Source: Rosistilla oblonga
GTDB lineage: Bacteria; Planctomycetota; Planctomycetia; Pirellulales; Pirellulaceae
Assembly (NCBI RefSeq): GCF_007751715.1
Contig: NZ_CP036292.1
Coordinates: 868,001 to 932,000 of the forward strand
DNA length: 64,000 nucleotides
Reading direction: 5' to 3'
In this document: in pieces, positions 1 to 64,000 of the stretch
Layout: every line of letters starts with the position of its first letter
How positions within the stretch are numbered: the stretch's first letter is position 1
Made by a program: the position numbers and the translations under genes
Notes under the pieces: generated by a model
Seen by the model: the letters and a program-made list of their open reading frames with translations, nothing else
The model's database searches: none
What the model was told of the DNA's origin: nothing

Positions 1-1
1 G

Positions 2-946
2 GTTTATCAAGCCCGGCAGCAATTTCATCAGGCGTTGGAGGGGACCGACGATCGGATCGCTGTCGTCGTGGGGCCCTGTTCCATCCATGATCCCGATGCG
101 GCGATCGAATACGCTGCCAAGCTGCAAAAGGCCCAGCAACGGTTGAGCGACGATCTGCTGGTCATCATGCGGGTCTACTTCGAAAAACCACGGACCACCG
201 TCGGCTGGAAGGGGCTGATCAACGACCCTCGCATCGACGGCAGTTTCGAGATCAATCAGGGGCTGCAGACCGCCCGGAAGTTGTTGCTGGACATCAATGA
301 AGTCGGCGTTCCCGCCGGCGTCGAATACCTCGATCTGATCAGCCCCCAGTACATCGCCGATCTCGTCGGTTGGGGAGCGATCGGGGCGCGGACGACCGAG
401 AGCCAAGGGCACCGCGAACTCGCATCGGGCCTCTCTTGCCCTGTCGGTTTCAAAAATGGAACCGCTGGCAGCGTGCAGATCGCCGTCGATGCGATCGGTG
501 CCGCCCGCAACTCGCACCATTTCCTCTCGGTCGCCAAAGATGGCCGCTCGACAATTTTCCAGACGACCGGCAACGAAGACTGTCACCTGATCCTGCGTGG
601 TGGCAACACGCACACCAACTACGACGCCGCCAGCGTCGATGACGCCGCAGCGTTGTTGGAGAAAGCCGGTCTCGATCCACGGATCATGATCGATTGCAGC
701 CACGCCAACTCACGCAAACGCCACGAACGTCAAGCTTACGTCTGCCGCGACATCTGCCATCAGATCAGCGAAGGAGATCGGCGGATCATCGGCGTGATGA
801 TCGAGAGCAATCTGGTCGAAGGCAAACAGAGCAAGCCGGAACAACGCGGCCAAAGCATCACCGACGCCTGCATCGGCTGGGACGACACCGTCACGATGTT
901 AGAACGCCTAGCGACCGCAGCCAAAGAACGTCGCGCCGCGAAATAG
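2..946 (+). CDS. 3-deoxy-7-phosphoheptulonate (DAHP) synthase, type I, 5'-truncated by window edge
   Basis: This enzyme catalyses the first step of the shikimate pathway, condensing phosphoenolpyruvate with erythrose 4-phosphate. The reading frame is open to the left edge and the upstream codons still match the family, so the N-terminus (about 40 residues) lies outside the window. Family motifs visible in order are VVVGPCSIHDP, MRVYFEKPRTTVGWKGLI, GARTTESQ.HRELASGLSCP, VGFKNGT, ILRGG, IDCSHAN, and IIGVMIESNLVEG followed by SITDACIGW. These match the E. coli AroF/AroG/AroH class closely over the whole visible length. Which of the three isozyme names applies, and its feedback specificity, cannot be told from the sequence, so no symbol is given. 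The second shikimate gene in the window, aroA, is about 38 kb away, so the pathway is not in one operon here. A repeat array begins about 40 bases after the stop. Confidence 0.95.
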   Translation, partial: VYQARQQFHQALEGTDDRIAVVVGPCSIHDPDAAIEYAAKLQKAQQRLSDDLLVIMRVYFEKPRTTVGWKGLINDPRIDGSFEINQGLQTARKLLLDINEVGVPAGVEYLDLISPQYIADLVGWGAIGARTTESQGHRELASGLSCPVGFKNGTAGSVQIAVDAIGAARNSHHFLSVAKDGRSTIFQTTGNEDCHLILRGGNTHTNYDAASVDDAAALLEKAGLDPRIMIDCSHANSRKRHERQAYVCRDICHQISEGDRRIIGVMIESNLVEGKQSKPEQRGQSITDACIGWDDTVTMLERLATAAKERRAAK

Positions 947-984
947 CAGGAGTTTGTTGGAATCGCAAAGTTCCAACGGACCGA

Positions 985-1443
985 ATGCAAAGGCCCAACG
1001 GGCCGGCTCTACGTCAGCCCGGGGCAACGCCCCGGGAAGCGATGCGAACAAAAGGATGCAAAGGCCCAACGGGCCGGCCCCGCGTCAGCCCAGGGCAACG
1101 CCCTGGGAAAACGAGGCAATCCAACCCGGTCCACAGGCCCAACGGGCCGGCCCTACATCAGCCCAGGGCAACGCCCTGGGAAAACGAGGCCAACAACCCG
1201 GTCCACAGGCCAACAACCCGGTCCACAGGCCCAACGGGCCGGTCCTATGTCAGCCCAGGGCAGCGCCCTGGGAAAACAAGGCCAACAAAACGATGCAAAG
1301 CCCCAACGGGGCGGCCCTACATCCAACCGGCCTCGACGTGTCGTAGGACCGCCCCGTTGGGGCTCTGCCGGTGGTGGGCCGATTCGAACCCCAGGGCGTT
1401 GCCCTGGGCTGACATATGGCCGGCCCCGTTGGGCCGTTGGGCT
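985..1443. repeat. Array of about 72-bp palindromic intergenic repeats
   Basis: The gap between the DAHP synthase stop and the sulfatase stop is filled by at least four direct copies of a unit built from two palindromes: CCCAACGGGCCGGC, then CCCAGGGCAACGCCCTGGG, separated by a short linker. Units start near 990, 1060, 1134 and 1227. A diverged fifth (CCCCAACGGGGCGG) starts near 1299. The last 100 bases contain the same two palindromes in inverted order and orientation (CCGCCCCGTTGGGG near 1348, CCCAGGGCGTTGCCCTGGG near 1392, GGCCCCGTTGGGCC near 1423). Every frame is open through the units, which explains the spurious overlapping reading frames. No protein-like sequence is present. Such units are typical of planctomycete and some verrucomicrobial intergenic regions; their function is unknown to me. 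Confidence 0.85.
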
Positions 1444-2874
1444 CTAGAACTGATAATCGGCTCCGTCGCGGCTGAGTCGACACGATTCGTCGTATTCGGC
1501 CATCCGCGTTTTCATCCTCGCCAAAATCTCGGGTTCGGTCGCTGATAGATCGTTTTCCTCGGCCGGATCTTCGGCGAGGTCGTACAGTTCGTATTCGCCG
1601 CCGGCAACGGCCCGCTTCAGCAACTTGTAACGGTTCTCGACTAACGCCTGTCCGTCGATGTCTTTATAGAGGCGACGGTAGCCGAAGAATAACGGCGTCG
1701 ACCGCTGCGTGGCGGTTCCTTTCAGAACGCCCATCAACGACTGGCCGTCGATCGGGCGATCGGCCTTTTTGCCCAGCGACGCGCCAGTCAATTCGACCAC
1801 TGTCGGAAAATAGTCGACGGTTGCGCAAACCGTGTCGCTGGTGGTGTCGGCTGGAATCTGTCCCGGCCATTCGACAACCGACGGCACCCGCAACCCTCCC
1901 TCGTACATCGTGTGTTTGTGGCCTCGGAACGGGCCGGCCGAAGCGACACCCTTCTTCGCCAACGAATCCGATGGGCCGTTGTCGCTGGTGAAAAACAGGA
2001 TGGTGTTCTTTTCGATGCCGAGCTGGCGGAGTTCGTCGCGGAGCCGTCCGATCTGGTCGTCCATCGCCGTGATCGCACCGTAATAGTTCTGCTTTGCCGT
2101 GCCGTTGTTCGGATAGAGTTTGCGGTATTCCGGCCCGGCGATGACAGGTTCATGGGGCGTGTGAAACCAGACGCACGCCAGGAACGGTTGCTGCTTCTGT
2201 GCGGCACCGCGGATGAACGGGAGCACTCGGTCCATGATCACCCGGCTGTCGTCGCCTTCCATGTTGTCCGCGACTTCCACGCCGTTGTGAACGTAGGGTT
2301 TGCCTCCCTTCCACGGCTCGGGCTCTTTGGCTGAATCCTTCTTTCCCTTCTTCTTGCCGCTCGATTTTTCCGGCGGCGTCTGCGTCGGGTTCCATGTCGG
2401 CACCGCGCTGGTCGTCGCGAAGGTTTCGTCAAAACCGTGATGCCACGGTGGAGAATAATAGCCGCGCGGCAGCTGTTCCTCTGGCTTCACCCAGCCCAGG
2501 TGCCATTTGCCGAAGAATCCCGTCTGGTATTTTTTCAATCGAGCGACTTCGGCCACCGTCATCTCGCCCCGTCGCATTCCGCCAGTGTGTGCCGCCAACA
2601 CACCAAAACGCCAGGGATGACGCCCGGTCAGACAGCTGCCACGCGTCGGCGAACAGAGTGGCGAAGCTGTATAGAACCGCGTCAGCCGCATGCCGTTTTT
2701 CGCCATTGCGTCCAGATGCGGCGTCTGGATGACGGTGTTCCCGTTGAAGCCGACGTCACCCCAGCCGAGATCATCCGCCATCACGAGGATGATGTTTGGC
2801 TTGGTGGGCTCTTCAGACCAAAGGGTGGTCTGAGACATAGCGAGCAGCAACAGCAGCATGAATCGCGTAGACAT
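1444..2874 (-). CDS. Arylsulfatase-type sulfatase, secreted
   Basis: A 476-residue alkaline-phosphatase-superfamily sulfatase that hydrolyses sulfate esters. An N-terminal signal peptide (MSTRFMLLLLLAMS..., about 20 residues) points to export. The metal-binding start PNIILVMADDLGWGD (residues about 26-40) contains the paired aspartates. The catalytic motif is C74-S-P-T-R, the CxPxR signature in which Cys is converted to formylglycine. Further family features are GKWHLG (near 122), a lysine-rich insert around residues 170-185 (KKKGKKD), HTPHEP, and FFTSDNGPS. The C-terminal part is the usual small sulfatase subdomain with YELYDLAEDPAEENDL. Planctomycetes carry many such genes, generally linked to breakdown of sulfated algal polysaccharides. 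The substrate cannot be predicted here, and no carbohydrate-active neighbour helps. Confidence 0.93.
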   Translation of the reverse strand: MSTRFMLLLLLAMSQTTLWSEEPTKPNIILVMADDLGWGDVGFNGNTVIQTPHLDAMAKNGMRLTRFYTASPLCSPTRGSCLTGRHPWRFGVLAAHTGGMRRGEMTVAEVARLKKYQTGFFGKWHLGWVKPEEQLPRGYYSPPWHHGFDETFATTSAVPTWNPTQTPPEKSSGKKKGKKDSAKEPEPWKGGKPYVHNGVEVADNMEGDDSRVIMDRVLPFIRGAAQKQQPFLACVWFHTPHEPVIAGPEYRKLYPNNGTAKQNYYGAITAMDDQIGRLRDELRQLGIEKNTILFFTSDNGPSDSLAKKGVASAGPFRGHKHTMYEGGLRVPSVVEWPGQIPADTTSDTVCATVDYFPTVVELTGASLGKKADRPIDGQSLMGVLKGTATQRSTPLFFGYRRLYKDIDGQALVENRYKLLKRAVAGGEYELYDLAEDPAEENDLSATEPEILARMKTRMAEYDESCRLSRDGADYQF

Positions 2875-3093
2875 TGTTGCGTTGAATCCTGGAAAAGAAA
2901 GAGAGAAGAGGAAAGTCGCTGGGGCTCAGACTGCGTTCGCGACCCGACCGTTGATTGCGGATCACGGGGCGGTCGATAGCCGTTGCGGCCTTCAGCGTAC
3001 GATCGATTCTATCCAAGATAGCGAGCCGACGGAGCGGTCGGATCGACAAAAGGAGCCAAGAAATAGGGGAGAGAAGAATGCGCGAGCATACGC
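2875..3093. other. Intergenic region upstream of sulfatase
   Basis: About 220 bases upstream of the sulfatase start, containing its presumed promoter. I see no gene, RNA or strong promoter hexamers here. Together with the following repeat array it makes up the whole gap to the sulfotransferase gene. Confidence 0.5.
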
Positions 3094-3290
3094 GCTGGAG
3101 TCGAGGCTTCAGCCGAACGGTTACGGGGGGACGTCGCCTAAAGGCTCTACTCCAACGGCGCTGGAGTGGAGGCTTCAGCCGAATGAATGCTGGGGGACGT
3201 CGCCTAAAGGCTCGGCTCCAACAGCGCTGGAGTGGAGGCTTCAGCCGAATGAATGCTGGGGGGACGTCGCCTAAAGGCTCTACTCCAACG
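3094..3290. repeat. Three tandem copies of a 66-bp palindrome-rich repeat
   Basis: Three consecutive copies start at about 3094, 3160 and 3226. Each begins GCTGGAGTSGAGGCTTCAGC and ends GTCGCCTAAAGGCTC followed by NCTCCAAC. The unit is bounded by complementary ends (TGGAGT and ACTCCAA) and holds two small palindromes, GGCTTCAGCC and GCCTAAAGGC, so each copy can fold as a branched hairpin. Copies 2 and 3 are almost identical; copy 1 has a diverged centre (AACGGTTACGGGG). The array ends 10 bases from the stop codon of the sulfotransferase gene, so it lies immediately downstream of that gene. It does not look coding. Confidence 0.85.
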
Positions 3291-3299
3291 GTGTCTTTC

Positions 3300-4460
3300 C
3301 TACAGGTATCCATACCGCTCGAAATATTCGCTCCAACGTTCCTTCAGCACCGCCTCTTGCTCCGGCGGCAGGGAGTGTTTGTTGGTGCGGTAGCTGCGGT
3401 GTTGGTTTTCGACCCAGTCCTGCAGCTGTGGCTTCAGCTTGCCGACGAAATCTCCCAGGTTCAGCTTTTCGTAGACGTGGCCTAATTGAGCGACGGGATC
3501 GGCGACGAGGTCTTCATATCGAATGTCGATGATCTGATCCTCGGCGACCGCCGAACGGCCGGCGTGGAAGGCTCGGTACATCCGCTCGTGACACTCGAGG
3601 ACATATTCCTCCAAGTGGTCATAGTTGGGCCGCTGGAAGCATTGCGAGACGTCTAACGATTTCCATAGGCGACACGTCGATGGGAAGATGTTGCGTGGGT
3701 CACGCGTGATGTGGATGAACTTGGCGTCGGGGAAAGCCTCCGCCAAGACGGCGATCCGCCCGGTGTGGGTGGGGCTTTTCAAAACCAGCGGTTTCGGAGT
3801 CTTGTAGGTCAATGCTTTGAGGAACCCACGCAGACCGTTCACCCAAGTGCGATGTTCCTCGGGCGAGATGTTTGTCCAATCGAGGTAGTTCATGTCGGGC
3901 GGAGCTTGACCGGGGAAAGCCATCCGCCGGTAGGGCGATGGCAGGCCGAGGACCAGCAGCGCGAATTCGTCCTCCTGCGGCAAACGCCAGCCGGCCGACA
4001 TGTTGTCCATCGGGCGTTTGCTCGGCAGCAACCAACTGCCAAACATGTTGAACTGCCACTCGGTGAACAGGAAATGGTGCGGCGCGAAGCACTGGAACGA
4101 CGTCGGAAATGTCCATTGATCGTCCAGGACCATTAACTCATGCAGCAGCGTGGTGCCGCTGCGCCAATGACCGACGATAAAGACCGGCGGTCCGGCCAGT
4201 TTGGTGTTGTCGATTCGTCGGCCGTGGACCAACCGATGCCCCGCCGCCATCACGTCGTTGATCGGGGCGATCCCCGAAATGATCGCCGCCATCGCAAGAC
4301 GAGATGGCTGGATTTTGAAGTGCCCGTCGCGGAGCAGTTTCCAGTAGGGAGCGGTTCGCATCCCATGCCAGAACCTGGGCGTGTAGAACGGGTACGGGTG
4401 AAAATCGTCGGGCTTCGGCGACGCGGACGATTTTGCAGCAGCGGGTGCGTGTTCGCTCAA
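3300..4460 (-). CDS. Sulfotransferase family protein
   Basis: A 386-residue protein of the PAPS-dependent sulfotransferase fold, expected to move a sulfuryl group from PAPS to a hydroxyl or amine acceptor. The 5'-phosphosulfate-binding loop is VFIVGHWRSGTTLLHE (residues about 93-108, R100-SGTT). The 3'-phosphate-binding segment is FIHITRDPRNIFPST (about residue 235). A conserved IRYEDLVADP follows near residue 305, and the C-terminal region ends with an RW.EYFERYGYL stretch. No signal peptide or membrane segment is evident, so it is probably cytoplasmic. It diverges from the large DUF4175-like gene on the other strand, with 168 bases between them. It may be the counterpart of the many sulfatases of this lineage, but its acceptor is unknown. 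Confidence 0.88.
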   Translation of the reverse strand: MSEHAPAAAKSSASPKPDDFHPYPFYTPRFWHGMRTAPYWKLLRDGHFKIQPSRLAMAAIISGIAPINDVMAAGHRLVHGRRIDNTKLAGPPVFIVGHWRSGTTLLHELMVLDDQWTFPTSFQCFAPHHFLFTEWQFNMFGSWLLPSKRPMDNMSAGWRLPQEDEFALLVLGLPSPYRRMAFPGQAPPDMNYLDWTNISPEEHRTWVNGLRGFLKALTYKTPKPLVLKSPTHTGRIAVLAEAFPDAKFIHITRDPRNIFPSTCRLWKSLDVSQCFQRPNYDHLEEYVLECHERMYRAFHAGRSAVAEDQIIDIRYEDLVADPVAQLGHVYEKLNLGDFVGKLKPQLQDWVENQHRSYRTNKHSLPPEQEAVLKERWSEYFERYGYL

Positions 4461-4628
4461 GATGATTGAATGCGGGTTGCAGGGAGAGACGGCGGGCCAA
4501 AATCTGATCGTAGTTGTCGCCCAGCGGATTTGCTAGGCGAGCTTGGTTTTCACTTCCCCCGGGGATCGGGCTCCGGGCGACTTGCAGTATACTGAAAACG
4601 TGAACTCCCAACCCTCGAGGCCCGTTGG

Positions 4629-7600
4629 ATGTCGACCACTCCATCGCATCACCCATCCACCGCCCATCCGCTGCTGCGTCGCGTCCGAGGGCTCTCCTGG
4701 CAGGCCCACGGTTTACTGTTGATTCGTGCGATCGCGATCGTCGCGGCGTCGTTGATCCTGTTGGCGATCGGGCTTGGCACAATCGATTGGCTAGTCCGCT
4801 CCCGTAGCTTGGGGTGGCGTTGGCTCTCGACCGGTCTGCTGGTCGCCGCTGCGGTCGGGCTCGCCTGGCGTTGGCTGGTCCCCGCGATCCGGCTGCGACT
4901 GCGAGGGACCGATGTCGCTCGGCAAATCGAAGCTGTCTTTCCCGCACTGGGCGATCGGCTCAGCAGTAGCATCGACTTTCTCGAGTCGCCGCGTCCTTCG
5001 AAAAGCCACCTCGAAGCCGCCGTCATCGATCGCACGACTCAGGATGTGCAAGGTTTATCGTTTGCAACGGCACTCAACCTCCGGCCGACCCTCGCGGCGT
5101 TGGCCGCCGCCGCGGCGATTGCTGCCGTTTTGAGCGGCCTGTGGTTCCAGGATTCCGCCACCGTTTCGCACGCCGCCGCCCGACTGGCTCAGCCCTGGCG
5201 ACAACTCGATTGGCCGCGACGCCATCATTTGCAGATCGATCCGTTGCCCCAAGTGGTCCATCAAGGAGACAGCTTGGAAGTTGTCGTCCGCGATCCGCAA
5301 GCTGATCTTCCATCCGATGCGGTCGTGTTGGTGCGAACGCCCGCCGGGACGCAGAGGCTTGCGTTGCAGCAGGCCGGGTACAGCGGAGTCGCCCGCATCG
5401 AGAACGTGCAGACCCGATTGGAGATCCGCGCGACCGGAGGGGACGACGACACGTTCGACTGGCAAACGGTGGACGTGGTCCAGTCGCCTGAGATCACGCG
5501 CCATCAATGGACGCTCACCCCGCCCGAATATACCGGCAAACCCGAGCGGACGATCGAAGCCCTGCGATTCGATGTCGTCAGTGGAACGCGGGCTGGATTG
5601 GAACTGAGCCTATCCAAACCGATCGCCGAAGCGAGGCTGAGTCAGTCGACCAGCAACTCATCCGATTCGGGAACCGCAAGCGCAGGAAACCTGTCCGACG
5701 ATGGACTGATCGTCCTCTTCGAGCCGCTGGAATTGACCGAGGATCGCCAGTTTCAGATCGAATGGACCGACGTCGACGGTCTGCCGGGGAGCTTTGCACA
5801 AGAGTGGACGATTCGTGTCGTTGCCGATTCGCCGCCGCAAGTCGCTTGGTCCGAAGCGACCCGCGTTTCGATGGTCACGCCCGGCGGAGAGCTTGCGTTG
5901 AACTGGACGGCGGAGGATGACTTTGGGCTGACCGAAACCGGGGGCCGCTGGAATCGACCCGGCCGGTCCGCTGCGGAGGACGCGTCGGAAGCTTCCGACT
6001 TTGCCGTGCAAACGCTAGCGGAGATCGAGCGGACGACCGACGGCAAGGCGATGTTCAAGCCGTCCGATTGGAAGCTGCAAGCGGGCGAAACGGTTGAGCT
6101 GACCGCGTGGGCGATCGACCAACAGGGGCAGCGAGGTGTCAGCCCGACGCTATCGTTGGCGATCGTTTCCGAAGCGGTGATTCGACAGCAGGTCGCCGAA
6201 AATGAAAACACGATCGTGGAGAAGCTGCGCGACGCCACCGTCGAACAACGATCCGCTCGTGATCAAGTTCTTGCCGCCGCGGCGGAGCTGGAGCCGGATC
6301 AGGACCGCGCCGCCGCAGCCCAACGCGTCGACTTTGCAGCGACCACGCAACAGCAATCGCGTCGCACGTTGCAAGAGACCGGCGGCGCGATCGATCTGGC
6401 CAGGCAAGCGGTCGAACTGCTGGAGAGCAACGGTCTGGTGGACGCCGATTCGCAACGCCTGAGCGATTTGCTGGCCGCGCTGTCGGAGTTGGCGGATGGG
6501 GATTCCAGCGAGATCGTCGATGCGATCGCCAGCGCCACCGACGCGATGGAAGACGAGGTACGCGACGCGGCAGCGACTTCGAAACTGAAGCAGCAATTAG
6601 ATCGGATCGGCCAACAGCAACTGGAGGTCGTCGATCGGTTGGAGTCGTTGGCGGGAGAGCTTGTGAAACGCGATGCGGTTCGCGACCTGTCGCGTCAGTT
6701 GGACGATTTGTTATCGGATCAGCAGCGGTTGCAAACCGAAACCGCCGATCTCGATGCGACCGATGATTCGGCAAAGGACTCGCGCCAACAGACGCTTGGC
6801 AATTCGCAACAAGAACTGTCGCGGCGAGCTGCACGCTTGGCGGCGGAGATCGCCGAAACCGCAGCGGATCTCCCCGACGAACAGGCTCCGTTTGCCGATC
6901 GATTACAACGCGCTGCGGATCGTTTGAACGAGGATCAAGTGGTCGGGCAGATGCGGTCGAGTGCCGAGGATTTGAAGTCGGGACGGCTGGGGCAGTCGAT
7001 GGAGAAACAATCGCAGATCCAGCAGGCGTTGCAGTCGACTCGGGCGGCACTGGAAGGAAGCGATCGCAGCCGCGAAGAATCGATGTCCGACGCGATCCAG
7101 GCTGCGGCCAAGGACTTGGAAGACGCAGCCGATCAGCAGCAGCAGATCGGTCGGCGCTTGGAGGATCCGCAGGAGGAGGCTGCCGAGTTAGCTGAGGATT
7201 GGAAGCAGCTGGCCGAACAGACCCAGCGGTTGCGTTCGCAAGTAGAGCGATTGGGTGCCGAGCAGGCGACCGATCGGATCGACCAAGCATTGGAAGCTCA
7301 ATCGCAAGGCCAACAGCAATTGCAAACTGGCGATCGGGAATCGGCACAGCGATCGTCGCAGACCGCTCAGCAGCAGTTGGACGATGCCCGCGAGCAACTG
7401 GCGCAGCTGCAGAAGCAAGTCGACGCCGACCAGCAGCGGAAAAAGATGTGGGCGTTCATCGAACAGTTGGAAGGGATCTTGGCCGACCAGCGGGCGTTGA
7501 TCGCTCGGATCGAAGCGGCCGAATCGGGAGGGCTCGGCGATCTGGCCGCGACCGAAAAGCAACTGGCTCAGCGCGTGCAAGCGATCTCGCCGATGGTAGC

Positions 7601-8078
7601 CGAGCTGGCCGGGTTCGACTTTGTCATGTCCGGTGCCGCCGATGATATGAACCGCGCTGCGGCGATGCTTGCACGGGACGATCAATCACCGGCGGTGATC
7701 GACGCGGCGCAAGGGGCGCTCGCGAGATTGGAACAAGTGCTCGAAGCGGTGATGCAGCAGATGCGTCAGCCCCCTGGAAACGAACCGACCGATCCGTCGC
7801 AGCAAGATCCGCAACAGCAGCAGGATGGACCGGACGACAACGAAAATGGTCAGCCGTCGATGGCCAGTTTGCGGCTGTTGTTGGGGCTGCAGGAATGGTT
7901 GTTGGATCGAACCGCGGCGGTCGAAGCGATCGATCCGGTCGACGAGGCTCAGCGAAACTACAAACAGCAGGCGATCCGCCAGTTAGCCCAGCGGCAGCAA
8001 AAGCTCCGCGATCAGTTTCAATCGCTATTGGAACAAGCTCCCGCCCCCGCGGCCGACAAAGAGGGCGACGGGATCTAA
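4629..8078 (+). CDS. Large membrane-anchored coiled-coil protein, DUF4175-like
   Basis: A 1149-residue protein. The N-terminal region holds two membrane segments (about residues 28-55 and 62-82) and a third at about 150-170. After these come a beta-rich extracytoplasmic region (about 200-510, with TPPEYTGKPERTIE near 297) and a very long Gln/Ala/Glu/Asp-rich helical region (about 515-1140) with heptad character and low-complexity QQ runs, for example PSQQDPQQQQDGPDD near residue 1055. The layout matches the DUF4175 type and similar planctomycete proteins usually encoded in MoxR/DUF58/VWA-type clusters. Here none of those partners is adjacent: the upstream gene is divergent and an IS element starts 12 bases after the stop. 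The role is unknown. The start was chosen at the ATG giving the positively charged end before the first membrane segment. Automatic annotation may label such proteins SMC-like because of the coiled coil; no ATPase motif is present. Confidence 0.8.
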   Translation: MSTTPSHHPSTAHPLLRRVRGLSWQAHGLLLIRAIAIVAASLILLAIGLGTIDWLVRSRSLGWRWLSTGLLVAAAVGLAWRWLVPAIRLRLRGTDVARQIEAVFPALGDRLSSSIDFLESPRPSKSHLEAAVIDRTTQDVQGLSFATALNLRPTLAALAAAAAIAAVLSGLWFQDSATVSHAAARLAQPWRQLDWPRRHHLQIDPLPQVVHQGDSLEVVVRDPQADLPSDAVVLVRTPAGTQRLALQQAGYSGVARIENVQTRLEIRATGGDDDTFDWQTVDVVQSPEITRHQWTLTPPEYTGKPERTIEALRFDVVSGTRAGLELSLSKPIAEARLSQSTSNSSDSGTASAGNLSDDGLIVLFEPLELTEDRQFQIEWTDVDGLPGSFAQEWTIRVVADSPPQVAWSEATRVSMVTPGGELALNWTAEDDFGLTETGGRWNRPGRSAAEDASEASDFAVQTLAEIERTTDGKAMFKPSDWKLQAGETVELTAWAIDQQGQRGVSPTLSLAIVSEAVIRQQVAENENTIVEKLRDATVEQRSARDQVLAAAAELEPDQDRAAAAQRVDFAATTQQQSRRTLQETGGAIDLARQAVELLESNGLVDADSQRLSDLLAALSELADGDSSEIVDAIASATDAMEDEVRDAAATSKLKQQLDRIGQQQLEVVDRLESLAGELVKRDAVRDLSRQLDDLLSDQQRLQTETADLDATDDSAKDSRQQTLGNSQQELSRRAARLAAEIAETAADLPDEQAPFADRLQRAADRLNEDQVVGQMRSSAEDLKSGRLGQSMEKQSQIQQALQSTRAALEGSDRSREESMSDAIQAAAKDLEDAADQQQQIGRRLEDPQEEAAELAEDWKQLAEQTQRLRSQVERLGAEQATDRIDQALEAQSQGQQQLQTGDRESAQRSSQTAQQQLDDAREQLAQLQKQVDADQQRKKMWAFIEQLEGILADQRALIARIEAAESGGLGDLAATEKQLAQRVQAISPMVAELAGFDFVMSGAADDMNRAAAMLARDDQSPAVIDAAQGALARLEQVLEAVMQQMRQPPGNEPTDPSQQDPQQQQDGPDDNENGQPSMASLRLLLGLQEWLLDRTAAVEAIDPVDEAQRNYKQQAIRQLAQRQQKLRDQFQSLLEQAPAPAADKEGDGI

Positions 8079-8090
8079 GCTCGCCACTGA

Positions 8091-8124
8091 CTGCGATAGA
8101 CCACGACTGACGGACACTCCAAGG
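8091..8124 (+). repeat. IS3 element left terminal inverted repeat
   Basis: A 34-bp end beginning CTGCGATAGACCACGACTGA and ending GACACTCCAAGG. It matches the reverse complement of 9345-9378 at 33 of 34 positions. Confidence 0.88.
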
Positions 8125-8128
8125 GGCG

Positions 8129-9013
8129 TCAAAGGGCTAAGGATTGCTCGTGGTCGACTTCGAACTGGTTGGGAGTTCGGTAGCCAAGGGTTTGATGAAT
8201 TCGCGTGGAGTTGTAAAACGCTTCGATGTATTCAAATACGCTGCTTCGGGCATCGTTGATATCGGCAAATGATTCAAATTTAGTCCACTCATGTTTCAGG
8301 GACCAAAAGAATCGTTCCATCACGGCGTTGTCGTAACAACATCCAGTGCGGCTCATCGAGCAGGTGATGCCGAGAGTCTTCAGCGTACGTTGATACTCGC
8401 TGCTGGTGTACTGGCATCCACGATCGCTGTGGTGAAGCAGGTTCGCTGTGTCGGGCCGTCGATTTGCGATCGCTTGCCTCAACGCATCTTCGACCAGAGG
8501 CGTTGCGAGGCTTTCGGAAATCGACCATCCAACCACTTTGCGGCTAAACAGATCGAGCACAACAGCAAGATAGATCCAGCCGTTGGCCGATGGCAAATAG
8601 GTGATATCGGTTACCCATTTGCGGTTTGGTCCTTCCGCCTCGAAGACCTGGTCGAGTAGATTCGGCGCCGGGACTTTGGTTGGATCGGCGACTGTGGTCG
8701 TTGGAGTAAAACGCTTGTGGACCTTGCTTTTTAGGCCCATTTCACGCATCGCCTTGGCAACCGTATTGCGACTTGCCGACTCGAGCTGCGCGTCGGCCTG
8801 CATCAGTTCGGCAACCTTGTAGCTTCCATAGATCTGCTTTGAACAGGCGTGCACTCGCTGAACATCCGCGCGAATCTTATCCGTTCTTTGCTTGCGTGCA
8901 CTTGGCTCGCGCACGTACCAGGCGTAATAGCCGCTCCTGCTGACACGCATCACTCGGCACATGGTCTGAATTGGAAACGAGTCGCGATGTTGTTTGATCC
9001 AGGCGTACTTCAT
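8129..9013 (-). CDS. IS3-family transposase OrfB (DDE integrase core)
   Basis: A 294-residue catalytic half of an IS3 transposase. An N-terminal HTH_21-like region (about residues 40-95) is followed by an rve-type DDE core with D136 (WVTDITYL), D197 (HHSDRGCQYTS) and E233 (AVMERFF). The last two are separated by exactly 35 residues, as in the DD35E family. The C-terminal sequence IEAFYNSTRIHQTLGYRTPNQF is the standard IS3 ending. The ATG overlaps the orfA stop by 4 bases (ATGA). The active protein is probably the OrfAB fusion made by -1 frameshifting. The reading frame has no internal stop, so the element may still be active. Confidence 0.95.
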   Translation of the reverse strand: MKYAWIKQHRDSFPIQTMCRVMRVSRSGYYAWYVREPSARKQRTDKIRADVQRVHACSKQIYGSYKVAELMQADAQLESASRNTVAKAMREMGLKSKVHKRFTPTTTVADPTKVPAPNLLDQVFEAEGPNRKWVTDITYLPSANGWIYLAVVLDLFSRKVVGWSISESLATPLVEDALRQAIANRRPDTANLLHHSDRGCQYTSSEYQRTLKTLGITCSMSRTGCCYDNAVMERFFWSLKHEWTKFESFADINDARSSVFEYIEAFYNSTRIHQTLGYRTPNQFEVDHEQSLAL

Positions 9014-9315
9014 TTCGACTCCTTCGCAAAATACGCCGTGGCTTTTTTTAATATGTCTCGTTCCATTTCGGCCTGCAGCAGCGCCTTCTTCAGGCGACGG
9101 TTCTCGGCAATCAGCGCATCGTTGCTTGAGCCGACTGAAGCGGGGATCGCACTGGCGTCAAATTTCTTGATCCAATCGCGGATGCTCCTCGGAGCCACTG
9201 CAACTGCATCGGCGGCCTGTTTGATCGTGTAGCCCTTCTTCGTAACGAGCTCCACGGCACTGCGTTTAAACTCGTCCGAATGCACACGTCGCGGCTGTTT
9301 AGGATTCTCTGGCAT
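9010..9315 (-). CDS. IS3-family transposase OrfA (helix-turn-helix)
   Basis: A 101-residue protein with a Transposase_8-type helix-turn-helix (DEFKRSAVELVTKKGYTIKQ, then AADAVAVAPRSIRDWIKKF) and a C-terminal leucine-zipper-like coiled coil (ALIAENRRLKKALLQAEMER, DILKK) used for multimerisation. The codons for LKK-A in the C-terminal DILKKAT lie on TTA-AAA-AAA-GCC. Slipping one base back there leads into a frame that continues without a stop through CEGVE into the first Met of OrfB. A GGAG-type ribosome site (CAGGAGAAAAC) precedes the ATG. Confidence 0.95.
   Translation of the reverse strand: MPENPKQPRRVHSDEFKRSAVELVTKKGYTIKQAADAVAVAPRSIRDWIKKFDASAIPASVGSSNDALIAENRRLKKALLQAEMERDILKKATAYFAKESK
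9043..9049 (-). promoter_or_regulatory. Probable programmed -1 frameshift site (A7) joining orfA and orfB
   Basis: The reverse strand reads TTA AAA AAA GCC in the orfA frame. A -1 slip gives AGC CAC GGC GTA TTT and then runs in frame with orfB. This is the usual IS3 arrangement for making the OrfAB transposase. I inferred it from frame geometry and did not identify a stimulatory pseudoknot or stem-loop. Confidence 0.75.
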
Positions 9316-9344
9316 TGTTTTCTCCTGGGAAGATTCTGAGTAAT

Positions 9345-9378
9345 CCTTGGAGTGTCCGCCAGTCGTGGTCTATCGCAG
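9345..9378 (-). repeat. IS3 element right terminal inverted repeat
   Basis: Partner of 8091-8124 with one difference (G versus A at position 20 of the end sequence). It defines the orfA-proximal boundary. Confidence 0.88.
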
Positions 9379-9521
9379 ACCATACCAGCACGAAGCGCAA
9401 GCGAGCGAAAATCCATACTAGCACGAAGCGCAAGCGAGTGAAAATTCATACTAGCACGAAGCGCAAGCGAGCGAAAATCGGTCCAGTCGCCATACTAGGA
9501 CGAAGCGCAAGCGAGTGAAAA
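9379..9521 (+). repeat. Short direct-repeat array, four units of about 33 bp
   Basis: Four units contain CACGAAGCGCAAGCGAGYGA (the fourth has GACGAAG) preceded by CATACYAG. Three are followed by AAAATNC; the third is followed by a slightly longer linker. Translated, the units give the TSTKRKR motif that produces many spurious small proteins in planctomycete genomes. The array begins exactly at the outer end of the IS inverted repeat. It has no variable spacers and is not a CRISPR. Confidence 0.85.
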
Positions 9522-9649
9522 AAACGCCCCGATCGAGTCAACTCGTGCTTACAAACGCAACCAACAACCGTCCCGTCGCCTCATTTGACGCACGACCTTT
9601 TGCGGAGTGGAACGCGGCGGTGCGATGATCGCCCGTGTGTGACAACCGT
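9522..9649. other. Spacer between two opposed repeat arrays
   Basis: About 130 bases with no recognisable gene or signal, lying between a forward and a reverse array of the same repeat. Confidence 0.5.
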
Positions 9650-9838
9650 TCACTCGCTTGCGCTTCGTGCTGGTATGGGGGAGGGGATCACTCGCTTGCG
9701 CGTCGTGCTGGTATGGGAGGGGGGATCACTTGCTTGCGCTTCGTGCTGGTATGGGGGAGGGAATCACTTGCTTGCGCTTCGTGCTGGTATGGGAGAGGGA
9801 TTCACTCGCTTGCGCTTCGTGCTGGTATGGGAGGGGGG
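9650..9838 (-). repeat. Short direct-repeat array, five units of about 38 bp, opposite orientation
   Basis: Five units of the form ACTCGCTTGCGCTTCGTGCT then GGTATGGGRGRGGG. They are the reverse complement of the 9379-9521 unit with a G-rich tail in place of the A-rich one. Units start near 9652, 9690, 9728, 9766 and 9804. The array runs up to the 3' end of the zinc-ribbon gene on the minus strand, stopping about 10 bases from its stop codon. With the array at 9379 it forms a large inverted structure. Confidence 0.85.
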
Positions 9839-9846
9839 GCTTTGGC

Positions 9847-10380
9847 TTAGCGGTTTTGCGAGAGCTGAGTGCCGCAGCGGTCGCAGAATTTGGCGTCGCT
9901 GTCGTTGACGGCGCCACATGATCCGCAGGTCGACAACACCGCGGTCCCACACGAATCGCAGAACTTGGCGTCTTGATCGTTTGCCGTTCCGCAGCTGGGA
10001 CAGGCCACGGACGACTGGCGGGCGGACTGGTTCAGTCCCGCGCCGATCGCCGAGGCGACAGCTTGCACGCCACCGCGCGTCTCTTCGGCCATATAGTTGA
10101 AGGTGTCTTTGCCGACCGGCGCGATCTCCCCCGCCTGGTATCGCGTGATCGCCCCCATGAACCCATATCCGCTCATCGCGCTGCCGACGAACATCAGTGG
10201 CATCCCGACAAAGCAGCACCAGAAGAATCGTGGCGGGCCAAAGCTGCCAAACGACATAAAGAAGCTGGCCATGCCGACGATCGTGAACAACGCGCCGACG
10301 CCAAAGATTAAAGGGCCGATCTTGCGTAACAGCTGCCGCGTTTTCAGATGACCAGGATTGATTCGCTCTTCGTCCGACAT
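9847..10380 (-). CDS. Zinc-ribbon membrane protein of unknown function
   Basis: A 177-residue protein. Two hydrophobic segments lie at about residues 22-45 and 50-78. The C-terminal part carries two double zinc ribbons: CPSCG...AKFCDSCG (about residues 129-148) and CGSCG...AKFCDRCG (about 153-172), four Cys pairs in all. The start at 10378-10380 is favoured over a longer frame because CTGGAGAAAACG places a GGAG site 8 bases before the ATG and because MSDEERINPG begins the compositionally normal part. It resembles zinc-ribbon plus two-helix proteins in other planctomycetes. I cannot assign a function; the ribbons suggest protein or nucleic-acid contact at the membrane. Confidence 0.75.
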   Translation of the reverse strand: MSDEERINPGHLKTRQLLRKIGPLIFGVGALFTIVGMASFFMSFGSFGPPRFFWCCFVGMPLMFVGSAMSGYGFMGAITRYQAGEIAPVGKDTFNYMAEETRGGVQAVASAIGAGLNQSARQSSVACPSCGTANDQDAKFCDSCGTAVLSTCGSCGAVNDSDAKFCDRCGTQLSQNR

Positions 10381-10939
10381 CGTTTTCTCCAGTGGGTGTA
10401 CTTTGGATTCGCCGACTGTAACCCAATCTTGGCGACGCGACCAATAATTCGGTGAAGGGCGACCAGTGTAGATCACTGTTTCAATTTGAGCTTTCAGCCG
10501 CCATGGGCTGCCGCGACGTTGTCCAACGGAGCCGGACGTTAGCACGTGGCGGCGAATCCGCCTAAGAGCAAGCAGGCACCGTGTCTCGCCAAGAGGTCGC
10601 AGATTGCATTTCGACGACTCCACTAAACACTCTACTGTAAAAAAAACTTTACAGCAGGTTGGGCAAGTGTACGTATGTGTAGTACTTCTTTGTTTCTTGT
10701 GAGGAGGAAGGACGCTCTCGCCTAATTTTTCCTTGGTTTTAGAGCGTGTGACAAATCCTCGATGCGCCCGTTTCTTTGTGGGTGTGCAAGTTGCCTAACG
10801 GACTGGTCTGTGTGGATTCCCTTGCCCTACGCTCGTCACGTTAGTAGTATGTCTATCCTCTTCGCGGGTGGTCTATTTATTGAGGAATCATTCTTTCCCG
10901 CGATTCTACGTTTCTCTCCTTTCATTGGAATTTACAACT
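10381..10939. other. Intergenic region with a small dyad
   Basis: About 560 bases between divergent genes, with no recognisable gene. A 7-bp inverted repeat, CTGTAAA at 10635-10641 and TTTACAG at 10648-10654, flanks an A-rich centre and could be an operator or just chance. The AT-rich part from 10730 to 10930 probably holds the promoter of the DUF1559 gene. Confidence 0.45.
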
Positions 10940-11962
<1,023 letters not shown>

Positions 11963-11992
11963 TCCCTGCGTTTGCTCGCTTTAATTACTGAG

Positions 11993-12034
11993 GTGCCCGT
12001 CTTGTGGCGTTGTCGCAGGGCGGGCACTTTTTTT
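11993..12034 (+). terminator. Rho-independent terminator after the DUF1559 gene
   Basis: GTGCCCG (11993-11999) pairs with CGGGCAC (12021-12027) and is followed directly by seven Ts. The loop is 21 bases and may fold further. Read-through to the lipoprotein gene 33 bases downstream is possible, giving partial uncoupling of the pair. Confidence 0.75.
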
Positions 12035-12066
12035 CTATAGTTACTCGAATTGATGGATGTATTGAG

Positions 12067-12495
12067 ATGATGAAGAACTGTAAAAACTTCGTGGCGAGCG
12101 GCCTGTTGGCAGCATTGGGGATTGTGACGATGGGCTGTGGTAACTCGGGATTGCCACCGTTGGGGACCGTGCATGGTACCGTTACTGTCGCAGGTCAACC
12201 GATCGAAGGAGCCGCTATCGAGTTCACTCCTGCAAACGGACGCCCTTCGGTGGGTGAGACCGATGCCGCTGGTAACTACAACCTGATGTTTACCTACGAT
12301 GCGGATGGGGCATTGGTTGGCAAACACACGGTTCGCATTACTACTGCGCGAGCAGGAGTCATGTCCGAAGGGGATGGGCCTTCGGTCGAAGCCCGCGAAG
12401 AGATGTTGCCAGCCAAATACAACGAGGCGAGCGAGTTGACGGTCGACGTGGTCGCCGGAGACAACACCTTCGATTTTGATCTCGAAGGTAAGTAG
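12067..12495 (+). CDS. Small lipoprotein with transthyretin/carboxypeptidase-regulatory-like fold
   Basis: A 142-residue lipoprotein. The signal sequence MMKNCKNFVASGLLAALGIV runs into TMGC, whose Cys is the likely lipidated residue (about residue 25). The mature part starts with GTVHGTVTVAGQPIEGAAIE, a beta-sandwich repeat of the carboxypeptidase-regulatory/transthyretin-like type, followed by G.TDAAGNYNL and a GKHTVRITT strand. Such proteins very often follow DUF1559 genes in planctomycetes, and the pair here has the same order and strand. The ATG at 12067 was chosen because it starts the signal peptide; a longer frame would run through the terminator. Function unknown. Confidence 0.85.
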   Translation: MMKNCKNFVASGLLAALGIVTMGCGNSGLPPLGTVHGTVTVAGQPIEGAAIEFTPANGRPSVGETDAAGNYNLMFTYDADGALVGKHTVRITTARAGVMSEGDGPSVEAREEMLPAKYNEASELTVDVVAGDNTFDFDLEGK

Positions 12496-12523
12496 CGTCG
12501 CGTCCTGTTTCGTGCGATCGGAT

Positions 12524-14122
12524 CTATGGCTTGACCGCGGTCAGCCAGATCTGGTCGAGCGTTTGCTCGGTTCCGGCGACCGTGAAGGTCGCCGCTAGTT
12601 CCCGTGGCTTATCGCCAGCGATTCGGCCGACGATTCGGATCGGGCCAGAGAACGCAAGACTCTCTTCTCCGCTGACGCTGATTTCCAGCTTCACTTCTTT
12701 TGCCGTCGCTCCTTTGGCAGCGGACGTTGCCGTCGTGGCGGTCAGCGTTTCGGGCAGCCCTTCGATCGAGATCGCGATCTCGTCGCTACAGCCCCGCTCG
12801 CGAGCGACGGTGATCGGGAGGGTCAGTTTCTCTTTCCCTTTGACCACAAACGAATCGGCGGCAACGGTCAGCGCGAAGCTGGGTGGTGAATCGTCGATCG
12901 TCATTCGGTAGGCGAAGCGCGGCCCGCCATTGCCATAGAGATCGCGGACGGCCAGTTCGTAGCGTCCGTTGGCGGGAATCGTGTGCCGCAGTTCCGAATC
13001 GCGGCGGCCGCTGGAATCGTCGACCTCCGCCAGCTGTTTGCCTTTTTCATCGAAGAGCGTAACGACCGGATCCAGCAGATAGCCCAGCGAATCGGATTCG
13101 ACGCGGCATCGCAACGTCTGCCCCTTCTTCGCGTCAAAGGTGAACTTGTCGACTTCACCCGCCGCGGAGATTTGATCCGATATGACCACGGGCCAGGCGA
13201 TCGGTGCGCCTTCGGTGTGAGTTGCCGGATCGAAGACGGGGATGCTCGATCGGACGACTTCGACAAACGAGGCGAGTTCGGGATGCGCCACAAATTGCCG
13301 CTCGCCGGGGATCGCCGATGGCGTCACGCTAGCGGCGGTGTCGGGGATGTTCCAGCCATGCAGTTGGATCGCGCTGTCGGTTTCCGTGTCGATCGCCATC
13401 GGGCTGCAGTGGTCGACGAAACCGGCGGTCGTTAGGGTCAGTCGATAGATATAGGATTTGCTGCCCGAGAAATTGATCGTGCTGTTGGGAGTCGCGGGAA
13501 AGGCGAACAGGCCGACGCTGTAGGTTCCGTCGGCGGGAGCTTCGAACACGATCTGCGGATCGTTGCCGACGTTGTCATCGTTTTGTGCGACGACAAATCC
13601 TCGGGGATCGGCGACTTGCAGCACCGCATCCATCGGCGAACCCAGACGGTTGTGGGCCTGCAGCGATGCGACAAGCGTTTGCCCTTTTTTCATCGGGATC
13701 GCAAATCGATCGACCTCGCCCGTCTTGTGCAGCACGCCATCGACGACAGCATTGCCATCGATTGGTTGCGCTTGTTCGGGCGTGTTGTTCGGTTCGACTT
13801 CATCGACCGCCGGCAGCGAATCGACAAGGAACGGTCGCACGACCGAAGCTCCTTCGGCATCGAACAGCCGGATGAAATAGACGCCGGCTGCATCGGCGCC
13901 CGCAGCGATCTCCAGCTTCCCTTTGTCCTTCGCGGGCGTCACCGTCAGGCCTTCGCGATCGACCCAGACTTTCGGGGGCCAATTCGAAAACGTGCCGGCG
14001 GCGGTGACGGTTCGCGTCGCCTCGCGACCGGCGCCCGCCGGGAACAGACTGTCCATTTTCGGCGGGGCCGCGAGAGCGGAAAGGGATTGGCTGGCAGCCA
14101 GGATCAGGGCAAGAGTTCGCAT
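12524..14122 (-). CDS. Secreted PPC-domain protein, third gene of the DUF1549-DUF1501 operon
   Basis: A 532-residue exported protein (signal MRTLALILAASQSLSALA). It contains two bacterial pre-peptidase C-terminal (PPC) type beta-sandwich domains. The first lies at about residues 100-225 (EVEPNNTPEQAQPIDGNAVV and GEVDRFAIPMKKGQTLVASL), the second at about 300-410 (GEVDKFTFDAKKGQTLRCRV and GRYELAVRDLYGNGG). A further Ig-like domain covers the C-terminus. It is last in an operon-like set on the minus strand: DUF1549/DUF1553 gene, 4 bases, DUF1501 gene, 28 bases, this gene. PPC modules usually bind carbohydrate or protein targets outside the cell. No catalytic domain is visible, so it is probably an accessory or binding protein. 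Confidence 0.85.
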   Translation of the reverse strand: MRTLALILAASQSLSALAAPPKMDSLFPAGAGREATRTVTAAGTFSNWPPKVWVDREGLTVTPAKDKGKLEIAAGADAAGVYFIRLFDAEGASVVRPFLVDSLPAVDEVEPNNTPEQAQPIDGNAVVDGVLHKTGEVDRFAIPMKKGQTLVASLQAHNRLGSPMDAVLQVADPRGFVVAQNDDNVGNDPQIVFEAPADGTYSVGLFAFPATPNSTINFSGSKSYIYRLTLTTAGFVDHCSPMAIDTETDSAIQLHGWNIPDTAASVTPSAIPGERQFVAHPELASFVEVVRSSIPVFDPATHTEGAPIAWPVVISDQISAAGEVDKFTFDAKKGQTLRCRVESDSLGYLLDPVVTLFDEKGKQLAEVDDSSGRRDSELRHTIPANGRYELAVRDLYGNGGPRFAYRMTIDDSPPSFALTVAADSFVVKGKEKLTLPITVARERGCSDEIAISIEGLPETLTATTATSAAKGATAKEVKLEISVSGEESLAFSGPIRIVGRIAGDKPRELAATFTVAGTEQTLDQIWLTAVKP

Positions 14123-14150
14123 GCTGAAGGGACTTTCGACGTCGGTCGGG

Positions 14151-15470
14151 CTACATCAATTCGGAGATCGGTTCGGGATTGGTGACATACGTTACCGGCC
14201 GACCCTCGGGAGTGTGGACGATCTTGTTGGGATCGATTCCCAATTTGCGGTAGACCGTCGAAACGAAGTTCTCGGGGGCGAGGACGCGGTCGACGGCGGA
14301 ATGCCCCTGCCGATCGGTCGCTCCGATCACTTGGCCACCCGGCGTGCCGCCACCGGCAAACATCACGCTCATCGCGTTGGCCCAGTGATCGCGTCCGCCA
14401 TCTTTGTTGATCTTCGGTGTGCGGCCAAACTCGCCCAACACGATCACCAACGTTCGCTCCAACATACCGCGCGCTTCCAGATCCTGGATCAACGCGGCGA
14501 TCGTCTGTTCATGTGGTGGCAGCTTCTTGTCGAACGCACTGAACAGTTGACGGTGATGATCCCAGCCACCTTCGTACAGCGTGATGAACGGGACGCCCGC
14601 TTCGACCAAGCGACGCGCCAACAGCGCCCGTTGGCCAAACGAATTGCGGCCGTATTTCGCGCGTGTCTCTTCGGGTTCGCTGTGGATATCGAACGCTTTT
14701 TGAGCCTGCGGCGAAGTCATCAACTGCTGACCTTGATCGTAGAACTCATCGACTGCGACCAACGGATCGGCAGCTGCTTCGTCGCGGAACCGCTTGAGTG
14801 CATCGATCTGTTGACGGATCGATTGGCGATTGGAGAACTTGGCTTCGGAGAGGCCCTTGGGCAAGGCGACGTCGCGGACTTGGAAGTTGTCCGAATTCGG
14901 ATTGTCAGGAACTACAAACGGAGCGTACTTCGCACCCAGGAAATTCGGGCCACCACTGCGCGACATGCTGGGCATCGAGAAATAGGCGGGCATGCCGGCA
15001 GGAGCTCCCACCTCGGCGGAGACCACCGATCCCATGCTGGGATGGAAGCTGACAAACGCGCCACAGCCGACGGGGATTCGCGGCGGCGAGCCGGTCATCA
15101 TGTAGTGATTCCCCGCGCCGTGATTTCCTTGGTCGTGTCGGATCGATCGCACGATCGACAAACGGTCGGCAATCTTGGCGGTCGCTTTCATGTGCTGCGA
15201 GAATCGAACCCCGGGGATCGCCGTTGGGATCGTACCGAATTCGCCGCGAATCTCGACCGGCGCGTCGGGCTTGGGGTCGAAGGTTTCGTAGTGCGATGGG
15301 CCACCGTCTTGCCAGACCAGGATGCAGGCATCGGCTTGATGCTGCTTGATCAACCGCGATGCGTCCGCGGCGCGCAGCGCACCTGAGAGGCCAAGCGAAA
15401 AGAATCCGCCCAGGCCAACCTGCAGACAATTGCGTCGCGTCACACCGGAACAATTTTGATAGCGCGTCAT
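14151..15470 (-). CDS. DUF1501 domain protein (exported, sulfatase-like fold)
   Basis: A 439-residue DUF1501 protein, a family distantly related to the alkaline-phosphatase/sulfatase fold. The N-terminus, GVTRRNCLQVGLGGFFSLGL, has a twin-arginine-like signal followed by a hydrophobic stretch, so export is expected. Family markers are ILVWQDGGPSHYETFDPKPD (about residues 51-70), HDQGNHGAGNHYMMTG, PFITLYEGGWDHH, LVIVLGEFGRTPKINKDGGR and DHWANAMSVMFAGGG. The start lies only 4 bases after the stop of the DUF1549/DUF1553 gene, so translation is likely coupled. DUF1501 and DUF1549/DUF1553 genes are nearly always neighbours in planctomycetes. Their joint biochemical role is not established. Confidence 0.93.
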   Translation of the reverse strand: MTRYQNCSGVTRRNCLQVGLGGFFSLGLSGALRAADASRLIKQHQADACILVWQDGGPSHYETFDPKPDAPVEIRGEFGTIPTAIPGVRFSQHMKATAKIADRLSIVRSIRHDQGNHGAGNHYMMTGSPPRIPVGCGAFVSFHPSMGSVVSAEVGAPAGMPAYFSMPSMSRSGGPNFLGAKYAPFVVPDNPNSDNFQVRDVALPKGLSEAKFSNRQSIRQQIDALKRFRDEAAADPLVAVDEFYDQGQQLMTSPQAQKAFDIHSEPEETRAKYGRNSFGQRALLARRLVEAGVPFITLYEGGWDHHRQLFSAFDKKLPPHEQTIAALIQDLEARGMLERTLVIVLGEFGRTPKINKDGGRDHWANAMSVMFAGGGTPGGQVIGATDRQGHSAVDRVLAPENFVSTVYRKLGIDPNKIVHTPEGRPVTYVTNPEPISELM

Positions 15471-15474
15471 TGGT

Positions 15475-17667
15475 CTAATCCTTGAACATGAACTCGGGGG
15501 TATTGAGCAAGGCCCACATCAAATCTTGAATCGCATCGCGGCGAGTTGCCGGATCGGTTTCACCACCTGCAAACAGCGAGACGCCGAACTCGGTTTCGGC
15601 TTCGTCGGGCAAACGGCTGTAGGTCGACAGATACAGTTGGCGGACGACCTGTTCTGGCGTCAGATCGCTCTTCGCCAGTTCGGCCGCACGGCCCGAATCG
15701 GAAGTGATCTTGGCCTGCATCGTTTTGGAATTCATCAGATGCAAGGTCTGCGTCACCGTCGTCTGTTCCTGTCTTTCGCTGGGTGGATCTTGGTTTGGAT
15801 CGGGGCGGCCAAAGGCGTCTAAGAACTGCGAGCTGATCCGGTGGGTCCAGATCTCTTTAGCGCTGCTGCCGGCTGGCATGCCGGTGAAGCTGTCTTCGAC
15901 ACCTGTCACTTCGGCGACCGAATCCATCAACACTTCGGCTCGCAATCGTTGGCGATAACGACGCGAGAAATTGCGGGTGTCACCGACGTTTCGCTCGTTC
16001 GGCACGCTGTCCAACGAATAGACAGCCGACGAAGCGATCACTCGGATCAGCTCTTGGATGTCGAAGCCCGATTCGCGGAAATGATCGGCCAAGGCGTCCA
16101 ACAGAGGGCCGTTGGATGGCGGGTTGGTCGCTCGCAAATCGTCGACAGGTTCGACGATTCCACGCCCCATCAGGTCGGCCCAAACACGATTCGCCATCGT
16201 TTGAGCGAAGTAGTCGTTTTCGGGGCTGGTGATCCAAGCTGCCATCGCGACGCGAGTGTCTTTGTCGTCGGCACCAACGTCAGCTGTCCCGAACAATGGA
16301 GCTGGTTCCAGCGATTCGCCGGTCGTCGGATGTTTGACGGTTCCCTTCTTGGCGGCGTAGACGATCTCTTCGCTTCCAGAAATCGGCGGCGAGACTCCCC
16401 TGCCCTTGCGGCCCAAGCCGGCGAAGTAGGAGGCGAAGCTGTAGAAGTCGTGTTGGCTCCACTTCTCAAACGGATGGTGGTGGCACTTTGCGCATTCCAG
16501 TCGGATGCCCAGGAACAACTGAGTCGTGATCGTTGTCAATTCGTCGGGCGATCGACGGTCGCGGAACAGCGTCACCGCACCGTTGTGGAACGTGCTTCCT
16601 TGGGCGGTCAGCAGTTCCCGAACGAACTGATCCCACGGCATGTTGTTGCGGAAACGCTCGCGGATCCAGAGGTCATAATTCAGCACCGCCTTGATTCCAA
16701 CGCGGTACGGATTGGGCCGCAGCAGATCGGCCCACTTGTTCGCCCAGTGCTCTGCATATTCGGGCCGCTGCAGCAGATCGTCGATCAGATTCAAACGCTT
16801 GGTCGACGAGGGATCGTCCAAAAACGCTGTCGCTTCGTCGGCGGTCGGTAAGCGGCCGATGATGTCGGTGTAAACGCGACGCATGAACTTGGCATCGTCG
16901 ACCGGTGCCGAGGGAGTGATCCCCAGCGACTGCAGTTTGTTCCAGACGTGATCGTCGATGAAGTTATTGCGCGGCAGGTCGGCATAAAGTTCGTCGGGGA
17001 CGTCGCCAGCCAACGGGATCGCGACGTTGCAGGTTGCGATCACGTTCATGTATCGGACCATGATCGCCGCTTCGCCCGGCAGCGAACCGGCTCGCACGAC
17101 GCCGTCGTCGCCAACCGCTACGGTCGCGCTTTCGTTCGATTGATACATCGCCATCGCAGTGACATCTTGCTGGATGCCATTGCTGTAGTGGGCGGTGACA
17201 ACCAACGGCAGCGATTCGCCTGGCTTCAGGAACTTCTGCGTCGGCGAGACCGTCACCTGGTCCAGGGTCGGTTCTTCAGGCAGATTCCGCGGCATGCCCG
17301 ATTCGATCCAACGCAGCAGCGTTCGGTATTCGTCGCTATTCTCGTCCATCTTCCTACCGCCGCCATGCGGCAGTTCGCCGGTGGCTTTGAGCAACAGTAG
17401 GCTCTCGCGCGGCGAGGTCGGAAAGACGCGGCGGCCGCGGGCATCCCGAGCGATCGCGTTGTAATCGAAATTGGAATCGAAGCCGAGCAACGACAACTGG
17501 AAACCGTTTTGGCCGTTCTGTTTGCCGTGGCAAGGACCGGTGCTGCAACCGCGAGCAGCGAGAATCGGCTGGACCTCTAGCTCAAAGCTGACAGGTTGTG
17601 CAGCAACATTCTGCACCGTCAGCCACAAGGCAAGGAGCATCCAAAGCGGAAGTGCGTAGGTAGGCAT
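15475..17667 (-). CDS. DUF1549/DUF1553 planctomycete cytochrome-like protein with Big_2-like domain
   Basis: A 730-residue exported protein (signal about residues 1-23). The N-terminal segment has C41-STGP-C46-H47, a C-x4-CH motif in place of the heme-type CxxCH. It is followed by HGGGRKMDENSDEYRTLLRW as in planctomycete cytochrome-like domains. Residues about 135-215 form a bacterial Ig-like (Big_2) domain (VTVSPTQKFLKPGESLPLVV, DVTAMAMYQSNESATVAV). DUF1549 spans about 235-440 and includes ECAKCHHHPFEKWSQHDFYS. DUF1553 spans about 480-700 (FAQTMANRVWADLMGRGIVE, RRYRQRLRAEVLMDSVAEVT). It is first of the three-gene set with DUF1501 and PPC proteins. The function of these sets is unresolved; the cysteine motifs suggest heme or metal binding. 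Confidence 0.93.
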   Translation of the reverse strand: MPTYALPLWMLLALWLTVQNVAAQPVSFELEVQPILAARGCSTGPCHGKQNGQNGFQLSLLGFDSNFDYNAIARDARGRRVFPTSPRESLLLLKATGELPHGGGRKMDENSDEYRTLLRWIESGMPRNLPEEPTLDQVTVSPTQKFLKPGESLPLVVTAHYSNGIQQDVTAMAMYQSNESATVAVGDDGVVRAGSLPGEAAIMVRYMNVIATCNVAIPLAGDVPDELYADLPRNNFIDDHVWNKLQSLGITPSAPVDDAKFMRRVYTDIIGRLPTADEATAFLDDPSSTKRLNLIDDLLQRPEYAEHWANKWADLLRPNPYRVGIKAVLNYDLWIRERFRNNMPWDQFVRELLTAQGSTFHNGAVTLFRDRRSPDELTTITTQLFLGIRLECAKCHHHPFEKWSQHDFYSFASYFAGLGRKGRGVSPPISGSEEIVYAAKKGTVKHPTTGESLEPAPLFGTADVGADDKDTRVAMAAWITSPENDYFAQTMANRVWADLMGRGIVEPVDDLRATNPPSNGPLLDALADHFRESGFDIQELIRVIASSAVYSLDSVPNERNVGDTRNFSRRYRQRLRAEVLMDSVAEVTGVEDSFTGMPAGSSAKEIWTHRISSQFLDAFGRPDPNQDPPSERQEQTTVTQTLHLMNSKTMQAKITSDSGRAAELAKSDLTPEQVVRQLYLSTYSRLPDEAETEFGVSLFAGGETDPATRRDAIQDLMWALLNTPEFMFKD

Positions 17668-17834
17668 GGGCGGGATGGGGGTAGGAGGGAACGTCTAATT
17701 ATAGTCGCTCCCGACGGCGACAAGCAAGCAGAATCGGTCACTTCGACTCGCTTGTCGCTTCAGGTGGGGTGGCGCATGTGCACCGGTCGCCCTCTGGCCG
17801 GGCGGCCGATGCTTGCGGGATCGCTGCCTGGCGA
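17668..17834. other. Intergenic region, likely promoter of the DUF1549-DUF1501-PPC operon
   Basis: About 170 bases between the M13 peptidase stop and the start of the operon. No gene is seen and no clear promoter hexamers could be assigned. Confidence 0.4.
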
Positions 17835-19877
17835 CTACCAGATTTTCACGCGGCGATCGGCCGGAATGAACATCTTGTCGCCTGGTTTAATGTCAAACGC
17901 TTTGTAAAACGCATCCATGTTGCTGACGATTCCATTAACTCGGTATCGGCTGGGCGAGTGCGGGTCGACCACTAAACGCCGGCGTAATTCCGGTTCTCGG
18001 TAGTGCCGCGGCCATACCTGGGCCCAACCGATGAACAGGCGTTGATCGCCAGTGAGTCCATCGATCACTGGAGCCGGCTTGCCTTTGAGCGACATTTGGT
18101 AGGCGGTGTAGGCGACGTTCAGGCCGCCGAGATCGCCGATGTTTTCGCCCAGCGTCAGTTCGCCGTTGACCGACATGTCGGGGAACGGTTTGTATTGGCT
18201 GAACTGTTCGACCAGCCCTTGGCTCCGTTTTTCGAACTCGCTGCGGTCGCTTTCGTTCCACCAGTTGCGAAGGTTACCGTCGCCGTCGTACTTGCTTCCC
18301 TTGTCGTCAAAGCCGTGGCTCAGTTCGTGCCCGATCACCGATCCGATGCCGCCGTAATTGACAGCGTCGTCGGCTTCCAGATTAAAGAATGGCGGTTGCA
18401 GGATCGCCGCAGGAAAAACGATCTCGTTCATGACGGGGTTGTAATAGGCGTTGATCGTCTGCGGTGACATGTGCCATTCGTGCGGATCGATCGGTCCACC
18501 CAGCTTGTCGACCTCGCGAGCATGTTCGACTTCGGCAGCTCGCATCACGTTCTCAAACAGTTCGTCCGGCTTGATCTCCAACTTGCTGTAGTCTTTCCAT
18601 TGGTCGGGGTAACCAATTTTGGTTCTGAACTTCGACAGCTTCTCGTGAGCTTGCAGCTTGGTTGGCGGAGTCATCCATTCCAGTTGATCGATCCGCTTGG
18701 CAAACGCAGCTTTCAGATTCTCGACCAGTTCGGTCATCCGTTGCTTGGCTTGAGGCGTGAAGTGCCGGTCGACGTACAGTTTGCCGACCAGTTCGCTCAA
18801 CGTGCCGCCGGTCGCTTCGACCCCTCGCTTCCACATCGGTTGTTGTTCCCCTACACCGCTGATTACGGTGTCGTGGAAATCGAAGTGGATCTTTTCGATA
18901 TCAGAACTCAGGACTGGCGCCAGCGAATCGGCGACATGAAACGCCATGTACGCTTGCCATACTTGCAGCGGTTCTTGGTCGAACAGTTCGTTGACAGCTT
19001 CGAGGAAGCTCGGCTGCCGCACGACATAGTTTTCGATTCGGTCGACGTCGGTGACTTCGGCGAACTTCTCAAATTGCAGATGCTTCAGCGTCTTGGCCAA
19101 GTCGCCGCTGGAGACCTTGTTATAGGTCTTGATCGGATCGCGGTTGGCAACCTTGGTCCACTGAGCTTCCGCCAGCTTGGTTTCCAGAGCGAGGATCTGC
19201 GGCGCGGCGGCTTCGGGATCGGGGTAACCGACAGCGGTCAACAGTTTGACGATGTAATCGGGGAACGCTTCGCGAACCCGGACGTACATCGTATCGTCTT
19301 CCAAGTAATAATCGCGGTCGGGCAACGTGGTCCCGTGCTGCGAAAAGTAAACGGTGTAGTTAGCCGAATCGCGGGCGTCGGGCGAGACATAATAACCGAC
19401 AGGTTGGGAGATCCCTTGCCGCGACAATTGAGCCATCAACACGGCCAGCTTGGCTTTGGTGTCGGCTTGCTCGATTTGTTTCAACAGCGGCGCCAGCGGT
19501 TTGGCGCCTCGTTTGTTCCGCGTTTCGATATCGATATACGACGTGTAGAAGTCGCCCACCTTTTGAGCGTCCGATCCGGCGGGGCGATCGGTCGCCTCGG
19601 CAGCTTCCTGGATCATCGTGCGGACCGCTTCTTGGGTCTGATCGTTGAGCATCGTGAAGACGCCGTAGTTCGATTCGTCTCCGGGCAGCGGATGTTTTTT
19701 TAACCAACCCTCGTTGATGTACTCGTAGAAGTCAGCCCCCGCGGTGACGGTGTCGCTGAAATTAGTTGTGTCGATCCCCGACAGCAGTTTGGTCTGGGCG
19801 GAGACCGAACGCGTGGTCGATACGGTCGCAAGAGCGAGCGTTAGGAACAGGCAGAGCGTGCGAGTCATGATCCTCAT
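17835..19877 (-). CDS. M13 (neprilysin/PepO) family zinc metallopeptidase, secreted
   Basis: A 680-residue M13 endopeptidase that cleaves oligopeptides. The signal peptide (MRIMTRTLCLFLTLALATVS) indicates export. The N-terminal Peptidase_M13_N region includes ADFYEYINEGWLKKHPLPGD (about 47-66). The zinc site is H517-ELS-H521 inside GSVIGHELSHGFDDKGSKYD. The third ligand and catalytic partner lie in LGENIGDLGGLNVAYTAY (about residue 580), and NAYYNPVMNEIVFPAAILQP is the conserved substrate-binding stretch. The C-terminus ends in the usual family tail (RRVKIW). The gene stands alone, with its own intergenic region upstream. Confidence 0.95.
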   Translation of the reverse strand: MRIMTRTLCLFLTLALATVSTTRSVSAQTKLLSGIDTTNFSDTVTAGADFYEYINEGWLKKHPLPGDESNYGVFTMLNDQTQEAVRTMIQEAAEATDRPAGSDAQKVGDFYTSYIDIETRNKRGAKPLAPLLKQIEQADTKAKLAVLMAQLSRQGISQPVGYYVSPDARDSANYTVYFSQHGTTLPDRDYYLEDDTMYVRVREAFPDYIVKLLTAVGYPDPEAAAPQILALETKLAEAQWTKVANRDPIKTYNKVSSGDLAKTLKHLQFEKFAEVTDVDRIENYVVRQPSFLEAVNELFDQEPLQVWQAYMAFHVADSLAPVLSSDIEKIHFDFHDTVISGVGEQQPMWKRGVEATGGTLSELVGKLYVDRHFTPQAKQRMTELVENLKAAFAKRIDQLEWMTPPTKLQAHEKLSKFRTKIGYPDQWKDYSKLEIKPDELFENVMRAAEVEHAREVDKLGGPIDPHEWHMSPQTINAYYNPVMNEIVFPAAILQPPFFNLEADDAVNYGGIGSVIGHELSHGFDDKGSKYDGDGNLRNWWNESDRSEFEKRSQGLVEQFSQYKPFPDMSVNGELTLGENIGDLGGLNVAYTAYQMSLKGKPAPVIDGLTGDQRLFIGWAQVWPRHYREPELRRRLVVDPHSPSRYRVNGIVSNMDAFYKAFDIKPGDKMFIPADRRVKIW

Positions 19878-20383
19878 CCGTGTTGGAAAGTTTTACGTTT
19901 TACGTTTTCGAAGTTCGGCGGTTGCCGCGAACTTGTAGATTCTACGGCCATTGGAGGGATCGGCCAACATGCAGCCGCAATTGCTTGCATCGCCCGAAGC
20001 ACCGTTTGTTGAAGACGAGCAAACGAGCGAAGCGTCGTTCGGCCAGCGTCCGCTTCGTAAAGTAAATCCGCGTCGTGGATGCGGTGCTGTCAGTCCTCCC
20101 CGAACAAAGCTGAAGGCTCGTTTCTCGACCCTTCCGGCTGCGCCAGGCGGGTGCAGTCGTGGCACGAGCGCCGTACAAAAAGAGGACCTTCACCTCCGTC
20201 GTGGTTTGGGGGATTTGCTAGCGAGGTTTGCCCGCGTAAATCGGTTCATATTCGCTAAAATCCGATTCACCCTCAGATCTTTCCTGACTGGCGCCGATCT
20301 ATCCCAAGGAGAGCCGATCGCCGTTGCGCGGTGCGGTTCGTCGATTTTTGTTTGTGAGGGACTGGGCGGTTGGGTTGAGGTGC
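19878..20383. other. Intergenic region between divergent genes
   Basis: About 500 bases between the M13 peptidase start and the TolC-like gene. I see no convincing gene. Several short frames cross it but none has a ribosome site or family resemblance. It must hold the promoters of both flanking genes. The first 20 codons of the longer possible TolC frame (TTG at 20324) lie here. Confidence 0.5.
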
Positions 20384-22954
20384 ATGGGCAGAAGAAGGTT
20401 TTTCGCGACCGGAATGCTGATCGCTTGCTGCGCGTTGTTGCTGGTGGGCTGTTCGCGGCGCTGGTATCGCCAACAGGCCGATGAAGACGCCAACTGCTTG
20501 ATCCAGCAGAAAGGTGGCCATCTGCATGGCGGTAGCGTCTACGTTGCGTCGGATTCGCGGATGTACGATCCGTTTTCGATCGATCGGTCGCCGATGCCCC
20601 CGGATGATCCCAAATCACATCAGTACATGCACTGTGTCGATGGAATGCACGGTTGGAAGCATTGGCATCGCAACGGCGATGTTTCGTCGATCGAATCTCC
20701 CTATTGGCTCGCGTCGCTCCCCAAAGATGAAACGGGGAACGTCGTCCTGAACCTCCGCGATGCCGTCGGTGTGGCGCGGATCAATTCACGCGACTACCAA
20801 CAAAACGTCGAGACGCTGTATCGTTCGGCGCTGAACGTCTCGTTCGAACGCTTCCGTTTCGACCATCAATTTTTCTCGGGCACCCGCACGTTTGAAGAGT
20901 TCCGGGGAACTGACGTCGGCGCCAGCAGCGTGCTCACCCAGACTAGTTTTGGCAGCGTCCGCAAGCTGAGTGCGACCGGCGGCGAGTTGGTCGTCGGATT
21001 TGCCAATTCGTTGGTCTGGGATTTCTGGGGCAGCGACAGCGATCTGTTCACTTCGACGATCGATTTCAGCCTGGTGCAGCCGTTGTTGCGGTATGGCGGT
21101 CGCGCTCGCGTCTTGGAACAACTGACGCAAAGCGAACGGAATCTGCTGGCCAACGTGCGGCAGATGCAGCAATATCGGCAGGGCTTTTATGTCGACATCG
21201 TCACCGGTCGCAACTCCGGCCCCGGGCCAAGTTTGGCCACCAATGTCGGCCAAGCGGGGCTCGGTCTGATCGCTGGTGTCCCTAGCGGACGGAGCGGCGC
21301 AGCCGATGCAGGCGGCTACATGGGGCTGTTGCAGGACCAGCAACAGATCCGGAACCAAGCGACCAACATCACCGCGCTCCGCGACAGTTTGGCACAATTG
21401 GAAGCGGCGTTCGAAGCGAATCGAATCAACAGCCGGTTGCAGGTCGATCAAGCTCGCCAGGCGTTGCTGAATGCACAGAGTTCGCTGTTGGCGGCCAAAG
21501 CGGCTTACCAGACACGCGTCGACAGCTTCAAAGTCGACCTCGGGTTGCCTCCGACGCTGCCCGTCGAAATTCGCGATGAGCTGTTGGACCGGTTTACTCT
21601 GATCGATCCGAAGCTGACTGAGATACAAGACGAACTGGCGGAGATCCTGTTGGAGATCCGTAGCAAGCGGGAGAACCCGACCGAAGAATCGCTGGAAACA
21701 GCCCGCGGCAAAATTGTCGCGTTGAACGCTGGCATCGATCCTCAGCTGGAAGCGGCACTCTCCGACCTGGCGTCGCTGGAGAAACATCTGCCCGAGCGTC
21801 GCAAGCAGCTGCGGCAGGTCAAAATGCAGATCGACGAACTGCATGCCGATGTCGACAGTCGAGTGTACGACGAACAGGTGCTGATGAAGCGGATCGCGTT
21901 CCTCCAAAAACGTTTGCCCACGATCGCCCGCGACTTGAATCAGTTGCGTGAGGAATACACGCAATCCCAGCAGCTGGCATTGCGAGCGGCCGACGGAGAC
22001 GATCCCGATTCGCCTGCAGAGCCAACGCTGCAGGAACAATGGAAGGCCTTGAACGACCGGGCTGGGCGCTTGTCCGACCTGTTGTTAGAACTGTCGCTGG
22101 TGCATGCCGAGACGCGATTGCAGGGGATCACGTTGTTGCCGTTGGAGATTGAGCCATTTGAGGCGCTCAGCTACGCCCGGACCAATCGCTTGGATTGGAT
22201 GAACGCCCGAGCCAACTTGGTCGACGTGTGGCGGAAGATCGAATTTTTCGCCAACGCGTTGCAGAGCGATCTGGACGTGGTCGTCAATGGCGAATTGGGG
22301 ACCGATCCGGACAACATCGTCCAGTTCACGCCCGATCGCAGCCGCATCCGGTTTGGCGTTCAGTTCGATACGCCGACAGCTCGGTTGGTCGAACGGAACC
22401 AATACCGCGAGGCGTTGTTGAATTACCAGCAAGCCCGCCGGAATTACATGCTGTTTGAAGATCGCGTTTCGTTGAGCTTGCGGAATACGTTGCGGATCGC
22501 CGCACTCAGCCGAATCAACTTGGAAGTGCGTCGAACCGCGGTCCAGGTGGCGATCGCGCAGGTCGATATCGCGCGGCTGAAACTGAATCCTCCGCTGCGA
22601 CCGAATCAACAGAGCACGACTTCACCGACCGCCGCACGCGACTTGGTCTCTGCGTTGTCGGATCTGTTGGACGCGCAAAACGACTTCCTCAATGTGTGGG
22701 TCAACTACGAAGTCCTCCGCGTTCTGCTGGACTTTGAAATGGGGACGATGCAATTGGATCCGACGGGTGTTTGGATCGATCCGGGGCCGATCGAAGCCCC
22801 TACCGACGCCGCACTGGCCGATGATACGGCGCTGTTGGAAAACGGCGATGTCGCACCGGTCGTCGGTGGACTGCCCGAACGGCTGCCGATGCCAGCGACG
22901 GCACCTGCAAATCAAATCAATTCCGCCGAACCGCTTCGTGTTCCGGAGCCTTAG
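20384..22954 (+). CDS. TolC-like outer-membrane efflux lipoprotein with extended coiled coil
   Basis: An 856-residue protein. It starts MGRRRFFATGMLIACCALLL with lipobox LLVGC, so Cys at about residue 23 is the likely lipidation site. The chosen ATG gives this signal; an in-frame TTG 60 bases upstream would only add an unlike extension. The long helical parts (about residues 330-680) have heptad character and Gln/Leu-rich segments (QIRNQATNITALRDSLAQLE, AFEANRINSRLQVDQARQAL), typical of the periplasmic TolC barrel. EALSYARTNRLDWMNARANL and LVERNQYREALLNYQQARRN match the outer-membrane-factor repeat signatures. It is much longer than ordinary TolC (about 450-500 residues) because of inserted coiled coils. 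No pump partner is adjacent. Confidence 0.85.
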   Translation: MGRRRFFATGMLIACCALLLVGCSRRWYRQQADEDANCLIQQKGGHLHGGSVYVASDSRMYDPFSIDRSPMPPDDPKSHQYMHCVDGMHGWKHWHRNGDVSSIESPYWLASLPKDETGNVVLNLRDAVGVARINSRDYQQNVETLYRSALNVSFERFRFDHQFFSGTRTFEEFRGTDVGASSVLTQTSFGSVRKLSATGGELVVGFANSLVWDFWGSDSDLFTSTIDFSLVQPLLRYGGRARVLEQLTQSERNLLANVRQMQQYRQGFYVDIVTGRNSGPGPSLATNVGQAGLGLIAGVPSGRSGAADAGGYMGLLQDQQQIRNQATNITALRDSLAQLEAAFEANRINSRLQVDQARQALLNAQSSLLAAKAAYQTRVDSFKVDLGLPPTLPVEIRDELLDRFTLIDPKLTEIQDELAEILLEIRSKRENPTEESLETARGKIVALNAGIDPQLEAALSDLASLEKHLPERRKQLRQVKMQIDELHADVDSRVYDEQVLMKRIAFLQKRLPTIARDLNQLREEYTQSQQLALRAADGDDPDSPAEPTLQEQWKALNDRAGRLSDLLLELSLVHAETRLQGITLLPLEIEPFEALSYARTNRLDWMNARANLVDVWRKIEFFANALQSDLDVVVNGELGTDPDNIVQFTPDRSRIRFGVQFDTPTARLVERNQYREALLNYQQARRNYMLFEDRVSLSLRNTLRIAALSRINLEVRRTAVQVAIAQVDIARLKLNPPLRPNQQSTTSPTAARDLVSALSDLLDAQNDFLNVWVNYEVLRVLLDFEMGTMQLDPTGVWIDPGPIEAPTDAALADDTALLENGDVAPVVGGLPERLPMPATAPANQINSAEPLRVPEP

Positions 22955-23064
22955 TTGGTGGGGAAGACCGGGTTTGACCGTTGGCCGCCCGACAACGTAA
23001 ACTGAGCCCTGGACTAGAGTTTGGGGCTCCCAAGTCACTTTTTGTAGAAAGCACAGGCCGCCGG

Positions 23065-23562
23065 ATGAGCAGCATCGGAGAAGGAAACGCGATCGATTAT
23101 CAAACCGCTCGCGGCCGCGATTATCCCGCGATTCGACAGTTCACCGTCTTCTTGGAGAACCGCGTCGGGCAGCTGTTAGAAGTCGTGCGTCGATTCGAAG
23201 GGACCGGTCTGCGAATCGTCGCCCTATCGATCAACGATGCCGCCGAATGCGCGTTTGTGCGATTTGTGGTCAGCCATCCCGAGCGGGCTCGCGAAATCCT
23301 GGAACGGGCCGGTTTGTCGATCATCGAAACCGATCTGATCGGCGTTGAATTGCCCGACACGTCGCAACCGTTGCTGCACGTCTGCACGGCGCTGCTGCAA
23401 GCCGAAGTGAACATCATCCAAGCGTATCCCTTGATCCCACGCGCCAACCAACGGGCTGCGGTGGCGTTGATGGTCGACAATATCGATCTGGGGATCGAAA
23501 CGCTGCGAGCGAAGAACTTCCGCACGCTGCAAGAAAGCGACTTGCTGGGCGAAGAGGAATGA
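23065..23562 (+). CDS. Tandem ACT-domain protein
   Basis: A 165-residue protein composed of two ACT domains: residues about 23-88 (QFTVFLENRVGQLLEVVRRF...) and about 95-155 (QPLLHVCTALLQAEVNIIQA...). ACT pairs bind amino acids and regulate enzymes. The sequence style resembles regulatory ACT proteins annotated near amino-acid biosynthesis genes (for example acetolactate synthase small-subunit-like), but no such gene is adjacent, so the partner is unknown. The ATG at 23065 was chosen because it begins a normal N-terminus about 20 residues before the first ACT strand. The gene follows the TolC-like gene by 110 bases on the same strand. Confidence 0.8.
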   Translation: MSSIGEGNAIDYQTARGRDYPAIRQFTVFLENRVGQLLEVVRRFEGTGLRIVALSINDAAECAFVRFVVSHPERAREILERAGLSIIETDLIGVELPDTSQPLLHVCTALLQAEVNIIQAYPLIPRANQRAAVALMVDNIDLGIETLRAKNFRTLQESDLLGEEE

Positions 23563-24339
23563 TCCGTTCGGCGAACGTTTCGCCGGCATGGGATCGCATT
23601 CCCTTCGCTTCGATATGACCTAGTCGTTCTGAACGCGATTCAACTTTGCCAGGATCACATCCCCGGCTTAATATCCACCTTCGCAACAAAGTTGTTTGCC
23701 GCCACCGACGCCGGCAGGTTCGGGGTGGAACGTGCGGTGGACAGACCAACCGGGACCGTTGCCGCTCCGGTGATATAGAGGTTTCCTTGGCTGTCTGAAA
23801 AGCCGCAGCGCTCATAATCAAGTCTGGGGCCGTCAAGCAAGTTGCTGAACTTCGGACCAGCGAAATCGGCCGCGAGCAACGTGACCACGGCGTCTTGGGA
23901 TCTACCCCCGTCGCGTCTGATGCCGTTGAGTTTGGGCGACCCGGTTCCCGCTGTGCCCGCTGCCATCGCCCTGGACGATATGCTTAGCCACGGTAGGTGT
24001 GGCTTTCTTTGTATGCCGCGTGTTGGTTTCACAAAAGCGACGGCGATTATTGCTCCGAAACGGAGGCCCATTGTCGCGTCGCGATCGAGTTCTTCTGCAC
24101 CGCGATCGACAGCTTTTGGCAACCGAGAAGTTCTGTTTGCGATTGGCGAGCGTTTGAAACGATACTCGGATCCTGCGGCGGCGCCGTGCCTATCATTGGC
24201 GCAGCCCGAATCTTCGGACTTCTGACGGCGGTTGCCTTCGCTGTACTGCTTGAAATCGGCCGAGCGTAGCGTTGCGATGAGCTACCTATTGAGTGTTCCC
24301 CGGTCTCTCGAACACTTTTCCCGCCACGAGCATAAATCG
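23563..24339. other. Gene-poor stretch containing a possible broken gene
   Basis: About 780 bases between the ACT protein and the next clear gene. The only protein-like segment is the minus-strand remnant listed separately at 23655-23900. Frames on both strands remain open by GC bias, but they show no motif, signal or ribosome site that supports them. Confidence 0.5.
23655..23900 (-). pseudogene. Possible remnant of an SBBP-type beta-propeller protein
   Basis: The minus-strand frame ends in FSDSQGNLYITGAATVPVG and NNFVAKVDIKPGM. D.QGNLYITG followed by FVAKVD resembles the SBBP beta-propeller repeats of large secreted planctomycete proteins. Upstream of about 23900 the frame continues but the composition becomes unlike a normal protein, with no plausible start or signal peptide. 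I read it as a decayed 3' fragment. It could instead be chance similarity within a short open frame. Confidence 0.3.
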
Positions 24340-25179
24340 ATGCACACGCCCCCCACCATGCCTCCTGCCGCCCGCCGCGGCGGAATCCGAAAACTGTTAC
24401 TGTGCGGTTGCTTGCTACCAATGTTGCTGTTGGGGATCGGCGCGGTTGGACTGGCCGGATACGGCTGGTATTTCGTGAGTGGGAAAGTCGCCGAATATAC
24501 CGAGACCGAAGCTCGCGCGGTTCCAACGGTTGCCTTCGACGAGGTGGAAGCCGAAGAGATCGGCCAGCGAGCTAGCGAGTTTTTTGAGCGAGTTCAAGCG
24601 GGAAGTTCCGACGAACAGTTTGTCCTTTCGACGCGCGAGTTGAATGTTCTGTTGAACAGTCAGCCCGGACTGAAGGACTGCGTTTTTGTGACGCTGCAGA
24701 ACGGCCGATTGCGTGCGGATGTAAGTATCCCAACCGATCGGGTTCCCGGCGGATCGGGGCGTTTCCTCAACGCGTCGGGCGAACTTGAACTGTCGCTCGA
24801 CGATACGACGCTGTCGTTGAGTCTGATCGATGCAGAGGTCAAAGGAGAGCCGATCGACGAATCGTTGCTGACGCAGTTTCGCGACTTAAAACTGTCGACC
24901 GAAGATGTCAATGATCCTCGCTTTGCAGCGTTGTTAGGAATGTTCCAGAAGGTGACGATCCTCGATGATCGGTTGGTTGTTCAACCGCGTTCGACGAACG
25001 ACGCCATCGCTGCTGCTGACGGGCTACCCGGCAACGAGGTGGCCAACGTCAAGTTCAGCGAGAACAAGGCCACCGCCGCGGCTAAAACCGTCGCTCCCGC
25101 TGCTCCTGCAAAAGCTCCTCTCCCCGAAATCCAACTGCCTGGGTTCGGCAAGGTTCGCTACAACGAATTCGCTAAGTAG
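24340..25179 (+). CDS. Single-pass membrane protein of unknown function
   Basis: A 279-residue protein. A short basic cytoplasmic end (PPAARRGGIRK) precedes one membrane segment (about residues 18-45, LLLCGCLLPMLLLGIGAVGL). The rest is an extracytoplasmic beta/alpha region with alternating pattern (ELNVLLNSQPGLKDCVFVTL, GELELSLDDTTLSLSLIDAE) and a low-complexity Ala/Pro-rich tail near 255 (APAAPAKAPLP). I do not recognise the family; similar proteins with N-terminal helix and a DUF-type periplasmic domain are common in planctomycetes. The ATG at 24340 was preferred to a longer frame because it starts just before the basic stretch; ATG at 24358 is also possible. Its 3' end overlaps the EamA gene by 8 bases tail to tail. 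Confidence 0.7.
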   Translation: MHTPPTMPPAARRGGIRKLLLCGCLLPMLLLGIGAVGLAGYGWYFVSGKVAEYTETEARAVPTVAFDEVEAEEIGQRASEFFERVQAGSSDEQFVLSTRELNVLLNSQPGLKDCVFVTLQNGRLRADVSIPTDRVPGGSGRFLNASGELELSLDDTTLSLSLIDAEVKGEPIDESLLTQFRDLKLSTEDVNDPRFAALLGMFQKVTILDDRLVVQPRSTNDAIAAADGLPGNEVANVKFSENKATAAAKTVAPAAPAKAPLPEIQLPGFGKVRYNEFAK

Positions 25180-26215
25180 CTTCGTCCGGTTCCGGCGAGG
25201 GCGGTTTGGAACGAGGCGACTTTCGTTTGCCCAAGACCATCAGCCCGACGATCGTCAATGAAACGCCGATCACCATCGATTGAGTGACGCGTTCTTGGAA
25301 GATCAGCACGCCGGCGATCGCTGCCATTGCAACTTGGGTTACGTTTATTAGGTTCACCACAACCACCGAAACGACCTGCAACGCGACGGTTAATACGAAA
25401 AAGGCGAACAGATTAAACAGCCCCGCGGCTAACATTACCAACCACTGGTCTGCCGTCGTTGCCGCCAATCCCTCCGGCCCGACGCGTGCCAAGGCGATCG
25501 TCGATAGCCCGAAGGTGCCGACCACTCCGCTGACGAACATCGTCGTCGCGACTGCCATTCCGCTCAGAAGACTACGGCGGACCATCGTTCCCAGGAATGA
25601 AAAGGCGAGCCCCGAGATCGAGACGGCGATCACTCCGCTGGCGATCTGCAGAGGTGTCAGGTCGGCGCGGACCGCGCTGCGACCGCTTCCCAGCGAAAGA
25701 ATCGCCGTCGCCACGATCAAGACCACGATCGCGATGACCGTCCGCATGGTGACGCGTTCGCCCAGAAAGATGCGTCCGAAGACCGCTCCGCCGATCACCA
25801 TCGTCCCCAGGCAGATCGGCACCGCCAACGCCAGTCCAACGATGCTCAACGAATACTGGAACGCACAATTGCCGATGAATTGTCCGACGCAACATCCGGC
25901 CAGCAGGTAGCCGATCGCGGACCGCTGAGGAGTTAAAACAACGCCGCGGTTCCACAACAGGAACACGCTTGGCGCCATTCCGATCATCGTCGGAAAGGCT
26001 TTGGCCGCCGTGACCATGATCGGATCCAGATCGCTTACCTGTCGCAGCGCGATATTAGCCAACGTGTAACCGACAGCGGCCAGCAGACAATAGATCACGC
26101 CGACGGTGTAGGAGATCGGAGCGGCAACGGGCTGCGGTGGAATCGCGTTGGCGGCGGCGACGATCGAATCCGGTGGCTCGGGAGACAGCGTTTGAACTTG
26201 GTTTGGTGCTCTCAC
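25172..26215 (-). CDS. EamA/DMT-family transporter
   Basis: A 347-residue drug/metabolite-transporter-superfamily protein with ten predicted membrane helices in two EamA halves (about residues 35-170 and 190-330). Visible helix sequences include VIYCLLAAVGYTLANIALRQ, FVLTVALQVVSVVVVNLINV and the closing SMVIGVSLTIVGLMVLG. The tail is basic (GKRKSPRSKPP). The start is the GTG at 26215-26213, which overlaps the queD stop as GTGA, a standard coupled junction; a longer TTG start would lie inside queD. The substrate is unknown. Coupling to queD raises the possibility of a pteridine/deazapurine-related substrate, but that is only contextual. Confidence 0.88.
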   Translation of the reverse strand: MRAPNQVQTLSPEPPDSIVAAANAIPPQPVAAPISYTVGVIYCLLAAVGYTLANIALRQVSDLDPIMVTAAKAFPTMIGMAPSVFLLWNRGVVLTPQRSAIGYLLAGCCVGQFIGNCAFQYSLSIVGLALAVPICLGTMVIGGAVFGRIFLGERVTMRTVIAIVVLIVATAILSLGSGRSAVRADLTPLQIASGVIAVSISGLAFSFLGTMVRRSLLSGMAVATTMFVSGVVGTFGLSTIALARVGPEGLAATTADQWLVMLAAGLFNLFAFFVLTVALQVVSVVVVNLINVTQVAMAAIAGVLIFQERVTQSMVIGVSLTIVGLMVLGKRKSPRSKPPSPEPDEAT

Positions 26216-26640
26216 CCCAGCGTCACTTCCGAACAACTCTCTTCGGATTCCCAGATCACGACTTTGCTGGCGTGGGTTCCCGTGTCGCGCAACAGTTCCG
26301 GGCAGACGACTTCCAACAGGTAGCGGGCCATGTTTTCGGAGGTCGGATTGTAGGGCAATTCAAAGACGCGGCAGGGTTCGACCATGTGGATCGCCTGCAG
26401 CCCGTTGGTGTCTTGATCCCAGAGCACAAAGGCGTGGTCCCAGTTCTCGTCGATCCAGCCTTTGAACTTTCGCTTCAGCACGCCGAAGTCGATGATCCGC
26501 CCGACATCGTCTTGGACTTCGCCGGTCACATAAAACTCAGCGACGTAGTTGTGCCCGTGGAAATGGACGCACTTGCCGTCGTGTCCAACCAACCGATGAC
26601 CTGCACAGAAACGAATACGACGCATCACGGTCAGACCCAT
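26212..26640 (-). CDS. queD: 6-carboxy-tetrahydropterin synthase (QueD)
   Basis: A 142-residue PTPS/QueD enzyme that converts dihydroneopterin triphosphate to 6-carboxy-5,6,7,8-tetrahydropterin, the second step of 7-deazaguanine (queuosine) biosynthesis. Zinc-binding histidines lie in FCAGHRL and HFHGHNY. The Cys in KCVHFHGHNY is the family catalytic cysteine. PTSENMARYL and VVIWESEESCSEV are the conserved C-terminal motifs. The start MGLTVMRRIRF is supported by a GGGAGA site 11 bases upstream; the longer frame has an unusual N-terminus. The stop overlaps the EamA GTG. Symbol queD is assigned on the Cys-x3-HGH arrangement typical of QueD; a eukaryotic-type PTPS activity is less likely in this lineage. 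Confidence 0.9.
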   Translation of the reverse strand: MGLTVMRRIRFCAGHRLVGHDGKCVHFHGHNYVAEFYVTGEVQDDVGRIIDFGVLKRKFKGWIDENWDHAFVLWDQDTNGLQAIHMVEPCRVFELPYNPTSENMARYLLEVVCPELLRDTGTHASKVVIWESEESCSEVTLG

Positions 26641-26798
26641 AGCGATCACAATCTCCCACGAACCAAAGAACGAAGCACCCCAGCGAAGTTCTATCCTAAG
26701 CCGCAGCGTCAGCTTTGGACAAACGGGGGCCACGAAATTTCAATGCGATGCGAGTGCTTGTGCGCGGGAGACCGCCGCAATGGTCCAATGTCGCTTCA
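26641..26798. other. Upstream region of queD
   Basis: About 160 bases carrying the likely queD promoter, before the tandem-repeat array. No gene or clear hexamers are seen. Confidence 0.4.
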
Positions 26799-27735
26799 CC
26801 GCGTCCCCATCGGGCCGCGCGTTTTTCTGGGGCGAGCGCTGGACACCCAGTACTGTCGGTCTGCGAGAGTTGCAGCCCAAGTTGTCGGACGCGCGGGGCG
26901 TTGCCCACGCGGTTAAACGAGATGGTGAGTGGCCGCGTTGGTTGGATTCGCATTCGTTTAACCGCGTGCCCATCGGGCCGCGCGTTTTTCTGGGGAGAGC
27001 GCTGGACACTCAGTACTGTCGGTCTGCGAGAGTTGCAGGCCAGGTTGTCGGACGCGCGGGGCGTTGCCCACGCGGTTAAACGAGATGGTGAGTGGCCGCG
27101 TTGGTTGGATTCGCATTCGTTTAACCGCGTGCCCATCGGGCCGCGCGTTTTTCTGGGGCGAGCGCTGGACACCCAGTGCTGTCGGTCTGCGAGAGTTGCA
27201 GCCCAAGTTGTCGGACGCGCGGGGCGTTGCCCACGCGGTTAAACGAGATGGTGAGTGGCCGCGTTGGTTGGATTCGCATTCGTTTAACCGCGTGCCCATC
27301 GGGCCGCGCGTTTTTCTGGGGCGAGCGCTGGACACTCAGTATCGCCGGTCCACGAGAGTTGCAGGCCAGGTTGTTGGACGCGCGGGGCGTTGCCCACGCG
27401 GTTAAACGAGAACGGCGCGTGGCCGCGATGGTTGGATTCGCATTCGTTTAACCGCGTGCCCATCGGGCCGCGCGTTTTTCTGGGGCGAGCGCTGGACACT
27501 CAGTACCGTCGGCTGCGAGAGTTGCAGGCCAAGTTGTCGGACGCGCGGGGCGTTGCCCACGCGGTTAAACCAGAACGGCGAGTGGCCGTGTTGGTAAAAA
27601 TTCGCATTCGTTTAACCGCGTGCCCATCGGGCCGCGCGTTTTTCTGGGGCGAGCGCTGGACACTCAGTACTGTCGGTCTGCGAGAGTTGCAGGCCAAGTT
27701 GTCGGACGCGCGGGGCGTTGCCCACGCGGTTAAAC
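26799..27735. repeat. Six tandem copies of a 163-bp repeat
   Basis: The landmark CGCGTTTTTCTGGGG recurs with the first base of GTTTTT at 26821, 26984, 27147, 27310, 27474 and 27638, giving spacings of 163, 163, 163, 164 and 164. Each unit contains the hairpin GCCCATCGGGC, the hairpin GGGCGTTGCCC flanked by CGCG arms, and a pair of long complementary arms CACGCGGTTAAACG and CGTTTAACCGCGTG, about 37 bases apart, across the unit junction. Copies are near identical; units 4 and 5 differ mainly in the loop (GAGAACGGCGCG, CAGAACGGCGAG). Because 163 is not a multiple of three, all frames run open with repeated peptides such as RVPIGPRVFLGRALDT. These are not genes. The sixth unit is interrupted by a MITE-like element. 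Confidence 0.9.
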
Positions 27736-27876
27736 GAAATACCGTTCAGTGAAGCGTATTGGACGAGGTTACGAGTCCTTTTGCATTAGACCCAATCGCT
27801 GGGACTCGTAACCTCGTCCACTACATCCCGCCGCTAATTCTTTCGACGGTCCGAGGCTCCTTCGTTGAACGGTATT
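27736..27876. repeat. MITE-like palindromic element, copy 1
   Basis: A 141-bp element inserted at the loop of the sixth tandem unit and bounded by a 10-bp direct repeat GCGGTTAAAC (27726-27735 and 27877-27886), which may be a target duplication or a shared terminal motif. Near the ends are complementary arms (ATACCGTTCAGTGAAG; CTTCGTTGAACGGTAT). Inside are 18-bp perfect arms GGACGAGGTTACGAGTCC (27761-27778) and GGACTCGTAACCTCGTCC (27802-27819). A second copy in the same orientation, about 90 percent identical by eye, lies at 48417-48562. It ends about 50 bases from the stop of the minus-strand DUF1501 gene. Confidence 0.82.
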
Positions 27877-27925
27877 GCGGTTAAACCAGAACGGCGAGTG
27901 GCCGCGATGGTTGGTGCGGCCCGGG

Positions 27926-29386
<1,461 letters not shown>

Positions 29387-29494
29387 CGGATAGAGCCTGT
29401 TAGCAGGAGGGGCGTGAAAGTGGATTCCGCGTCGGGCAACACCTTGCAGTCGGTCGTGTGCCTCGCGGGTTTCTCGTCAGCTGTCAAACGCTTG

Positions 29495-32002
29495 TCAGTC
29501 CAGATAGATAAACTCGTTCAAATTCAAGGCGACCAAACAGAACAGTTCCAAGCCGCGGCGTTGGTCGACCTGGTGTTCGGATCGCAGACGTTGCATCAGT
29601 TCGACGCCCCAGGCGATCTCTTGTTCGCTGGCGTCGCGTTGCAGCACGCGTCGCAGCGCCGCCGCGACGCGATCGGCAGCGTCTCCCGCAGGAGCTTCAC
29701 GCTCTGCCAGATCGGCCAAGTCGGACGATTGTTGCACCAAATAGTCGCTGTTAAACATTCCCAACGCTTGCGTCGGTTGGATCGTTGCAAAACGGACGGG
29801 GCAGGTGAAATCGGTATCGGCGGCGTCGAAGTTCATCAGCAACGGAACGCCGAGGGAGCGTTTGATGTGAATGTAAACGCTGCGTCGGGCGCGTTCGGCG
29901 TCGCTGCTTTTGCCCCAACCGGCTCCCGGTCGCGACTGGCCCGCCAGGACCTCCGCTTCGATGATCGGGTAGATGCTGGGACCTCCCTTGCTGAGGTTCA
30001 GTTTGCCGGTCGCGGCAAGCATCGAGTCGCGGATCTCTTCGGCGCTCAACCGTCGCGATTCGAATCGCCAGAAGAAGTCGTTGGTCGGATCGGCGGCAAC
30101 CGCTTCGTCGCGACTGTCCGATGACATCCGGTAGGCACTGCTGGTGACAAGCATCCGGTGCAGCGGTTTCAGATGCCAATCGGCGCGGATCAATTCGCTG
30201 GCCAGATAGTCGAGCAGCAACGGATGTGTCGGTGGAGCCCCTTGGAAACCGAAGTCGTTGGGGGTGCGAACGATCCCGCGGCCGAAGTGGTATTGCCACA
30301 ACCGGTTGGCCAGCACGCGAGCGGTCATCGGATTGCTTTCGCTGACCAACCAATCGGCCAGCACGATTCGGCGTCCCGAGGTTTCAGGATTCGGACTGGC
30401 AGGAATCTCGGGCGTTTGGCCACCCAAGATTTCGGGGAAGCCCGGTTCTACCGGATCGGCCGGCGCGTGCGGATTGCCGCGCGTCAGCACAAACGTTGGG
30501 CGAGCTTGCGAACCGATCTCGGTCACGCACAACGCCATCCCCACCTCGGCTGGTTTGTTCCGCTCGATTTCGGTCAACCGTTTTCGAGCGGCGACGTATT
30601 GGTCGTATTTCGCTTGGTCGATCAGCTTGCCGACCCGCTTGCCCACGATCGCTTCGCGGTTCATTTGGTAAGCGAAGTCCTCGTGCTCGACAGGTTGGAA
30701 GTCGGGCTGGACCTGTTTCTCGATCTCGCGAATCGTCTTTTCCAGCTCGCGACGCTCGTTCTCGTAACGCTTCTTCGCCTCGGTATATTGACGCTCCTGA
30801 CTGGGCGGAACCATCGGACGCAGCGAGTTCTGGCGGACCGAATCGCCGCTGCGAACGCCCAGCCGATTCAGACCGGAGAAGAAGGAGAGCATCCGGTAAT
30901 AATCGGCGTGCGGGATCGGATCGATCTTGTGTTCGTGGCAGCGAGCGCAATGGACGGTCAGTCCCAGGAAGACCTGGCTGGTCGTCCCGACGATGTCATC
31001 CATGTCGTCGTAAAACGCAAGCTCTTTGTCGGCTGGTTCGTCATCCCAAATCCCAAGCCGATGGTAACCGGTCGCGACCAACCGCTCCGGTTTAAATTCC
31101 ATCTCGTCGCCGGCGATCTGTTCGCGAGTAAAATCGTCGAACGGTTTGTCGGCGTTCAGCGAATCGATCACATAATCGCGGAAACGCCAGACCTCGGGTT
31201 TGGCGTCGTCCCGTTCGTAGCTGTTCGTCTCGGCGTAGCGAACCAGATCCATCCAGTGCCGCCCCCATCGCTCGCCGTATTCGGGCGAAGCGAGCAAGTT
31301 GTCAACGATCTTCTGATAAGCGAGGTCGCTCGGGTCGGCTTCGAATTCTTGGATCGCTTCGATGCTTGGCGGCAGTCCGGTCAGGTCGTAATAGACGCGG
31401 CGCAGCAGACCGCGCGGCGAGATCTCGCCGTTGGGCTGCAGTCCATTTTCAGCTAAACGATTCAAGATGAAGCGATCGGTCGGCGTCCGGGCCCAGCCCG
31501 CGTCATCGGTCGCTGGAACCGGCGGATTTTGGATCGGTTGGAAGGACCAAAACTTGCGGTCCTCGTCGGTGACGCGCGAGCCGGGAGATTCGTGAACCGG
31601 GGCGTCGTCGTCGCCGATCATGTCAGCTGGATAGGGCGACCCCATCGCAACCCAGCGGGCGAGTAATTCGATCGTCTCATCGGGCAACTTGCCCGACGGC
31701 GGCATCTCGTACGATTCGAAGCGGACCGCTTCGAGCAGGATGCTCTGCTCGGGAGAATCCATGTCGATCCCCGAACCGCTGTCGCCGCCGCGTACCAGAG
31801 CCGATCGCGAATCGAGTTTCAGGCCACCTTTTTCCTTATCGCCGCTGTGACACTTGAAGCAATGTTCCTTAAGGACGGGCAGGATCGATTCATTAAAGAA
31901 GGCGACATGTTGGGCATCGGGAGCTGCAGCGTCGTCGGCTAGCAGTCCAGTCGGCGTGACAACCAGTCGTAGAGCGATGACGTAAAAACACAGTCTGTTC
32001 AT
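29495..32002 (-). CDS. Planctomycete cytochrome C-like (PSCyt1) / DUF1549 / DUF1553 protein
   Basis: An 835-residue exported protein (signal MNRLCFYVIALRLVVTPTGL). The N-terminal PSCyt1 domain has a true CxxCH heme-type motif, C48-FK-C51-H52, followed by SGDKEKGGLKLDSRSALVRG. DUF1549 covers about residues 150-360 (DRFILNRLAENGLQPNGEIS, VHCARCHEHKIDPIPHADYY, which carries a second CxxCH). A Lys/Glu-rich helical stretch (about 400-460) joins it to DUF1553 (about 560-800, RVLANRLWQYHFGRGIVRTP, ESRRLSAEEIRDSMLAATGK). Heme attachment is possible but unproven for this family. It forms a pair with the downstream DUF1501 gene. Confidence 0.93.
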   Translation of the reverse strand: MNRLCFYVIALRLVVTPTGLLADDAAAPDAQHVAFFNESILPVLKEHCFKCHSGDKEKGGLKLDSRSALVRGGDSGSGIDMDSPEQSILLEAVRFESYEMPPSGKLPDETIELLARWVAMGSPYPADMIGDDDAPVHESPGSRVTDEDRKFWSFQPIQNPPVPATDDAGWARTPTDRFILNRLAENGLQPNGEISPRGLLRRVYYDLTGLPPSIEAIQEFEADPSDLAYQKIVDNLLASPEYGERWGRHWMDLVRYAETNSYERDDAKPEVWRFRDYVIDSLNADKPFDDFTREQIAGDEMEFKPERLVATGYHRLGIWDDEPADKELAFYDDMDDIVGTTSQVFLGLTVHCARCHEHKIDPIPHADYYRMLSFFSGLNRLGVRSGDSVRQNSLRPMVPPSQERQYTEAKKRYENERRELEKTIREIEKQVQPDFQPVEHEDFAYQMNREAIVGKRVGKLIDQAKYDQYVAARKRLTEIERNKPAEVGMALCVTEIGSQARPTFVLTRGNPHAPADPVEPGFPEILGGQTPEIPASPNPETSGRRIVLADWLVSESNPMTARVLANRLWQYHFGRGIVRTPNDFGFQGAPPTHPLLLDYLASELIRADWHLKPLHRMLVTSSAYRMSSDSRDEAVAADPTNDFFWRFESRRLSAEEIRDSMLAATGKLNLSKGGPSIYPIIEAEVLAGQSRPGAGWGKSSDAERARRSVYIHIKRSLGVPLLMNFDAADTDFTCPVRFATIQPTQALGMFNSDYLVQQSSDLADLAEREAPAGDAADRVAAALRRVLQRDASEQEIAWGVELMQRLRSEHQVDQRRGLELFCLVALNLNEFIYLD

Positions 32003-32365
32003 GATATGCTCGGTTTTCGCAAAGCGGTGGGCATGTCAGCGTTGACGCTGTGGCACAGGGAGGGTGTTCGGCATTATAGTGCGCCGGCGATGAATTTAAA
32101 AGTTTCTTGCTCGAGAATCGGGATCGAATTCGCGCCGAGAGTCGCTCGCAATCGCGGCCCACCGGTGGAGGGCGGCTGATCTTGCTTGGTCTTCATTATA
32201 CGAGCGATCTGCGGGGGCGGTGAATGATTGCATTGCGGGGGTGCCCGTGACGCGGCGGTGGACTAGAATCGGCACTTCCCAAGATTTGCAACGCTGCGAT
32301 TTTGCAGCGATTCGCCTCTCCTACCCTCTCCTTCCGAGATCCTGCACAACGGAGTTCGTGTCACG
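32003..32365. other. Intergenic region between divergent genes
   Basis: About 360 bases separating the PSCyt1 gene from the MFS transporter. No gene or repeat of note is visible; it should hold promoters for both directions. Confidence 0.5.
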
Positions 32366-33778
<1,413 letters not shown>

Positions 33779-33823
33779 TTCCGTCGCTGGCCGCGCGACA
33801 CCCCACTGCTATTCTGGAGATCG

Positions 33824-34597
33824 ATGACGATGTTGAATCGAGCGAACCTATTCTGTCTGGCTGTCAGTTTCACTCTGGCCAGCCTTGGCGGTCTGCGAGC
33901 CGACGACGCGAAGCCGGCGGCGGCGCGTTCGATCAACGTCTTACTGGTCACTGGCGGTTGTTGCCACGATTACGACTTCCAAGCCAAAGCGATCCAATTG
34001 GCTGCGGCCGATCGGGGGCTGAAGGTTCAGTGGACGGTGGTCAACGACGGCGGCACCGGCACGACGGCAGAGATCGATCTCTATAAAAACGTCGATTGGT
34101 CGCAGGGCTTCGACGTGGTGATTCACAACGAATGTTTCGCCAACACGACCGATCCCGATTACATCCGCAGCATCACCGACCCGCACAAAGCGGGAGTCAA
34201 CGCGGTGGTGATCCATTGTGCAATGCACACCTACCGGGCGGCCGATGTCGACGACTGGCGGGAGTTCCTGGGAGTGACCAGCCGCAAGCACGAACACAAA
34301 AGCAACTACCCGGTCAAGGTCGTTAAGCCTGACCATCCGATCATGGCTGGTTTTCCCAGCGATTACAAAAGCGAGACCGACGAGCTGTATGTGATCGAAA
34401 AGATTTGGCCGGGGACGACGATCCTCGCCACATCGACAAGCGAAAAGACGGGCAAGGAGCACGGCGTTTATTGGACTAACCAATACGGCAAGGCCCGCGT
34501 CTTCGGGACCACCTACGGCCATTCCAACGAGACCTTTGGCGATCCCGTTTTTCTAGACACGTTGATCAAAGGTCTCGCTTGGGCCGCTGGTCAGTAG
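33824..34597 (+). CDS. ThuA-like domain protein, secreted
   Basis: A 257-residue ThuA (trehalose-utilisation, glutamine-amidotransferase-like fold) protein with a signal peptide (MTMLNRANLFCLAVSFTLAS LGGLRA). Family features are NVLLVTGGCCHDYDFQAKAI (about 38-57), GFDVVIHNECFANTTDPDYI, NAVVIHCAMHTYRAADVDDW, HPIMAGFPSDYKSETDELYV and a C-terminal RVFGTTYGHSNETFGDPVFL. In planctomycetes ThuA proteins are common secreted or periplasmic components of sugar-related gene sets. It sits 45 bases after the MFS gene and probably forms a transcription unit with it. Enzymatic activity is not established. Confidence 0.87.
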   Translation: MTMLNRANLFCLAVSFTLASLGGLRADDAKPAAARSINVLLVTGGCCHDYDFQAKAIQLAAADRGLKVQWTVVNDGGTGTTAEIDLYKNVDWSQGFDVVIHNECFANTTDPDYIRSITDPHKAGVNAVVIHCAMHTYRAADVDDWREFLGVTSRKHEHKSNYPVKVVKPDHPIMAGFPSDYKSETDELYVIEKIWPGTTILATSTSEKTGKEHGVYWTNQYGKARVFGTTYGHSNETFGDPVFLDTLIKGLAWAAGQ

Positions 34598-34664
34598 AGC
34601 CAACGATGGCTCGACCGCTACGAGCGCGTTTGACAGCTTGCTCGACGCACGGGGTGGCTTAGGC

Positions 34665-35627
34665 TTAGAAGAGCCGCACTTCAGCCATCAGGGAGAGGCC
34701 CTGATAGATCGGGCATTCGCCGGTGTTGGTTGCCGTTGTGACCGGGCCGGATCGGTCCGTTCCCAGGATTTGATCGTCGGCGGTCGCAAGGTTTGTCAGC
34801 GCCAAAAATTGGTAGCTGGCGCGAATTGAGAGCCAGTCGGTAATCGCGACGGCGGCGGTCAGTTGTGCCTCGCCCGCAAACGCAGCAACGTCATCCCTGT
34901 CGGTCGCCGATTCGTTAAGACTACCGAGGAAAGGGCCGGTGCCGATTGCTCTGTAGCTGGTCTTTGCGTGATTGTTGAAGATGCCAGCTTTGACCAGCCC
35001 CTCCAACCGGAAACGGCCAAATTCATACAGCAGGCTGTCGAGCCCAAGCTGGAATCCGGTCAGCTGATTGTCGGCTCGGAATGTGACATCGGTGGTGTCG
35101 ACAAATCCATAGGGAACGACAAATCCATTGAGCTGCTCGCGATGTCGGATGTGGCGAATGCCATAGAGCAGTTGGATGTCTTCGTGGAACGACCATCGGC
35201 CGCCTACTTCCACATTGGACATTCCCGATGTGTAGTTGACATCTGCGGTTGAGGTAGCTCCGAAGATACCAACGCCTCCTGGCGTAACGGGAAATCCTAT
35301 ACCGCCAATGCCTTCGCGAGTTGTCTTGAAATCGAAGTCGTTAATCTCAAAATAGCGAACTTCGACAGCATGTTTTTCGTTCAGGTGTCCCAGGAGTGAA
35401 AGTTCCCAGCCAGCACTACTGCCTAGGTTTAGCTCGCTTCGGTCCAAGACGCTTTTGACGGGATTGTCGCGAAGAATCATTCCTTCGCGATCGTCGTGCC
35501 GGTCCAGCCCGATCGCTCCGCTACGCACCTCAAGCGACTCAAAAAACGGAAACGCTGCTTGTAGCGAATTCGTCCCTAGGCAAAAGCCAACAACGACGGT
35601 CGCGAATAAGTAACTTTTCAGCTTCAT
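34665..35627 (-). CDS. Outer-membrane beta-barrel protein
   Basis: A 320-residue protein with signal peptide (MKLKSYLFATVVVGFCLGTN SLQA). The mature part is made of alternating amphipathic strands with aromatic ends, for example AVEVRYFEINDFDFKTT, NVEVGGRWSFHEDIQLLYGI and RFRLEGLVKAGIFNN. It ends in the C-terminal Phe of outer-membrane barrels (SLMAEVRLF). It resembles planctomycete porin-like (BBP7-type) proteins, though weaker than the gene at 55443. Ligand unknown. The gene is monocistronic, with about 470 bases upstream to the fasciclin terminator. Confidence 0.75.
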   Translation of the reverse strand: MKLKSYLFATVVVGFCLGTNSLQAAFPFFESLEVRSGAIGLDRHDDREGMILRDNPVKSVLDRSELNLGSSAGWELSLLGHLNEKHAVEVRYFEINDFDFKTTREGIGGIGFPVTPGGVGIFGATSTADVNYTSGMSNVEVGGRWSFHEDIQLLYGIRHIRHREQLNGFVVPYGFVDTTDVTFRADNQLTGFQLGLDSLLYEFGRFRLEGLVKAGIFNNHAKTSYRAIGTGPFLGSLNESATDRDDVAAFAGEAQLTAAVAITDWLSIRASYQFLALTNLATADDQILGTDRSGPVTTATNTGECPIYQGLSLMAEVRLF

Positions 35628-36035
35628 CTAAACTTTCCTGAATTTCGATCGCGCTTGCCCCACCGTCGCCTCTACAAAGGAGGGTTCGGTTTTCATTCAA
35701 CAAGGGACGGCGGAAACTCAAAAGCGTTGATACGGTCGGTCGCAGCCGCCCACCGCAAACCAATCGTTCCGACACGGGGAGGTGCATGCGGAAATTAGTC
35801 GTTGGTGTGCGGTAGTGACTCACTTCGGTTGGAGATGGACCGAATACGGAGAGCATGTGGAATGTCTGGATACGACGTATTGAGGAAGCTTTGCGGGATT
35901 TGCGTGGCAGTGTGCGGTCCCCGTTGTGCAGGTGAGGCATGTAATGTGTGAAAGGGAGGTGGAGCGGCTTGCAGCAGCCAGCAGGATGAACCGGTCAGGG
36001 AAGACGATCGGTTTGTTTCGGCTTCAGACGCTTGC
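35628..36035. other. Intergenic region upstream of the barrel protein
   Basis: About 400 bases without a recognisable gene. It carries the promoter for 34665-35627 on the minus strand and ends at the fasciclin-gene terminator. Small frames on both strands lack ribosome sites and family resemblance. Confidence 0.45.
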
Positions 36036-36072
36036 GAAAAAGGCCTTGCTGCCAAAAGCTTGGCAGCAAGGC
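36036..36072 (-). terminator. Rho-independent terminator of the fasciclin gene
   Basis: On the minus strand, GCCTTGCTGCCA pairs perfectly with TGGCAGCAAGGC around a 6-base loop (plus-strand arms 36043-36054 and 36061-36072) and is followed by five Ts. It begins 27 bases after the stop of the fasciclin gene. Confidence 0.85.
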
Positions 36073-36098
36073 TCTCGAGAGTTTTGTTCCCCTTCAAC

Positions 36099-36680
36099 TT
36101 ATGGAAGCAGGACGCTGTCGATCACGTGGATGACTCCATTGCTGGTCACGATGTCGGTGGCGATGACCTTCGATTGATCGATCATCACGGTGTTGCCTTC
36201 GACGGTCACCGAGACCTCTTTGCCGTTGACTGTCTTCGCGGATTTCACGCCCACCACGTCGGCTGCCATCACCTTGCCGGGGACGACATGGTAGGTCAGG
36301 ATCGCTGTTAGTTTGGCTTTGTTCTCGGGCTTCAGCAGGTCGGCGATGGTGCCTTGTGGCAGTTTCGCGAACGCTTCATCGTTGGGAGCAAAGACGGTGA
36401 ATGGCCCGTCCCCTTTTAATGTTTCGACCAGCCCGGCTGCTTTCACTGCGGCGACTAGTGTCGAGAACTTCTTCGCGGAGACGGCTGTGTCGACGATATC
36501 TTTTGTATCGGTTGCTGCAGCCGCCGGTGCGGCGACTGGTGTATGAGCGACGAGCCGCTGGGCGGGGCCGACGTGAATCACGGTTCCCGAGCAGACGACC
36601 TGTTGTTTGCGGCAGTTGTCTCCGGCGTAGGTCATCGTGGTCATTGCAATCATGGTTGCACAGGCGATCAAAGTTTTCAT
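36099..36680 (-). CDS. Secreted fasciclin-domain protein
   Basis: A 193-residue protein with signal peptide ([20 protein letters not shown]) and one fasciclin (FAS1) domain at about residues 65-193. FAS1 features are [55 protein letters not shown] and [13 protein letters not shown]. The stretch before it has two cysteines ([10 protein letters not shown]) and an Ala/Thr-rich linker. FAS1 proteins act in cell-surface adhesion. It is monocistronic, with a strong terminator after the stop. Confidence 0.93.
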
Positions 36681-37088
36681 AGTTCATTCTCCAGAACGTG
36701 CGATTTTTAACAGTGTGTGGACGGTAGGGTTTGCAGCTGCTGTCTATCTCTCGTTGTAGAAGCTTGCGGTTAGATGACCACGAAAACATTTCTTGTTTTC
36801 GACGGAAGCGTCGACTGCAGCCGTCAGGACGAACCCGTGTTCCATTTAGAGGTATCAGCCAGTACGCATTTGCTTCCGGTTGCCAGGAGAGCCGGATGCT
36901 ATCGCGTGGCGGCTGATTTGTGTGGGCACAAAAACTGTTTCGCCCCGGGGCTTCGAGCAGCCTCGTCTACGTGCCTCGGCTGCCGGGACGGATTACAATT
37001 GCAGCCCGGCGAGTTCTGGTCGCTGCTAAAACAAATCTGTGGGATGCCCGCTGCACTGGGGCGAACCACTGAACTCTGGAGTTTCCCG
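36681..37088. other. Region between fasciclin gene and secreted-protein gene
   Basis: About 400 bases. A frame in phase with the next gene runs back to 36774, but its residues look unlike a protein start and the true signal peptide begins at 37089. Otherwise nothing is visible except a short dyad, GAAAAC and GTTTTC, around 36780-36800. Confidence 0.45.
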
Positions 37089-38231
37089 ATGATGTCAAAG
37101 TGGCGCCGCAATGCGACTCTGTCGCCTCTCGCCTCGATCCCGCTCTGTCTATTGATGTTCCTTCACGGGGCAACGATCTGCGTCGGGCAGCAGCAGGATT
37201 TGGCTGCGTTCAGCAAAATCGGGCCCGAAGGGGCCGGGCACGCCGACGCGATCGCAGCGGCGAAGCGGTTGAGCCAGTTGGGCCCGGACCGCTTGATCGA
37301 CGTGTTGGCCGCGATCGAATCGGCGACGCCGTTGGGGCGGAATTGGTTGCGCGTGATCGCCGCCGATATCGCTGACAACGGTCAGGTGCCGGTGCAGCCG
37401 TTGGCAGCGTTTATCAAAAACACCGATGGATCGCGCGATGCACGCTACGTCGCCTTCCGACTATTAAAGGATGCCGACCCCGATCTCGCCGACTCGCTGG
37501 TCGACGGGATGTTAAACGATCCGAGTCTGCAGTTGCGTTACGAAGCTGTCGCCAAAGTCCTGGAAGCGGCCGAGGCAGCGGAAGGAGACGCGCGCGTCGC
37601 ACTCTATCAACAGGCATTGGAATCGGCTCGCTATCCAGGGCAGCTGACCGAGATCGCCAAGTCGCTCCGCGAGGCGGGGCATCCGGTCGACCTCGCCGCT
37701 CACATGGGCTTCATCAAACAGTGGCAACTGGTGGCGCCATTCGACAACACCGACGGCGTCGGCTTTGCCGCCGTTTACGCTCCCGAAAAGGAATACCTCG
37801 AAAGTCCGCAGCACACCGTTTCGCAAACCTCTTATGCGGGCAAGCTGGACAAGGTCAGCTGGCAATCGCACGCGACCGATGATGAGCTAGGGATGGTCGA
37901 TCTGAATCCGATCTTCAAAAACGAAAAGGCGGCTGTCTGTTACGGCTATTTCGAAATCGAATCCCCCGCCGATCAACCGGCTCAGCTGCGTCTTGGCAGC
38001 ATCGTGGCAAACAAGATCTGGGTGAACGGCGAATTGGCAACAGCCAACGAGGTCTATCACGCGCGGACGGGAGTCGATCAGTACATCGCCGACGTGCAGC
38101 TGCGAAAAGGGCAGAACACCGTCTTGGTCAAGATTTGCCAAAACGCTCAAACCCAGTCGTGGGCTCAGGTCTGGGAGTTCCAGTTGCGGATCACCGATCC
38201 CAACGGCAACCCGCTGCATTTCGAACGCTAA
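37089..38231 (+). CDS. Secreted helical-repeat protein with C-terminal jelly-roll-like region
   Basis: A 380-residue exported protein (signal peptide of about 32 residues, basic MMSKWRRN then ASIPLCLLMFLHGATICVG). The N-terminal half is alpha-helical and HEAT-like (FIKNTDGSRDARYVAFRLLK, DPSLQLRYEAVAKVLEAAEA). The C-terminal part (about residues 240-380) is beta-rich and matches a galactose-binding-like fold seen in planctomycete proteins, with LRLGSIVANKIWVNGELATA and GVDQYIADVQLRKGQNTVLV followed by KICQ. It precedes the PQQ-like propeller gene with a repeat array between them. Such pairs recur in planctomycete genomes. Function unknown. Confidence 0.75.
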   Translation: MMSKWRRNATLSPLASIPLCLLMFLHGATICVGQQQDLAAFSKIGPEGAGHADAIAAAKRLSQLGPDRLIDVLAAIESATPLGRNWLRVIAADIADNGQVPVQPLAAFIKNTDGSRDARYVAFRLLKDADPDLADSLVDGMLNDPSLQLRYEAVAKVLEAAEAAEGDARVALYQQALESARYPGQLTEIAKSLREAGHPVDLAAHMGFIKQWQLVAPFDNTDGVGFAAVYAPEKEYLESPQHTVSQTSYAGKLDKVSWQSHATDDELGMVDLNPIFKNEKAAVCYGYFEIESPADQPAQLRLGSIVANKIWVNGELATANEVYHARTGVDQYIADVQLRKGQNTVLVKICQNAQTQSWAQVWEFQLRITDPNGNPLHFER

Positions 38232-38247
38232 GCGACGCGTGCACCCC

Positions 38248-38405
38248 CGTAGTGGATCTTGTTAAAGATCCCTTTGCACACACCCTGTTCCGTAGTGGAT
38301 CTTGTTAAAGATCCTTTTGCACGCACCCTATTCCGTAGTGGATCTTATGAAAGATCCTCGCCCCGACGTTTTTAATGCTCGAAGGATCTTTAACAAGATC
38401 CACTT
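38248..38405. repeat. Palindromic GGATCTTGTTAAAGATCC repeats
   Basis: Three direct copies of CGTAGTGGATCTTGTTAAAG followed by ATCC lie at 38248-38271, 38291-38314 and 38333-38356; the third has a variant centre (TTATGAAAGATCC). The complementary sequence GGATCTTTAACAAGATCCAC lies at 38384-38403. Each copy is self-complementary at its core (GGATCTT and AAGATCC), and the inverted fourth makes the whole array a potential long hairpin. It fills the gap between two same-strand genes. Confidence 0.85.
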
Positions 38406-38441
38406 CAATTCATCTCTCTCCCCTTTTGGGAAACCGATACG

Positions 38442-39650
38442 ATGCGAACGATCACCTTTGCTGTCTGCCTGCTGTTGATCCCGGCTGCCGCGTGGAGCGA
38501 CGACTGGTTGGGCTTCCGTGGTTTTGGCGGCCGCGCCGACTCGCCGCAGTCCAATCCGCCGGCAGAGTTTTCAGCTGAAGAGGGAAAGAATATTGCTTGG
38601 AGGACCGAGACGGTCGGTCGTGGGATCGCCGGTCCGTTGGTTGTTGGCGATCTGGTGATCGCGACCAGCTGTGGCGGGATCGACGAACGAGACATCTCGG
38701 TCGAAGCCTTTGATGCGGCCAGTGGCAAGCGAGTTTGGGTGCGGACGCTGTTGGCATTGGGCCGGCCGTTTACGCATCCGACCAGTGCCAACGCCGCTCC
38801 GACTCCAGCCAGCGACGGCGAGAAGATCTTCGCTCTTTATAGTTCCTGCGATCTGGTCTGCTTGGATCGCGAGGGGGGAATCGTTTGGTACCGCGGGCTG
38901 GGCGTCGATCATCCCAAGACGGGGAGCGACGTTAGCATGAGCAGTTCGCCGGTGGTGATCGACGACGTGGTAATGGTTCAACTGGAATGCCAAGGGGATT
39001 CGTTTGTTGCAGGGTTGGACAAAAACAGCGGAGAAACGCTGTGGCATCTCGATCGGCCGCGGGTTGCCAATTTCGCTTCGCCGATCGCGGTTCCGTTGCC
39101 CAGCGGTCGGCAGGCCCTGTTCCTCTCCTGCTCTCAGTCGGCGACAATCGTCGACCCGGCCAGCGGAGAAGTGATCTGGGAGACCGAGCTCGATTGCAAG
39201 ACAACGCCATCGGCTTCGGTTGCCGGATCGACGCTGGTCATCCCGACGGCCGGTCTGATCGCGTTTGATTTGACGAGCGATGCGCCGAAGCCCCTGTGGG
39301 AATCGGATCGCTTGAAAGCTCGCAGCGCCAGCCCGGTGATCTCCGGCAATCGCATCTACCTGGCTCAAGGTTCGGTCCTGGTAGCAGGCGATTTGGCTAG
39401 CGGAGACGAGGTTTGGAAGCAGCGGATCAAGGGGATTGGATCGCAATGGGCGACTCCCGTTGCCACCCAGACCGGCCTGTTTGTATTTGATGACAAAGGA
39501 AATTGCGCGGTCGTGAAAGACAACGGCGACGAAGCGGAGGTGCTGGCGGTCTCGAAGATCGACGGCCCGATGCTCGCTTCGCCAGCGGTCTCCGGCGACG
39601 CGATCTTTGCCCGCACCGAAAACGCACTTTGGAAAATTGCCACGAAATGA
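38442..39650 (+). CDS. Secreted PQQ-like beta-propeller protein
   Basis: A 402-residue exported protein (signal MRTITFAVCLLLIPAAAWSD). The mature part is an eight-bladed-type propeller of PQQ-binding-like repeats: DWLGFRGFGGRADSPQSNPP at the start, then blades such as VEAFDAASGKRVWVRTLLAL, FALYSSCDLVCLDREGGIVW and VAGDLASGDEVWKQRIKGIG. Tryptophan-docking GK..W and GE..W turns recur. No dehydrogenase residues are evident, so it is more likely a structural or binding propeller than an active quinoprotein. The stop overlaps the aroA start as ATGA. Confidence 0.87.
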   Translation: MRTITFAVCLLLIPAAAWSDDWLGFRGFGGRADSPQSNPPAEFSAEEGKNIAWRTETVGRGIAGPLVVGDLVIATSCGGIDERDISVEAFDAASGKRVWVRTLLALGRPFTHPTSANAAPTPASDGEKIFALYSSCDLVCLDREGGIVWYRGLGVDHPKTGSDVSMSSSPVVIDDVVMVQLECQGDSFVAGLDKNSGETLWHLDRPRVANFASPIAVPLPSGRQALFLSCSQSATIVDPASGEVIWETELDCKTTPSASVAGSTLVIPTAGLIAFDLTSDAPKPLWESDRLKARSASPVISGNRIYLAQGSVLVAGDLASGDEVWKQRIKGIGSQWATPVATQTGLFVFDDKGNCAVVKDNGDEAEVLAVSKIDGPMLASPAVSGDAIFARTENALWKIATK

Positions 39651-40960
39651 GTGAGTCCTCGCAAACGACTGTCGAAGTTCAACCCAGCGGCCAGGTCAAC
39701 GGATCGATCCGCCCGCCGGGATCCAAGAGTTTGACCAATCGGGCGCTGATCTGCGCCGCCTTGGCCCGCGGCACGACGCATCTGACAGGTGTTCTCCGCA
39801 GCGAGGATACCGAGGTGATGATCGATGCGCTGCGTCAGTTGGACGTGCGGATCGATCTCAGCCCCGATGGCCGCGTTGCCGATGTCAGCGGGATCGGCGG
39901 ATCCGATGCCTCGCACAAGGCGGAGGTTTATGTCGCCAACAGCGGAACGACGATCCGGTTCCTGACGGCGATGCTCTCCGCGCTCGGCGGCAACTACCGT
40001 TTGCATGGCATCGACCGCATGCACCAGCGACCGATCGGCGATCTGTTGACGGCGATCAACCAGACCGGCGGTGGTGCCAGCAGCGAACAAGGGGATGGAT
40101 GTCCGCCGGTTCGAATCGACAGTCAGGGTTGGCAGGGGGGCAAGGTGACTGTCGGCGGGAATGTCTCCAGCCAATACCTCAGCGGAATCATGATGGCCGC
40201 ACCGTTGAGTCGTAGGCCGTTGGAGATTCACGTCGAGGGCGAATTGGTGTCGCGTCCCTACGTTGATATGACGCTGGCGGTGATTCGGTCCTTTGGCGTC
40301 GACGTGACCGAGACGACGCCGGGCGTCTTCGCGGTCCAAGCCCCTTGCGTCTACCAAGCGATCGAATATGACATCGAACCCGATGCGTCGGCGGCCAGTT
40401 ATTTTTGGGCGGCTGCGGCGGTCAGTGGTGGAACGGTCAAAGTCGAAGGGCTGACGCGGGCCGCGTTGCAGGGAGACGTTGGCTTCGTCGACTGCTTGGC
40501 CAAGATGGGCTGCACTGTGTCCGATGCGTCCGATGGGATCACCGTTGCCGCCGGCGGCCCGCTGCGCGGGATCGATGTCGACATGAACCAGATCAGCGAT
40601 ACCGTGCAAACACTGTCGGTGGTCGCGTTGTTTGCCGAGGGGCCGACGACGATTCACGGCGTCGCGCACAACCGCTTCAAGGAGACCGATCGGATCACCG
40701 ACTTGGCGACCGAGTTGCGAAAATTGGGAGCGACGATCGAAGAGTTTGACGACGGGCTGAAAATTACCCCAGGCCCGTTGCGAGCGGCTACACTGGAGAC
40801 CTACAACGATCACCGGATGGCGATGAGCTTTGCCGTTGGGGGACTGCGTGCCCCCGGTATCCAGATCAAAAATCCGGCCTGCACCGCCAAAACGTACCCC
40901 GAGTACTTTGCCGATCTGCAGCGATTGACCGGCCAAAGCCATCATTGGACTGCAGGCTGA
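39647..40960 (+). CDS. aroA: 3-phosphoshikimate 1-carboxyvinyltransferase (EPSP synthase)
   Basis: A 437-residue EPSP synthase that joins shikimate 3-phosphate and phosphoenolpyruvate. Motifs: IRPPGSKSLTNRALICAALA (residues about 22-41), VANSGTTIRFLTAMLSALGG, GGNVSSQYLSGIMMAAPL, YDIEPDASAASYFWAAAAV, NRFKETDRITDLATELRKLG and ETYNDHRMAMSFAVGGL. The start is the ATG that overlaps the propeller gene stop (ATGA), which fits the expected length; a longer frame would run inside the propeller gene. Overlap suggests translational coupling to a secreted protein, an odd pairing. A long perfect hairpin follows 24 bases after the stop. Confidence 0.96.
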   Translation: MSESSQTTVEVQPSGQVNGSIRPPGSKSLTNRALICAALARGTTHLTGVLRSEDTEVMIDALRQLDVRIDLSPDGRVADVSGIGGSDASHKAEVYVANSGTTIRFLTAMLSALGGNYRLHGIDRMHQRPIGDLLTAINQTGGGASSEQGDGCPPVRIDSQGWQGGKVTVGGNVSSQYLSGIMMAAPLSRRPLEIHVEGELVSRPYVDMTLAVIRSFGVDVTETTPGVFAVQAPCVYQAIEYDIEPDASAASYFWAAAAVSGGTVKVEGLTRAALQGDVGFVDCLAKMGCTVSDASDGITVAAGGPLRGIDVDMNQISDTVQTLSVVALFAEGPTTIHGVAHNRFKETDRITDLATELRKLGATIEEFDDGLKITPGPLRAATLETYNDHRMAMSFAVGGLRAPGIQIKNPACTAKTYPEYFADLQRLTGQSHHWTAG

Positions 40961-40984
40961 TCGAGGTCGTCGTTTGTGCCGATG

Positions 40985-41045
40985 GTCGCCTTTCGCTCCG
41001 CGAAAGAGCGCACAGCAAACGCTCTTTCGCGGAGCGAAAGGCGAC
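40985..41045. repeat. Perfect 26-bp inverted repeat (hairpin)
   Basis: The arms 40985-41010 and 41020-41045 are exact complements around a 9-base loop (CACAGCAAA). The core is CTTTCGCTCCGCGAAAG and its complement. It has no T-run on either side, so it is not a standard terminator. It lies between aroA and the sulfatase. The motif looks like a dispersed planctomycete palindrome. Confidence 0.88.
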
Positions 41046-41100
41046 TGTCGATGCGCTCTCAAGCTGTTTGGAAATTTCCCCACATCGAGAATCACAATCC

Positions 41101-42495
41101 ATGAAACCTCAACCCCATTGGCGTCGGCCGATCCTCTTCGCACTGTTTACATTTGTCGCGGTTTGCAGCTTCGGTTTGGCGCGATCGAGCCACGCGGCCG
41201 ACACGACAACGCCTCCAAACATCGTGATGTTGATCTCCGACGATCAAGCCTGGGGCGACTACAGTTTCATGGGGCACGATGCGATCCAGACGCCCAATCT
41301 GGATCGGCTTGCCAAACAGAGCGTCTTGTTTCGTCGTGGTTATGTGCCGACAGCACTCTGCCGGCCTTCATTGCTCACGTTGATCAACGGACGCTACGCG
41401 TCGCAACACGGCGTGACCGGAAACGATCCATCGCCGAAATATTCGAAGCCGGGAACGCCCGAAAACGATCAACAACGCGCTCAACTGATCTCTTACCTCG
41501 ACCGCTTCCCTACCGTACCGCAGATCCTCGGCCGCGACGGCTACTTGAGCATGCAGTCGGGCAAGTGGTGGGAAGGCAACTACAAACACGGCGGGTTCAC
41601 TCACGGGATGACTCGCGGTTTCCCTCAGCCCGGCGGTCGACATGGCGATGATGGACTGAAGATCGGACGCGCGGGGATGCAACCGGTAACCGAATTTATC
41701 GACATGGCAGTCGAAGAGAAGAAGCCGTTTTATCTGTGGTACGCTCCCTTCCTGCCCCACACGCCGCATAATCCGCCGAAGCGAATTCTGGACAAATACA
41801 CGCAGCCCGGTCGTTCCGCGTCGGTGGCGAAATATTATGCGATGTGCGATTGGTTCGATGAGACCTGTGGCCAGGTGATCGATCATTTGGATGCAAAGGG
41901 ATTGCGAGAAAACACGCTGATCGTCTACGTCACCGACAACGGTTGGATCCAAGACCCAAACAGTTCGAGATACGCGGCGCGATCGAAGCAGACCCCTTAC
42001 GAAGGGGGCATCCGCACGCCGATTATGTTCTCTTGGCCGGGCAAGCTGAAGCCGGCCGATCGGGATGAACTGTGCAGCAGTTTGGACATCGTGCCGACGG
42101 TTTTGGCGGCGGCGGGAGCTGAAGTGCCGGCCGGTCTGCCGGGGCTGAATCTGATGCCTGAAATGACTAGCGGCGAGAAGATCGACCGCCAGCGGATCTT
42201 CGGCGAAAGCTTCGCTCACGATATCGCCGACATCGAAAATCCCGAGGCGTCTCTGCTGTATCGCTGGTGCATCGAGGGGCGGTGGAAACTGCTGCTGACC
42301 TACGATGGGGAAGTCAATCGCTATCAAACGACGCATCCGCGGACCGAGCGACGTCCGCAATTGTTCGATCTGATCGCCGATCCGGCGGAGGAGAAGAACC
42401 TGGCGGCGGAGAACCCAGCGGTTGTCAAGCGTCTTGCCGATGCGATCGAGGCATGGTATCCAGTAACCCAACGTAAGACACAAACCACGTTTTAA
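41101..42495 (+). CDS. Sulfatase, secreted, with atypical CxPSL active-site motif
   Basis: A 464-residue secreted sulfatase (signal MKPQPHWRRPILFALFTFVA, cleavage near ARSSHA). The metal site is PNIVMLISDDQAWGDYSFMG (residues about 39-58). The catalytic motif reads C87-R-P-S-L: Cys is present but the usual Arg at +4 of CxPxR is replaced by Leu. This variant is found in a subset of bacterial sulfatases, and whether Cys is converted to formylglycine is not certain. Other markers: SGKWWEGNYKHGGFTHG, FYLWYAPFLPHTPHNPP, LIVYVTDNGW, LFDLIADPAEEKNLAAENP. The start was set at the ATG giving a normal signal peptide; a longer frame crosses the hairpin. Confidence 0.9.
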   Translation: MKPQPHWRRPILFALFTFVAVCSFGLARSSHAADTTTPPNIVMLISDDQAWGDYSFMGHDAIQTPNLDRLAKQSVLFRRGYVPTALCRPSLLTLINGRYASQHGVTGNDPSPKYSKPGTPENDQQRAQLISYLDRFPTVPQILGRDGYLSMQSGKWWEGNYKHGGFTHGMTRGFPQPGGRHGDDGLKIGRAGMQPVTEFIDMAVEEKKPFYLWYAPFLPHTPHNPPKRILDKYTQPGRSASVAKYYAMCDWFDETCGQVIDHLDAKGLRENTLIVYVTDNGWIQDPNSSRYAARSKQTPYEGGIRTPIMFSWPGKLKPADRDELCSSLDIVPTVLAAAGAEVPAGLPGLNLMPEMTSGEKIDRQRIFGESFAHDIADIENPEASLLYRWCIEGRWKLLLTYDGEVNRYQTTHPRTERRPQLFDLIADPAEEKNLAAENPAVVKRLADAIEAWYPVTQRKTQTTF

Positions 42496-42589
42496 ACCAA
42501 TGGTTGCCAAATCTTGATTCGTTGGGGTTGTGTGCCACCGCTTCCAGCCCCGACGACGATTCTTAGGTCCTTTTCTTTTTAGAGACCAA

Positions 42590-42612
42590 GCAGTCCCGCC
42601 GGGCGGGACTGC
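42590..42612. repeat. Short perfect palindrome upstream of queA
   Basis: GCAGTCCCGCC, G, GGCGGGACTGC: 11-base arms with a one-base centre. It is located between the sulfatase stop and the queA GTG. There is no U-run after it in either direction. Confidence 0.8.
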
Positions 42613-42677
42613 GCCAGAACTTGGCCAGGGCGGCACCCCAATGCAGCCAACGGAAGCCTCCAGCCAAGCCAAGTCCT

Positions 42678-43730
42678 GTGAGCGAACTCGATCTCTACGA
42701 TTACCAGTTGCCCCGCGAACTGATCGCGCAACATCCGCTGTCCCAACGCGCCGACGCCCGTTTGATGGTCGTCGACCGCCGCAGCGGATCGATCGAACAT
42801 CATTACGTTCGCGATCTGCCGTCGCTTGTCGAGCCGAACGACGTGATGGTCTTCAACGACAGCCGCGTGATCCCCGCGCGACTGGTCGGGCTGCGGTCGC
42901 AAACCGGCGGCCGCTGGCAGGGGCTGTTTGTCCGCAAAGACAATGAGACCGGGTTGTGGGAGATTCTCAGTCGGACTCGCGGGAAGTTGAAGGTTGGCGA
43001 GCAGATCACGCTAGAGGATCGCGACGCGCGACCTGTGGAGACTTTGGAAGTGATCGCCCGACTGCCCGACGGGCACCTCGCCGTGCGACCGGGCAGCGAC
43101 GGCGAACCGGCTGAACTGTTGGAACGCTTCGGCCGCGTGCCGCTGCCTCCCTACATCCGCGAGGGGCAGATGGTCGACGACGACGTGAAGACCTATCAAA
43201 CGGTCTTCGCTCGCGATCCCGGATCGATCGCCGCGCCGACGGCTGGGCTGCACTTCACCCCGGAACTGCTGAAGCAATTGCAGGCCAAGGGAGTTCAATC
43301 GCATGCGGTCACGCTGCACGTTGGGATCGGCACCTTCCGTCCCGTGCAAACCGAAACGCTCGACGAGCACGAGATGCATTACGAGTGGGCCAGCATCTCC
43401 GCCGAGACGGCAGAGAAATTGAACGCCGCCCGAGCTGCTGGCGGCCGCGTTCTGGCGGTCGGGACGACTTCGGTCCGGACGCTGGAAACCGTCGCCGCGG
43501 AAAACGATCAACTGGTTGGCTGGACCGGCATGACAAATCTGTTTGTCCGCCCGCCGTACAAGTTTGGAGCTGTCGATCGCATGCTCACCAACTTTCATCT
43601 TCCCAAGAGCACGCTGTTGATGCTGGTCAGTGCCTTCGCCGGACGCGAACTGATCATGGAAGCGTACGCCGCGGCGATTGCCGAAGAGTATCGCTTTTTC
43701 AGCTACGGCGACGCGATGCTGATTATCTAG
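42678..43730 (+). CDS. queA: S-adenosylmethionine:tRNA ribosyltransferase-isomerase (QueA)
   Basis: A 350-residue QueA that transfers and isomerises the ribosyl group of SAM onto preQ1-tRNA, giving epoxyqueuosine-tRNA. Motifs: YDYQLPRELIAQHPLSQRAD (about 5-24), VFNDSRVIPARLVGLR, SIAAPTAGLHFTPELLKQLQ, HVGIGTFRPVQTETLDEHEM, GTTSVRTLETVA, and LTNFHLPKSTLLMLVSAFAG with the C-terminal YRFFSYGDAMLII. The GTG at 42678 begins VSELDLYDYQL, which matches family length; the frame upstream adds an unlike 19 residues. Downstream genes (Nudix-like, Rpn) follow closely on the same strand. Confidence 0.95.
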   Translation: MSELDLYDYQLPRELIAQHPLSQRADARLMVVDRRSGSIEHHYVRDLPSLVEPNDVMVFNDSRVIPARLVGLRSQTGGRWQGLFVRKDNETGLWEILSRTRGKLKVGEQITLEDRDARPVETLEVIARLPDGHLAVRPGSDGEPAELLERFGRVPLPPYIREGQMVDDDVKTYQTVFARDPGSIAAPTAGLHFTPELLKQLQAKGVQSHAVTLHVGIGTFRPVQTETLDEHEMHYEWASISAETAEKLNAARAAGGRVLAVGTTSVRTLETVAAENDQLVGWTGMTNLFVRPPYKFGAVDRMLTNFHLPKSTLLMLVSAFAGRELIMEAYAAAIAEEYRFFSYGDAMLII

Positions 43731-43762
43731 AGACGGCAAATCCAAATGTTAGGAATCAATCG

Positions 43763-44374
43763 ATGAGTACAGAAGAGCAGATCCTTGTCATCCCGACTTC
43801 GGTGATCGAAGCGTTGGGAGCGTTTGAAGGCTTTGAGCCCGACGTCGACCGCTACCTGAAGCCGTTGTTGGCGAGCGACCAGTTGAGCTTTCAACCACGC
43901 AGCCAGATGGAAGAGGATCCGTCGTTCAAGCAATTGATTCCTTATGTCGTCTTGGAGTGGACCGATTCGGACGGCCTGGTGCATCTGTTTCGCTACACCC
44001 GTGGCAGCGGCCAAGGGGAAAAGCGATTGCACGCGAAGCGAAGCGTTGGGATCGGCGGGCACATCTCGTCGGAAGACGCCGACAGCAGCGACTTGTATCG
44101 GACCGGAATGCTGCGGGAATTGAACGAAGAACTGGTGATCGAATCGAAGTACGAAGAACAGGTCGTCGGTTTGATCTACGACCCGTCGACCGCTGTCGGC
44201 CGAGTTCACTTGGGGGTCGTCCACCTGATGAAAATGGAATCGGCTGACGTCCGCAACAACGAATCGGGGCTCGTCGATTCGGGCTTCGCACCGCTGGCGG
44301 AGCTGATCAGCCAACGCGACCATTTCGAAATCTGGTCCCAGTTGTGCCTGGATCATTTGTATCCGCAGACCTAG
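43763..44374 (+). CDS. Nudix/MutT-like protein (COG4112-type)
   Basis: A 203-residue protein. LFRYTRGSGQGEKRLHAKRS then VGIGGHISSEDADSS and GMLRELNEELVIESKYEEQV form a Nudix-like box. The pattern is G-x5-E followed by 13 residues, not the usual 7, before RELNEE, so the loop carries a 6-residue insertion (DADSSD). Flanking sequence LIYDPSTAVGRVHLGVVHLM is as in the predicted MutT-family phosphoesterases of COG4112. A TTAGGA site 8 bases upstream supports the ATG. It follows queA by 32 bases and precedes the Rpn gene by 47, probably one unit. Substrate unknown; likely a nucleotide-type hydrolase. Confidence 0.83.
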   Translation: MSTEEQILVIPTSVIEALGAFEGFEPDVDRYLKPLLASDQLSFQPRSQMEEDPSFKQLIPYVVLEWTDSDGLVHLFRYTRGSGQGEKRLHAKRSVGIGGHISSEDADSSDLYRTGMLRELNEELVIESKYEEQVVGLIYDPSTAVGRVHLGVVHLMKMESADVRNNESGLVDSGFAPLAELISQRDHFEIWSQLCLDHLYPQT

Positions 44375-44421
44375 GAATGTTAGACTTCGGTGGTCCCCTC
44401 GCTCTTCGGAGGACTGCCGCA

Positions 44422-45387
44422 ATGGATGATGACGAATCGATTCATAATCCGCACGATCGGTTTGTGCGGCGTTTGTTAGGCGAGCTGGATCGTGTTCGCG
44501 ATCTCGTCCGTTGGCAACTGCCGGCGGAGGTTCTGGCGGAGCTGGATTTGGAGAGCATTCGTCCGGCTAAGGAGTCGTTTGTCGACATCGCACTTCGCGA
44601 AGGACTCTCGGATCTCGTCTTCGATGTCAAACTGTCTCGGGGCGACGATGCTTTTGTGGTGTTGTTGTTCGAGCACAAATCGACAGCCGATCCGCAGACG
44701 ATCTTCCAGGTGCTGCGATACATCGTCGGCATCAATGACCAGCGATTGCGGAGCGGTCAGCCGTTGTGCTGCGTGATTCCGCTGGTCTTCTACCACGGCC
44801 GCAGCCCCTGGAACGTTGCTCGGACCATGCAGGAACTGGTTGAATCGCCGGAACCTTTACGTGGTTTTGTTCCCAGTTTCACGATGCCGCTGCTCGATTT
44901 GAGCCAATGCAGCGACGAGGAATTGCGAGGCGAATCGGTATTCCTCGCTTACATGGCGCTGCTAAAATATATCAAGCGGGACGAGCTGCCCGAGCGGCTT
45001 CCGGAAATCCTGGAGCTGTTCAGGAAGCTATTGCCTCCCGCGACGGCCTTGCAGAGCTTTGAGACCATTTTGCGATACATTGCGACCGGCACCGATCGGG
45101 TTTCGAAGTCGGAGCTGATCGCCGTCGTTACCCAAGTGCTTCAAGTAGAAGGAACATCGATCATGCCGACGATCGCCGAACAGTGGAAACAGGAAGGCCG
45201 ACAAGAGGGTGAACGCGCAGGTGAGAAGAAGGGAGAGCAGAAGGGGGAGCTGATCGGCCGAATCTTGGTCATGGAAGAAGTCCTGAAGAAGCCTCCGACG
45301 CCGAAAGAGCGGCTGGCCGGCCAAGATCTCCAGCAACTGCAAAGCCAAGTCGACGCGCTCAGCGCAGAGATGCAAAGCCGCCGATAA
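44422..45387 (+). CDS. Rpn family recombination-promoting nuclease (Transposase_31/PDDEXK)
   Basis: A 321-residue Rpn-family protein. The N-terminal DHR-type segment (HNPHDRFVRRLLGELDRVRD) leads into a PDDEXK-like core with D64/D68 (LSDLVFDVKL), E84 and K86 (LLFEHKST), then QVLRYIVGINDQRL and PLVFYHGRSPWN. The C-terminal part ends in a charged repeat (QEGRQEGERAGEKKGEQKGE) characteristic of the family, followed by a coiled segment. A CGGAGGA ribosome site 8 bases before the ATG decides the start. Rpn proteins of E. coli are DNA endonucleases that promote recombination independently of RecA. It stands beside no transposon ends, so it is unlikely to be part of a mobile element here. Confidence 0.9.
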   Translation: MDDDESIHNPHDRFVRRLLGELDRVRDLVRWQLPAEVLAELDLESIRPAKESFVDIALREGLSDLVFDVKLSRGDDAFVVLLFEHKSTADPQTIFQVLRYIVGINDQRLRSGQPLCCVIPLVFYHGRSPWNVARTMQELVESPEPLRGFVPSFTMPLLDLSQCSDEELRGESVFLAYMALLKYIKRDELPERLPEILELFRKLLPPATALQSFETILRYIATGTDRVSKSELIAVVTQVLQVEGTSIMPTIAEQWKQEGRQEGERAGEKKGEQKGELIGRILVMEEVLKKPPTPKERLAGQDLQQLQSQVDALSAEMQSRR

Positions 45388-45684
45388 CCTTTGGCGTCGG
45401 CTTCAAGTCCTCGCTCATTTCTGCTGGGCAGGCAAGAAAACAACCTGAATTGTGGCCCTCCACTGCGAAGCACTGGGGCTGCCGGAACGCTGAGTCTACG
45501 GATGCAGTGGCGCTCCGCGATCTCTAACGAGCATTTAATCGATCGCTCGATCGAGCAGAGGCCGGCAAGTTGTCAGATTGCGTCCCGTGCCCCCTTTGCC
45601 ATGCCGGTGCCCGTGGTCTTTGCGCGGGCAAACCGTTTCAGGGATCAATTTGCCGGAGGAACTATCGAGCGGAGCCCGACGCGA
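45388..45684. other. Convergent intergenic region
   Basis: About 300 bases between the Rpn stop and the TerC stop. No gene, no clear terminator and no copy of the main repeat families were recognised. Confidence 0.45.
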
Positions 45685-46497
45685 TCAAGCGTGCTTGCCG
45701 GCTTCGGCGGCTTGTTGAGCCATCAGCTTCTTTTGGTAGCGACCTTGGATGATGTCGACGACGACCAGTACGACCAGGACGAAGTAGAAGGTGGTCTTCT
45801 GCATCGCTTCGACGTGGTATCCGAAGAAGGTGAGGTGGGCGTTGTGCCCTCCTTCGCTGACCAGCATGATGCCGACGATGAACAGGATGAACAGCCCCAA
45901 CACCTCGTACATGCGGTTGCGTTTTAAGAACTCCGAGACGTGGTCGGCCATCACCATCATCAACACGCCGCTGATCACGATCGCAACGGCCATCACGGCG
46001 ATGCTGTCGGTCAGTGCCATCGCGCTTAAGATCGAATCGAAGGAGAAGACGAGGTTCATCAGGACGATCCAAAAAATGGCGGACCCGACCGTTCGCTGGG
46101 CCGATTCTTCTCCATGCCCGACCTCATGGACCGACAACATGTGATAGATCTCTTTCATCGCGGTGTAGAGGATGAATCCGCCGCCGGCGATCTCGACGAC
46201 GCTAGCCAAGTTGAACGCGCCAAACATCCAAGCCCCTTCGGTATCGCTGCCGATCGTTAGGAAGGGATCTTCAAACGACTTGATCGCTTTGACGACGATG
46301 TACAGCAGCACGATCCGCAATACGATCGCCAGCCCGATTCCCAGCCGCCGCACCTTCTGTTGGCTCTCTTCGGCAACCCGCTTGGATTCGAGCGAGATGT
46401 ACAACAAGTTGTCGAAGCCCAACACCGCCTGCAGGGCAATCAGCATCAGCAATGTCAGCAGGTTGGCCAGAGTAAATAGTTCGGTGATTGCACCCAT
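45685..46497 (-). CDS. TerC family membrane protein
   Basis: A 270-residue integral membrane protein of the TerC family, linked to metal (manganese, tellurite) resistance or efflux. Seven or so helices carry the acidic membrane motifs LQAVLGFDNLLYISLE (about residues 22-37) and NLVFSFDSILSAMALTDSIA, the two conserved aspartate positions of the family. The C-terminal tail is basic and cytoplasmic (YQKKLMAQQAAEAGKHA). MGAITEL is chosen as start because it begins the normal N-terminus; the longer upstream part is unlike the family. Divergent from lnt, 155 bases away. Confidence 0.9.
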   Translation of the reverse strand: MGAITELFTLANLLTLLMLIALQAVLGFDNLLYISLESKRVAEESQQKVRRLGIGLAIVLRIVLLYIVVKAIKSFEDPFLTIGSDTEGAWMFGAFNLASVVEIAGGGFILYTAMKEIYHMLSVHEVGHGEESAQRTVGSAIFWIVLMNLVFSFDSILSAMALTDSIAVMAVAIVISGVLMMVMADHVSEFLKRNRMYEVLGLFILFIVGIMLVSEGGHNAHLTFFGYHVEAMQKTTFYFVLVVLVVVDIIQGRYQKKLMAQQAAEAGKHA

Positions 46498-46652
46498 CGA
46501 TATCTCGCTCGCGGAATTGTGTTCAACAACTTGACGCCTAACAAACTCGCCGAGTAGGGTAGAGGCTCTGAACCGGAAAAACCAGTCCCCAGCGGCATCC
46601 ATCGACTCCCAGTGGCCGCACGCGCAACAAGCGTAACGATGCCAGGAATCTC

Positions 46653-48422
46653 ATGGATGAACCGTTAAATCGCAAGCAATCCCAGCTGCAGACCTGCATC
46701 GCCGGACTGTTAGGAATGGGACTGATGTGGCTCGCTCACCCGCCGGTCGGTTTCAGCTTTCTGGCCTGGATCGCGCCGCTGCCACTGCTGTCGCTGGTCC
46801 ATCGCAATCAACCGCTGTTCCGTCGCGATTATGTCTCTCTGTGGCTGATCGGTGCGCTCTTTTGGTTTGTCGCGTTGTCCGGAATCCGGCACGCCCACCC
46901 GATGCTGATCCCTGCCTGGATCGTGTTGGCGGCGTATCTAGGGATCTACACGCCGCTGTTTGTTGGGCTCACCCGCGTCGCTTGGCACGGCTGGCGGATG
47001 CCGTTGGTCGTCGCGGCCCCGGCGGTCTGGATCGGTTTGGAGCTGGCTCGTGGTTACGCCTTGTCGGGTTTCAACGGCGTGATGCTTGGGCACACTCAAG
47101 CCAACCTGCCCTGGATGCTGCAGATCGCCGACCTCGGTGGAACCTACGCGGTCAGTGCAGTCGTTATGTTCGTCGCCGCAGCCATGGCGGTTTGTCTGCA
47201 TTGCCGACGGTTGTCGGGGACGGAACTGTCGGTCGTTACAGCTCGCCGGCGGCAGGTCCACGCGATCCTCAACGGCTCCGCGGTGTTGGCCGCGACGTTG
47301 GGCTACGGTCTGTTTCGGCTGAGCGAAGCCGATACGGTCGTCTCGCCCGAACCGATGTTGAAGGTCGCGCTGGTGCAGCGCGACGTCGAAGCGGTCTACG
47401 AGTACAGCGAGCAGCGGGAACTGGAGACGGCGCGGAAGTATTTCAGCGGTTCCCGGGATGCGGTGTCGGCCGATCCGGGGGTCCAGTTGGTCGTCTGGCC
47501 CGAGTCGAGCTATACCGCTGCGATGCCGTGGCGGGTGTTGGAGGATGACTTTACGGTCCCCGCCGACGCTGGCGTGACGCGGTCGGAGATCATCGCGGGG
47601 GTTCGCGACAGCCAAAACATGTTCCAGCGTCGAGCCGCCGATATCCAGTTGGGACTGACGGCAGCCAGCGGGCGAACGCAGCCGCCCAGCCTGATGGTCG
47701 GCTGCAGCGTGCTGCGGTATGTCGACGGGCCGGTCCAGGCGTTCAGCGGCGTGGTCACAATCGATCCGACGGGCAAAGTTCCCGCCTGGTACGGCAAACG
47801 TCACTTGGTGATGTTCGGCGAATACATCCCGTTCGCCAATTGGTTTCCCTGGCTGTATACAGTCACGCCGTTGCAGATGGGGGTCACGCCGGGAGACGCT
47901 CCGATCGTCGCGGACGTCAAAGGAGTGAAGGTGCTGCCGAGCGTCTGTTTCGAAACGATGGTCGAACGGGTGACGAACAGGCACCTGCGTCAACTGGCAT
48001 CCGAAGGGAAGCCGGCCGATCTTGTCGTCAACGTGACCAACGACGGCTGGTTCGACGATTCGGCGATCCTCGAGCATCACCGGCGTTGCAGCCAGTTAGT
48101 CGCCGCGGCGCACCACACGCCTGTTCTGATGGCGGCCAACGGTGGCCCAACGGTCTCGATCGACAGCAGCGGCCGAGTCGTGGGAAGCCTGCCGCACCAG
48201 GACGAATCGTTTTTGATCGCCGCTCCGCAACAGGATCCTCGCGTGTCGTTCTATCAACGCGTGGGCGACTGGCCAGCTCGCTTCGCCACGCTGTTATGCA
48301 TCGCTTTGGCTATCTCGGGTTGCCGGGGATGGCGTCGACGGAAAAAGCAGTTGCCGTTGCCAAGCGTCGAATCACCAGCCGATCCGATCGGCGACGCAGG
48401 TTCGGAGCCGCCACTCGTTTAA
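46653..48422 (+). CDS. lnt: Apolipoprotein N-acyltransferase
   Basis: A 589-residue Lnt that adds the third acyl chain to the N-terminal Cys of lipoproteins in the inner membrane. Around seven N-terminal helices (about residues 13-230) are followed by a periplasmic nitrilase-type domain (about 245-530) with the catalytic triad E284 (VVWPESSY), K382 (YGKRHLVMFGEYIPF) and C432 (SVCFETM). A final helix lies near 540-560 (FATLLCIALAISGC). Several lipoproteins in this window (TolC-like, TroA-like, LCAT-like, the DUF1559 partner) would be substrates. The last codon and stop lie inside a MITE-like element, so the C-terminal tail (PIGDAGSEPPLV) could have been altered by its insertion. Confidence 0.93.
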   Translation: MDEPLNRKQSQLQTCIAGLLGMGLMWLAHPPVGFSFLAWIAPLPLLSLVHRNQPLFRRDYVSLWLIGALFWFVALSGIRHAHPMLIPAWIVLAAYLGIYTPLFVGLTRVAWHGWRMPLVVAAPAVWIGLELARGYALSGFNGVMLGHTQANLPWMLQIADLGGTYAVSAVVMFVAAAMAVCLHCRRLSGTELSVVTARRRQVHAILNGSAVLAATLGYGLFRLSEADTVVSPEPMLKVALVQRDVEAVYEYSEQRELETARKYFSGSRDAVSADPGVQLVVWPESSYTAAMPWRVLEDDFTVPADAGVTRSEIIAGVRDSQNMFQRRAADIQLGLTAASGRTQPPSLMVGCSVLRYVDGPVQAFSGVVTIDPTGKVPAWYGKRHLVMFGEYIPFANWFPWLYTVTPLQMGVTPGDAPIVADVKGVKVLPSVCFETMVERVTNRHLRQLASEGKPADLVVNVTNDGWFDDSAILEHHRRCSQLVAAAHHTPVLMAANGGPTVSIDSSGRVVGSLPHQDESFLIAAPQQDPRVSFYQRVGDWPARFATLLCIALAISGCRGWRRRKKQLPLPSVESPADPIGDAGSEPPLV

Positions 48423-48562
48423 CCGCAATGCCGTTCAACGAAGCGTAGTGGACGAGGTTACGAGTCCTTTTGCATCAGACCAAATCGCTGGGACTCGTAA
48501 CCTCGTCCACTACATCCCACCGCTAACTCTATCCACGGTCCGAGGCTCCTTCGTTAAACGAC
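48417..48562. repeat. MITE-like palindromic element, copy 2, overlapping the lnt stop
   Basis: Second copy of the element at 27736-27876, same orientation. The left end reads CGTTTAACCGCAATGCCGTT and the right CTTCGTTAAACGACGG. The inner 18-bp arms GGACGAGGTTACGAGTCC (48450-48467) and GGACTCGTAACCTCGTCC (48491-48508) are identical to copy 1. Its left end is complementary to the right end of copy 1, which together suggest full terminal inverted repeats of about 27 bp. The lnt stop TAA (48420-48422) lies within it. A frame that opens inside it is spurious. Confidence 0.85.
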
Positions 48563-48593
48563 GGCGCCCGGACGGGCTTGCGGTGCGGGGGGA

Positions 48594-51500
48594 TCAGTTG
48601 CGGTTGCGGCGGAGGTCCAGCGTCATCGGGAACTCTGGATTGCATTCCAATTCCGGCAGCGAAACCTTGCCGCCGGTGTGACCGATCTTGAAGAATCGGG
48701 CCGCGCGGCGACTCTCGGCTTCAAACGCGTTGACCGGGAAGCTCGGCGAGTTCAGGCCGGTCGGATTACTGACGTGATACTGGCATCCGCCGATCGAACG
48801 CTTGTTCCACGAGTCGACGAAGTCGAACACTAGCGGCGAATCGACTGGGATCGTCGGGTGCAGACAGCTTGGCGGTTGCCAAGCACGATAGCGGATGCCG
48901 GCGACAAATTGCCCTTCGACGCCCGTCGGATGCAGCGGCACGCGGCGGCCGTTGCATGTCAGCACGTGCCGCGTATCGGTCATTCCCGAGACCTTGACCT
49001 GCAGTCGTTCGACCGAGGAATCGACAAAACGAGCGGTCCCGCCGCCGGCTGCTTCTTCGCCCAGCACGTACCAAGGTTCGATCGCTTTCCGCAGTTCGAC
49101 GTGAATCGACTGTTGCATGAATTCGCCCATCACGGGGAAGCGGAATTCTTGATGCGCCCCGAACCATTGGTGTTCGAAATCGAAGCCGCACTCGCGGAGA
49201 TCGTCGACGACATCGCTGAAGTCCTGCCAAACAAAATGTGGCAGCATGAAGCGATCGTGCAGCGAGGTGCTCCAGTCGACCAGCTCGGCTTCGTAAGGTT
49301 GTTCCCAGAATCGAGCGACCAGGCCGCGGATCAGCAGTTGTTGCGTCAGGCTCATTCGAGCGTGCGGTGGCATCTCAAAACCGCGGAACTCGACAAGTCC
49401 CAACCGCCCCGTCGCCGAATCGGGCGAATAGAGCTTATCGATGCAGAACTCGGCCCGATGCGTGTTGCCGGTCACATCGACTAACAGGTGCCGGAAGATC
49501 CGATCGACCAACCAAGGCGGAGTCGTTTCGCCGCGGCGAATCTGGTCGCACGCGATCTTCAGTTCGTAGATCGCGTCGGTCCGCGATTCATCAGCTCGTG
49601 GCGCTTGGCTGGTCGGGCCGATGAACTTGCCGCTGAACAGATAGGACAGCGACGGATGGTTGTGCCAGTAGCTGACGAAGCTTTTCAGTAGATCGGGTCG
49701 ACGAAGGAACGGGCTGTCGGCGGGCGTCTGTCCGCCCAACACGACGTGGTTGCCGCCGCCGGTTCCGGTGTGCTGGCCGTCGAGATCGAACTTCTCGGTT
49801 CCAAGTCGCGTGGTTCGTGCATCGTCGTAGACGCCGTTGGTGATGTCGACCAATTCGGTCCAGTCCTGAGCCGGATGGACGTTGACTTCGATCACGCCCG
49901 GATCGGGAGTCACTCGCATGACTTGCAGTCGCGTGTCGTGCGGCGGTTGGTAGCCTTCGATCGTGACCGGCAGTTCGAGTTCTTCGGCGGTCGCTTCGAT
50001 CGCCGAGATCAGTTCCAGGAACGATTCCAAGCGGTCGGTCGGCGGCAGGAAGACGTGCAGTCGCCCTTCGCGTGCTTCGACGCACAAGGCCGTCGGAACG
50101 ATTTGTGATTCATCATCGACTTGCGTGTCGACCGACATGTGGTCGGGGCCGCCCTGATCGTTTCCGCCCGGCGGAATCGCTCCGTTGCTCGGCGAGCCGG
50201 CGTTTCCGTTCCTGCCGCCCGCAGCGTGAGCTTGCGAGCTTGGCGAACCGCCGACGGTGGCAAACTGCTGCACCGGCGTGAGCGCTTCGGTCACGTCGAC
50301 GCGCATGTTCCCATGGCTGATCGCTTCGGAGACGACATGCCGCATATGGCTTTGCCGAATCTGGTCGTTGGTTTGCAGATGCCCAACGGGTTCCATCGGG
50401 TCGCGATCGAAGAAGTCCAACGCGTGTTCGGGCTTGTCGACGTAGGTCAACGATTGCAACGGCAACCGGTAGCCCATCGGCGAATCGCCCGGCAGCAGGA
50501 ACATCTCGTCCGATCGAACCTTCCACGGTCCGCTGGTCCAGTGCGGTGAATCGGTCCACCAAACGTGCCGCAGCGGCAGGACAACGCCGACGGCTTCGGT
50601 TAGCCCTTGTTCGAAGATCCTCGCGATCCGCTCGCGCTCTTCTTGCGAATCCAGTTTCGAATCGCGGACGTCGACGTTGGTTGGCAGCCGACGTTCGCGC
50701 CACATATAGTACATCGCGTCTTCGTAGCCGCAGGTGACGTGTTGCGGATTCGCTCCCAATCGCGTCGCCAATCGCTTGGCAAAACGCTCAGCATCTTCGG
50801 CGGTGTGCCCGTAATCGGTTTCGACGTTCGCCAACCAGCGATCATCGCGCCAGATCGGTTGGCCATCTTTACGCCAGAAGATCGCCATCGCCCATCGCGG
50901 CAACGGTTCGCCGGGGTACCATTTGCCCTGGCCGAAGTGCAGCACGCCGCCGCTGCTGAACCGCGACTTCAGCCGCAGCAACAGGTCGTACGAGAGGCCA
51001 CGTTTGGTTGGCCCGACCGCAGCGGTCTGCCATTCCTCGCCATCCATGTCGTCGATCGAGACGAAGGTCGGTTCGCCCCCCATCGTCAGGCGGACGTCGC
51101 CGCGCTGCAGATGTTCGTCGATCTCGTGCCCCAGGGCTTCGATCCGGTTCCATTGCGAATCGCTGTAGGGGAGCGTGACACGCGGATCCTCGTGGATGCG
51201 CGTGACCGACATCTTGTGTTCGAACTCGACCTCGCATTCGTCCAGCGTCCCGGTGATCGGAGCGGCCGATGTTGGTTGAGGCGTGCAGGCCAACGGGATG
51301 TGCCCCTCGCCAGCGAACAGACCGCTGGTTGGGTCCAGCCCGATCCAACCCGCTCCAGGCAGGAAGACCTCCGCCCACGCATGCAGGTCGGTGAAGTCGA
51401 CCTCGGTTCCCGAAGGGCCGTCGAGCGACTTCTGGTCGGCTTTTAATTGGATCAGATACCCCGAAACGAATCGGGCCGCGAAGCCGAGTTGACGCAGCAG

Positions 51501-52067
51501 TTGCACCAACAACCAACCGCTGTCACGACACGAACCGCTCTGCAGCGTCAGCGTCTGCTCGGGCGATTGGACGCCCGGTTCCATGCGGAGCGTATAGTCG
51601 ATGTGCTTTTCGAGGGCGCTGTTGAGGTCGACAAGAAAGTCGATCGTGCGGCGTGGTTCGTAGTTCAGCGAGCTCAGGAACGCATGCACCTTGGGCCCGG
51701 CGTCGCCGCGTTGCAGATAGGGACGCAGTTCTTCGCGCGATTGGTCGTCGTAGGTGAACGGGTATTCGGTCGCTTCGGGTTCCAGGAAGAAATCGAACGG
51801 ATTGACGACGGTCATCGTGGCGACGACGTCGACTTCGACCTTAAATTCGTCGACCTGTTCGTTGAAGACGCAGCGGGCCAGGTAGTTGCCGAATGGATCC
51901 TGTTGCCAGTTCAGATAGTGATCCGCCGGAGTGACCTTCAGCGAATAGCTGTTGATCGGCGTCCGGCTGTGAGCGGCCGGCCGCAGCCGAATCACCTGTG
52001 GTCCCAGATTGATCGTGCGGTCGTATCGGTAGATCGTTTGATGGTTGAGAGAAACGCGGATGGTCAT
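48594..52067 (-). CDS. Transglutaminase-DUF2126 fusion protein
   Basis: An 1157-residue protein with three regions. A bacterial-transglutaminase N-terminal beta domain (residues 1-90, MTIRVSLNHQTIYRYDRTIN) comes first. A transglutaminase core (about 145-260) follows, with C180 (SGSCRDSG), H229 (DLHAWAEVF) and D245 (GLDPTSG) forming the catalytic triad. Then a large DUF2126 (COG4196) region (about 290-1130), with RLTMGGEPTFVSIDDMDGEE, GGGNHVVLGG and RGFEMPPHARMSLTQQLLIR. A Gly/Asn-rich linker (GNAGSPSNGAIPPGG) lies at about 635. There is no signal peptide, so it is cytoplasmic. It is the last gene in a set with the alpha-E and ATP-grasp genes. This set is predicted from comparative work to make or cleave amide bonds in peptides, but no product is known. 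Confidence 0.92.
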   Translation of the reverse strand: MTIRVSLNHQTIYRYDRTINLGPQVIRLRPAAHSRTPINSYSLKVTPADHYLNWQQDPFGNYLARCVFNEQVDEFKVEVDVVATMTVVNPFDFFLEPEATEYPFTYDDQSREELRPYLQRGDAGPKVHAFLSSLNYEPRRTIDFLVDLNSALEKHIDYTLRMEPGVQSPEQTLTLQSGSCRDSGWLLVQLLRQLGFAARFVSGYLIQLKADQKSLDGPSGTEVDFTDLHAWAEVFLPGAGWIGLDPTSGLFAGEGHIPLACTPQPTSAAPITGTLDECEVEFEHKMSVTRIHEDPRVTLPYSDSQWNRIEALGHEIDEHLQRGDVRLTMGGEPTFVSIDDMDGEEWQTAAVGPTKRGLSYDLLLRLKSRFSSGGVLHFGQGKWYPGEPLPRWAMAIFWRKDGQPIWRDDRWLANVETDYGHTAEDAERFAKRLATRLGANPQHVTCGYEDAMYYMWRERRLPTNVDVRDSKLDSQEERERIARIFEQGLTEAVGVVLPLRHVWWTDSPHWTSGPWKVRSDEMFLLPGDSPMGYRLPLQSLTYVDKPEHALDFFDRDPMEPVGHLQTNDQIRQSHMRHVVSEAISHGNMRVDVTEALTPVQQFATVGGSPSSQAHAAGGRNGNAGSPSNGAIPPGGNDQGGPDHMSVDTQVDDESQIVPTALCVEAREGRLHVFLPPTDRLESFLELISAIEATAEELELPVTIEGYQPPHDTRLQVMRVTPDPGVIEVNVHPAQDWTELVDITNGVYDDARTTRLGTEKFDLDGQHTGTGGGNHVVLGGQTPADSPFLRRPDLLKSFVSYWHNHPSLSYLFSGKFIGPTSQAPRADESRTDAIYELKIACDQIRRGETTPPWLVDRIFRHLLVDVTGNTHRAEFCIDKLYSPDSATGRLGLVEFRGFEMPPHARMSLTQQLLIRGLVARFWEQPYEAELVDWSTSLHDRFMLPHFVWQDFSDVVDDLRECGFDFEHQWFGAHQEFRFPVMGEFMQQSIHVELRKAIEPWYVLGEEAAGGGTARFVDSSVERLQVKVSGMTDTRHVLTCNGRRVPLHPTGVEGQFVAGIRYRAWQPPSCLHPTIPVDSPLVFDFVDSWNKRSIGGCQYHVSNPTGLNSPSFPVNAFEAESRRAARFFKIGHTGGKVSLPELECNPEFPMTLDLRRNRN

Positions 52068-52244
52068 GAGTGGCCTAGCCTAGATGTTGGCATGCTGTCA
52101 GGGAAACTCGCGCATCCGTGTCTCTCGAATTTCGATAAATAATCGATGAAAAGATCAAAAAGTCGATTCATCCAAGAACCGAACAGATGCGATTACCTGT
52201 GAAGTAACGCCGGGCCACAAGTTCCGCCAAACATCGTGCCTACA

Positions 52245-53201
52245 TTACTCTACTCGCATCGGCACTGTGAAAAAGTCTTCGTGAATCGCATTCCCGACAT
52301 TGTTCACGCGGGTCTGGAAGTCGTCGATAAATTCGTGCATCCCCTGATCAATGATTTCTTCGATACTCATGTAATCAAATTCTGAACTTAATCGCCCGAT
52401 CAGCTGTTCGCACCTCAAGCGGAACGTGCCGGGGCGGCTGCCGGTGATTTCCATCAGCGAATGCTGGGCTCCGATCAGACAAAATCGGATCGAGCGAGGG
52501 AAGTGGCGGTCGAGGATCAGGAATTGGGCGACGTTGTTCGGCTCGATCGCTCCGTAGACGCGGCGGTACATCTCCAACGCGCTATTGGAACGCAGCAGCG
52601 CCGACCAACGGACGACGTCCAGCGACGTCCCCACATCCTCGGCTTTAGGCAGCAGCAGATAATACTGCACGTCGGCGATTCGCGAGATCTTGTCGGCTCT
52701 TTCCAGCAGCCGCCCCATGCGAAGGAAGTGCCATGCTTCGCCGTGCGACATCGTCGTGTACGTGGTTCCGACCAGGGTGTGGCTGGCGTTGCGGACCTCG
52801 GCGCAGAAGCTGACCGGATCGTACAGGATGCTGCTGTCATTGACTGCGTTTCTCAGCATCAAATAGAAGCGGTTGACATGTTCCCACATCGGGCTGGTGA
52901 TCGTTTCGCGGATCGTCCGGGCGTTTTCCCGCGCCAACATCACGCACGACATGATCGAATTGGGATTGTCGCGATCGAACGCCAAGAACTTCAGCACGTT
53001 CTCGCGCGATGCGGTGTCGTAGTTCTTTTTGAACAGGTCGTAATCGCCGGTGGTGAAGACCAGCGGTTCCCACTGGTTCACGAATGGGCTGCTGTCACCG
53101 AGCGTGAGGTTGTAGTTGACGTCGATGAACCGCGCCACATTTTCGGCGCGTTCGACCATTCGGCTCATCCAATACACTGAATTTGCAACGCGACTTAACA
53201 T
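52245..53201 (-). CDS. Alpha-E domain protein (DUF403)
   Basis: A 318-residue all-helical alpha-E domain protein covering its whole length. Starts MLSRVANSVYWMSRMVERAE NVARFIDVNYNLTL, the usual family opening. Further matches are NARTIRETITSPMWEHVNRF, HFLRMGRLLERADKISRIAD and MRVE at the end. It is encoded between the ATP-grasp gene (197 bases upstream) and the transglutaminase gene (177 bases downstream), the standard neighbourhood. Its role is unknown; it probably acts with the ATP-grasp protein. Confidence 0.93.
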   Translation of the reverse strand: MLSRVANSVYWMSRMVERAENVARFIDVNYNLTLGDSSPFVNQWEPLVFTTGDYDLFKKNYDTASRENVLKFLAFDRDNPNSIMSCVMLARENARTIRETITSPMWEHVNRFYLMLRNAVNDSSILYDPVSFCAEVRNASHTLVGTTYTTMSHGEAWHFLRMGRLLERADKISRIADVQYYLLLPKAEDVGTSLDVVRWSALLRSNSALEMYRRVYGAIEPNNVAQFLILDRHFPRSIRFCLIGAQHSLMEITGSRPGTFRLRCEQLIGRLSSEFDYMSIEEIIDQGMHEFIDDFQTRVNNVGNAIHEDFFTVPMRVE

Positions 53202-53398
53202 GCTTGCTGTGCCTTATCGTTAAGCGGAGACGTTGGTGAACCGGGACAAGCCACGGGAACGCTGAATGAGATCGAGCGAACGTAATATAAACTCACTTTT
53301 CCGCCATTTTAGAAGGTTGAATCTTTCGGATCAAAATACGAAATGAATGCCGCGGTTTGCCGGATCGAGCGGATGCGCTGCCAGCCCCGGCCGCGACT

Positions 53399-54913
53399 TT
53401 AGAATTGGCTCTGCGACTGCGATTGTCCGCTCTCGGGCTCTGGTGCCGGCGCGGGCGGAGCGGGTTGCGACGTGCTGTTGTCCATCACCCAGGTATCCTT
53501 GCTGCCGCCGCCTTGGGACGAGTTGACGATCATCGATCCCTCGGTCAATGCGACGCGGGTTAAGCCGCCCGGCATCACGTAGATATCTTCGCCGCAGAGG
53601 ACGAAGGGACGCAGATCGACGTGCCGCGGTTGCAAGCGATCGTCGACGAGGGTTGGAACCGTCGAAAGGTTTAACATCGGCTGGGCGATGTAGTTCCGCG
53701 GGTTTGCGTTGATCAAATCGACGTATTTCGCCTGTTCTTCACGCGTCGATTGCGGGCCCATCAAGATTCCGTAGCCCCCCGATTCATTTGTCGGTTTAAC
53801 GACAAGTTTGTCGAGGTTAGCTAGCACGTGTTGGCGATGTTTCGGATCGGCGCAGACGTAGGTCGGAACGTTCTGCAGGATCGCGTCTTCGTCCAGGTAA
53901 TATTTGATGATCTCGGGGACATAGGCGTAGACGGCTTTGTCGTCGGCGACGCCGGTCCCCGGCGCGTTGGCTAGCGTGACGCGTCCGGCGCGGTAGACAT
54001 CGATCAGCCCCGGGACGCCCAGGCAGGAGTCTTTGCGGAAACACTTCGGATCCAAGAAGTCGTCGTCGATGCGGCGGTAGATCACGTCGACGCGCTGCAG
54101 TCCCTGCGTCGTTCGCATGTGGACGTAGCCGTTTTCGACGACGAGGTCGGAGCCTTGAACCAGTTGCACGCCCATCTGTTGAGCAAGAAAAGTATGCTCG
54201 TAATAGGCGGAATTATAAGATCCCGGCGTCAGCACGACGGCTGTCGGAGCGATCGTGCCGGGCGGGGCGCACTGCAACAGCGTCTTGAGCAGTTGTTCGG
54301 AGTATTCTTCGACTGGTCGGACTGCGATCCCTTCGAAGACCTGCGGAAACGTCCGCTTCATCACCTCGCGGTTTTCTAAAACGTAAGAGACGCCCGAGGG
54401 GCAGCGGAGGTTGTCTTCCAGGACATAGATGGTGCCGTCGGCGTCGCGGACAAGATCGACTCCCGTGATATGGCACCAAACTCTTTTGGCGGGACTGAAA
54501 CCACGCATTTGCGGACGCAGGGTTCCCGCCGTGGCTAACAGGTCCTCGGGCAGGATCTTGTCGTGCAGGATGTCTTGTTCGTTGTAAATGTCGTCGAGGA
54601 ACAGGTTCAACGCGCGAATCCGCTGCTTCAAACCCGCTTCGACCTGGTTCCATTCGTTACCGTCGATAATCCGCGGCAGGACATCAAACGGCCATACCTT
54701 TTCGCGTCCATCGGCGTGGCCGTAGACGTTGAAGGTGATCCCCATGTTGCGAAGCGCATGCTCCGCAGATGTCTGACGTCGTCCCAGTTCGCCGGCTTGC
54801 AATTTGCCCAGCTTATTTACGTAGGGAGCACAATAACCGCGAGCTTCGCCGTTGGGGGTGAACATCTCATCGAAAGCGCCACCGGATGAATAATTTTCGG
54901 ATGCGTTAATCAC
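53399..54913 (-). CDS. Circularly permuted type 2 ATP-grasp protein
   Basis: A 504-residue protein of the circularly permuted ATP-grasp group (DUF404/DUF407). Family features: [116 protein letters not shown] and [20 protein letters not shown]. The last ~20 residues are a low-complexity tail ([20 protein letters not shown]). It is the first gene of the three-gene minus-strand set. The enzyme class makes acyl-phosphate-activated amide bonds using ATP. The substrate is unknown. Confidence 0.93.
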
Positions 54914-55442
54914 GTCGCCTCACATGTCGATTGAAAAGAGAGTTGAACTGAGAAGCAAATCACATGCCATTCCCAATAGCGTTGCCAAACGTGAGTTGGC
55001 ACGCGGCGGTTGACTACAATCTAGGCGTTTGTCGCCTGGAAAGTAAGCAGGCGGTCGGTGGGGTGATGGGGGGGCAAACTACCCGTTATCTCGATGCCCG
55101 TTGGCAGGCGTTGTTTGGTGTCGACGGTGAAGCTGTTCCCGCTGCGGCGAGTTTGCCGGATGTTCCGAGAATGCTGTGGCTTCCGACTGTAGCTTGCGGC
55201 AATTGTCGATTTGAAAAAAAGGGGGGGGTTAGGAGCGACGGCAGCGCGCCCGAAAACCGAATTCCAAACTGGTGAAGCTTGCATGGCCAACTTCTCTGGT
55301 CGCGTGAAGTGCTCGCCAAAATTGGGTCACGAATCGCCCTCTAATCGTGATGTCGTCGCGTCCGAACGCGAAACGCACGAAGCATTTCAATGGACTGCGA
55401 TCGCATCGAAGCGATCGGCAACGGGTTAGAAGGAGTCTAACA
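54914..55442. other. Divergent intergenic region
   Basis: About 530 bases between the ATP-grasp start and the BBP7 gene. No gene can be supported. A short frame at 54964-55275 has no ribosome site or domain. A homopolymer (seven A then eight G) lies near 55214-55228. The last bases hold the AAGGAG ribosome site (55427-55435) for the next gene. Confidence 0.5.
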
Positions 55443-57206
55443 GTGAGAACCAACATCATACGAAGTATGCTCTTGATACTTCCATTTGGCTTGAGCAGCG
55501 TCGCTCAGGCGCAATACGGTGGCTATTCCGCATCGGCTTACAACAGCTACTCCGCTCAACCGAGCGCGGTACCTGTGCATCCAAGTTTGCAGGCGCGGCA
55601 AGCTCCAGCGCAACCCGCTGCGCCGACCTACGCGACTCAACAGCCGGGCTACGCCGCACCAAGCCCTAACTACGGCGGACCTCAAGCCAACTACGCCGCG
55701 CCGCAGCCGAACTATGCTCCGCCGCAAGCGAATTACGGCTACCAACCGCCGCAGAACTTCCGCACCGTCGCTCAGCACAACGGTGGCTACGAAGCGATCG
55801 CTGCGCCCCAACCGACTCCTGCGGCGATGCAAGGCGGACATGTTGCCGAGCAAGTTCTGACTCCCGAAAACCATTCGACGATGGGCCAACCGGTTTCGCA
55901 ACCGATGAACTACGCGTCGGGCGATCCGAACTGCTCGACTTGCAATCAAGTCGGCAGCGGTGCGACCTACAGCTATGCTCAGCCTAACGTCTACGTTCAA
56001 GCGGCTAACGCACCATCGTGCGGCGGCAGTTGCGAGACGTCCTACGGTGCGGCTTGTTATTCAGAACCGGTTCAAGTGAACCCATGGTTCGGCGGGATGA
56101 GCATCTTGTTCCTGACCCGCGATGACAACTACGACCGTCCGTTGGTCTTCGACGACGCGATGCCTTCGACCACGCGTTTGTCGGCTCGCGACGCCGGGCT
56201 CGATTTCGCACTCGGTTACGACGTCACCGTCGGCCGCTACATCGGATGTGGCCAGTACGCGATTTCGGCAACCTGGTTGCACATTGAAAACGACGAATCC
56301 GACCAATCGATCATGCCACCTGCGGCTGGCGGATACCGAGCGAACTTCCGCAGCTGGGATCGCATCTACTTCGATCAGAACAACGACGGGATGCACAGCA
56401 ACGTCGGAATGCCCGCGACCGACGAAAGCGTATACGCTCACTTCGATCGCGCCGAAAGCTTCCGCGTGCGACGCGACGCTTCGTATTACGGCTTGGAAGT
56501 AAACCTCAGCGGCTTCGGCATTGGTGGTGCCTCTCGAGCCGGACGCCCATCGTGCGGCGGCAGCTGTGGCAGCGATCCTTGTGGCCCACCAACCGGTTGC
56601 GGTGGACTGTGTGGCCCAATGGTCCCATCGTGCAATGCCAAGATGCAACTGCAATGGAACACCGGTCTGCGTTGGTTCCACTTCGAGGACGAGATGTCAT
56701 TCAGCGCTCGCACCGAACGCTTCCCAGCGGCTCCCGCGATGATCGAAACCGTCGCGTATGATGTCGATGCTCAGAACGAATTATTCGGTTGGCAGTTGGG
56801 TGGACAGTTGTCGTATTGCTTGGGCAGCCGCACCAGCTTGTACGCTGGCGGTAAAGTCGGTTGGTACGCCAACGATGCTTCGCTGCGTCAGAACTTCCGT
56901 TCGGGAAGCATGCCAGCACGGGTGACCGATAGCGGTGCTTATCCATCCTACGCCAACCAATCGGTCTCTCGCGAATACAGCGACACCGTTTTGGCGACCT
57001 TGGCCGAAATCGACCTTGGCATCGGATATCGAATCTGCGATTGTTGGACCGTTCGCGGTGGATATCGCATGTTGGCCGCTGGTGGTGTTGCCACGGCGAT
57101 CGACAACCTTTCGGAAAACCCAGCCAACCTGGGAGCTCAGAATGTTTGGGCCGACAGCAACCTCGTCCTGCACGGCGGTTATGTTGGTTTAGATTACAAC
57201 TGGTAG
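55443..57206 (+). CDS. BBP7-family beta-barrel protein with Pro/Gln/Tyr-rich N-terminal repeats
   Basis: A 587-residue exported protein. The GTG at 55443 is preceded by AAGGAG with 7-base spacing and begins a clean signal peptide (MRTNIIRSMLLILPFGLSSV AQA). Residues about 30-110 are a low-complexity region of PNY/QANY-type repeats (GGPQANYAAPQPNYAPPQAN YGY). Then a planctomycete putative beta-barrel porin-7 (BBP7) domain from about residue 215: WFGGMSILFLTRDDNYDRPL, GLDFALGYDVTVGRYIGCGQ, YSEPVQVNPW before it, and near the end LAEIDLGIGYRICDCWTVRG and LHGGYVGLDYNW. Several Cys-rich patches (SCGGSCGSDPCGPPTGCGGL) interrupt the barrel. Probably an outer-membrane or surface protein. A strong terminator follows. 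Confidence 0.87.
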   Translation: MRTNIIRSMLLILPFGLSSVAQAQYGGYSASAYNSYSAQPSAVPVHPSLQARQAPAQPAAPTYATQQPGYAAPSPNYGGPQANYAAPQPNYAPPQANYGYQPPQNFRTVAQHNGGYEAIAAPQPTPAAMQGGHVAEQVLTPENHSTMGQPVSQPMNYASGDPNCSTCNQVGSGATYSYAQPNVYVQAANAPSCGGSCETSYGAACYSEPVQVNPWFGGMSILFLTRDDNYDRPLVFDDAMPSTTRLSARDAGLDFALGYDVTVGRYIGCGQYAISATWLHIENDESDQSIMPPAAGGYRANFRSWDRIYFDQNNDGMHSNVGMPATDESVYAHFDRAESFRVRRDASYYGLEVNLSGFGIGGASRAGRPSCGGSCGSDPCGPPTGCGGLCGPMVPSCNAKMQLQWNTGLRWFHFEDEMSFSARTERFPAAPAMIETVAYDVDAQNELFGWQLGGQLSYCLGSRTSLYAGGKVGWYANDASLRQNFRSGSMPARVTDSGAYPSYANQSVSREYSDTVLATLAEIDLGIGYRICDCWTVRGGYRMLAAGGVATAIDNLSENPANLGAQNVWADSNLVLHGGYVGLDYNW

Positions 57207-57289
57207 CGATTTCGGTCGCTGCCAATGGCGATGACCGGCGCGCTAATGTGGGACTTGTTTCCACCAGAGTGCGCCGCCGCTGCAAGAAG

Positions 57290-57326
57290 ACCTCGCGTTG
57301 CCAATTTGGTGACGCGAGGTTTTTTC
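57290..57326 (+). terminator. Rho-independent terminator of the BBP7 gene
   Basis: ACCTCGCG (57290-57297) pairs with CGCGAGGT (57313-57320), enclosing a loop with extra complementarity (TTGCCAA and TTGGTGA), followed by TTTTTT. It lies 84 bases after the BBP7 stop and 42 bases from the stop of the convergent metal-transporter permease gene. Confidence 0.88.
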
Positions 57327-57367
57327 GTTTTCAGGCGGTATCAGTCGCTTAAGCCGTTCGTTTGCGT

Positions 57368-58888
57368 TCAGTCGTGCGACAGCGGATGCGGGCTGTCGAC
57401 GACTCGCGTGCTCCGTTGGCTCTGCTGCAGCAAGCGTTCCAGGCGATCGATCATCTCCGGTTCCAGCACGTGTTCGATCGCATCGGCCGACCGGTCGACC
57501 TGAGTCGCCGCCACCTCGGCATGCGTGATCAGATACATCTCCCACAACCGATGTTCATGCGTCAAACGAGCCGCTTCGTGGTAGCCCGATTTGTTGACCT
57601 TGATCTGTTGGTTGGGCAGTTGGACCAACAGCCCCGCCTCTTCCGCTTTGCGAATCCCATGCTTCAAGCGCCGCAGCGTCCAGCTGCGCAGCCGAAGCAA
57701 GTCATCGACCGAAACCGACGGGATCGGATCGCCGCTCTCGGGCCCCTGGTAGCCTCGCGATTCGAGCAATTCGTAGATCCCACGCATCAGGTGCTGGCGT
57801 TCGATCGAGCTGTTCAGCCGCCAGCGCCGCAGCCAGCGTGGCAGCAGTCCACGCGCGGGGCCCAACATCATGCTGAACAAAAACAGCGCGGTCGCCACCA
57901 GCACGATCATCGCGCCCGACGGAAGCTGTGGGAAGAGCGCACTGGTCGCCGAGCCCAGCATCCCGCTGATCGCTCCCAAGCCAGAGGCCAGCAGTACCAT
58001 TCGCGTCAATTGATGCGTCCAGAACCTCGCCGCGGCCGCTGGGGTGACTAACAATGCGATCACTAGAATCAACCCGACCGCCTGCAGTCCGACGATCGTG
58101 ACCACGACGACCAGCAGCATCAAGATTCCGTCCAACAGCGTGACCGAATAGCCTTCGCTGCCCGCAAAGCCGTCGTCGAAGCAGAGTAGTTTCAATTCTT
58201 TGAAGAGAGCGAAACAGACAAGGCAGGAGACGAAACCGGTGCCACCGATCAACCACGCGTCGCTGGGAAGCATCGACGCGGTCTTGCCGTAGATAAACGA
58301 TTCCAGCCCCGCCGAATGCCCGCTCTCCATCTGCTGGATCACGCCCAACACGGCCACCCCTGCCCCGAAGAAGACCGATAGCACAACGCCCAACGCGGTG
58401 TCTTCGCTCAATCGGGTCAGCGAGCGGATAAAGACGATCCCGGCGACGCCGATCATCCCCGTCACCGCGGCTCCCAACAACAGCACCGGCAGCGTTTTTC
58501 CATCGAAGCCAAGTTGCGTGGCGACGATAAAGGCGAGCCCGATCCCGGGCAGCGTCGCGTGGCTGAGCGCGTCCCCCATCAAAGCGCGTTTCCGCAACAG
58601 GGTGAAGCTGCCGATCGTGCCGGCCGCCAATCCCAACAGCGTCGTCCCAAGCACGACGACGCGCGTGTTGTGATCTTGCAAAAAGATCACCCGCCGCCAT
58701 TGTTCGGTCGAAGGCCAGCCGAGTTCGCGATTGGCCAACGATCGCATCGCCGCAGGTTCTTCGCCCGCCGCGGTGCTGCTGGCGATCAAGCCACAGGCGG
58801 CGAGCAACAGCAACGCAAATCGGATCCGGCGACCGGCAAGGCCGCCGGACCAGCGAAGCATGCGTTGCGGAAACCGTTGCCTGGACAT
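57368..58888 (-). CDS. Metal ABC transporter permease fused to a DtxR/MntR-like domain
   Basis: A 506-residue protein. Residues about 20-345 are an ABC-3 type metal permease with about eight to nine helices (VVLGTTLLGLAAGTIGSFTL, GDALSHATLPGIGLAFIVAT, GKTASMLPSDAWLIGGTGFV, QAVGLILVIALLVTPAAAAR). After residue 355 the sequence becomes a cytoplasmic helical domain. It matches the second half of the iron/manganese-dependent repressor family: a degenerate winged-helix part (360-435), then LPNQQIKVNKSGYHEAARLT and HEHRLWEMYL near 445, and D469-A-I-E472-H473. These correspond to MntR metal-site residues H77, E99 (here Asp), E102 and H103. The start overlaps the ATPase stop by one base (TGATG). The fusion suggests metal-sensing control of transport. 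Confidence 0.9.
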   Translation of the reverse strand: MSRQRFPQRMLRWSGGLAGRRIRFALLLLAACGLIASSTAAGEEPAAMRSLANRELGWPSTEQWRRVIFLQDHNTRVVVLGTTLLGLAAGTIGSFTLLRKRALMGDALSHATLPGIGLAFIVATQLGFDGKTLPVLLLGAAVTGMIGVAGIVFIRSLTRLSEDTALGVVLSVFFGAGVAVLGVIQQMESGHSAGLESFIYGKTASMLPSDAWLIGGTGFVSCLVCFALFKELKLLCFDDGFAGSEGYSVTLLDGILMLLVVVVTIVGLQAVGLILVIALLVTPAAAARFWTHQLTRMVLLASGLGAISGMLGSATSALFPQLPSGAMIVLVATALFLFSMMLGPARGLLPRWLRRWRLNSSIERQHLMRGIYELLESRGYQGPESGDPIPSVSVDDLLRLRSWTLRRLKHGIRKAEEAGLLVQLPNQQIKVNKSGYHEAARLTHEHRLWEMYLITHAEVAATQVDRSADAIEHVLEPEMIDRLERLLQQSQRSTRVVDSPHPLSHD

Positions 58889-59676
58889 CACTGCTGCACT
58901 CGCCGAATCGCCTCGGATGCTTCGTCCAACAACGTCAGTCGCCCGCCGTACGCCTTGGTCAGATTCTGTTCGGTGAAGGTCGTTTTGGTCGGCCCGTGCG
59001 CGACAACTCGCATGTTCAACAGCACGACGTAATCGAAATAATCGGCGACGGTTTGCAAGTCGTGGTGGATCACCAACACCGTTTTGCCGCGAGCCCGCAT
59101 CTCTTGCAAGATGTTCAGGATCGCTCGTTCGGTCGACGCATCGACCGCTGCGAACGGTTCGTCCATCAGATACAAATCGGCGTCTTGAACCAAGGCGCGG
59201 GCCAAGAAGGTCCGCTGTTGTTGGCCGCCGGATAATTGGCTGATCTGTCGTTTGGCCAGGTCGGCGATTCCGACGCGGTCCAACGCTTCGAGTGCCGCTT
59301 GGCGATGCTTGCGGCGAACCGGCAGACACCATCCGATCTGGCCATACAGCCCCATCGTGACGACGTCCAAGGCGTCGACCGGGAAGTCCCAATCGACGCT
59401 CTCGCGCTGCGGAACGTAAGCGACGCGGTGGCGGTTCTTGTCGTAAGGCTTTCCAAAGACCAGCACCCGCCCGGAGGCTCGCGGCACCAGATCCATCGCC
59501 GCTTTGATCAACGTGCTCTTCCCCGCGCCGTTGGGGCCGACGACGCCGATCAACTGCCCTTTGGGAAAGTCGACGCAGATGTCCCAGATCACGGGCTTGC
59601 GATGGTAGGCAACGGTCAAATCATAGATCGACAGCGGGATCTGGTCGTTGGCGGTCGATTCGAGCGGTTGGTTCAT
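58888..59676 (-). CDS. Metal ABC transporter ATP-binding protein
   Basis: A 262-residue ABC ATPase of the zinc/manganese uptake group. Walker A GPNGAGKST (residues about 47-55), Q-loop VAYVPQRESVDWDFP, signature LSGGQQQRTFLARAL, Walker B LYLMDEPFAAVD, and H-loop IHHDLQT. It is the middle gene of the operon: the substrate-binding gene precedes it by 30 bases and the permease follows with a one-base overlap. Confidence 0.95.
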   Translation of the reverse strand: MNQPLESTANDQIPLSIYDLTVAYHRKPVIWDICVDFPKGQLIGVVGPNGAGKSTLIKAAMDLVPRASGRVLVFGKPYDKNRHRVAYVPQRESVDWDFPVDALDVVTMGLYGQIGWCLPVRRKHRQAALEALDRVGIADLAKRQISQLSGGQQQRTFLARALVQDADLYLMDEPFAAVDASTERAILNILQEMRARGKTVLVIHHDLQTVADYFDYVVLLNMRVVAHGPTKTTFTEQNLTKAYGGRLTLLDEASEAIRRVQQ

Positions 59677-59706
59677 GTTGATGCTTCTAGACGCCGTCTC
59701 GGGCGG

Positions 59707-60690
59707 TCATTCGCTGAGCTTATCGTTCAGGCCGCGCTCCGGGGCTTCGCCCCCCAAAGCCCGCACCACACGCGTGATATTGTGATCCATCATCCCGACG
59801 TAAGTCCCTTCGTAGCTGCCCGCGGCTCCCATCGCATCGGAGAACAGCTCGCCCCCAATCTTAACCTCTTGGCCGCGCGATGCGGCGCCGTTGACCAAAG
59901 CTTCGATATTTTTTCGCGGCACGCTGCTCTCGACAAAGACCGCCCTGACCTTCTTGTCGATCAACAGGTCGACCAGCCCATTGATCCGTTGCAGCCCCGC
60001 CTCCGACTCGGTCGACAGCCCTTGCACGCCTAGCACCTGCAGATCATAGGCTCTGCCAAAGTAGTTGAACGCGTCGTGCGACGTGACCAGGATCCGGTTC
60101 TCTGCGGGGATCGTCTGCATGCTCCGCAGTCCGTACGCGTGCAGTTCGCTCAACTGCTGCTGGTACTTCGCTGCGTTATCCTGGTAGTCGTCCGCGTGTT
60201 CGGGATCGAAATCGGCCAACGCCTTGCGGACGACTTCGATGCACTGGCTCCAGGCCTGGATGTCGTTCCAGACGTGCGGATCGAAGTGCCCTTGAGCGTC
60301 TTCGGGTTCCAACAGGTACGTTTCGTCGATCGCTTCTGTGACCGCCCAGACCGGTTTGCTGCGTCCGGCGCGGACCAGGGTGTCTCCCATTTTGCCTTCC
60401 AGCATCAGCCCGCTGTAGAAGACGACGTCGGCCCCCAGGATCGATTGCACGTCGTCGCGGGTCGGTTTGTAAAGGTGCGGATCGGTTCCAGGTCCCAGCA
60501 GTTGCACGACCTCGACTTGATCGCCGCCGACGTTCCGAGCGAGATCGGCGACCATGCCAGTCGTCGTTAGCACGCGGATCGGGCGCGATGGATCGCGCTG
60601 CGTCTGCGTCGCCGATTCGGGGGACCGCTGGCAGCCGACGATCAAGGCGATCAGCAACATCCACGCTCCGACAGCTCGATCGATCTTCAT
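59707..60690 (-). CDS. Metal-binding lipoprotein, TroA/ZnuA family
   Basis: A 327-residue solute-binding lipoprotein (signal MKIDRAVGAWMLLIALIVGC, lipidated at C20). Metal ligands expected for the TroA fold are H72 (TDPHLYKP), H139 (HFDPHVW), H205 (TSHDAFNYF) and D285 (ELFSDAMG), the His3-Asp set of TroA/ZnuA; manganese-specific PsaA-type proteins have Glu at the third position. There is no long His-rich loop, unlike classic ZnuA. Zinc or manganese therefore remain both possible. First gene of the operon with the ATPase and permease; the MntR-like domain on the permease favours manganese or iron, the ligand set favours zinc. Confidence 0.93.
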   Translation of the reverse strand: MKIDRAVGAWMLLIALIVGCQRSPESATQTQRDPSRPIRVLTTTGMVADLARNVGGDQVEVVQLLGPGTDPHLYKPTRDDVQSILGADVVFYSGLMLEGKMGDTLVRAGRSKPVWAVTEAIDETYLLEPEDAQGHFDPHVWNDIQAWSQCIEVVRKALADFDPEHADDYQDNAAKYQQQLSELHAYGLRSMQTIPAENRILVTSHDAFNYFGRAYDLQVLGVQGLSTESEAGLQRINGLVDLLIDKKVRAVFVESSVPRKNIEALVNGAASRGQEVKIGGELFSDAMGAAGSYEGTYVGMMDHNITRVVRALGGEAPERGLNDKLSE

Positions 60691-60787
60691 TCCCTGCGAT
60701 TCCCAAAAGGAGACAATTTGTAGCCGGTGCTAACTTTTTCCCGATTGTAATCGTCGGGTTCGGCGCGTCCCAGGGGGCAGTGTGTCG

Positions 60788-62308
60788 CTAGCGGATCAGC
60801 GGCAGTTCTTCCAGCGGCGGTGGAACGTCCGCTTTCCGCATCGACTGGATCGCATAAGCCGATCGGATCGCAGCCAGATCGGCCGCGTCGCGCGACTCCA
60901 ACAGCAGCGATAGGACGTTGTCGACGAAGATCGGATGTCGAGTCAGTCCCAGGTGGTCGCTGGGGATAAAGGTCTTGCTGTTCCAAGCGATCGGGTAGAT
61001 CCGTGGCAGCGGTTGTTGCCCCGGCACCTCTTCGACCATGATCGCGCTGGTCCGCGTGACGGTGCCGTCGCCGGCGACCTCGTACGGAAACTCAAACTCG
61101 CCCGTTTCCATGTCGACCACCATCTTTTCGACAGTTGGTTCGGAGCTGCCGGCAAACAGATGCAGCTGCAAGCCGGGCGGTGGCGTTGCGGGCAGATCCA
61201 ACGCCGCGTGCAATTTCTTGGCGCGGATCAGACACTTGCGGCGGTGCTCGTTCGCGATCCGCACACGTGTCTCGCGGTCGGGCGCGTCGGGCAACATCGC
61301 TTGCAGTAATTCGTCTTGGTCGGGAGCGGTCAGGCCCCACTCCAGCTCTTCCCAAACCGCCGGATCAAACAGATCGAGCGTCTTGCTGGGATCTTGCTTT
61401 TGAACAACCAGCCCCGTTCGCGTTCGCGGCAACAACTGGTAAACCGCCGGCATCGTTCCCAGAACCGCTGGAGGGTAGATCGGCAGGAAGGAGGAGAACT
61501 TGCTGCCAGCCAACAGTTCCTTGAGCGTGAGCGTCGATCCTTGGTTGGGCGGCGCGATCATGATCGCCCGCTCGATGTATTTCGCTCCTTCCCACGTCAG
61601 TTCTGGCAGCGAACCGTCTTCGGGGAGCGGTTGTGTTCCGTATCGCAGGTAGTACCGCAGTACCAAGCTGCCCATCGAGTGGGCGACGATGTCGAATTTG
61701 ATGTCGGGATTGTCGATGCCGAACCGGCGCTTCGAATTCTCTCGCGAGATCTCCGCTTGCTGCTGGATGAATTCGTGCAGAAGCACAACGCTTTCGGTGA
61801 TGTCGCGTCGCCAATCGAAGTCGAACTGAAAGCAGTTGTAGTGATCGTTGGCGTATTCGACTTCTTCGCGAGACGGATCGCGATAACCACCCACCCCCAG
61901 CGTGACGAGAATGTCTTCGTAGGCGTTGACTTGGATCGGGATTCCGAGAAAGCGAATCTTCAACCGAGCCAGCGGTCCGTCGGAAACGACATTGTCGCGG
62001 AGCGATGCTAGCGGAGCCCCTTCGACCATCGGAGACGCTAGCAAAGCAGCGATCTCGGGATCGTTCGGGTTCGTCGACCGCGAATCGATCGTTCCCCAAA
62101 CGACGCGTCGCGACTCCTCTTCGACTAGCCGCGAGCCCAAAATTCCAGGGATCACGATCACGGGATTGCGTTCGTAATCGGGGGCTTGGGCTAACGAATC
62201 GTAGATATTTCCTAGGTCTTTCGCCGACCGTTTGCCCGCGCAGCCGATCGCCGCGATCAGGCAGCCGAGGCTGACGACGAAACTCCGGTAGCGTGGTGAC
62301 AACAGCAT
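60788..62308 (-). CDS. LCAT-like alpha/beta-hydrolase lipoprotein
   Basis: A 506-residue secreted lipoprotein (signal MLLSPRYRSFVVSLGCLIAA, lipobox AAIGC, lipidated Cys about residue 23). The fold is lecithin:cholesterol acyltransferase-type: NPVIVIPGILGSRLVEEE (about 48-65), the acyl-oxyanion region, YNCFQFDFDWRRD and the nucleophile elbow AHSMGSLVLRYY with S211. A later NTGE...GDGTVTRTSAIM region carries the Asp/Gly motif and PSDHLGLTRHP (about 460) the likely catalytic His. Expected activity: esterase or acyltransferase on lipids at the cell surface. Its start is 97 bases after the metal-transport operon promoter region. Confidence 0.87.
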   Translation of the reverse strand: MLLSPRYRSFVVSLGCLIAAIGCAGKRSAKDLGNIYDSLAQAPDYERNPVIVIPGILGSRLVEEESRRVVWGTIDSRSTNPNDPEIAALLASPMVEGAPLASLRDNVVSDGPLARLKIRFLGIPIQVNAYEDILVTLGVGGYRDPSREEVEYANDHYNCFQFDFDWRRDITESVVLLHEFIQQQAEISRENSKRRFGIDNPDIKFDIVAHSMGSLVLRYYLRYGTQPLPEDGSLPELTWEGAKYIERAIMIAPPNQGSTLTLKELLAGSKFSSFLPIYPPAVLGTMPAVYQLLPRTRTGLVVQKQDPSKTLDLFDPAVWEELEWGLTAPDQDELLQAMLPDAPDRETRVRIANEHRRKCLIRAKKLHAALDLPATPPPGLQLHLFAGSSEPTVEKMVVDMETGEFEFPYEVAGDGTVTRTSAIMVEEVPGQQPLPRIYPIAWNSKTFIPSDHLGLTRHPIFVDNVLSLLLESRDAADLAAIRSAYAIQSMRKADVPPPLEELPLIR

Positions 62309-62474
62309 CCGTGCAATTGCAATCCGGTGTGGGAAAATATGGTGTACGGAGGTTAACAGAATTCCACCTCCCGGCAGGACCCCAATTCACCGGCATCGGC
62401 GAGTAAACTGCAATGCTGGCAAATGGAGCGGCAGAGCTCACGTGAGAGCGCACAAATCTCCGCCGGCGGCAATT

Positions 62475-62942
62475 CTATCCGCGCCGCGACTGCAGAAATT
62501 CCGCTAACCGCTCGGCATCGTCGCTGCCAACTCGCAGCGTCCCTCGTCGCATCTGGATCAGGACGCACTGTCGTCCCCATAGATTCCAAACCCAGCCTCT
62601 GCGAGGACTGAAGTGGATTCCCCAGCCGTCCATCACCGTCGTGCGGTCGAGTCGCGCGTCGACGATCTCGTCGTAGCGAACCGAGCGACGAAAAGTCGGC
62701 AGCGGGCCGAAGCGGATCGAAATCCGGTCCCCTTCATCTTCGACAGTCAGATGATGAAACGAAGCGGCGAGCCACAGCATCGCCAATCCGACGACCGGGA
62801 ATAACCACTGCAGAACCGGCATCCCGCGCGTCAGCCAAGCGGCCAACGCAAACGGAATGCACAACAGATACAATCCCCAGCACAGCGGCGCGTGTTGGGT
62901 GTGCCGGTAGGTCGTCGCTCGGTTTCGGTTCTCGGAAGCCAT
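62475..62942 (-). CDS. Small membrane protein with PH-like C-terminal domain
   Basis: A 155-residue protein. Two membrane helices lie at about residues 20-40 (LCWGLYLLCIPFALAAWLTR) and 42-62 (MPVLQWLFPVVGLAMLWLAA). Then a beta-rich bPH-like region follows: LTVEDEGDRISIRFGPLPTF, RYDEIVDARLDRTTVMDGWG, VWNLWGRQCVLIQMRRGTLR, ending in a short helix (DAERLAEFLQSRRG). The start at 62942 is supported by AAAGG six bases before the ATG. Function unknown. Confidence 0.75.
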   Translation of the reverse strand: MASENRNRATTYRHTQHAPLCWGLYLLCIPFALAAWLTRGMPVLQWLFPVVGLAMLWLAASFHHLTVEDEGDRISIRFGPLPTFRRSVRYDEIVDARLDRTTVMDGWGIHFSPRRGWVWNLWGRQCVLIQMRRGTLRVGSDDAERLAEFLQSRRG

Positions 62943-63007
62943 CGCACTACCTTTTTGAGTGAGCAATCGGCCGGTCCTCGGTCGCGGGCGATCTCGATCG
63001 TCCGCCG

Positions 63008-64000
63008 TTAACTGCCGACGGTTTTGTTCCAGTGGTTCTTGAGGAACTTGTCGAACGGTTCCGCGTTCAACTTTTCGTCGTTCCAGAACTCAAAGGTGAC
63101 TTTGATGTCCCCCTTGGTCCGGGCCGGCGGCTTAATCCCCAGTTTACCCAACGCGACGCAATCGATCGCTTGGTGCGGTCCGTCGACGGTGATCCGCAGG
63201 TTCATCGGATCTTTGGTTTCGATCTCGCACCAAGAGTGATTTTGGCCCGCCGGGCGGACGTTGATCTTCTCGGGCGAACCAAACTCGACGCTCTCCTCGC
63301 CGGCAAAGGCGATGATTTTATCGAGCAATTTGTCGACAAGTTCCAACGGCCAATCGGGCTTTTCGCCTTCGGGGAAGCCTTTTTCCAAGGTGTGCCATTT
63401 GCGGCCCATCACCCGCCACGGGCTCATCGCATCCAGCTTCTCTTCGACTTCCTTTTCGGCTTGCAGCGCGGCCTGCCGCGTTCGAGCGACCTCGACCTTC
63501 GATGGGCCATCCTCGGGACCTCGCCAGCTGGGGCGACTGATCTGCGGCTTCGTCCGCGTCTCGTGAACGAAGACCTTGGCATAGGCAGCGATCGCTTCGT
63601 CCAAGAAGTGCCAGAACTCGGGACGATCCATCTCTTCAAATTTGACGAATCGAATCTCGATCTCTTGGAACTTCGGATCGGTGTGGACGCGGACCCGCGG
63701 TTCGTTGCTGTACGCCGGAATGTCTTCCATCTGGTTCAGCGTCGGCAACGGCAGGCGTCGCGGCAGATCGTCTTTGTTGAAGGTCCCCTTGGGAACTCGC
63801 AGCTTCAGCTTCATCCACCACGATTCGGAGGTGAACAAGTGCATGAACCAGGGCCGGCTAGCGATCGGGCCTTTGACTTCGACGATGTTGCGGTGGTTGA
63901 AGTTGATAGGTTCGAAGCAGTCCGCCTCTTCCATTCGCTGGACGATCGGCAGCACCATCTTCTCTTCCCATGAGACGGGATCGCCGGCGTTGTCGACCAG
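63008..64000 (-). CDS. Uncharacterised protein, 5'-truncated at window edge
   Basis: The frame is open to the right window edge (LVDNAGDPVSWEEK precedes the internal Met), so the N-terminus lies outside; the visible part is 330 residues. I do not recognise the family. It has a hydrophilic, mixed alpha/beta composition with aromatic-rich segments (ASRPWFMHLFTSESWWMKLK LRVP; WEEKMVLPIVQRMEEADCFE), an Arg/Lys/Glu-rich helix (RTRQAALQAEKEVEEKLDAM) and PSWRGPEDGPSKVE near the middle. No signal peptide or membrane segment is present in the visible part. It precedes the PH-like gene by 65 bases on the same strand. Confidence 0.7.
   Translation of the reverse strand: MVDNAGDPVSWEEKMVLPIVQRMEEADCFEPINFNHRNIVEVKGPIASRPWFMHLFTSESWWMKLKLRVPKGTFNKDDLPRRLPLPTLNQMEDIPAYSNEPRVRVHTDPKFQEIEIRFVKFEEMDRPEFWHFLDEAIAAYAKVFVHETRTKPQISRPSWRGPEDGPSKVEVARTRQAALQAEKEVEEKLDAMSPWRVMGRKWHTLEKGFPEGEKPDWPLELVDKLLDKIIAFAGEESVEFGSPEKINVRPAGQNHSWCEIETKDPMNLRITVDGPHQAIDCVALGKLGIKPPARTKGDIKVTFEFWNDEKLNAEPFDKFLKNHWNKTVGS

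Follow-up and report, generated by a model that had tools for sequence, protein, structure and literature searches.

Between a queD-like gene and a gene for a DUF1501 protein, the window that we analysed, a 64-kb stretch of the Rosistilla oblonga genome, contains a tandem array that is very probably a BIME of a REP/RAYT system whose cognate RAYT is apparently gone from this genome. Elements of this kind (BIMEs and REPINs) are known; what sets this one apart is the unusual foot of the repeats and the divergent RAYT.

An earlier note on this DNA had described six near-identical, non-coding units phased at 163-164 bp, with built-in palindromes that also span the junctions between neighbours, and this description was confirmed. 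Tandem Repeats Finder delimits the array at 26791-27737 (period 163, 5.8 copies, 94% matches), units 1-6 share pairwise identities of 90-98%, and palindromes with 32-nt arms that are 84% complementary are present both inside the units and across the unit junctions. The array shows no sign of coding: its period of 163 cannot be divided by 3, and the ORFs that traverse it (91-175 aa) lie in several frames on both strands. A pattern scan identified 12 REP cores in the array, at successive spacings of 103, 60, 103, 60, 103, 60, 103, 61, 102, 62 and 103, which correspond to per-unit periods of 163, 163, 163, 164 and 164. The array consists of 12 hairpins of about 32 nt whose orientation alternates, so that they make up six REP pairs, and it is because the REPs are inverted that palindromes are found within as well as across units. 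Within each unit, a REP(+) is followed by a spacer (about 66 nt), a REP(-) and a linker (about 33 nt); the coordinates are given in Table 1. This composition of the unit, the transposase family that accompanies it and the MITE described below had escaped the earlier note.

Table 1. Coordinates, within the window, of the REP array, its MITE and the neighbouring genes.
Feature	Position	Strand	Basis
Tandem array (BIME), six units of 163-164 bp	26791..27740		Tandem Repeats Finder, REP scan, unit comparison
REP 1, degenerate, C-type stem	26791..26822	+	sequence, REP pattern scan
REP 2, G-type stem	26889..26920	-	REP pattern scan
REP 3, C-type	26954..26985	+	REP pattern scan
REP 4, G-type	27052..27083	-	REP pattern scan
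REP 5, C-type	27117..27148	+	REP pattern scan
REP 6, G-type	27215..27246	-	REP pattern scan
REP 7, C-type	27280..27311	+	REP pattern scan
REP 8, G-type	27378..27409	-	REP pattern scan
REP 9, C-type	27444..27475	+	REP pattern scan
REP 10, G-type	27541..27572	-	REP pattern scan
REP 11, C-type	27608..27639	+	REP pattern scan
REP 12, G-type; foot adjoins MITE	27706..27737	-	REP pattern scan
139-bp MITE, ends AATACCGTTCA / TGAACGGTATT, at foot of REP 12	27738..27876		sequence, copy comparison
Linker remnant of the sixth unit, beyond MITE	27877..27914		sequence
queD-like gene (PTPS/QueD family)	26212..26640	-	profile matches, ORF; probable ATG at 26640
DUF1501 protein gene, co-directional with queD-like gene	27926..29386	-	profile match, ORF

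A REP of this family measures about 32 nt and is composed of a foot, (TC)GTTTAAC, and a hairpin, whose 8-bp stem carries a bulged base and ends in a 3-nt loop; its length and its capacity to fold into a hairpin agree with the palindromes of 20-40 nt that are typical of REPs, BIMEs and REPINs. We compared 242 REPs (at most 4 mismatches) from 62 regions of the R. oblonga genome, which form a non-random sample since they were selected for holding matches. In these REPs the foot positions 3-9, GTTTAAC, are 96-99% conserved per base, and the stem pairs are Watson-Crick in 94-98% of the cases, save for pair 15-25, the innermost but three, which is the weakest (79%). Pair 16-24 (98% Watson-Crick) is G-C in 129 REPs and C-G in 109, and pair 17-23 (97% Watson-Crick) is G-C in 125 and C-G in 110. 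The search pattern left both sides of the stem free to disagree, and the coupled switching at these two pairs supports the hairpin; it also divides the REPs into two classes, C-type and G-type. Mixed pairs of the two types account for 91 of the 96 pairs with their feet outside (3 are C-C and 2 untyped) and for 62 of the 64 pairs with their feet inside (2 untyped), and neighbours in the same direction are of one type in 19 out of 19 cases. Counting the kinds of feet-out pairs once per cluster leaves 43 mixed versus 3 (p ~2e-10 against random pairing), an excess that could alternatively stem from descent from one founder pair. The BIMEs of E. coli show a similar pairing, of Y with Z motifs. As single-stranded DNA, a lone REP is slightly more stable than its shuffles (z -1.3 and -1.0).

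The count of copies elsewhere in the genome that the earlier note had called for revealed that the hairpin is not local. The REP core is present 301 times in the R. oblonga genome (at most 3 mismatches; 152 copies on the plus and 149 on the minus strand), well above the 100 copies per genome that distinguish REPs, and the reversed pattern, used as a control on the same genome, had 0 matches. With the same pattern, 361 copies were counted in a sister species (G002) and 65 in a congener that is more distant by the genes compared (G001). A DNA search of the 7.25-Mb genome with the 163-bp unit yielded 196 matches. Of those listed, the ones beyond the array almost all span a single arm, the exceptions lying near 5538080-5538649 and 2245428. 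In the 62 regions selected for matches, the 242 REPs form 63 clusters, namely 12 singles, 22 pairs and 29 larger clusters with up to 21 REPs. Alternating orientation and inverted doublets, both hallmarks of BIMEs and REPINs, prevail in these regions: 160 of the 179 neighbouring REPs have opposite orientations, and 18 of the 22 isolated pairs have their feet outside. Some clusters, on the other hand, are same-direction arrays. The arrays have different periods (e.g. 97, 99, 100, 154 and 163 bp), each being regular internally with some irregular ones, and a period that is regular within an array and differs between arrays suggests local growth. Only 22 out of 83 REPs (26%) are located inside open frames of more than 250 codons, versus 84% of 2575 background positions, open frames being used here instead of gene annotation. 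Finally, a pattern scan of named genomes recovered at least 118 stretches with the REP, and the 80 titles listed all belong to MAGs or to genera that we take to be planctomycete.

A candidate for the cognate transposase is found in the sister species G002, where an ORF of 240 aa (TTG start, conserved part from about residue 37) is flanked by 9 and 11 REPs of the family of the array, the arrangement expected of a RAYT and its own REP. In an alignment of five proteins, one of them partial, residues H138, H140, Y208, N212 and P213 are invariant, and the protein possesses the HUH motif (HxH at 138-140) and the single tyrosine (Y208 in YVxxNP) of a RAYT. Its best NCBIfam model is REP_Tyr_transpos NF047646, at 41.5 bits with a cut-off of 80; it also matches IS200 NF033573 (22.5; cut-off 55) and Y1_Tnp PF01797 (21.2; cut-off 23). 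For two homologues, NF047646 is again the best model, below 80 (41.9 and 48.3 bits). By sequence, the RAYT matches one solved structure, 2ec2, weakly (E 0.079). The protein was matched in 26 of the 117 genomes searched. Its five closest homologues (49-54% identity; loci L090-L094) all belong to the same family but to other genera, and their loci contain 5, 10, 10, 8 and 5 heptamers GTTTAAC/GTTAAAC versus 0.2-0.4 expected per locus; a REP-like repeat follows all of these heptamers but one, with a hairpin that varies by genus. At nine further loci (L095-L102 and L104; 28-50% identity), including those of the four homologues from outside the family with 46-50% identity (L095-L098), the heptamer was found 0 times or 1 time per locus. 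Therefore, the GTTTAAC foot marks a subclade or host family and not every RAYT homologue; at the remaining RAYT-match loci, feet were covered by a REP scan with 6 mismatches alone. A tblastn search with the RAYT over 118 loci of the pattern scan gave one match (L153, 46%), where GTTTAAC repeats with a different hairpin lie at or before the gene (6967 and 7422) and a single REP of the family seen in the window is present at 4605; the excess of heptamers at this locus is weak (3 versus 0.66 expected). At the locus of a more distant homologue (L096 1429-2220, genome G047), the flanking hairpins have GTTTCGCG as their outer sequence on one strand, which may have drifted from the GTTTAAC foot.

With the G002 RAYT as a query, both as protein and as DNA, no match was obtained in the R. 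oblonga genome or in G001. The R. oblonga locus syntenic to that of the RAYT contains one REP pair between flanks that are 96-97% identical to those in G002, which has about 2 kb of REPs plus the RAYT at this place; in G001 no REP was seen in the stretch compared, for which the right flank alone aligned. Because 301 REP copies remain in R. oblonga, we infer that the RAYT was lost in this species rather than gained in G002. The roughly 300 copies are thus apparently orphans.

R. oblonga carries five PF01797 (Y1 transposase) genes, each with palindromic repeat arrays on both sides that belong to a different family per locus (L021-L025), and several REP/RAYT systems seem to coexist in its genome. 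The window has a second REP-like array (960-1303), which matches repeats that flank the PF01797 gene at L024; compared with the five loci it gave 36 BLAST matches, and the four listed are all to L024. Perfect tandem repeats of CAACACCCATCAT (13 bp) and CCGACCGATTC (11 bp) are present beside the RAYT gene of that locus, at 2084-2226 and 2638-2703. The window contains four more tandem arrays with hairpin-like units, at 3092-3291, 9380-9479, 9650-9839 and 38247-38358, and a comparison of these with the repeats at the five RAYT loci, with a word size of 11, gave no match; the unit at 38247 starts with CCGTAGTGGATC, which contains GTAG.

The last unit of the array is interrupted by a MITE (Table 1), which is present at the same place in G001 and G002. 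The sequence GCGGTTAAAC at 27726-27735 is repeated at 27877-27886 and flanks the MITE; the pair is probably a target duplication, the left copy being separated from the MITE by two additional bases. Counting partial and inverted self-matches, the MITE has 67 matches in R. oblonga, 96 in G001 and 61 in G002. Fifteen of the 21 R. oblonga copies that we inspected have clean ends, and by eye 8 of these 15 adjoin a REP of the family of the array, while 6 of the 7 others are at a TTTAA/TTTAC-like site. Some partial matches are spaced about 1.6-1.7 kb apart, as if they bounded a parent element, and the one that was examined, the probable parent at L256 458-1882, encodes a Tn5-type transposase of 474 aa (PF14706, PF02281).

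Comparison of the congeners, which the earlier note had also proposed, gave one degenerate pair in G001, four units in G002 and six in R. oblonga at the orthologous locus. Units 1-3 of the R. oblonga array share a linker variant that is absent from all four units of G002, so that part of the growth of the array is lineage-specific; the suggestion of a recently amplified sequence fits these data. At a second array, with a period of 100, R. oblonga has 6 units and G002 has 8 at the same place. In R. oblonga, the order queD - REPs - DUF1501 coexists with an order X - REPs - Z elsewhere in the genome (1033058-1033200, three REPs), and both orders are the same in G001. In G002, X is next to the array and DUF1501, and queD is next to Z over about 270 bp without a REP. 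The G002 order is a derived rearrangement, with breakpoints at the array and at a REP cluster lying 137 kb off in R. oblonga, and it looks like a reciprocal exchange between these two REP loci, although it should be noted that this is a single event that was found by starting from the array.

Several other explanations of the array were considered. As the earlier note had observed, a queD-like gene lies beside the array, which begins some 150 bp upstream of this gene and is located downstream of the DUF1501 gene; the queD-like protein scores 95 bits with PF01242 (cut-off 22.4) and 77.8 bits with TIGR03367 QueD, under the cut-off of 89.25. This position, together with the finding that the single unit folded as RNA is more stable than its shuffles (z -2.9 on the plus and -2.8 on the minus strand), would fit a dedicated structured RNA or a regulatory leader of queD retained for its fold. 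The suggested hairpins are real, but the inverted repeats alone suffice to account for the folding, and the proposal of a structured RNA did not hold up. Rfam gave 0 matches at gathering score across the whole window, RNA models matched the array solely through miRNA models far below threshold, no promoter-like sites were found at the array, and its terminator-like sites number 3 versus 2.4 expected. Moreover, the copy number is 1, 4 and 6 in the congeners, the array of G002 is no longer adjacent to queD, and the same hairpin occurs at hundreds of other places in the genome. Nothing pointing to a dedicated RNA was found, and we consider such an RNA or leader highly improbable. We give equally little credence to the view that a classical MITE, i.e. 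a derivative of a DDE transposon with 33-bp terminal inverted repeats, makes up the block between REP(+) and REP(-), these two included. Isolated pairs that are mostly inverted, with their feet outside, do resemble terminal inverted repeats; however, the distance between arms ranges from 31 to 197 bp, 12 of the 63 clusters are single REPs and some run in the same direction, every arm forms a hairpin of its own in which stem changes are coupled, and a RAYT gene is located among the repeats in G002.

On the question of orphaning, one of the five Y1 transposases of R. oblonga, or an unrecognised one, might mobilise the REPs in trans, and since the G002 RAYT itself scores under the PF01797 cut-off, another divergent one may escape detection. 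We regard this as unlikely: no link between the REPs of the array and the five genes was found, each being flanked on both sides by other repeat families, with no REP of the family of the array within 1.5 kb of any of them (at most 9 mismatches), and the protein and DNA queries with the G002 RAYT matched nothing in this genome. BIMEs of enterobacteria have been proposed as binding sites for a host protein, e.g. gyrase or a nucleoid protein. Arrays kept as such putative sites would be compatible with a BIME origin and would fit their long persistence at orthologous places in congeners, but their copy number varies freely among these species, and as an explanation host use seems to us improbable. 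By analogy, the protein expected to bind the array is the RAYT transposase. Counting against our own explanation, a BIME of a REP/RAYT system, are a RAYT that falls under the cut-offs of NF047646 and PF01797 and whose one solved-structure match is weak, a foot that differs from both GTAG and CGTC, loci with 0-1 heptamer for the four homologues from beyond the family (46-50% identity) and for five more distant ones, and the weak fold of the single REP hairpin as DNA.

The system shares with the gammaproteobacterial BIMEs/REPINs and their RAYT (TnpA-REP) hundreds of copies of a short, imperfectly palindromic repeat whose 5' foot is conserved, an alternating orientation with mostly inverted doublets, and a RAYT flanked by the same REP. 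It differs from them in its foot, in its long uniform tandem arrays with large spacers, and in a RAYT that scores far under the NF047646 cut-off. Most REPs tabulated in PMC2817692 start with GTAG or a GTGG-like sequence, and no GTTTAAC or GTTAAAC was found in PMC2817692 and PMC6006769, respectively. The GTAG and CGTC superfamilies, with members in Planctomycetes and other deep phyla according to PMC3733652, likewise are palindromes with a tag at one end, and the tag here is GTTTAAC instead of either tetranucleotide. The same paper describes TIRtrons, which are RAYT-like genes between long inverted repeats. Judged by motifs only, the RAYT shares HUH plus one tyrosine with the TnpA-Y1 subclasses, and the NP at the end of its Y motif is shared with class 2, but its motifs in the alignment of five, [QED]H[VTA]H and YVxxNP, equal no subclass row of Table 1 in PMC6006769, where class 3, listed for Planctomycetes, has a Y motif ending in EQ. 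The Tn5-type MITE at a REP foot recalls the REP-targeting insertion sequences described in PMC1525189; the MITE here differs in also being found at other TTTAA/TTTAC-like sites. REPs without their RAYT, attributed to RAYT loss, are reported for gammaproteobacteria in PMC3686654. No open-access literature on REP in Rhodopirellula was found.

Following the chemistry of published RAYTs, a divergent single-tyrosine HUH transposase would recognise the foot and hairpin on single-stranded DNA, and may have spread REP pairs, mostly inverted with their feet outside (REPIN-like), through the genome of an ancestor. The pair between queD and DUF1501 would then have been amplified with its spacers to 4-6 tandem units, whether through slippage, unequal recombination or transposition, and in the R. 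oblonga lineage the RAYT locus would have been reduced to one REP pair. Presumably by recombination, the orphan arrays could still offer homology for copy-number change and rearrangement.

With this reading, REP/RAYT biology comes to include a foot that belongs to neither the GTAG nor the CGTC superfamily and, in Planctomycetota, a divergent RAYT. More tentatively, and as a possibility that we would not yet call probable, there may be a separate planctomycetal REP/RAYT branch that keeps GTTTAAC across genera while its hairpin changes, in which the foot is a favoured landing site of the Tn5-type MITE, and in which REPs without a RAYT persist as arrays that change in copy number and recombine, including the 137-kb exchange. 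If this is true, an abandoned transposition signal shapes chromosome structure. The three congeners, with a RAYT in one that was not found in the two others, constitute a natural experiment on whether BIME arrays keep expanding and rearranging the chromosome after the loss of their transposase.
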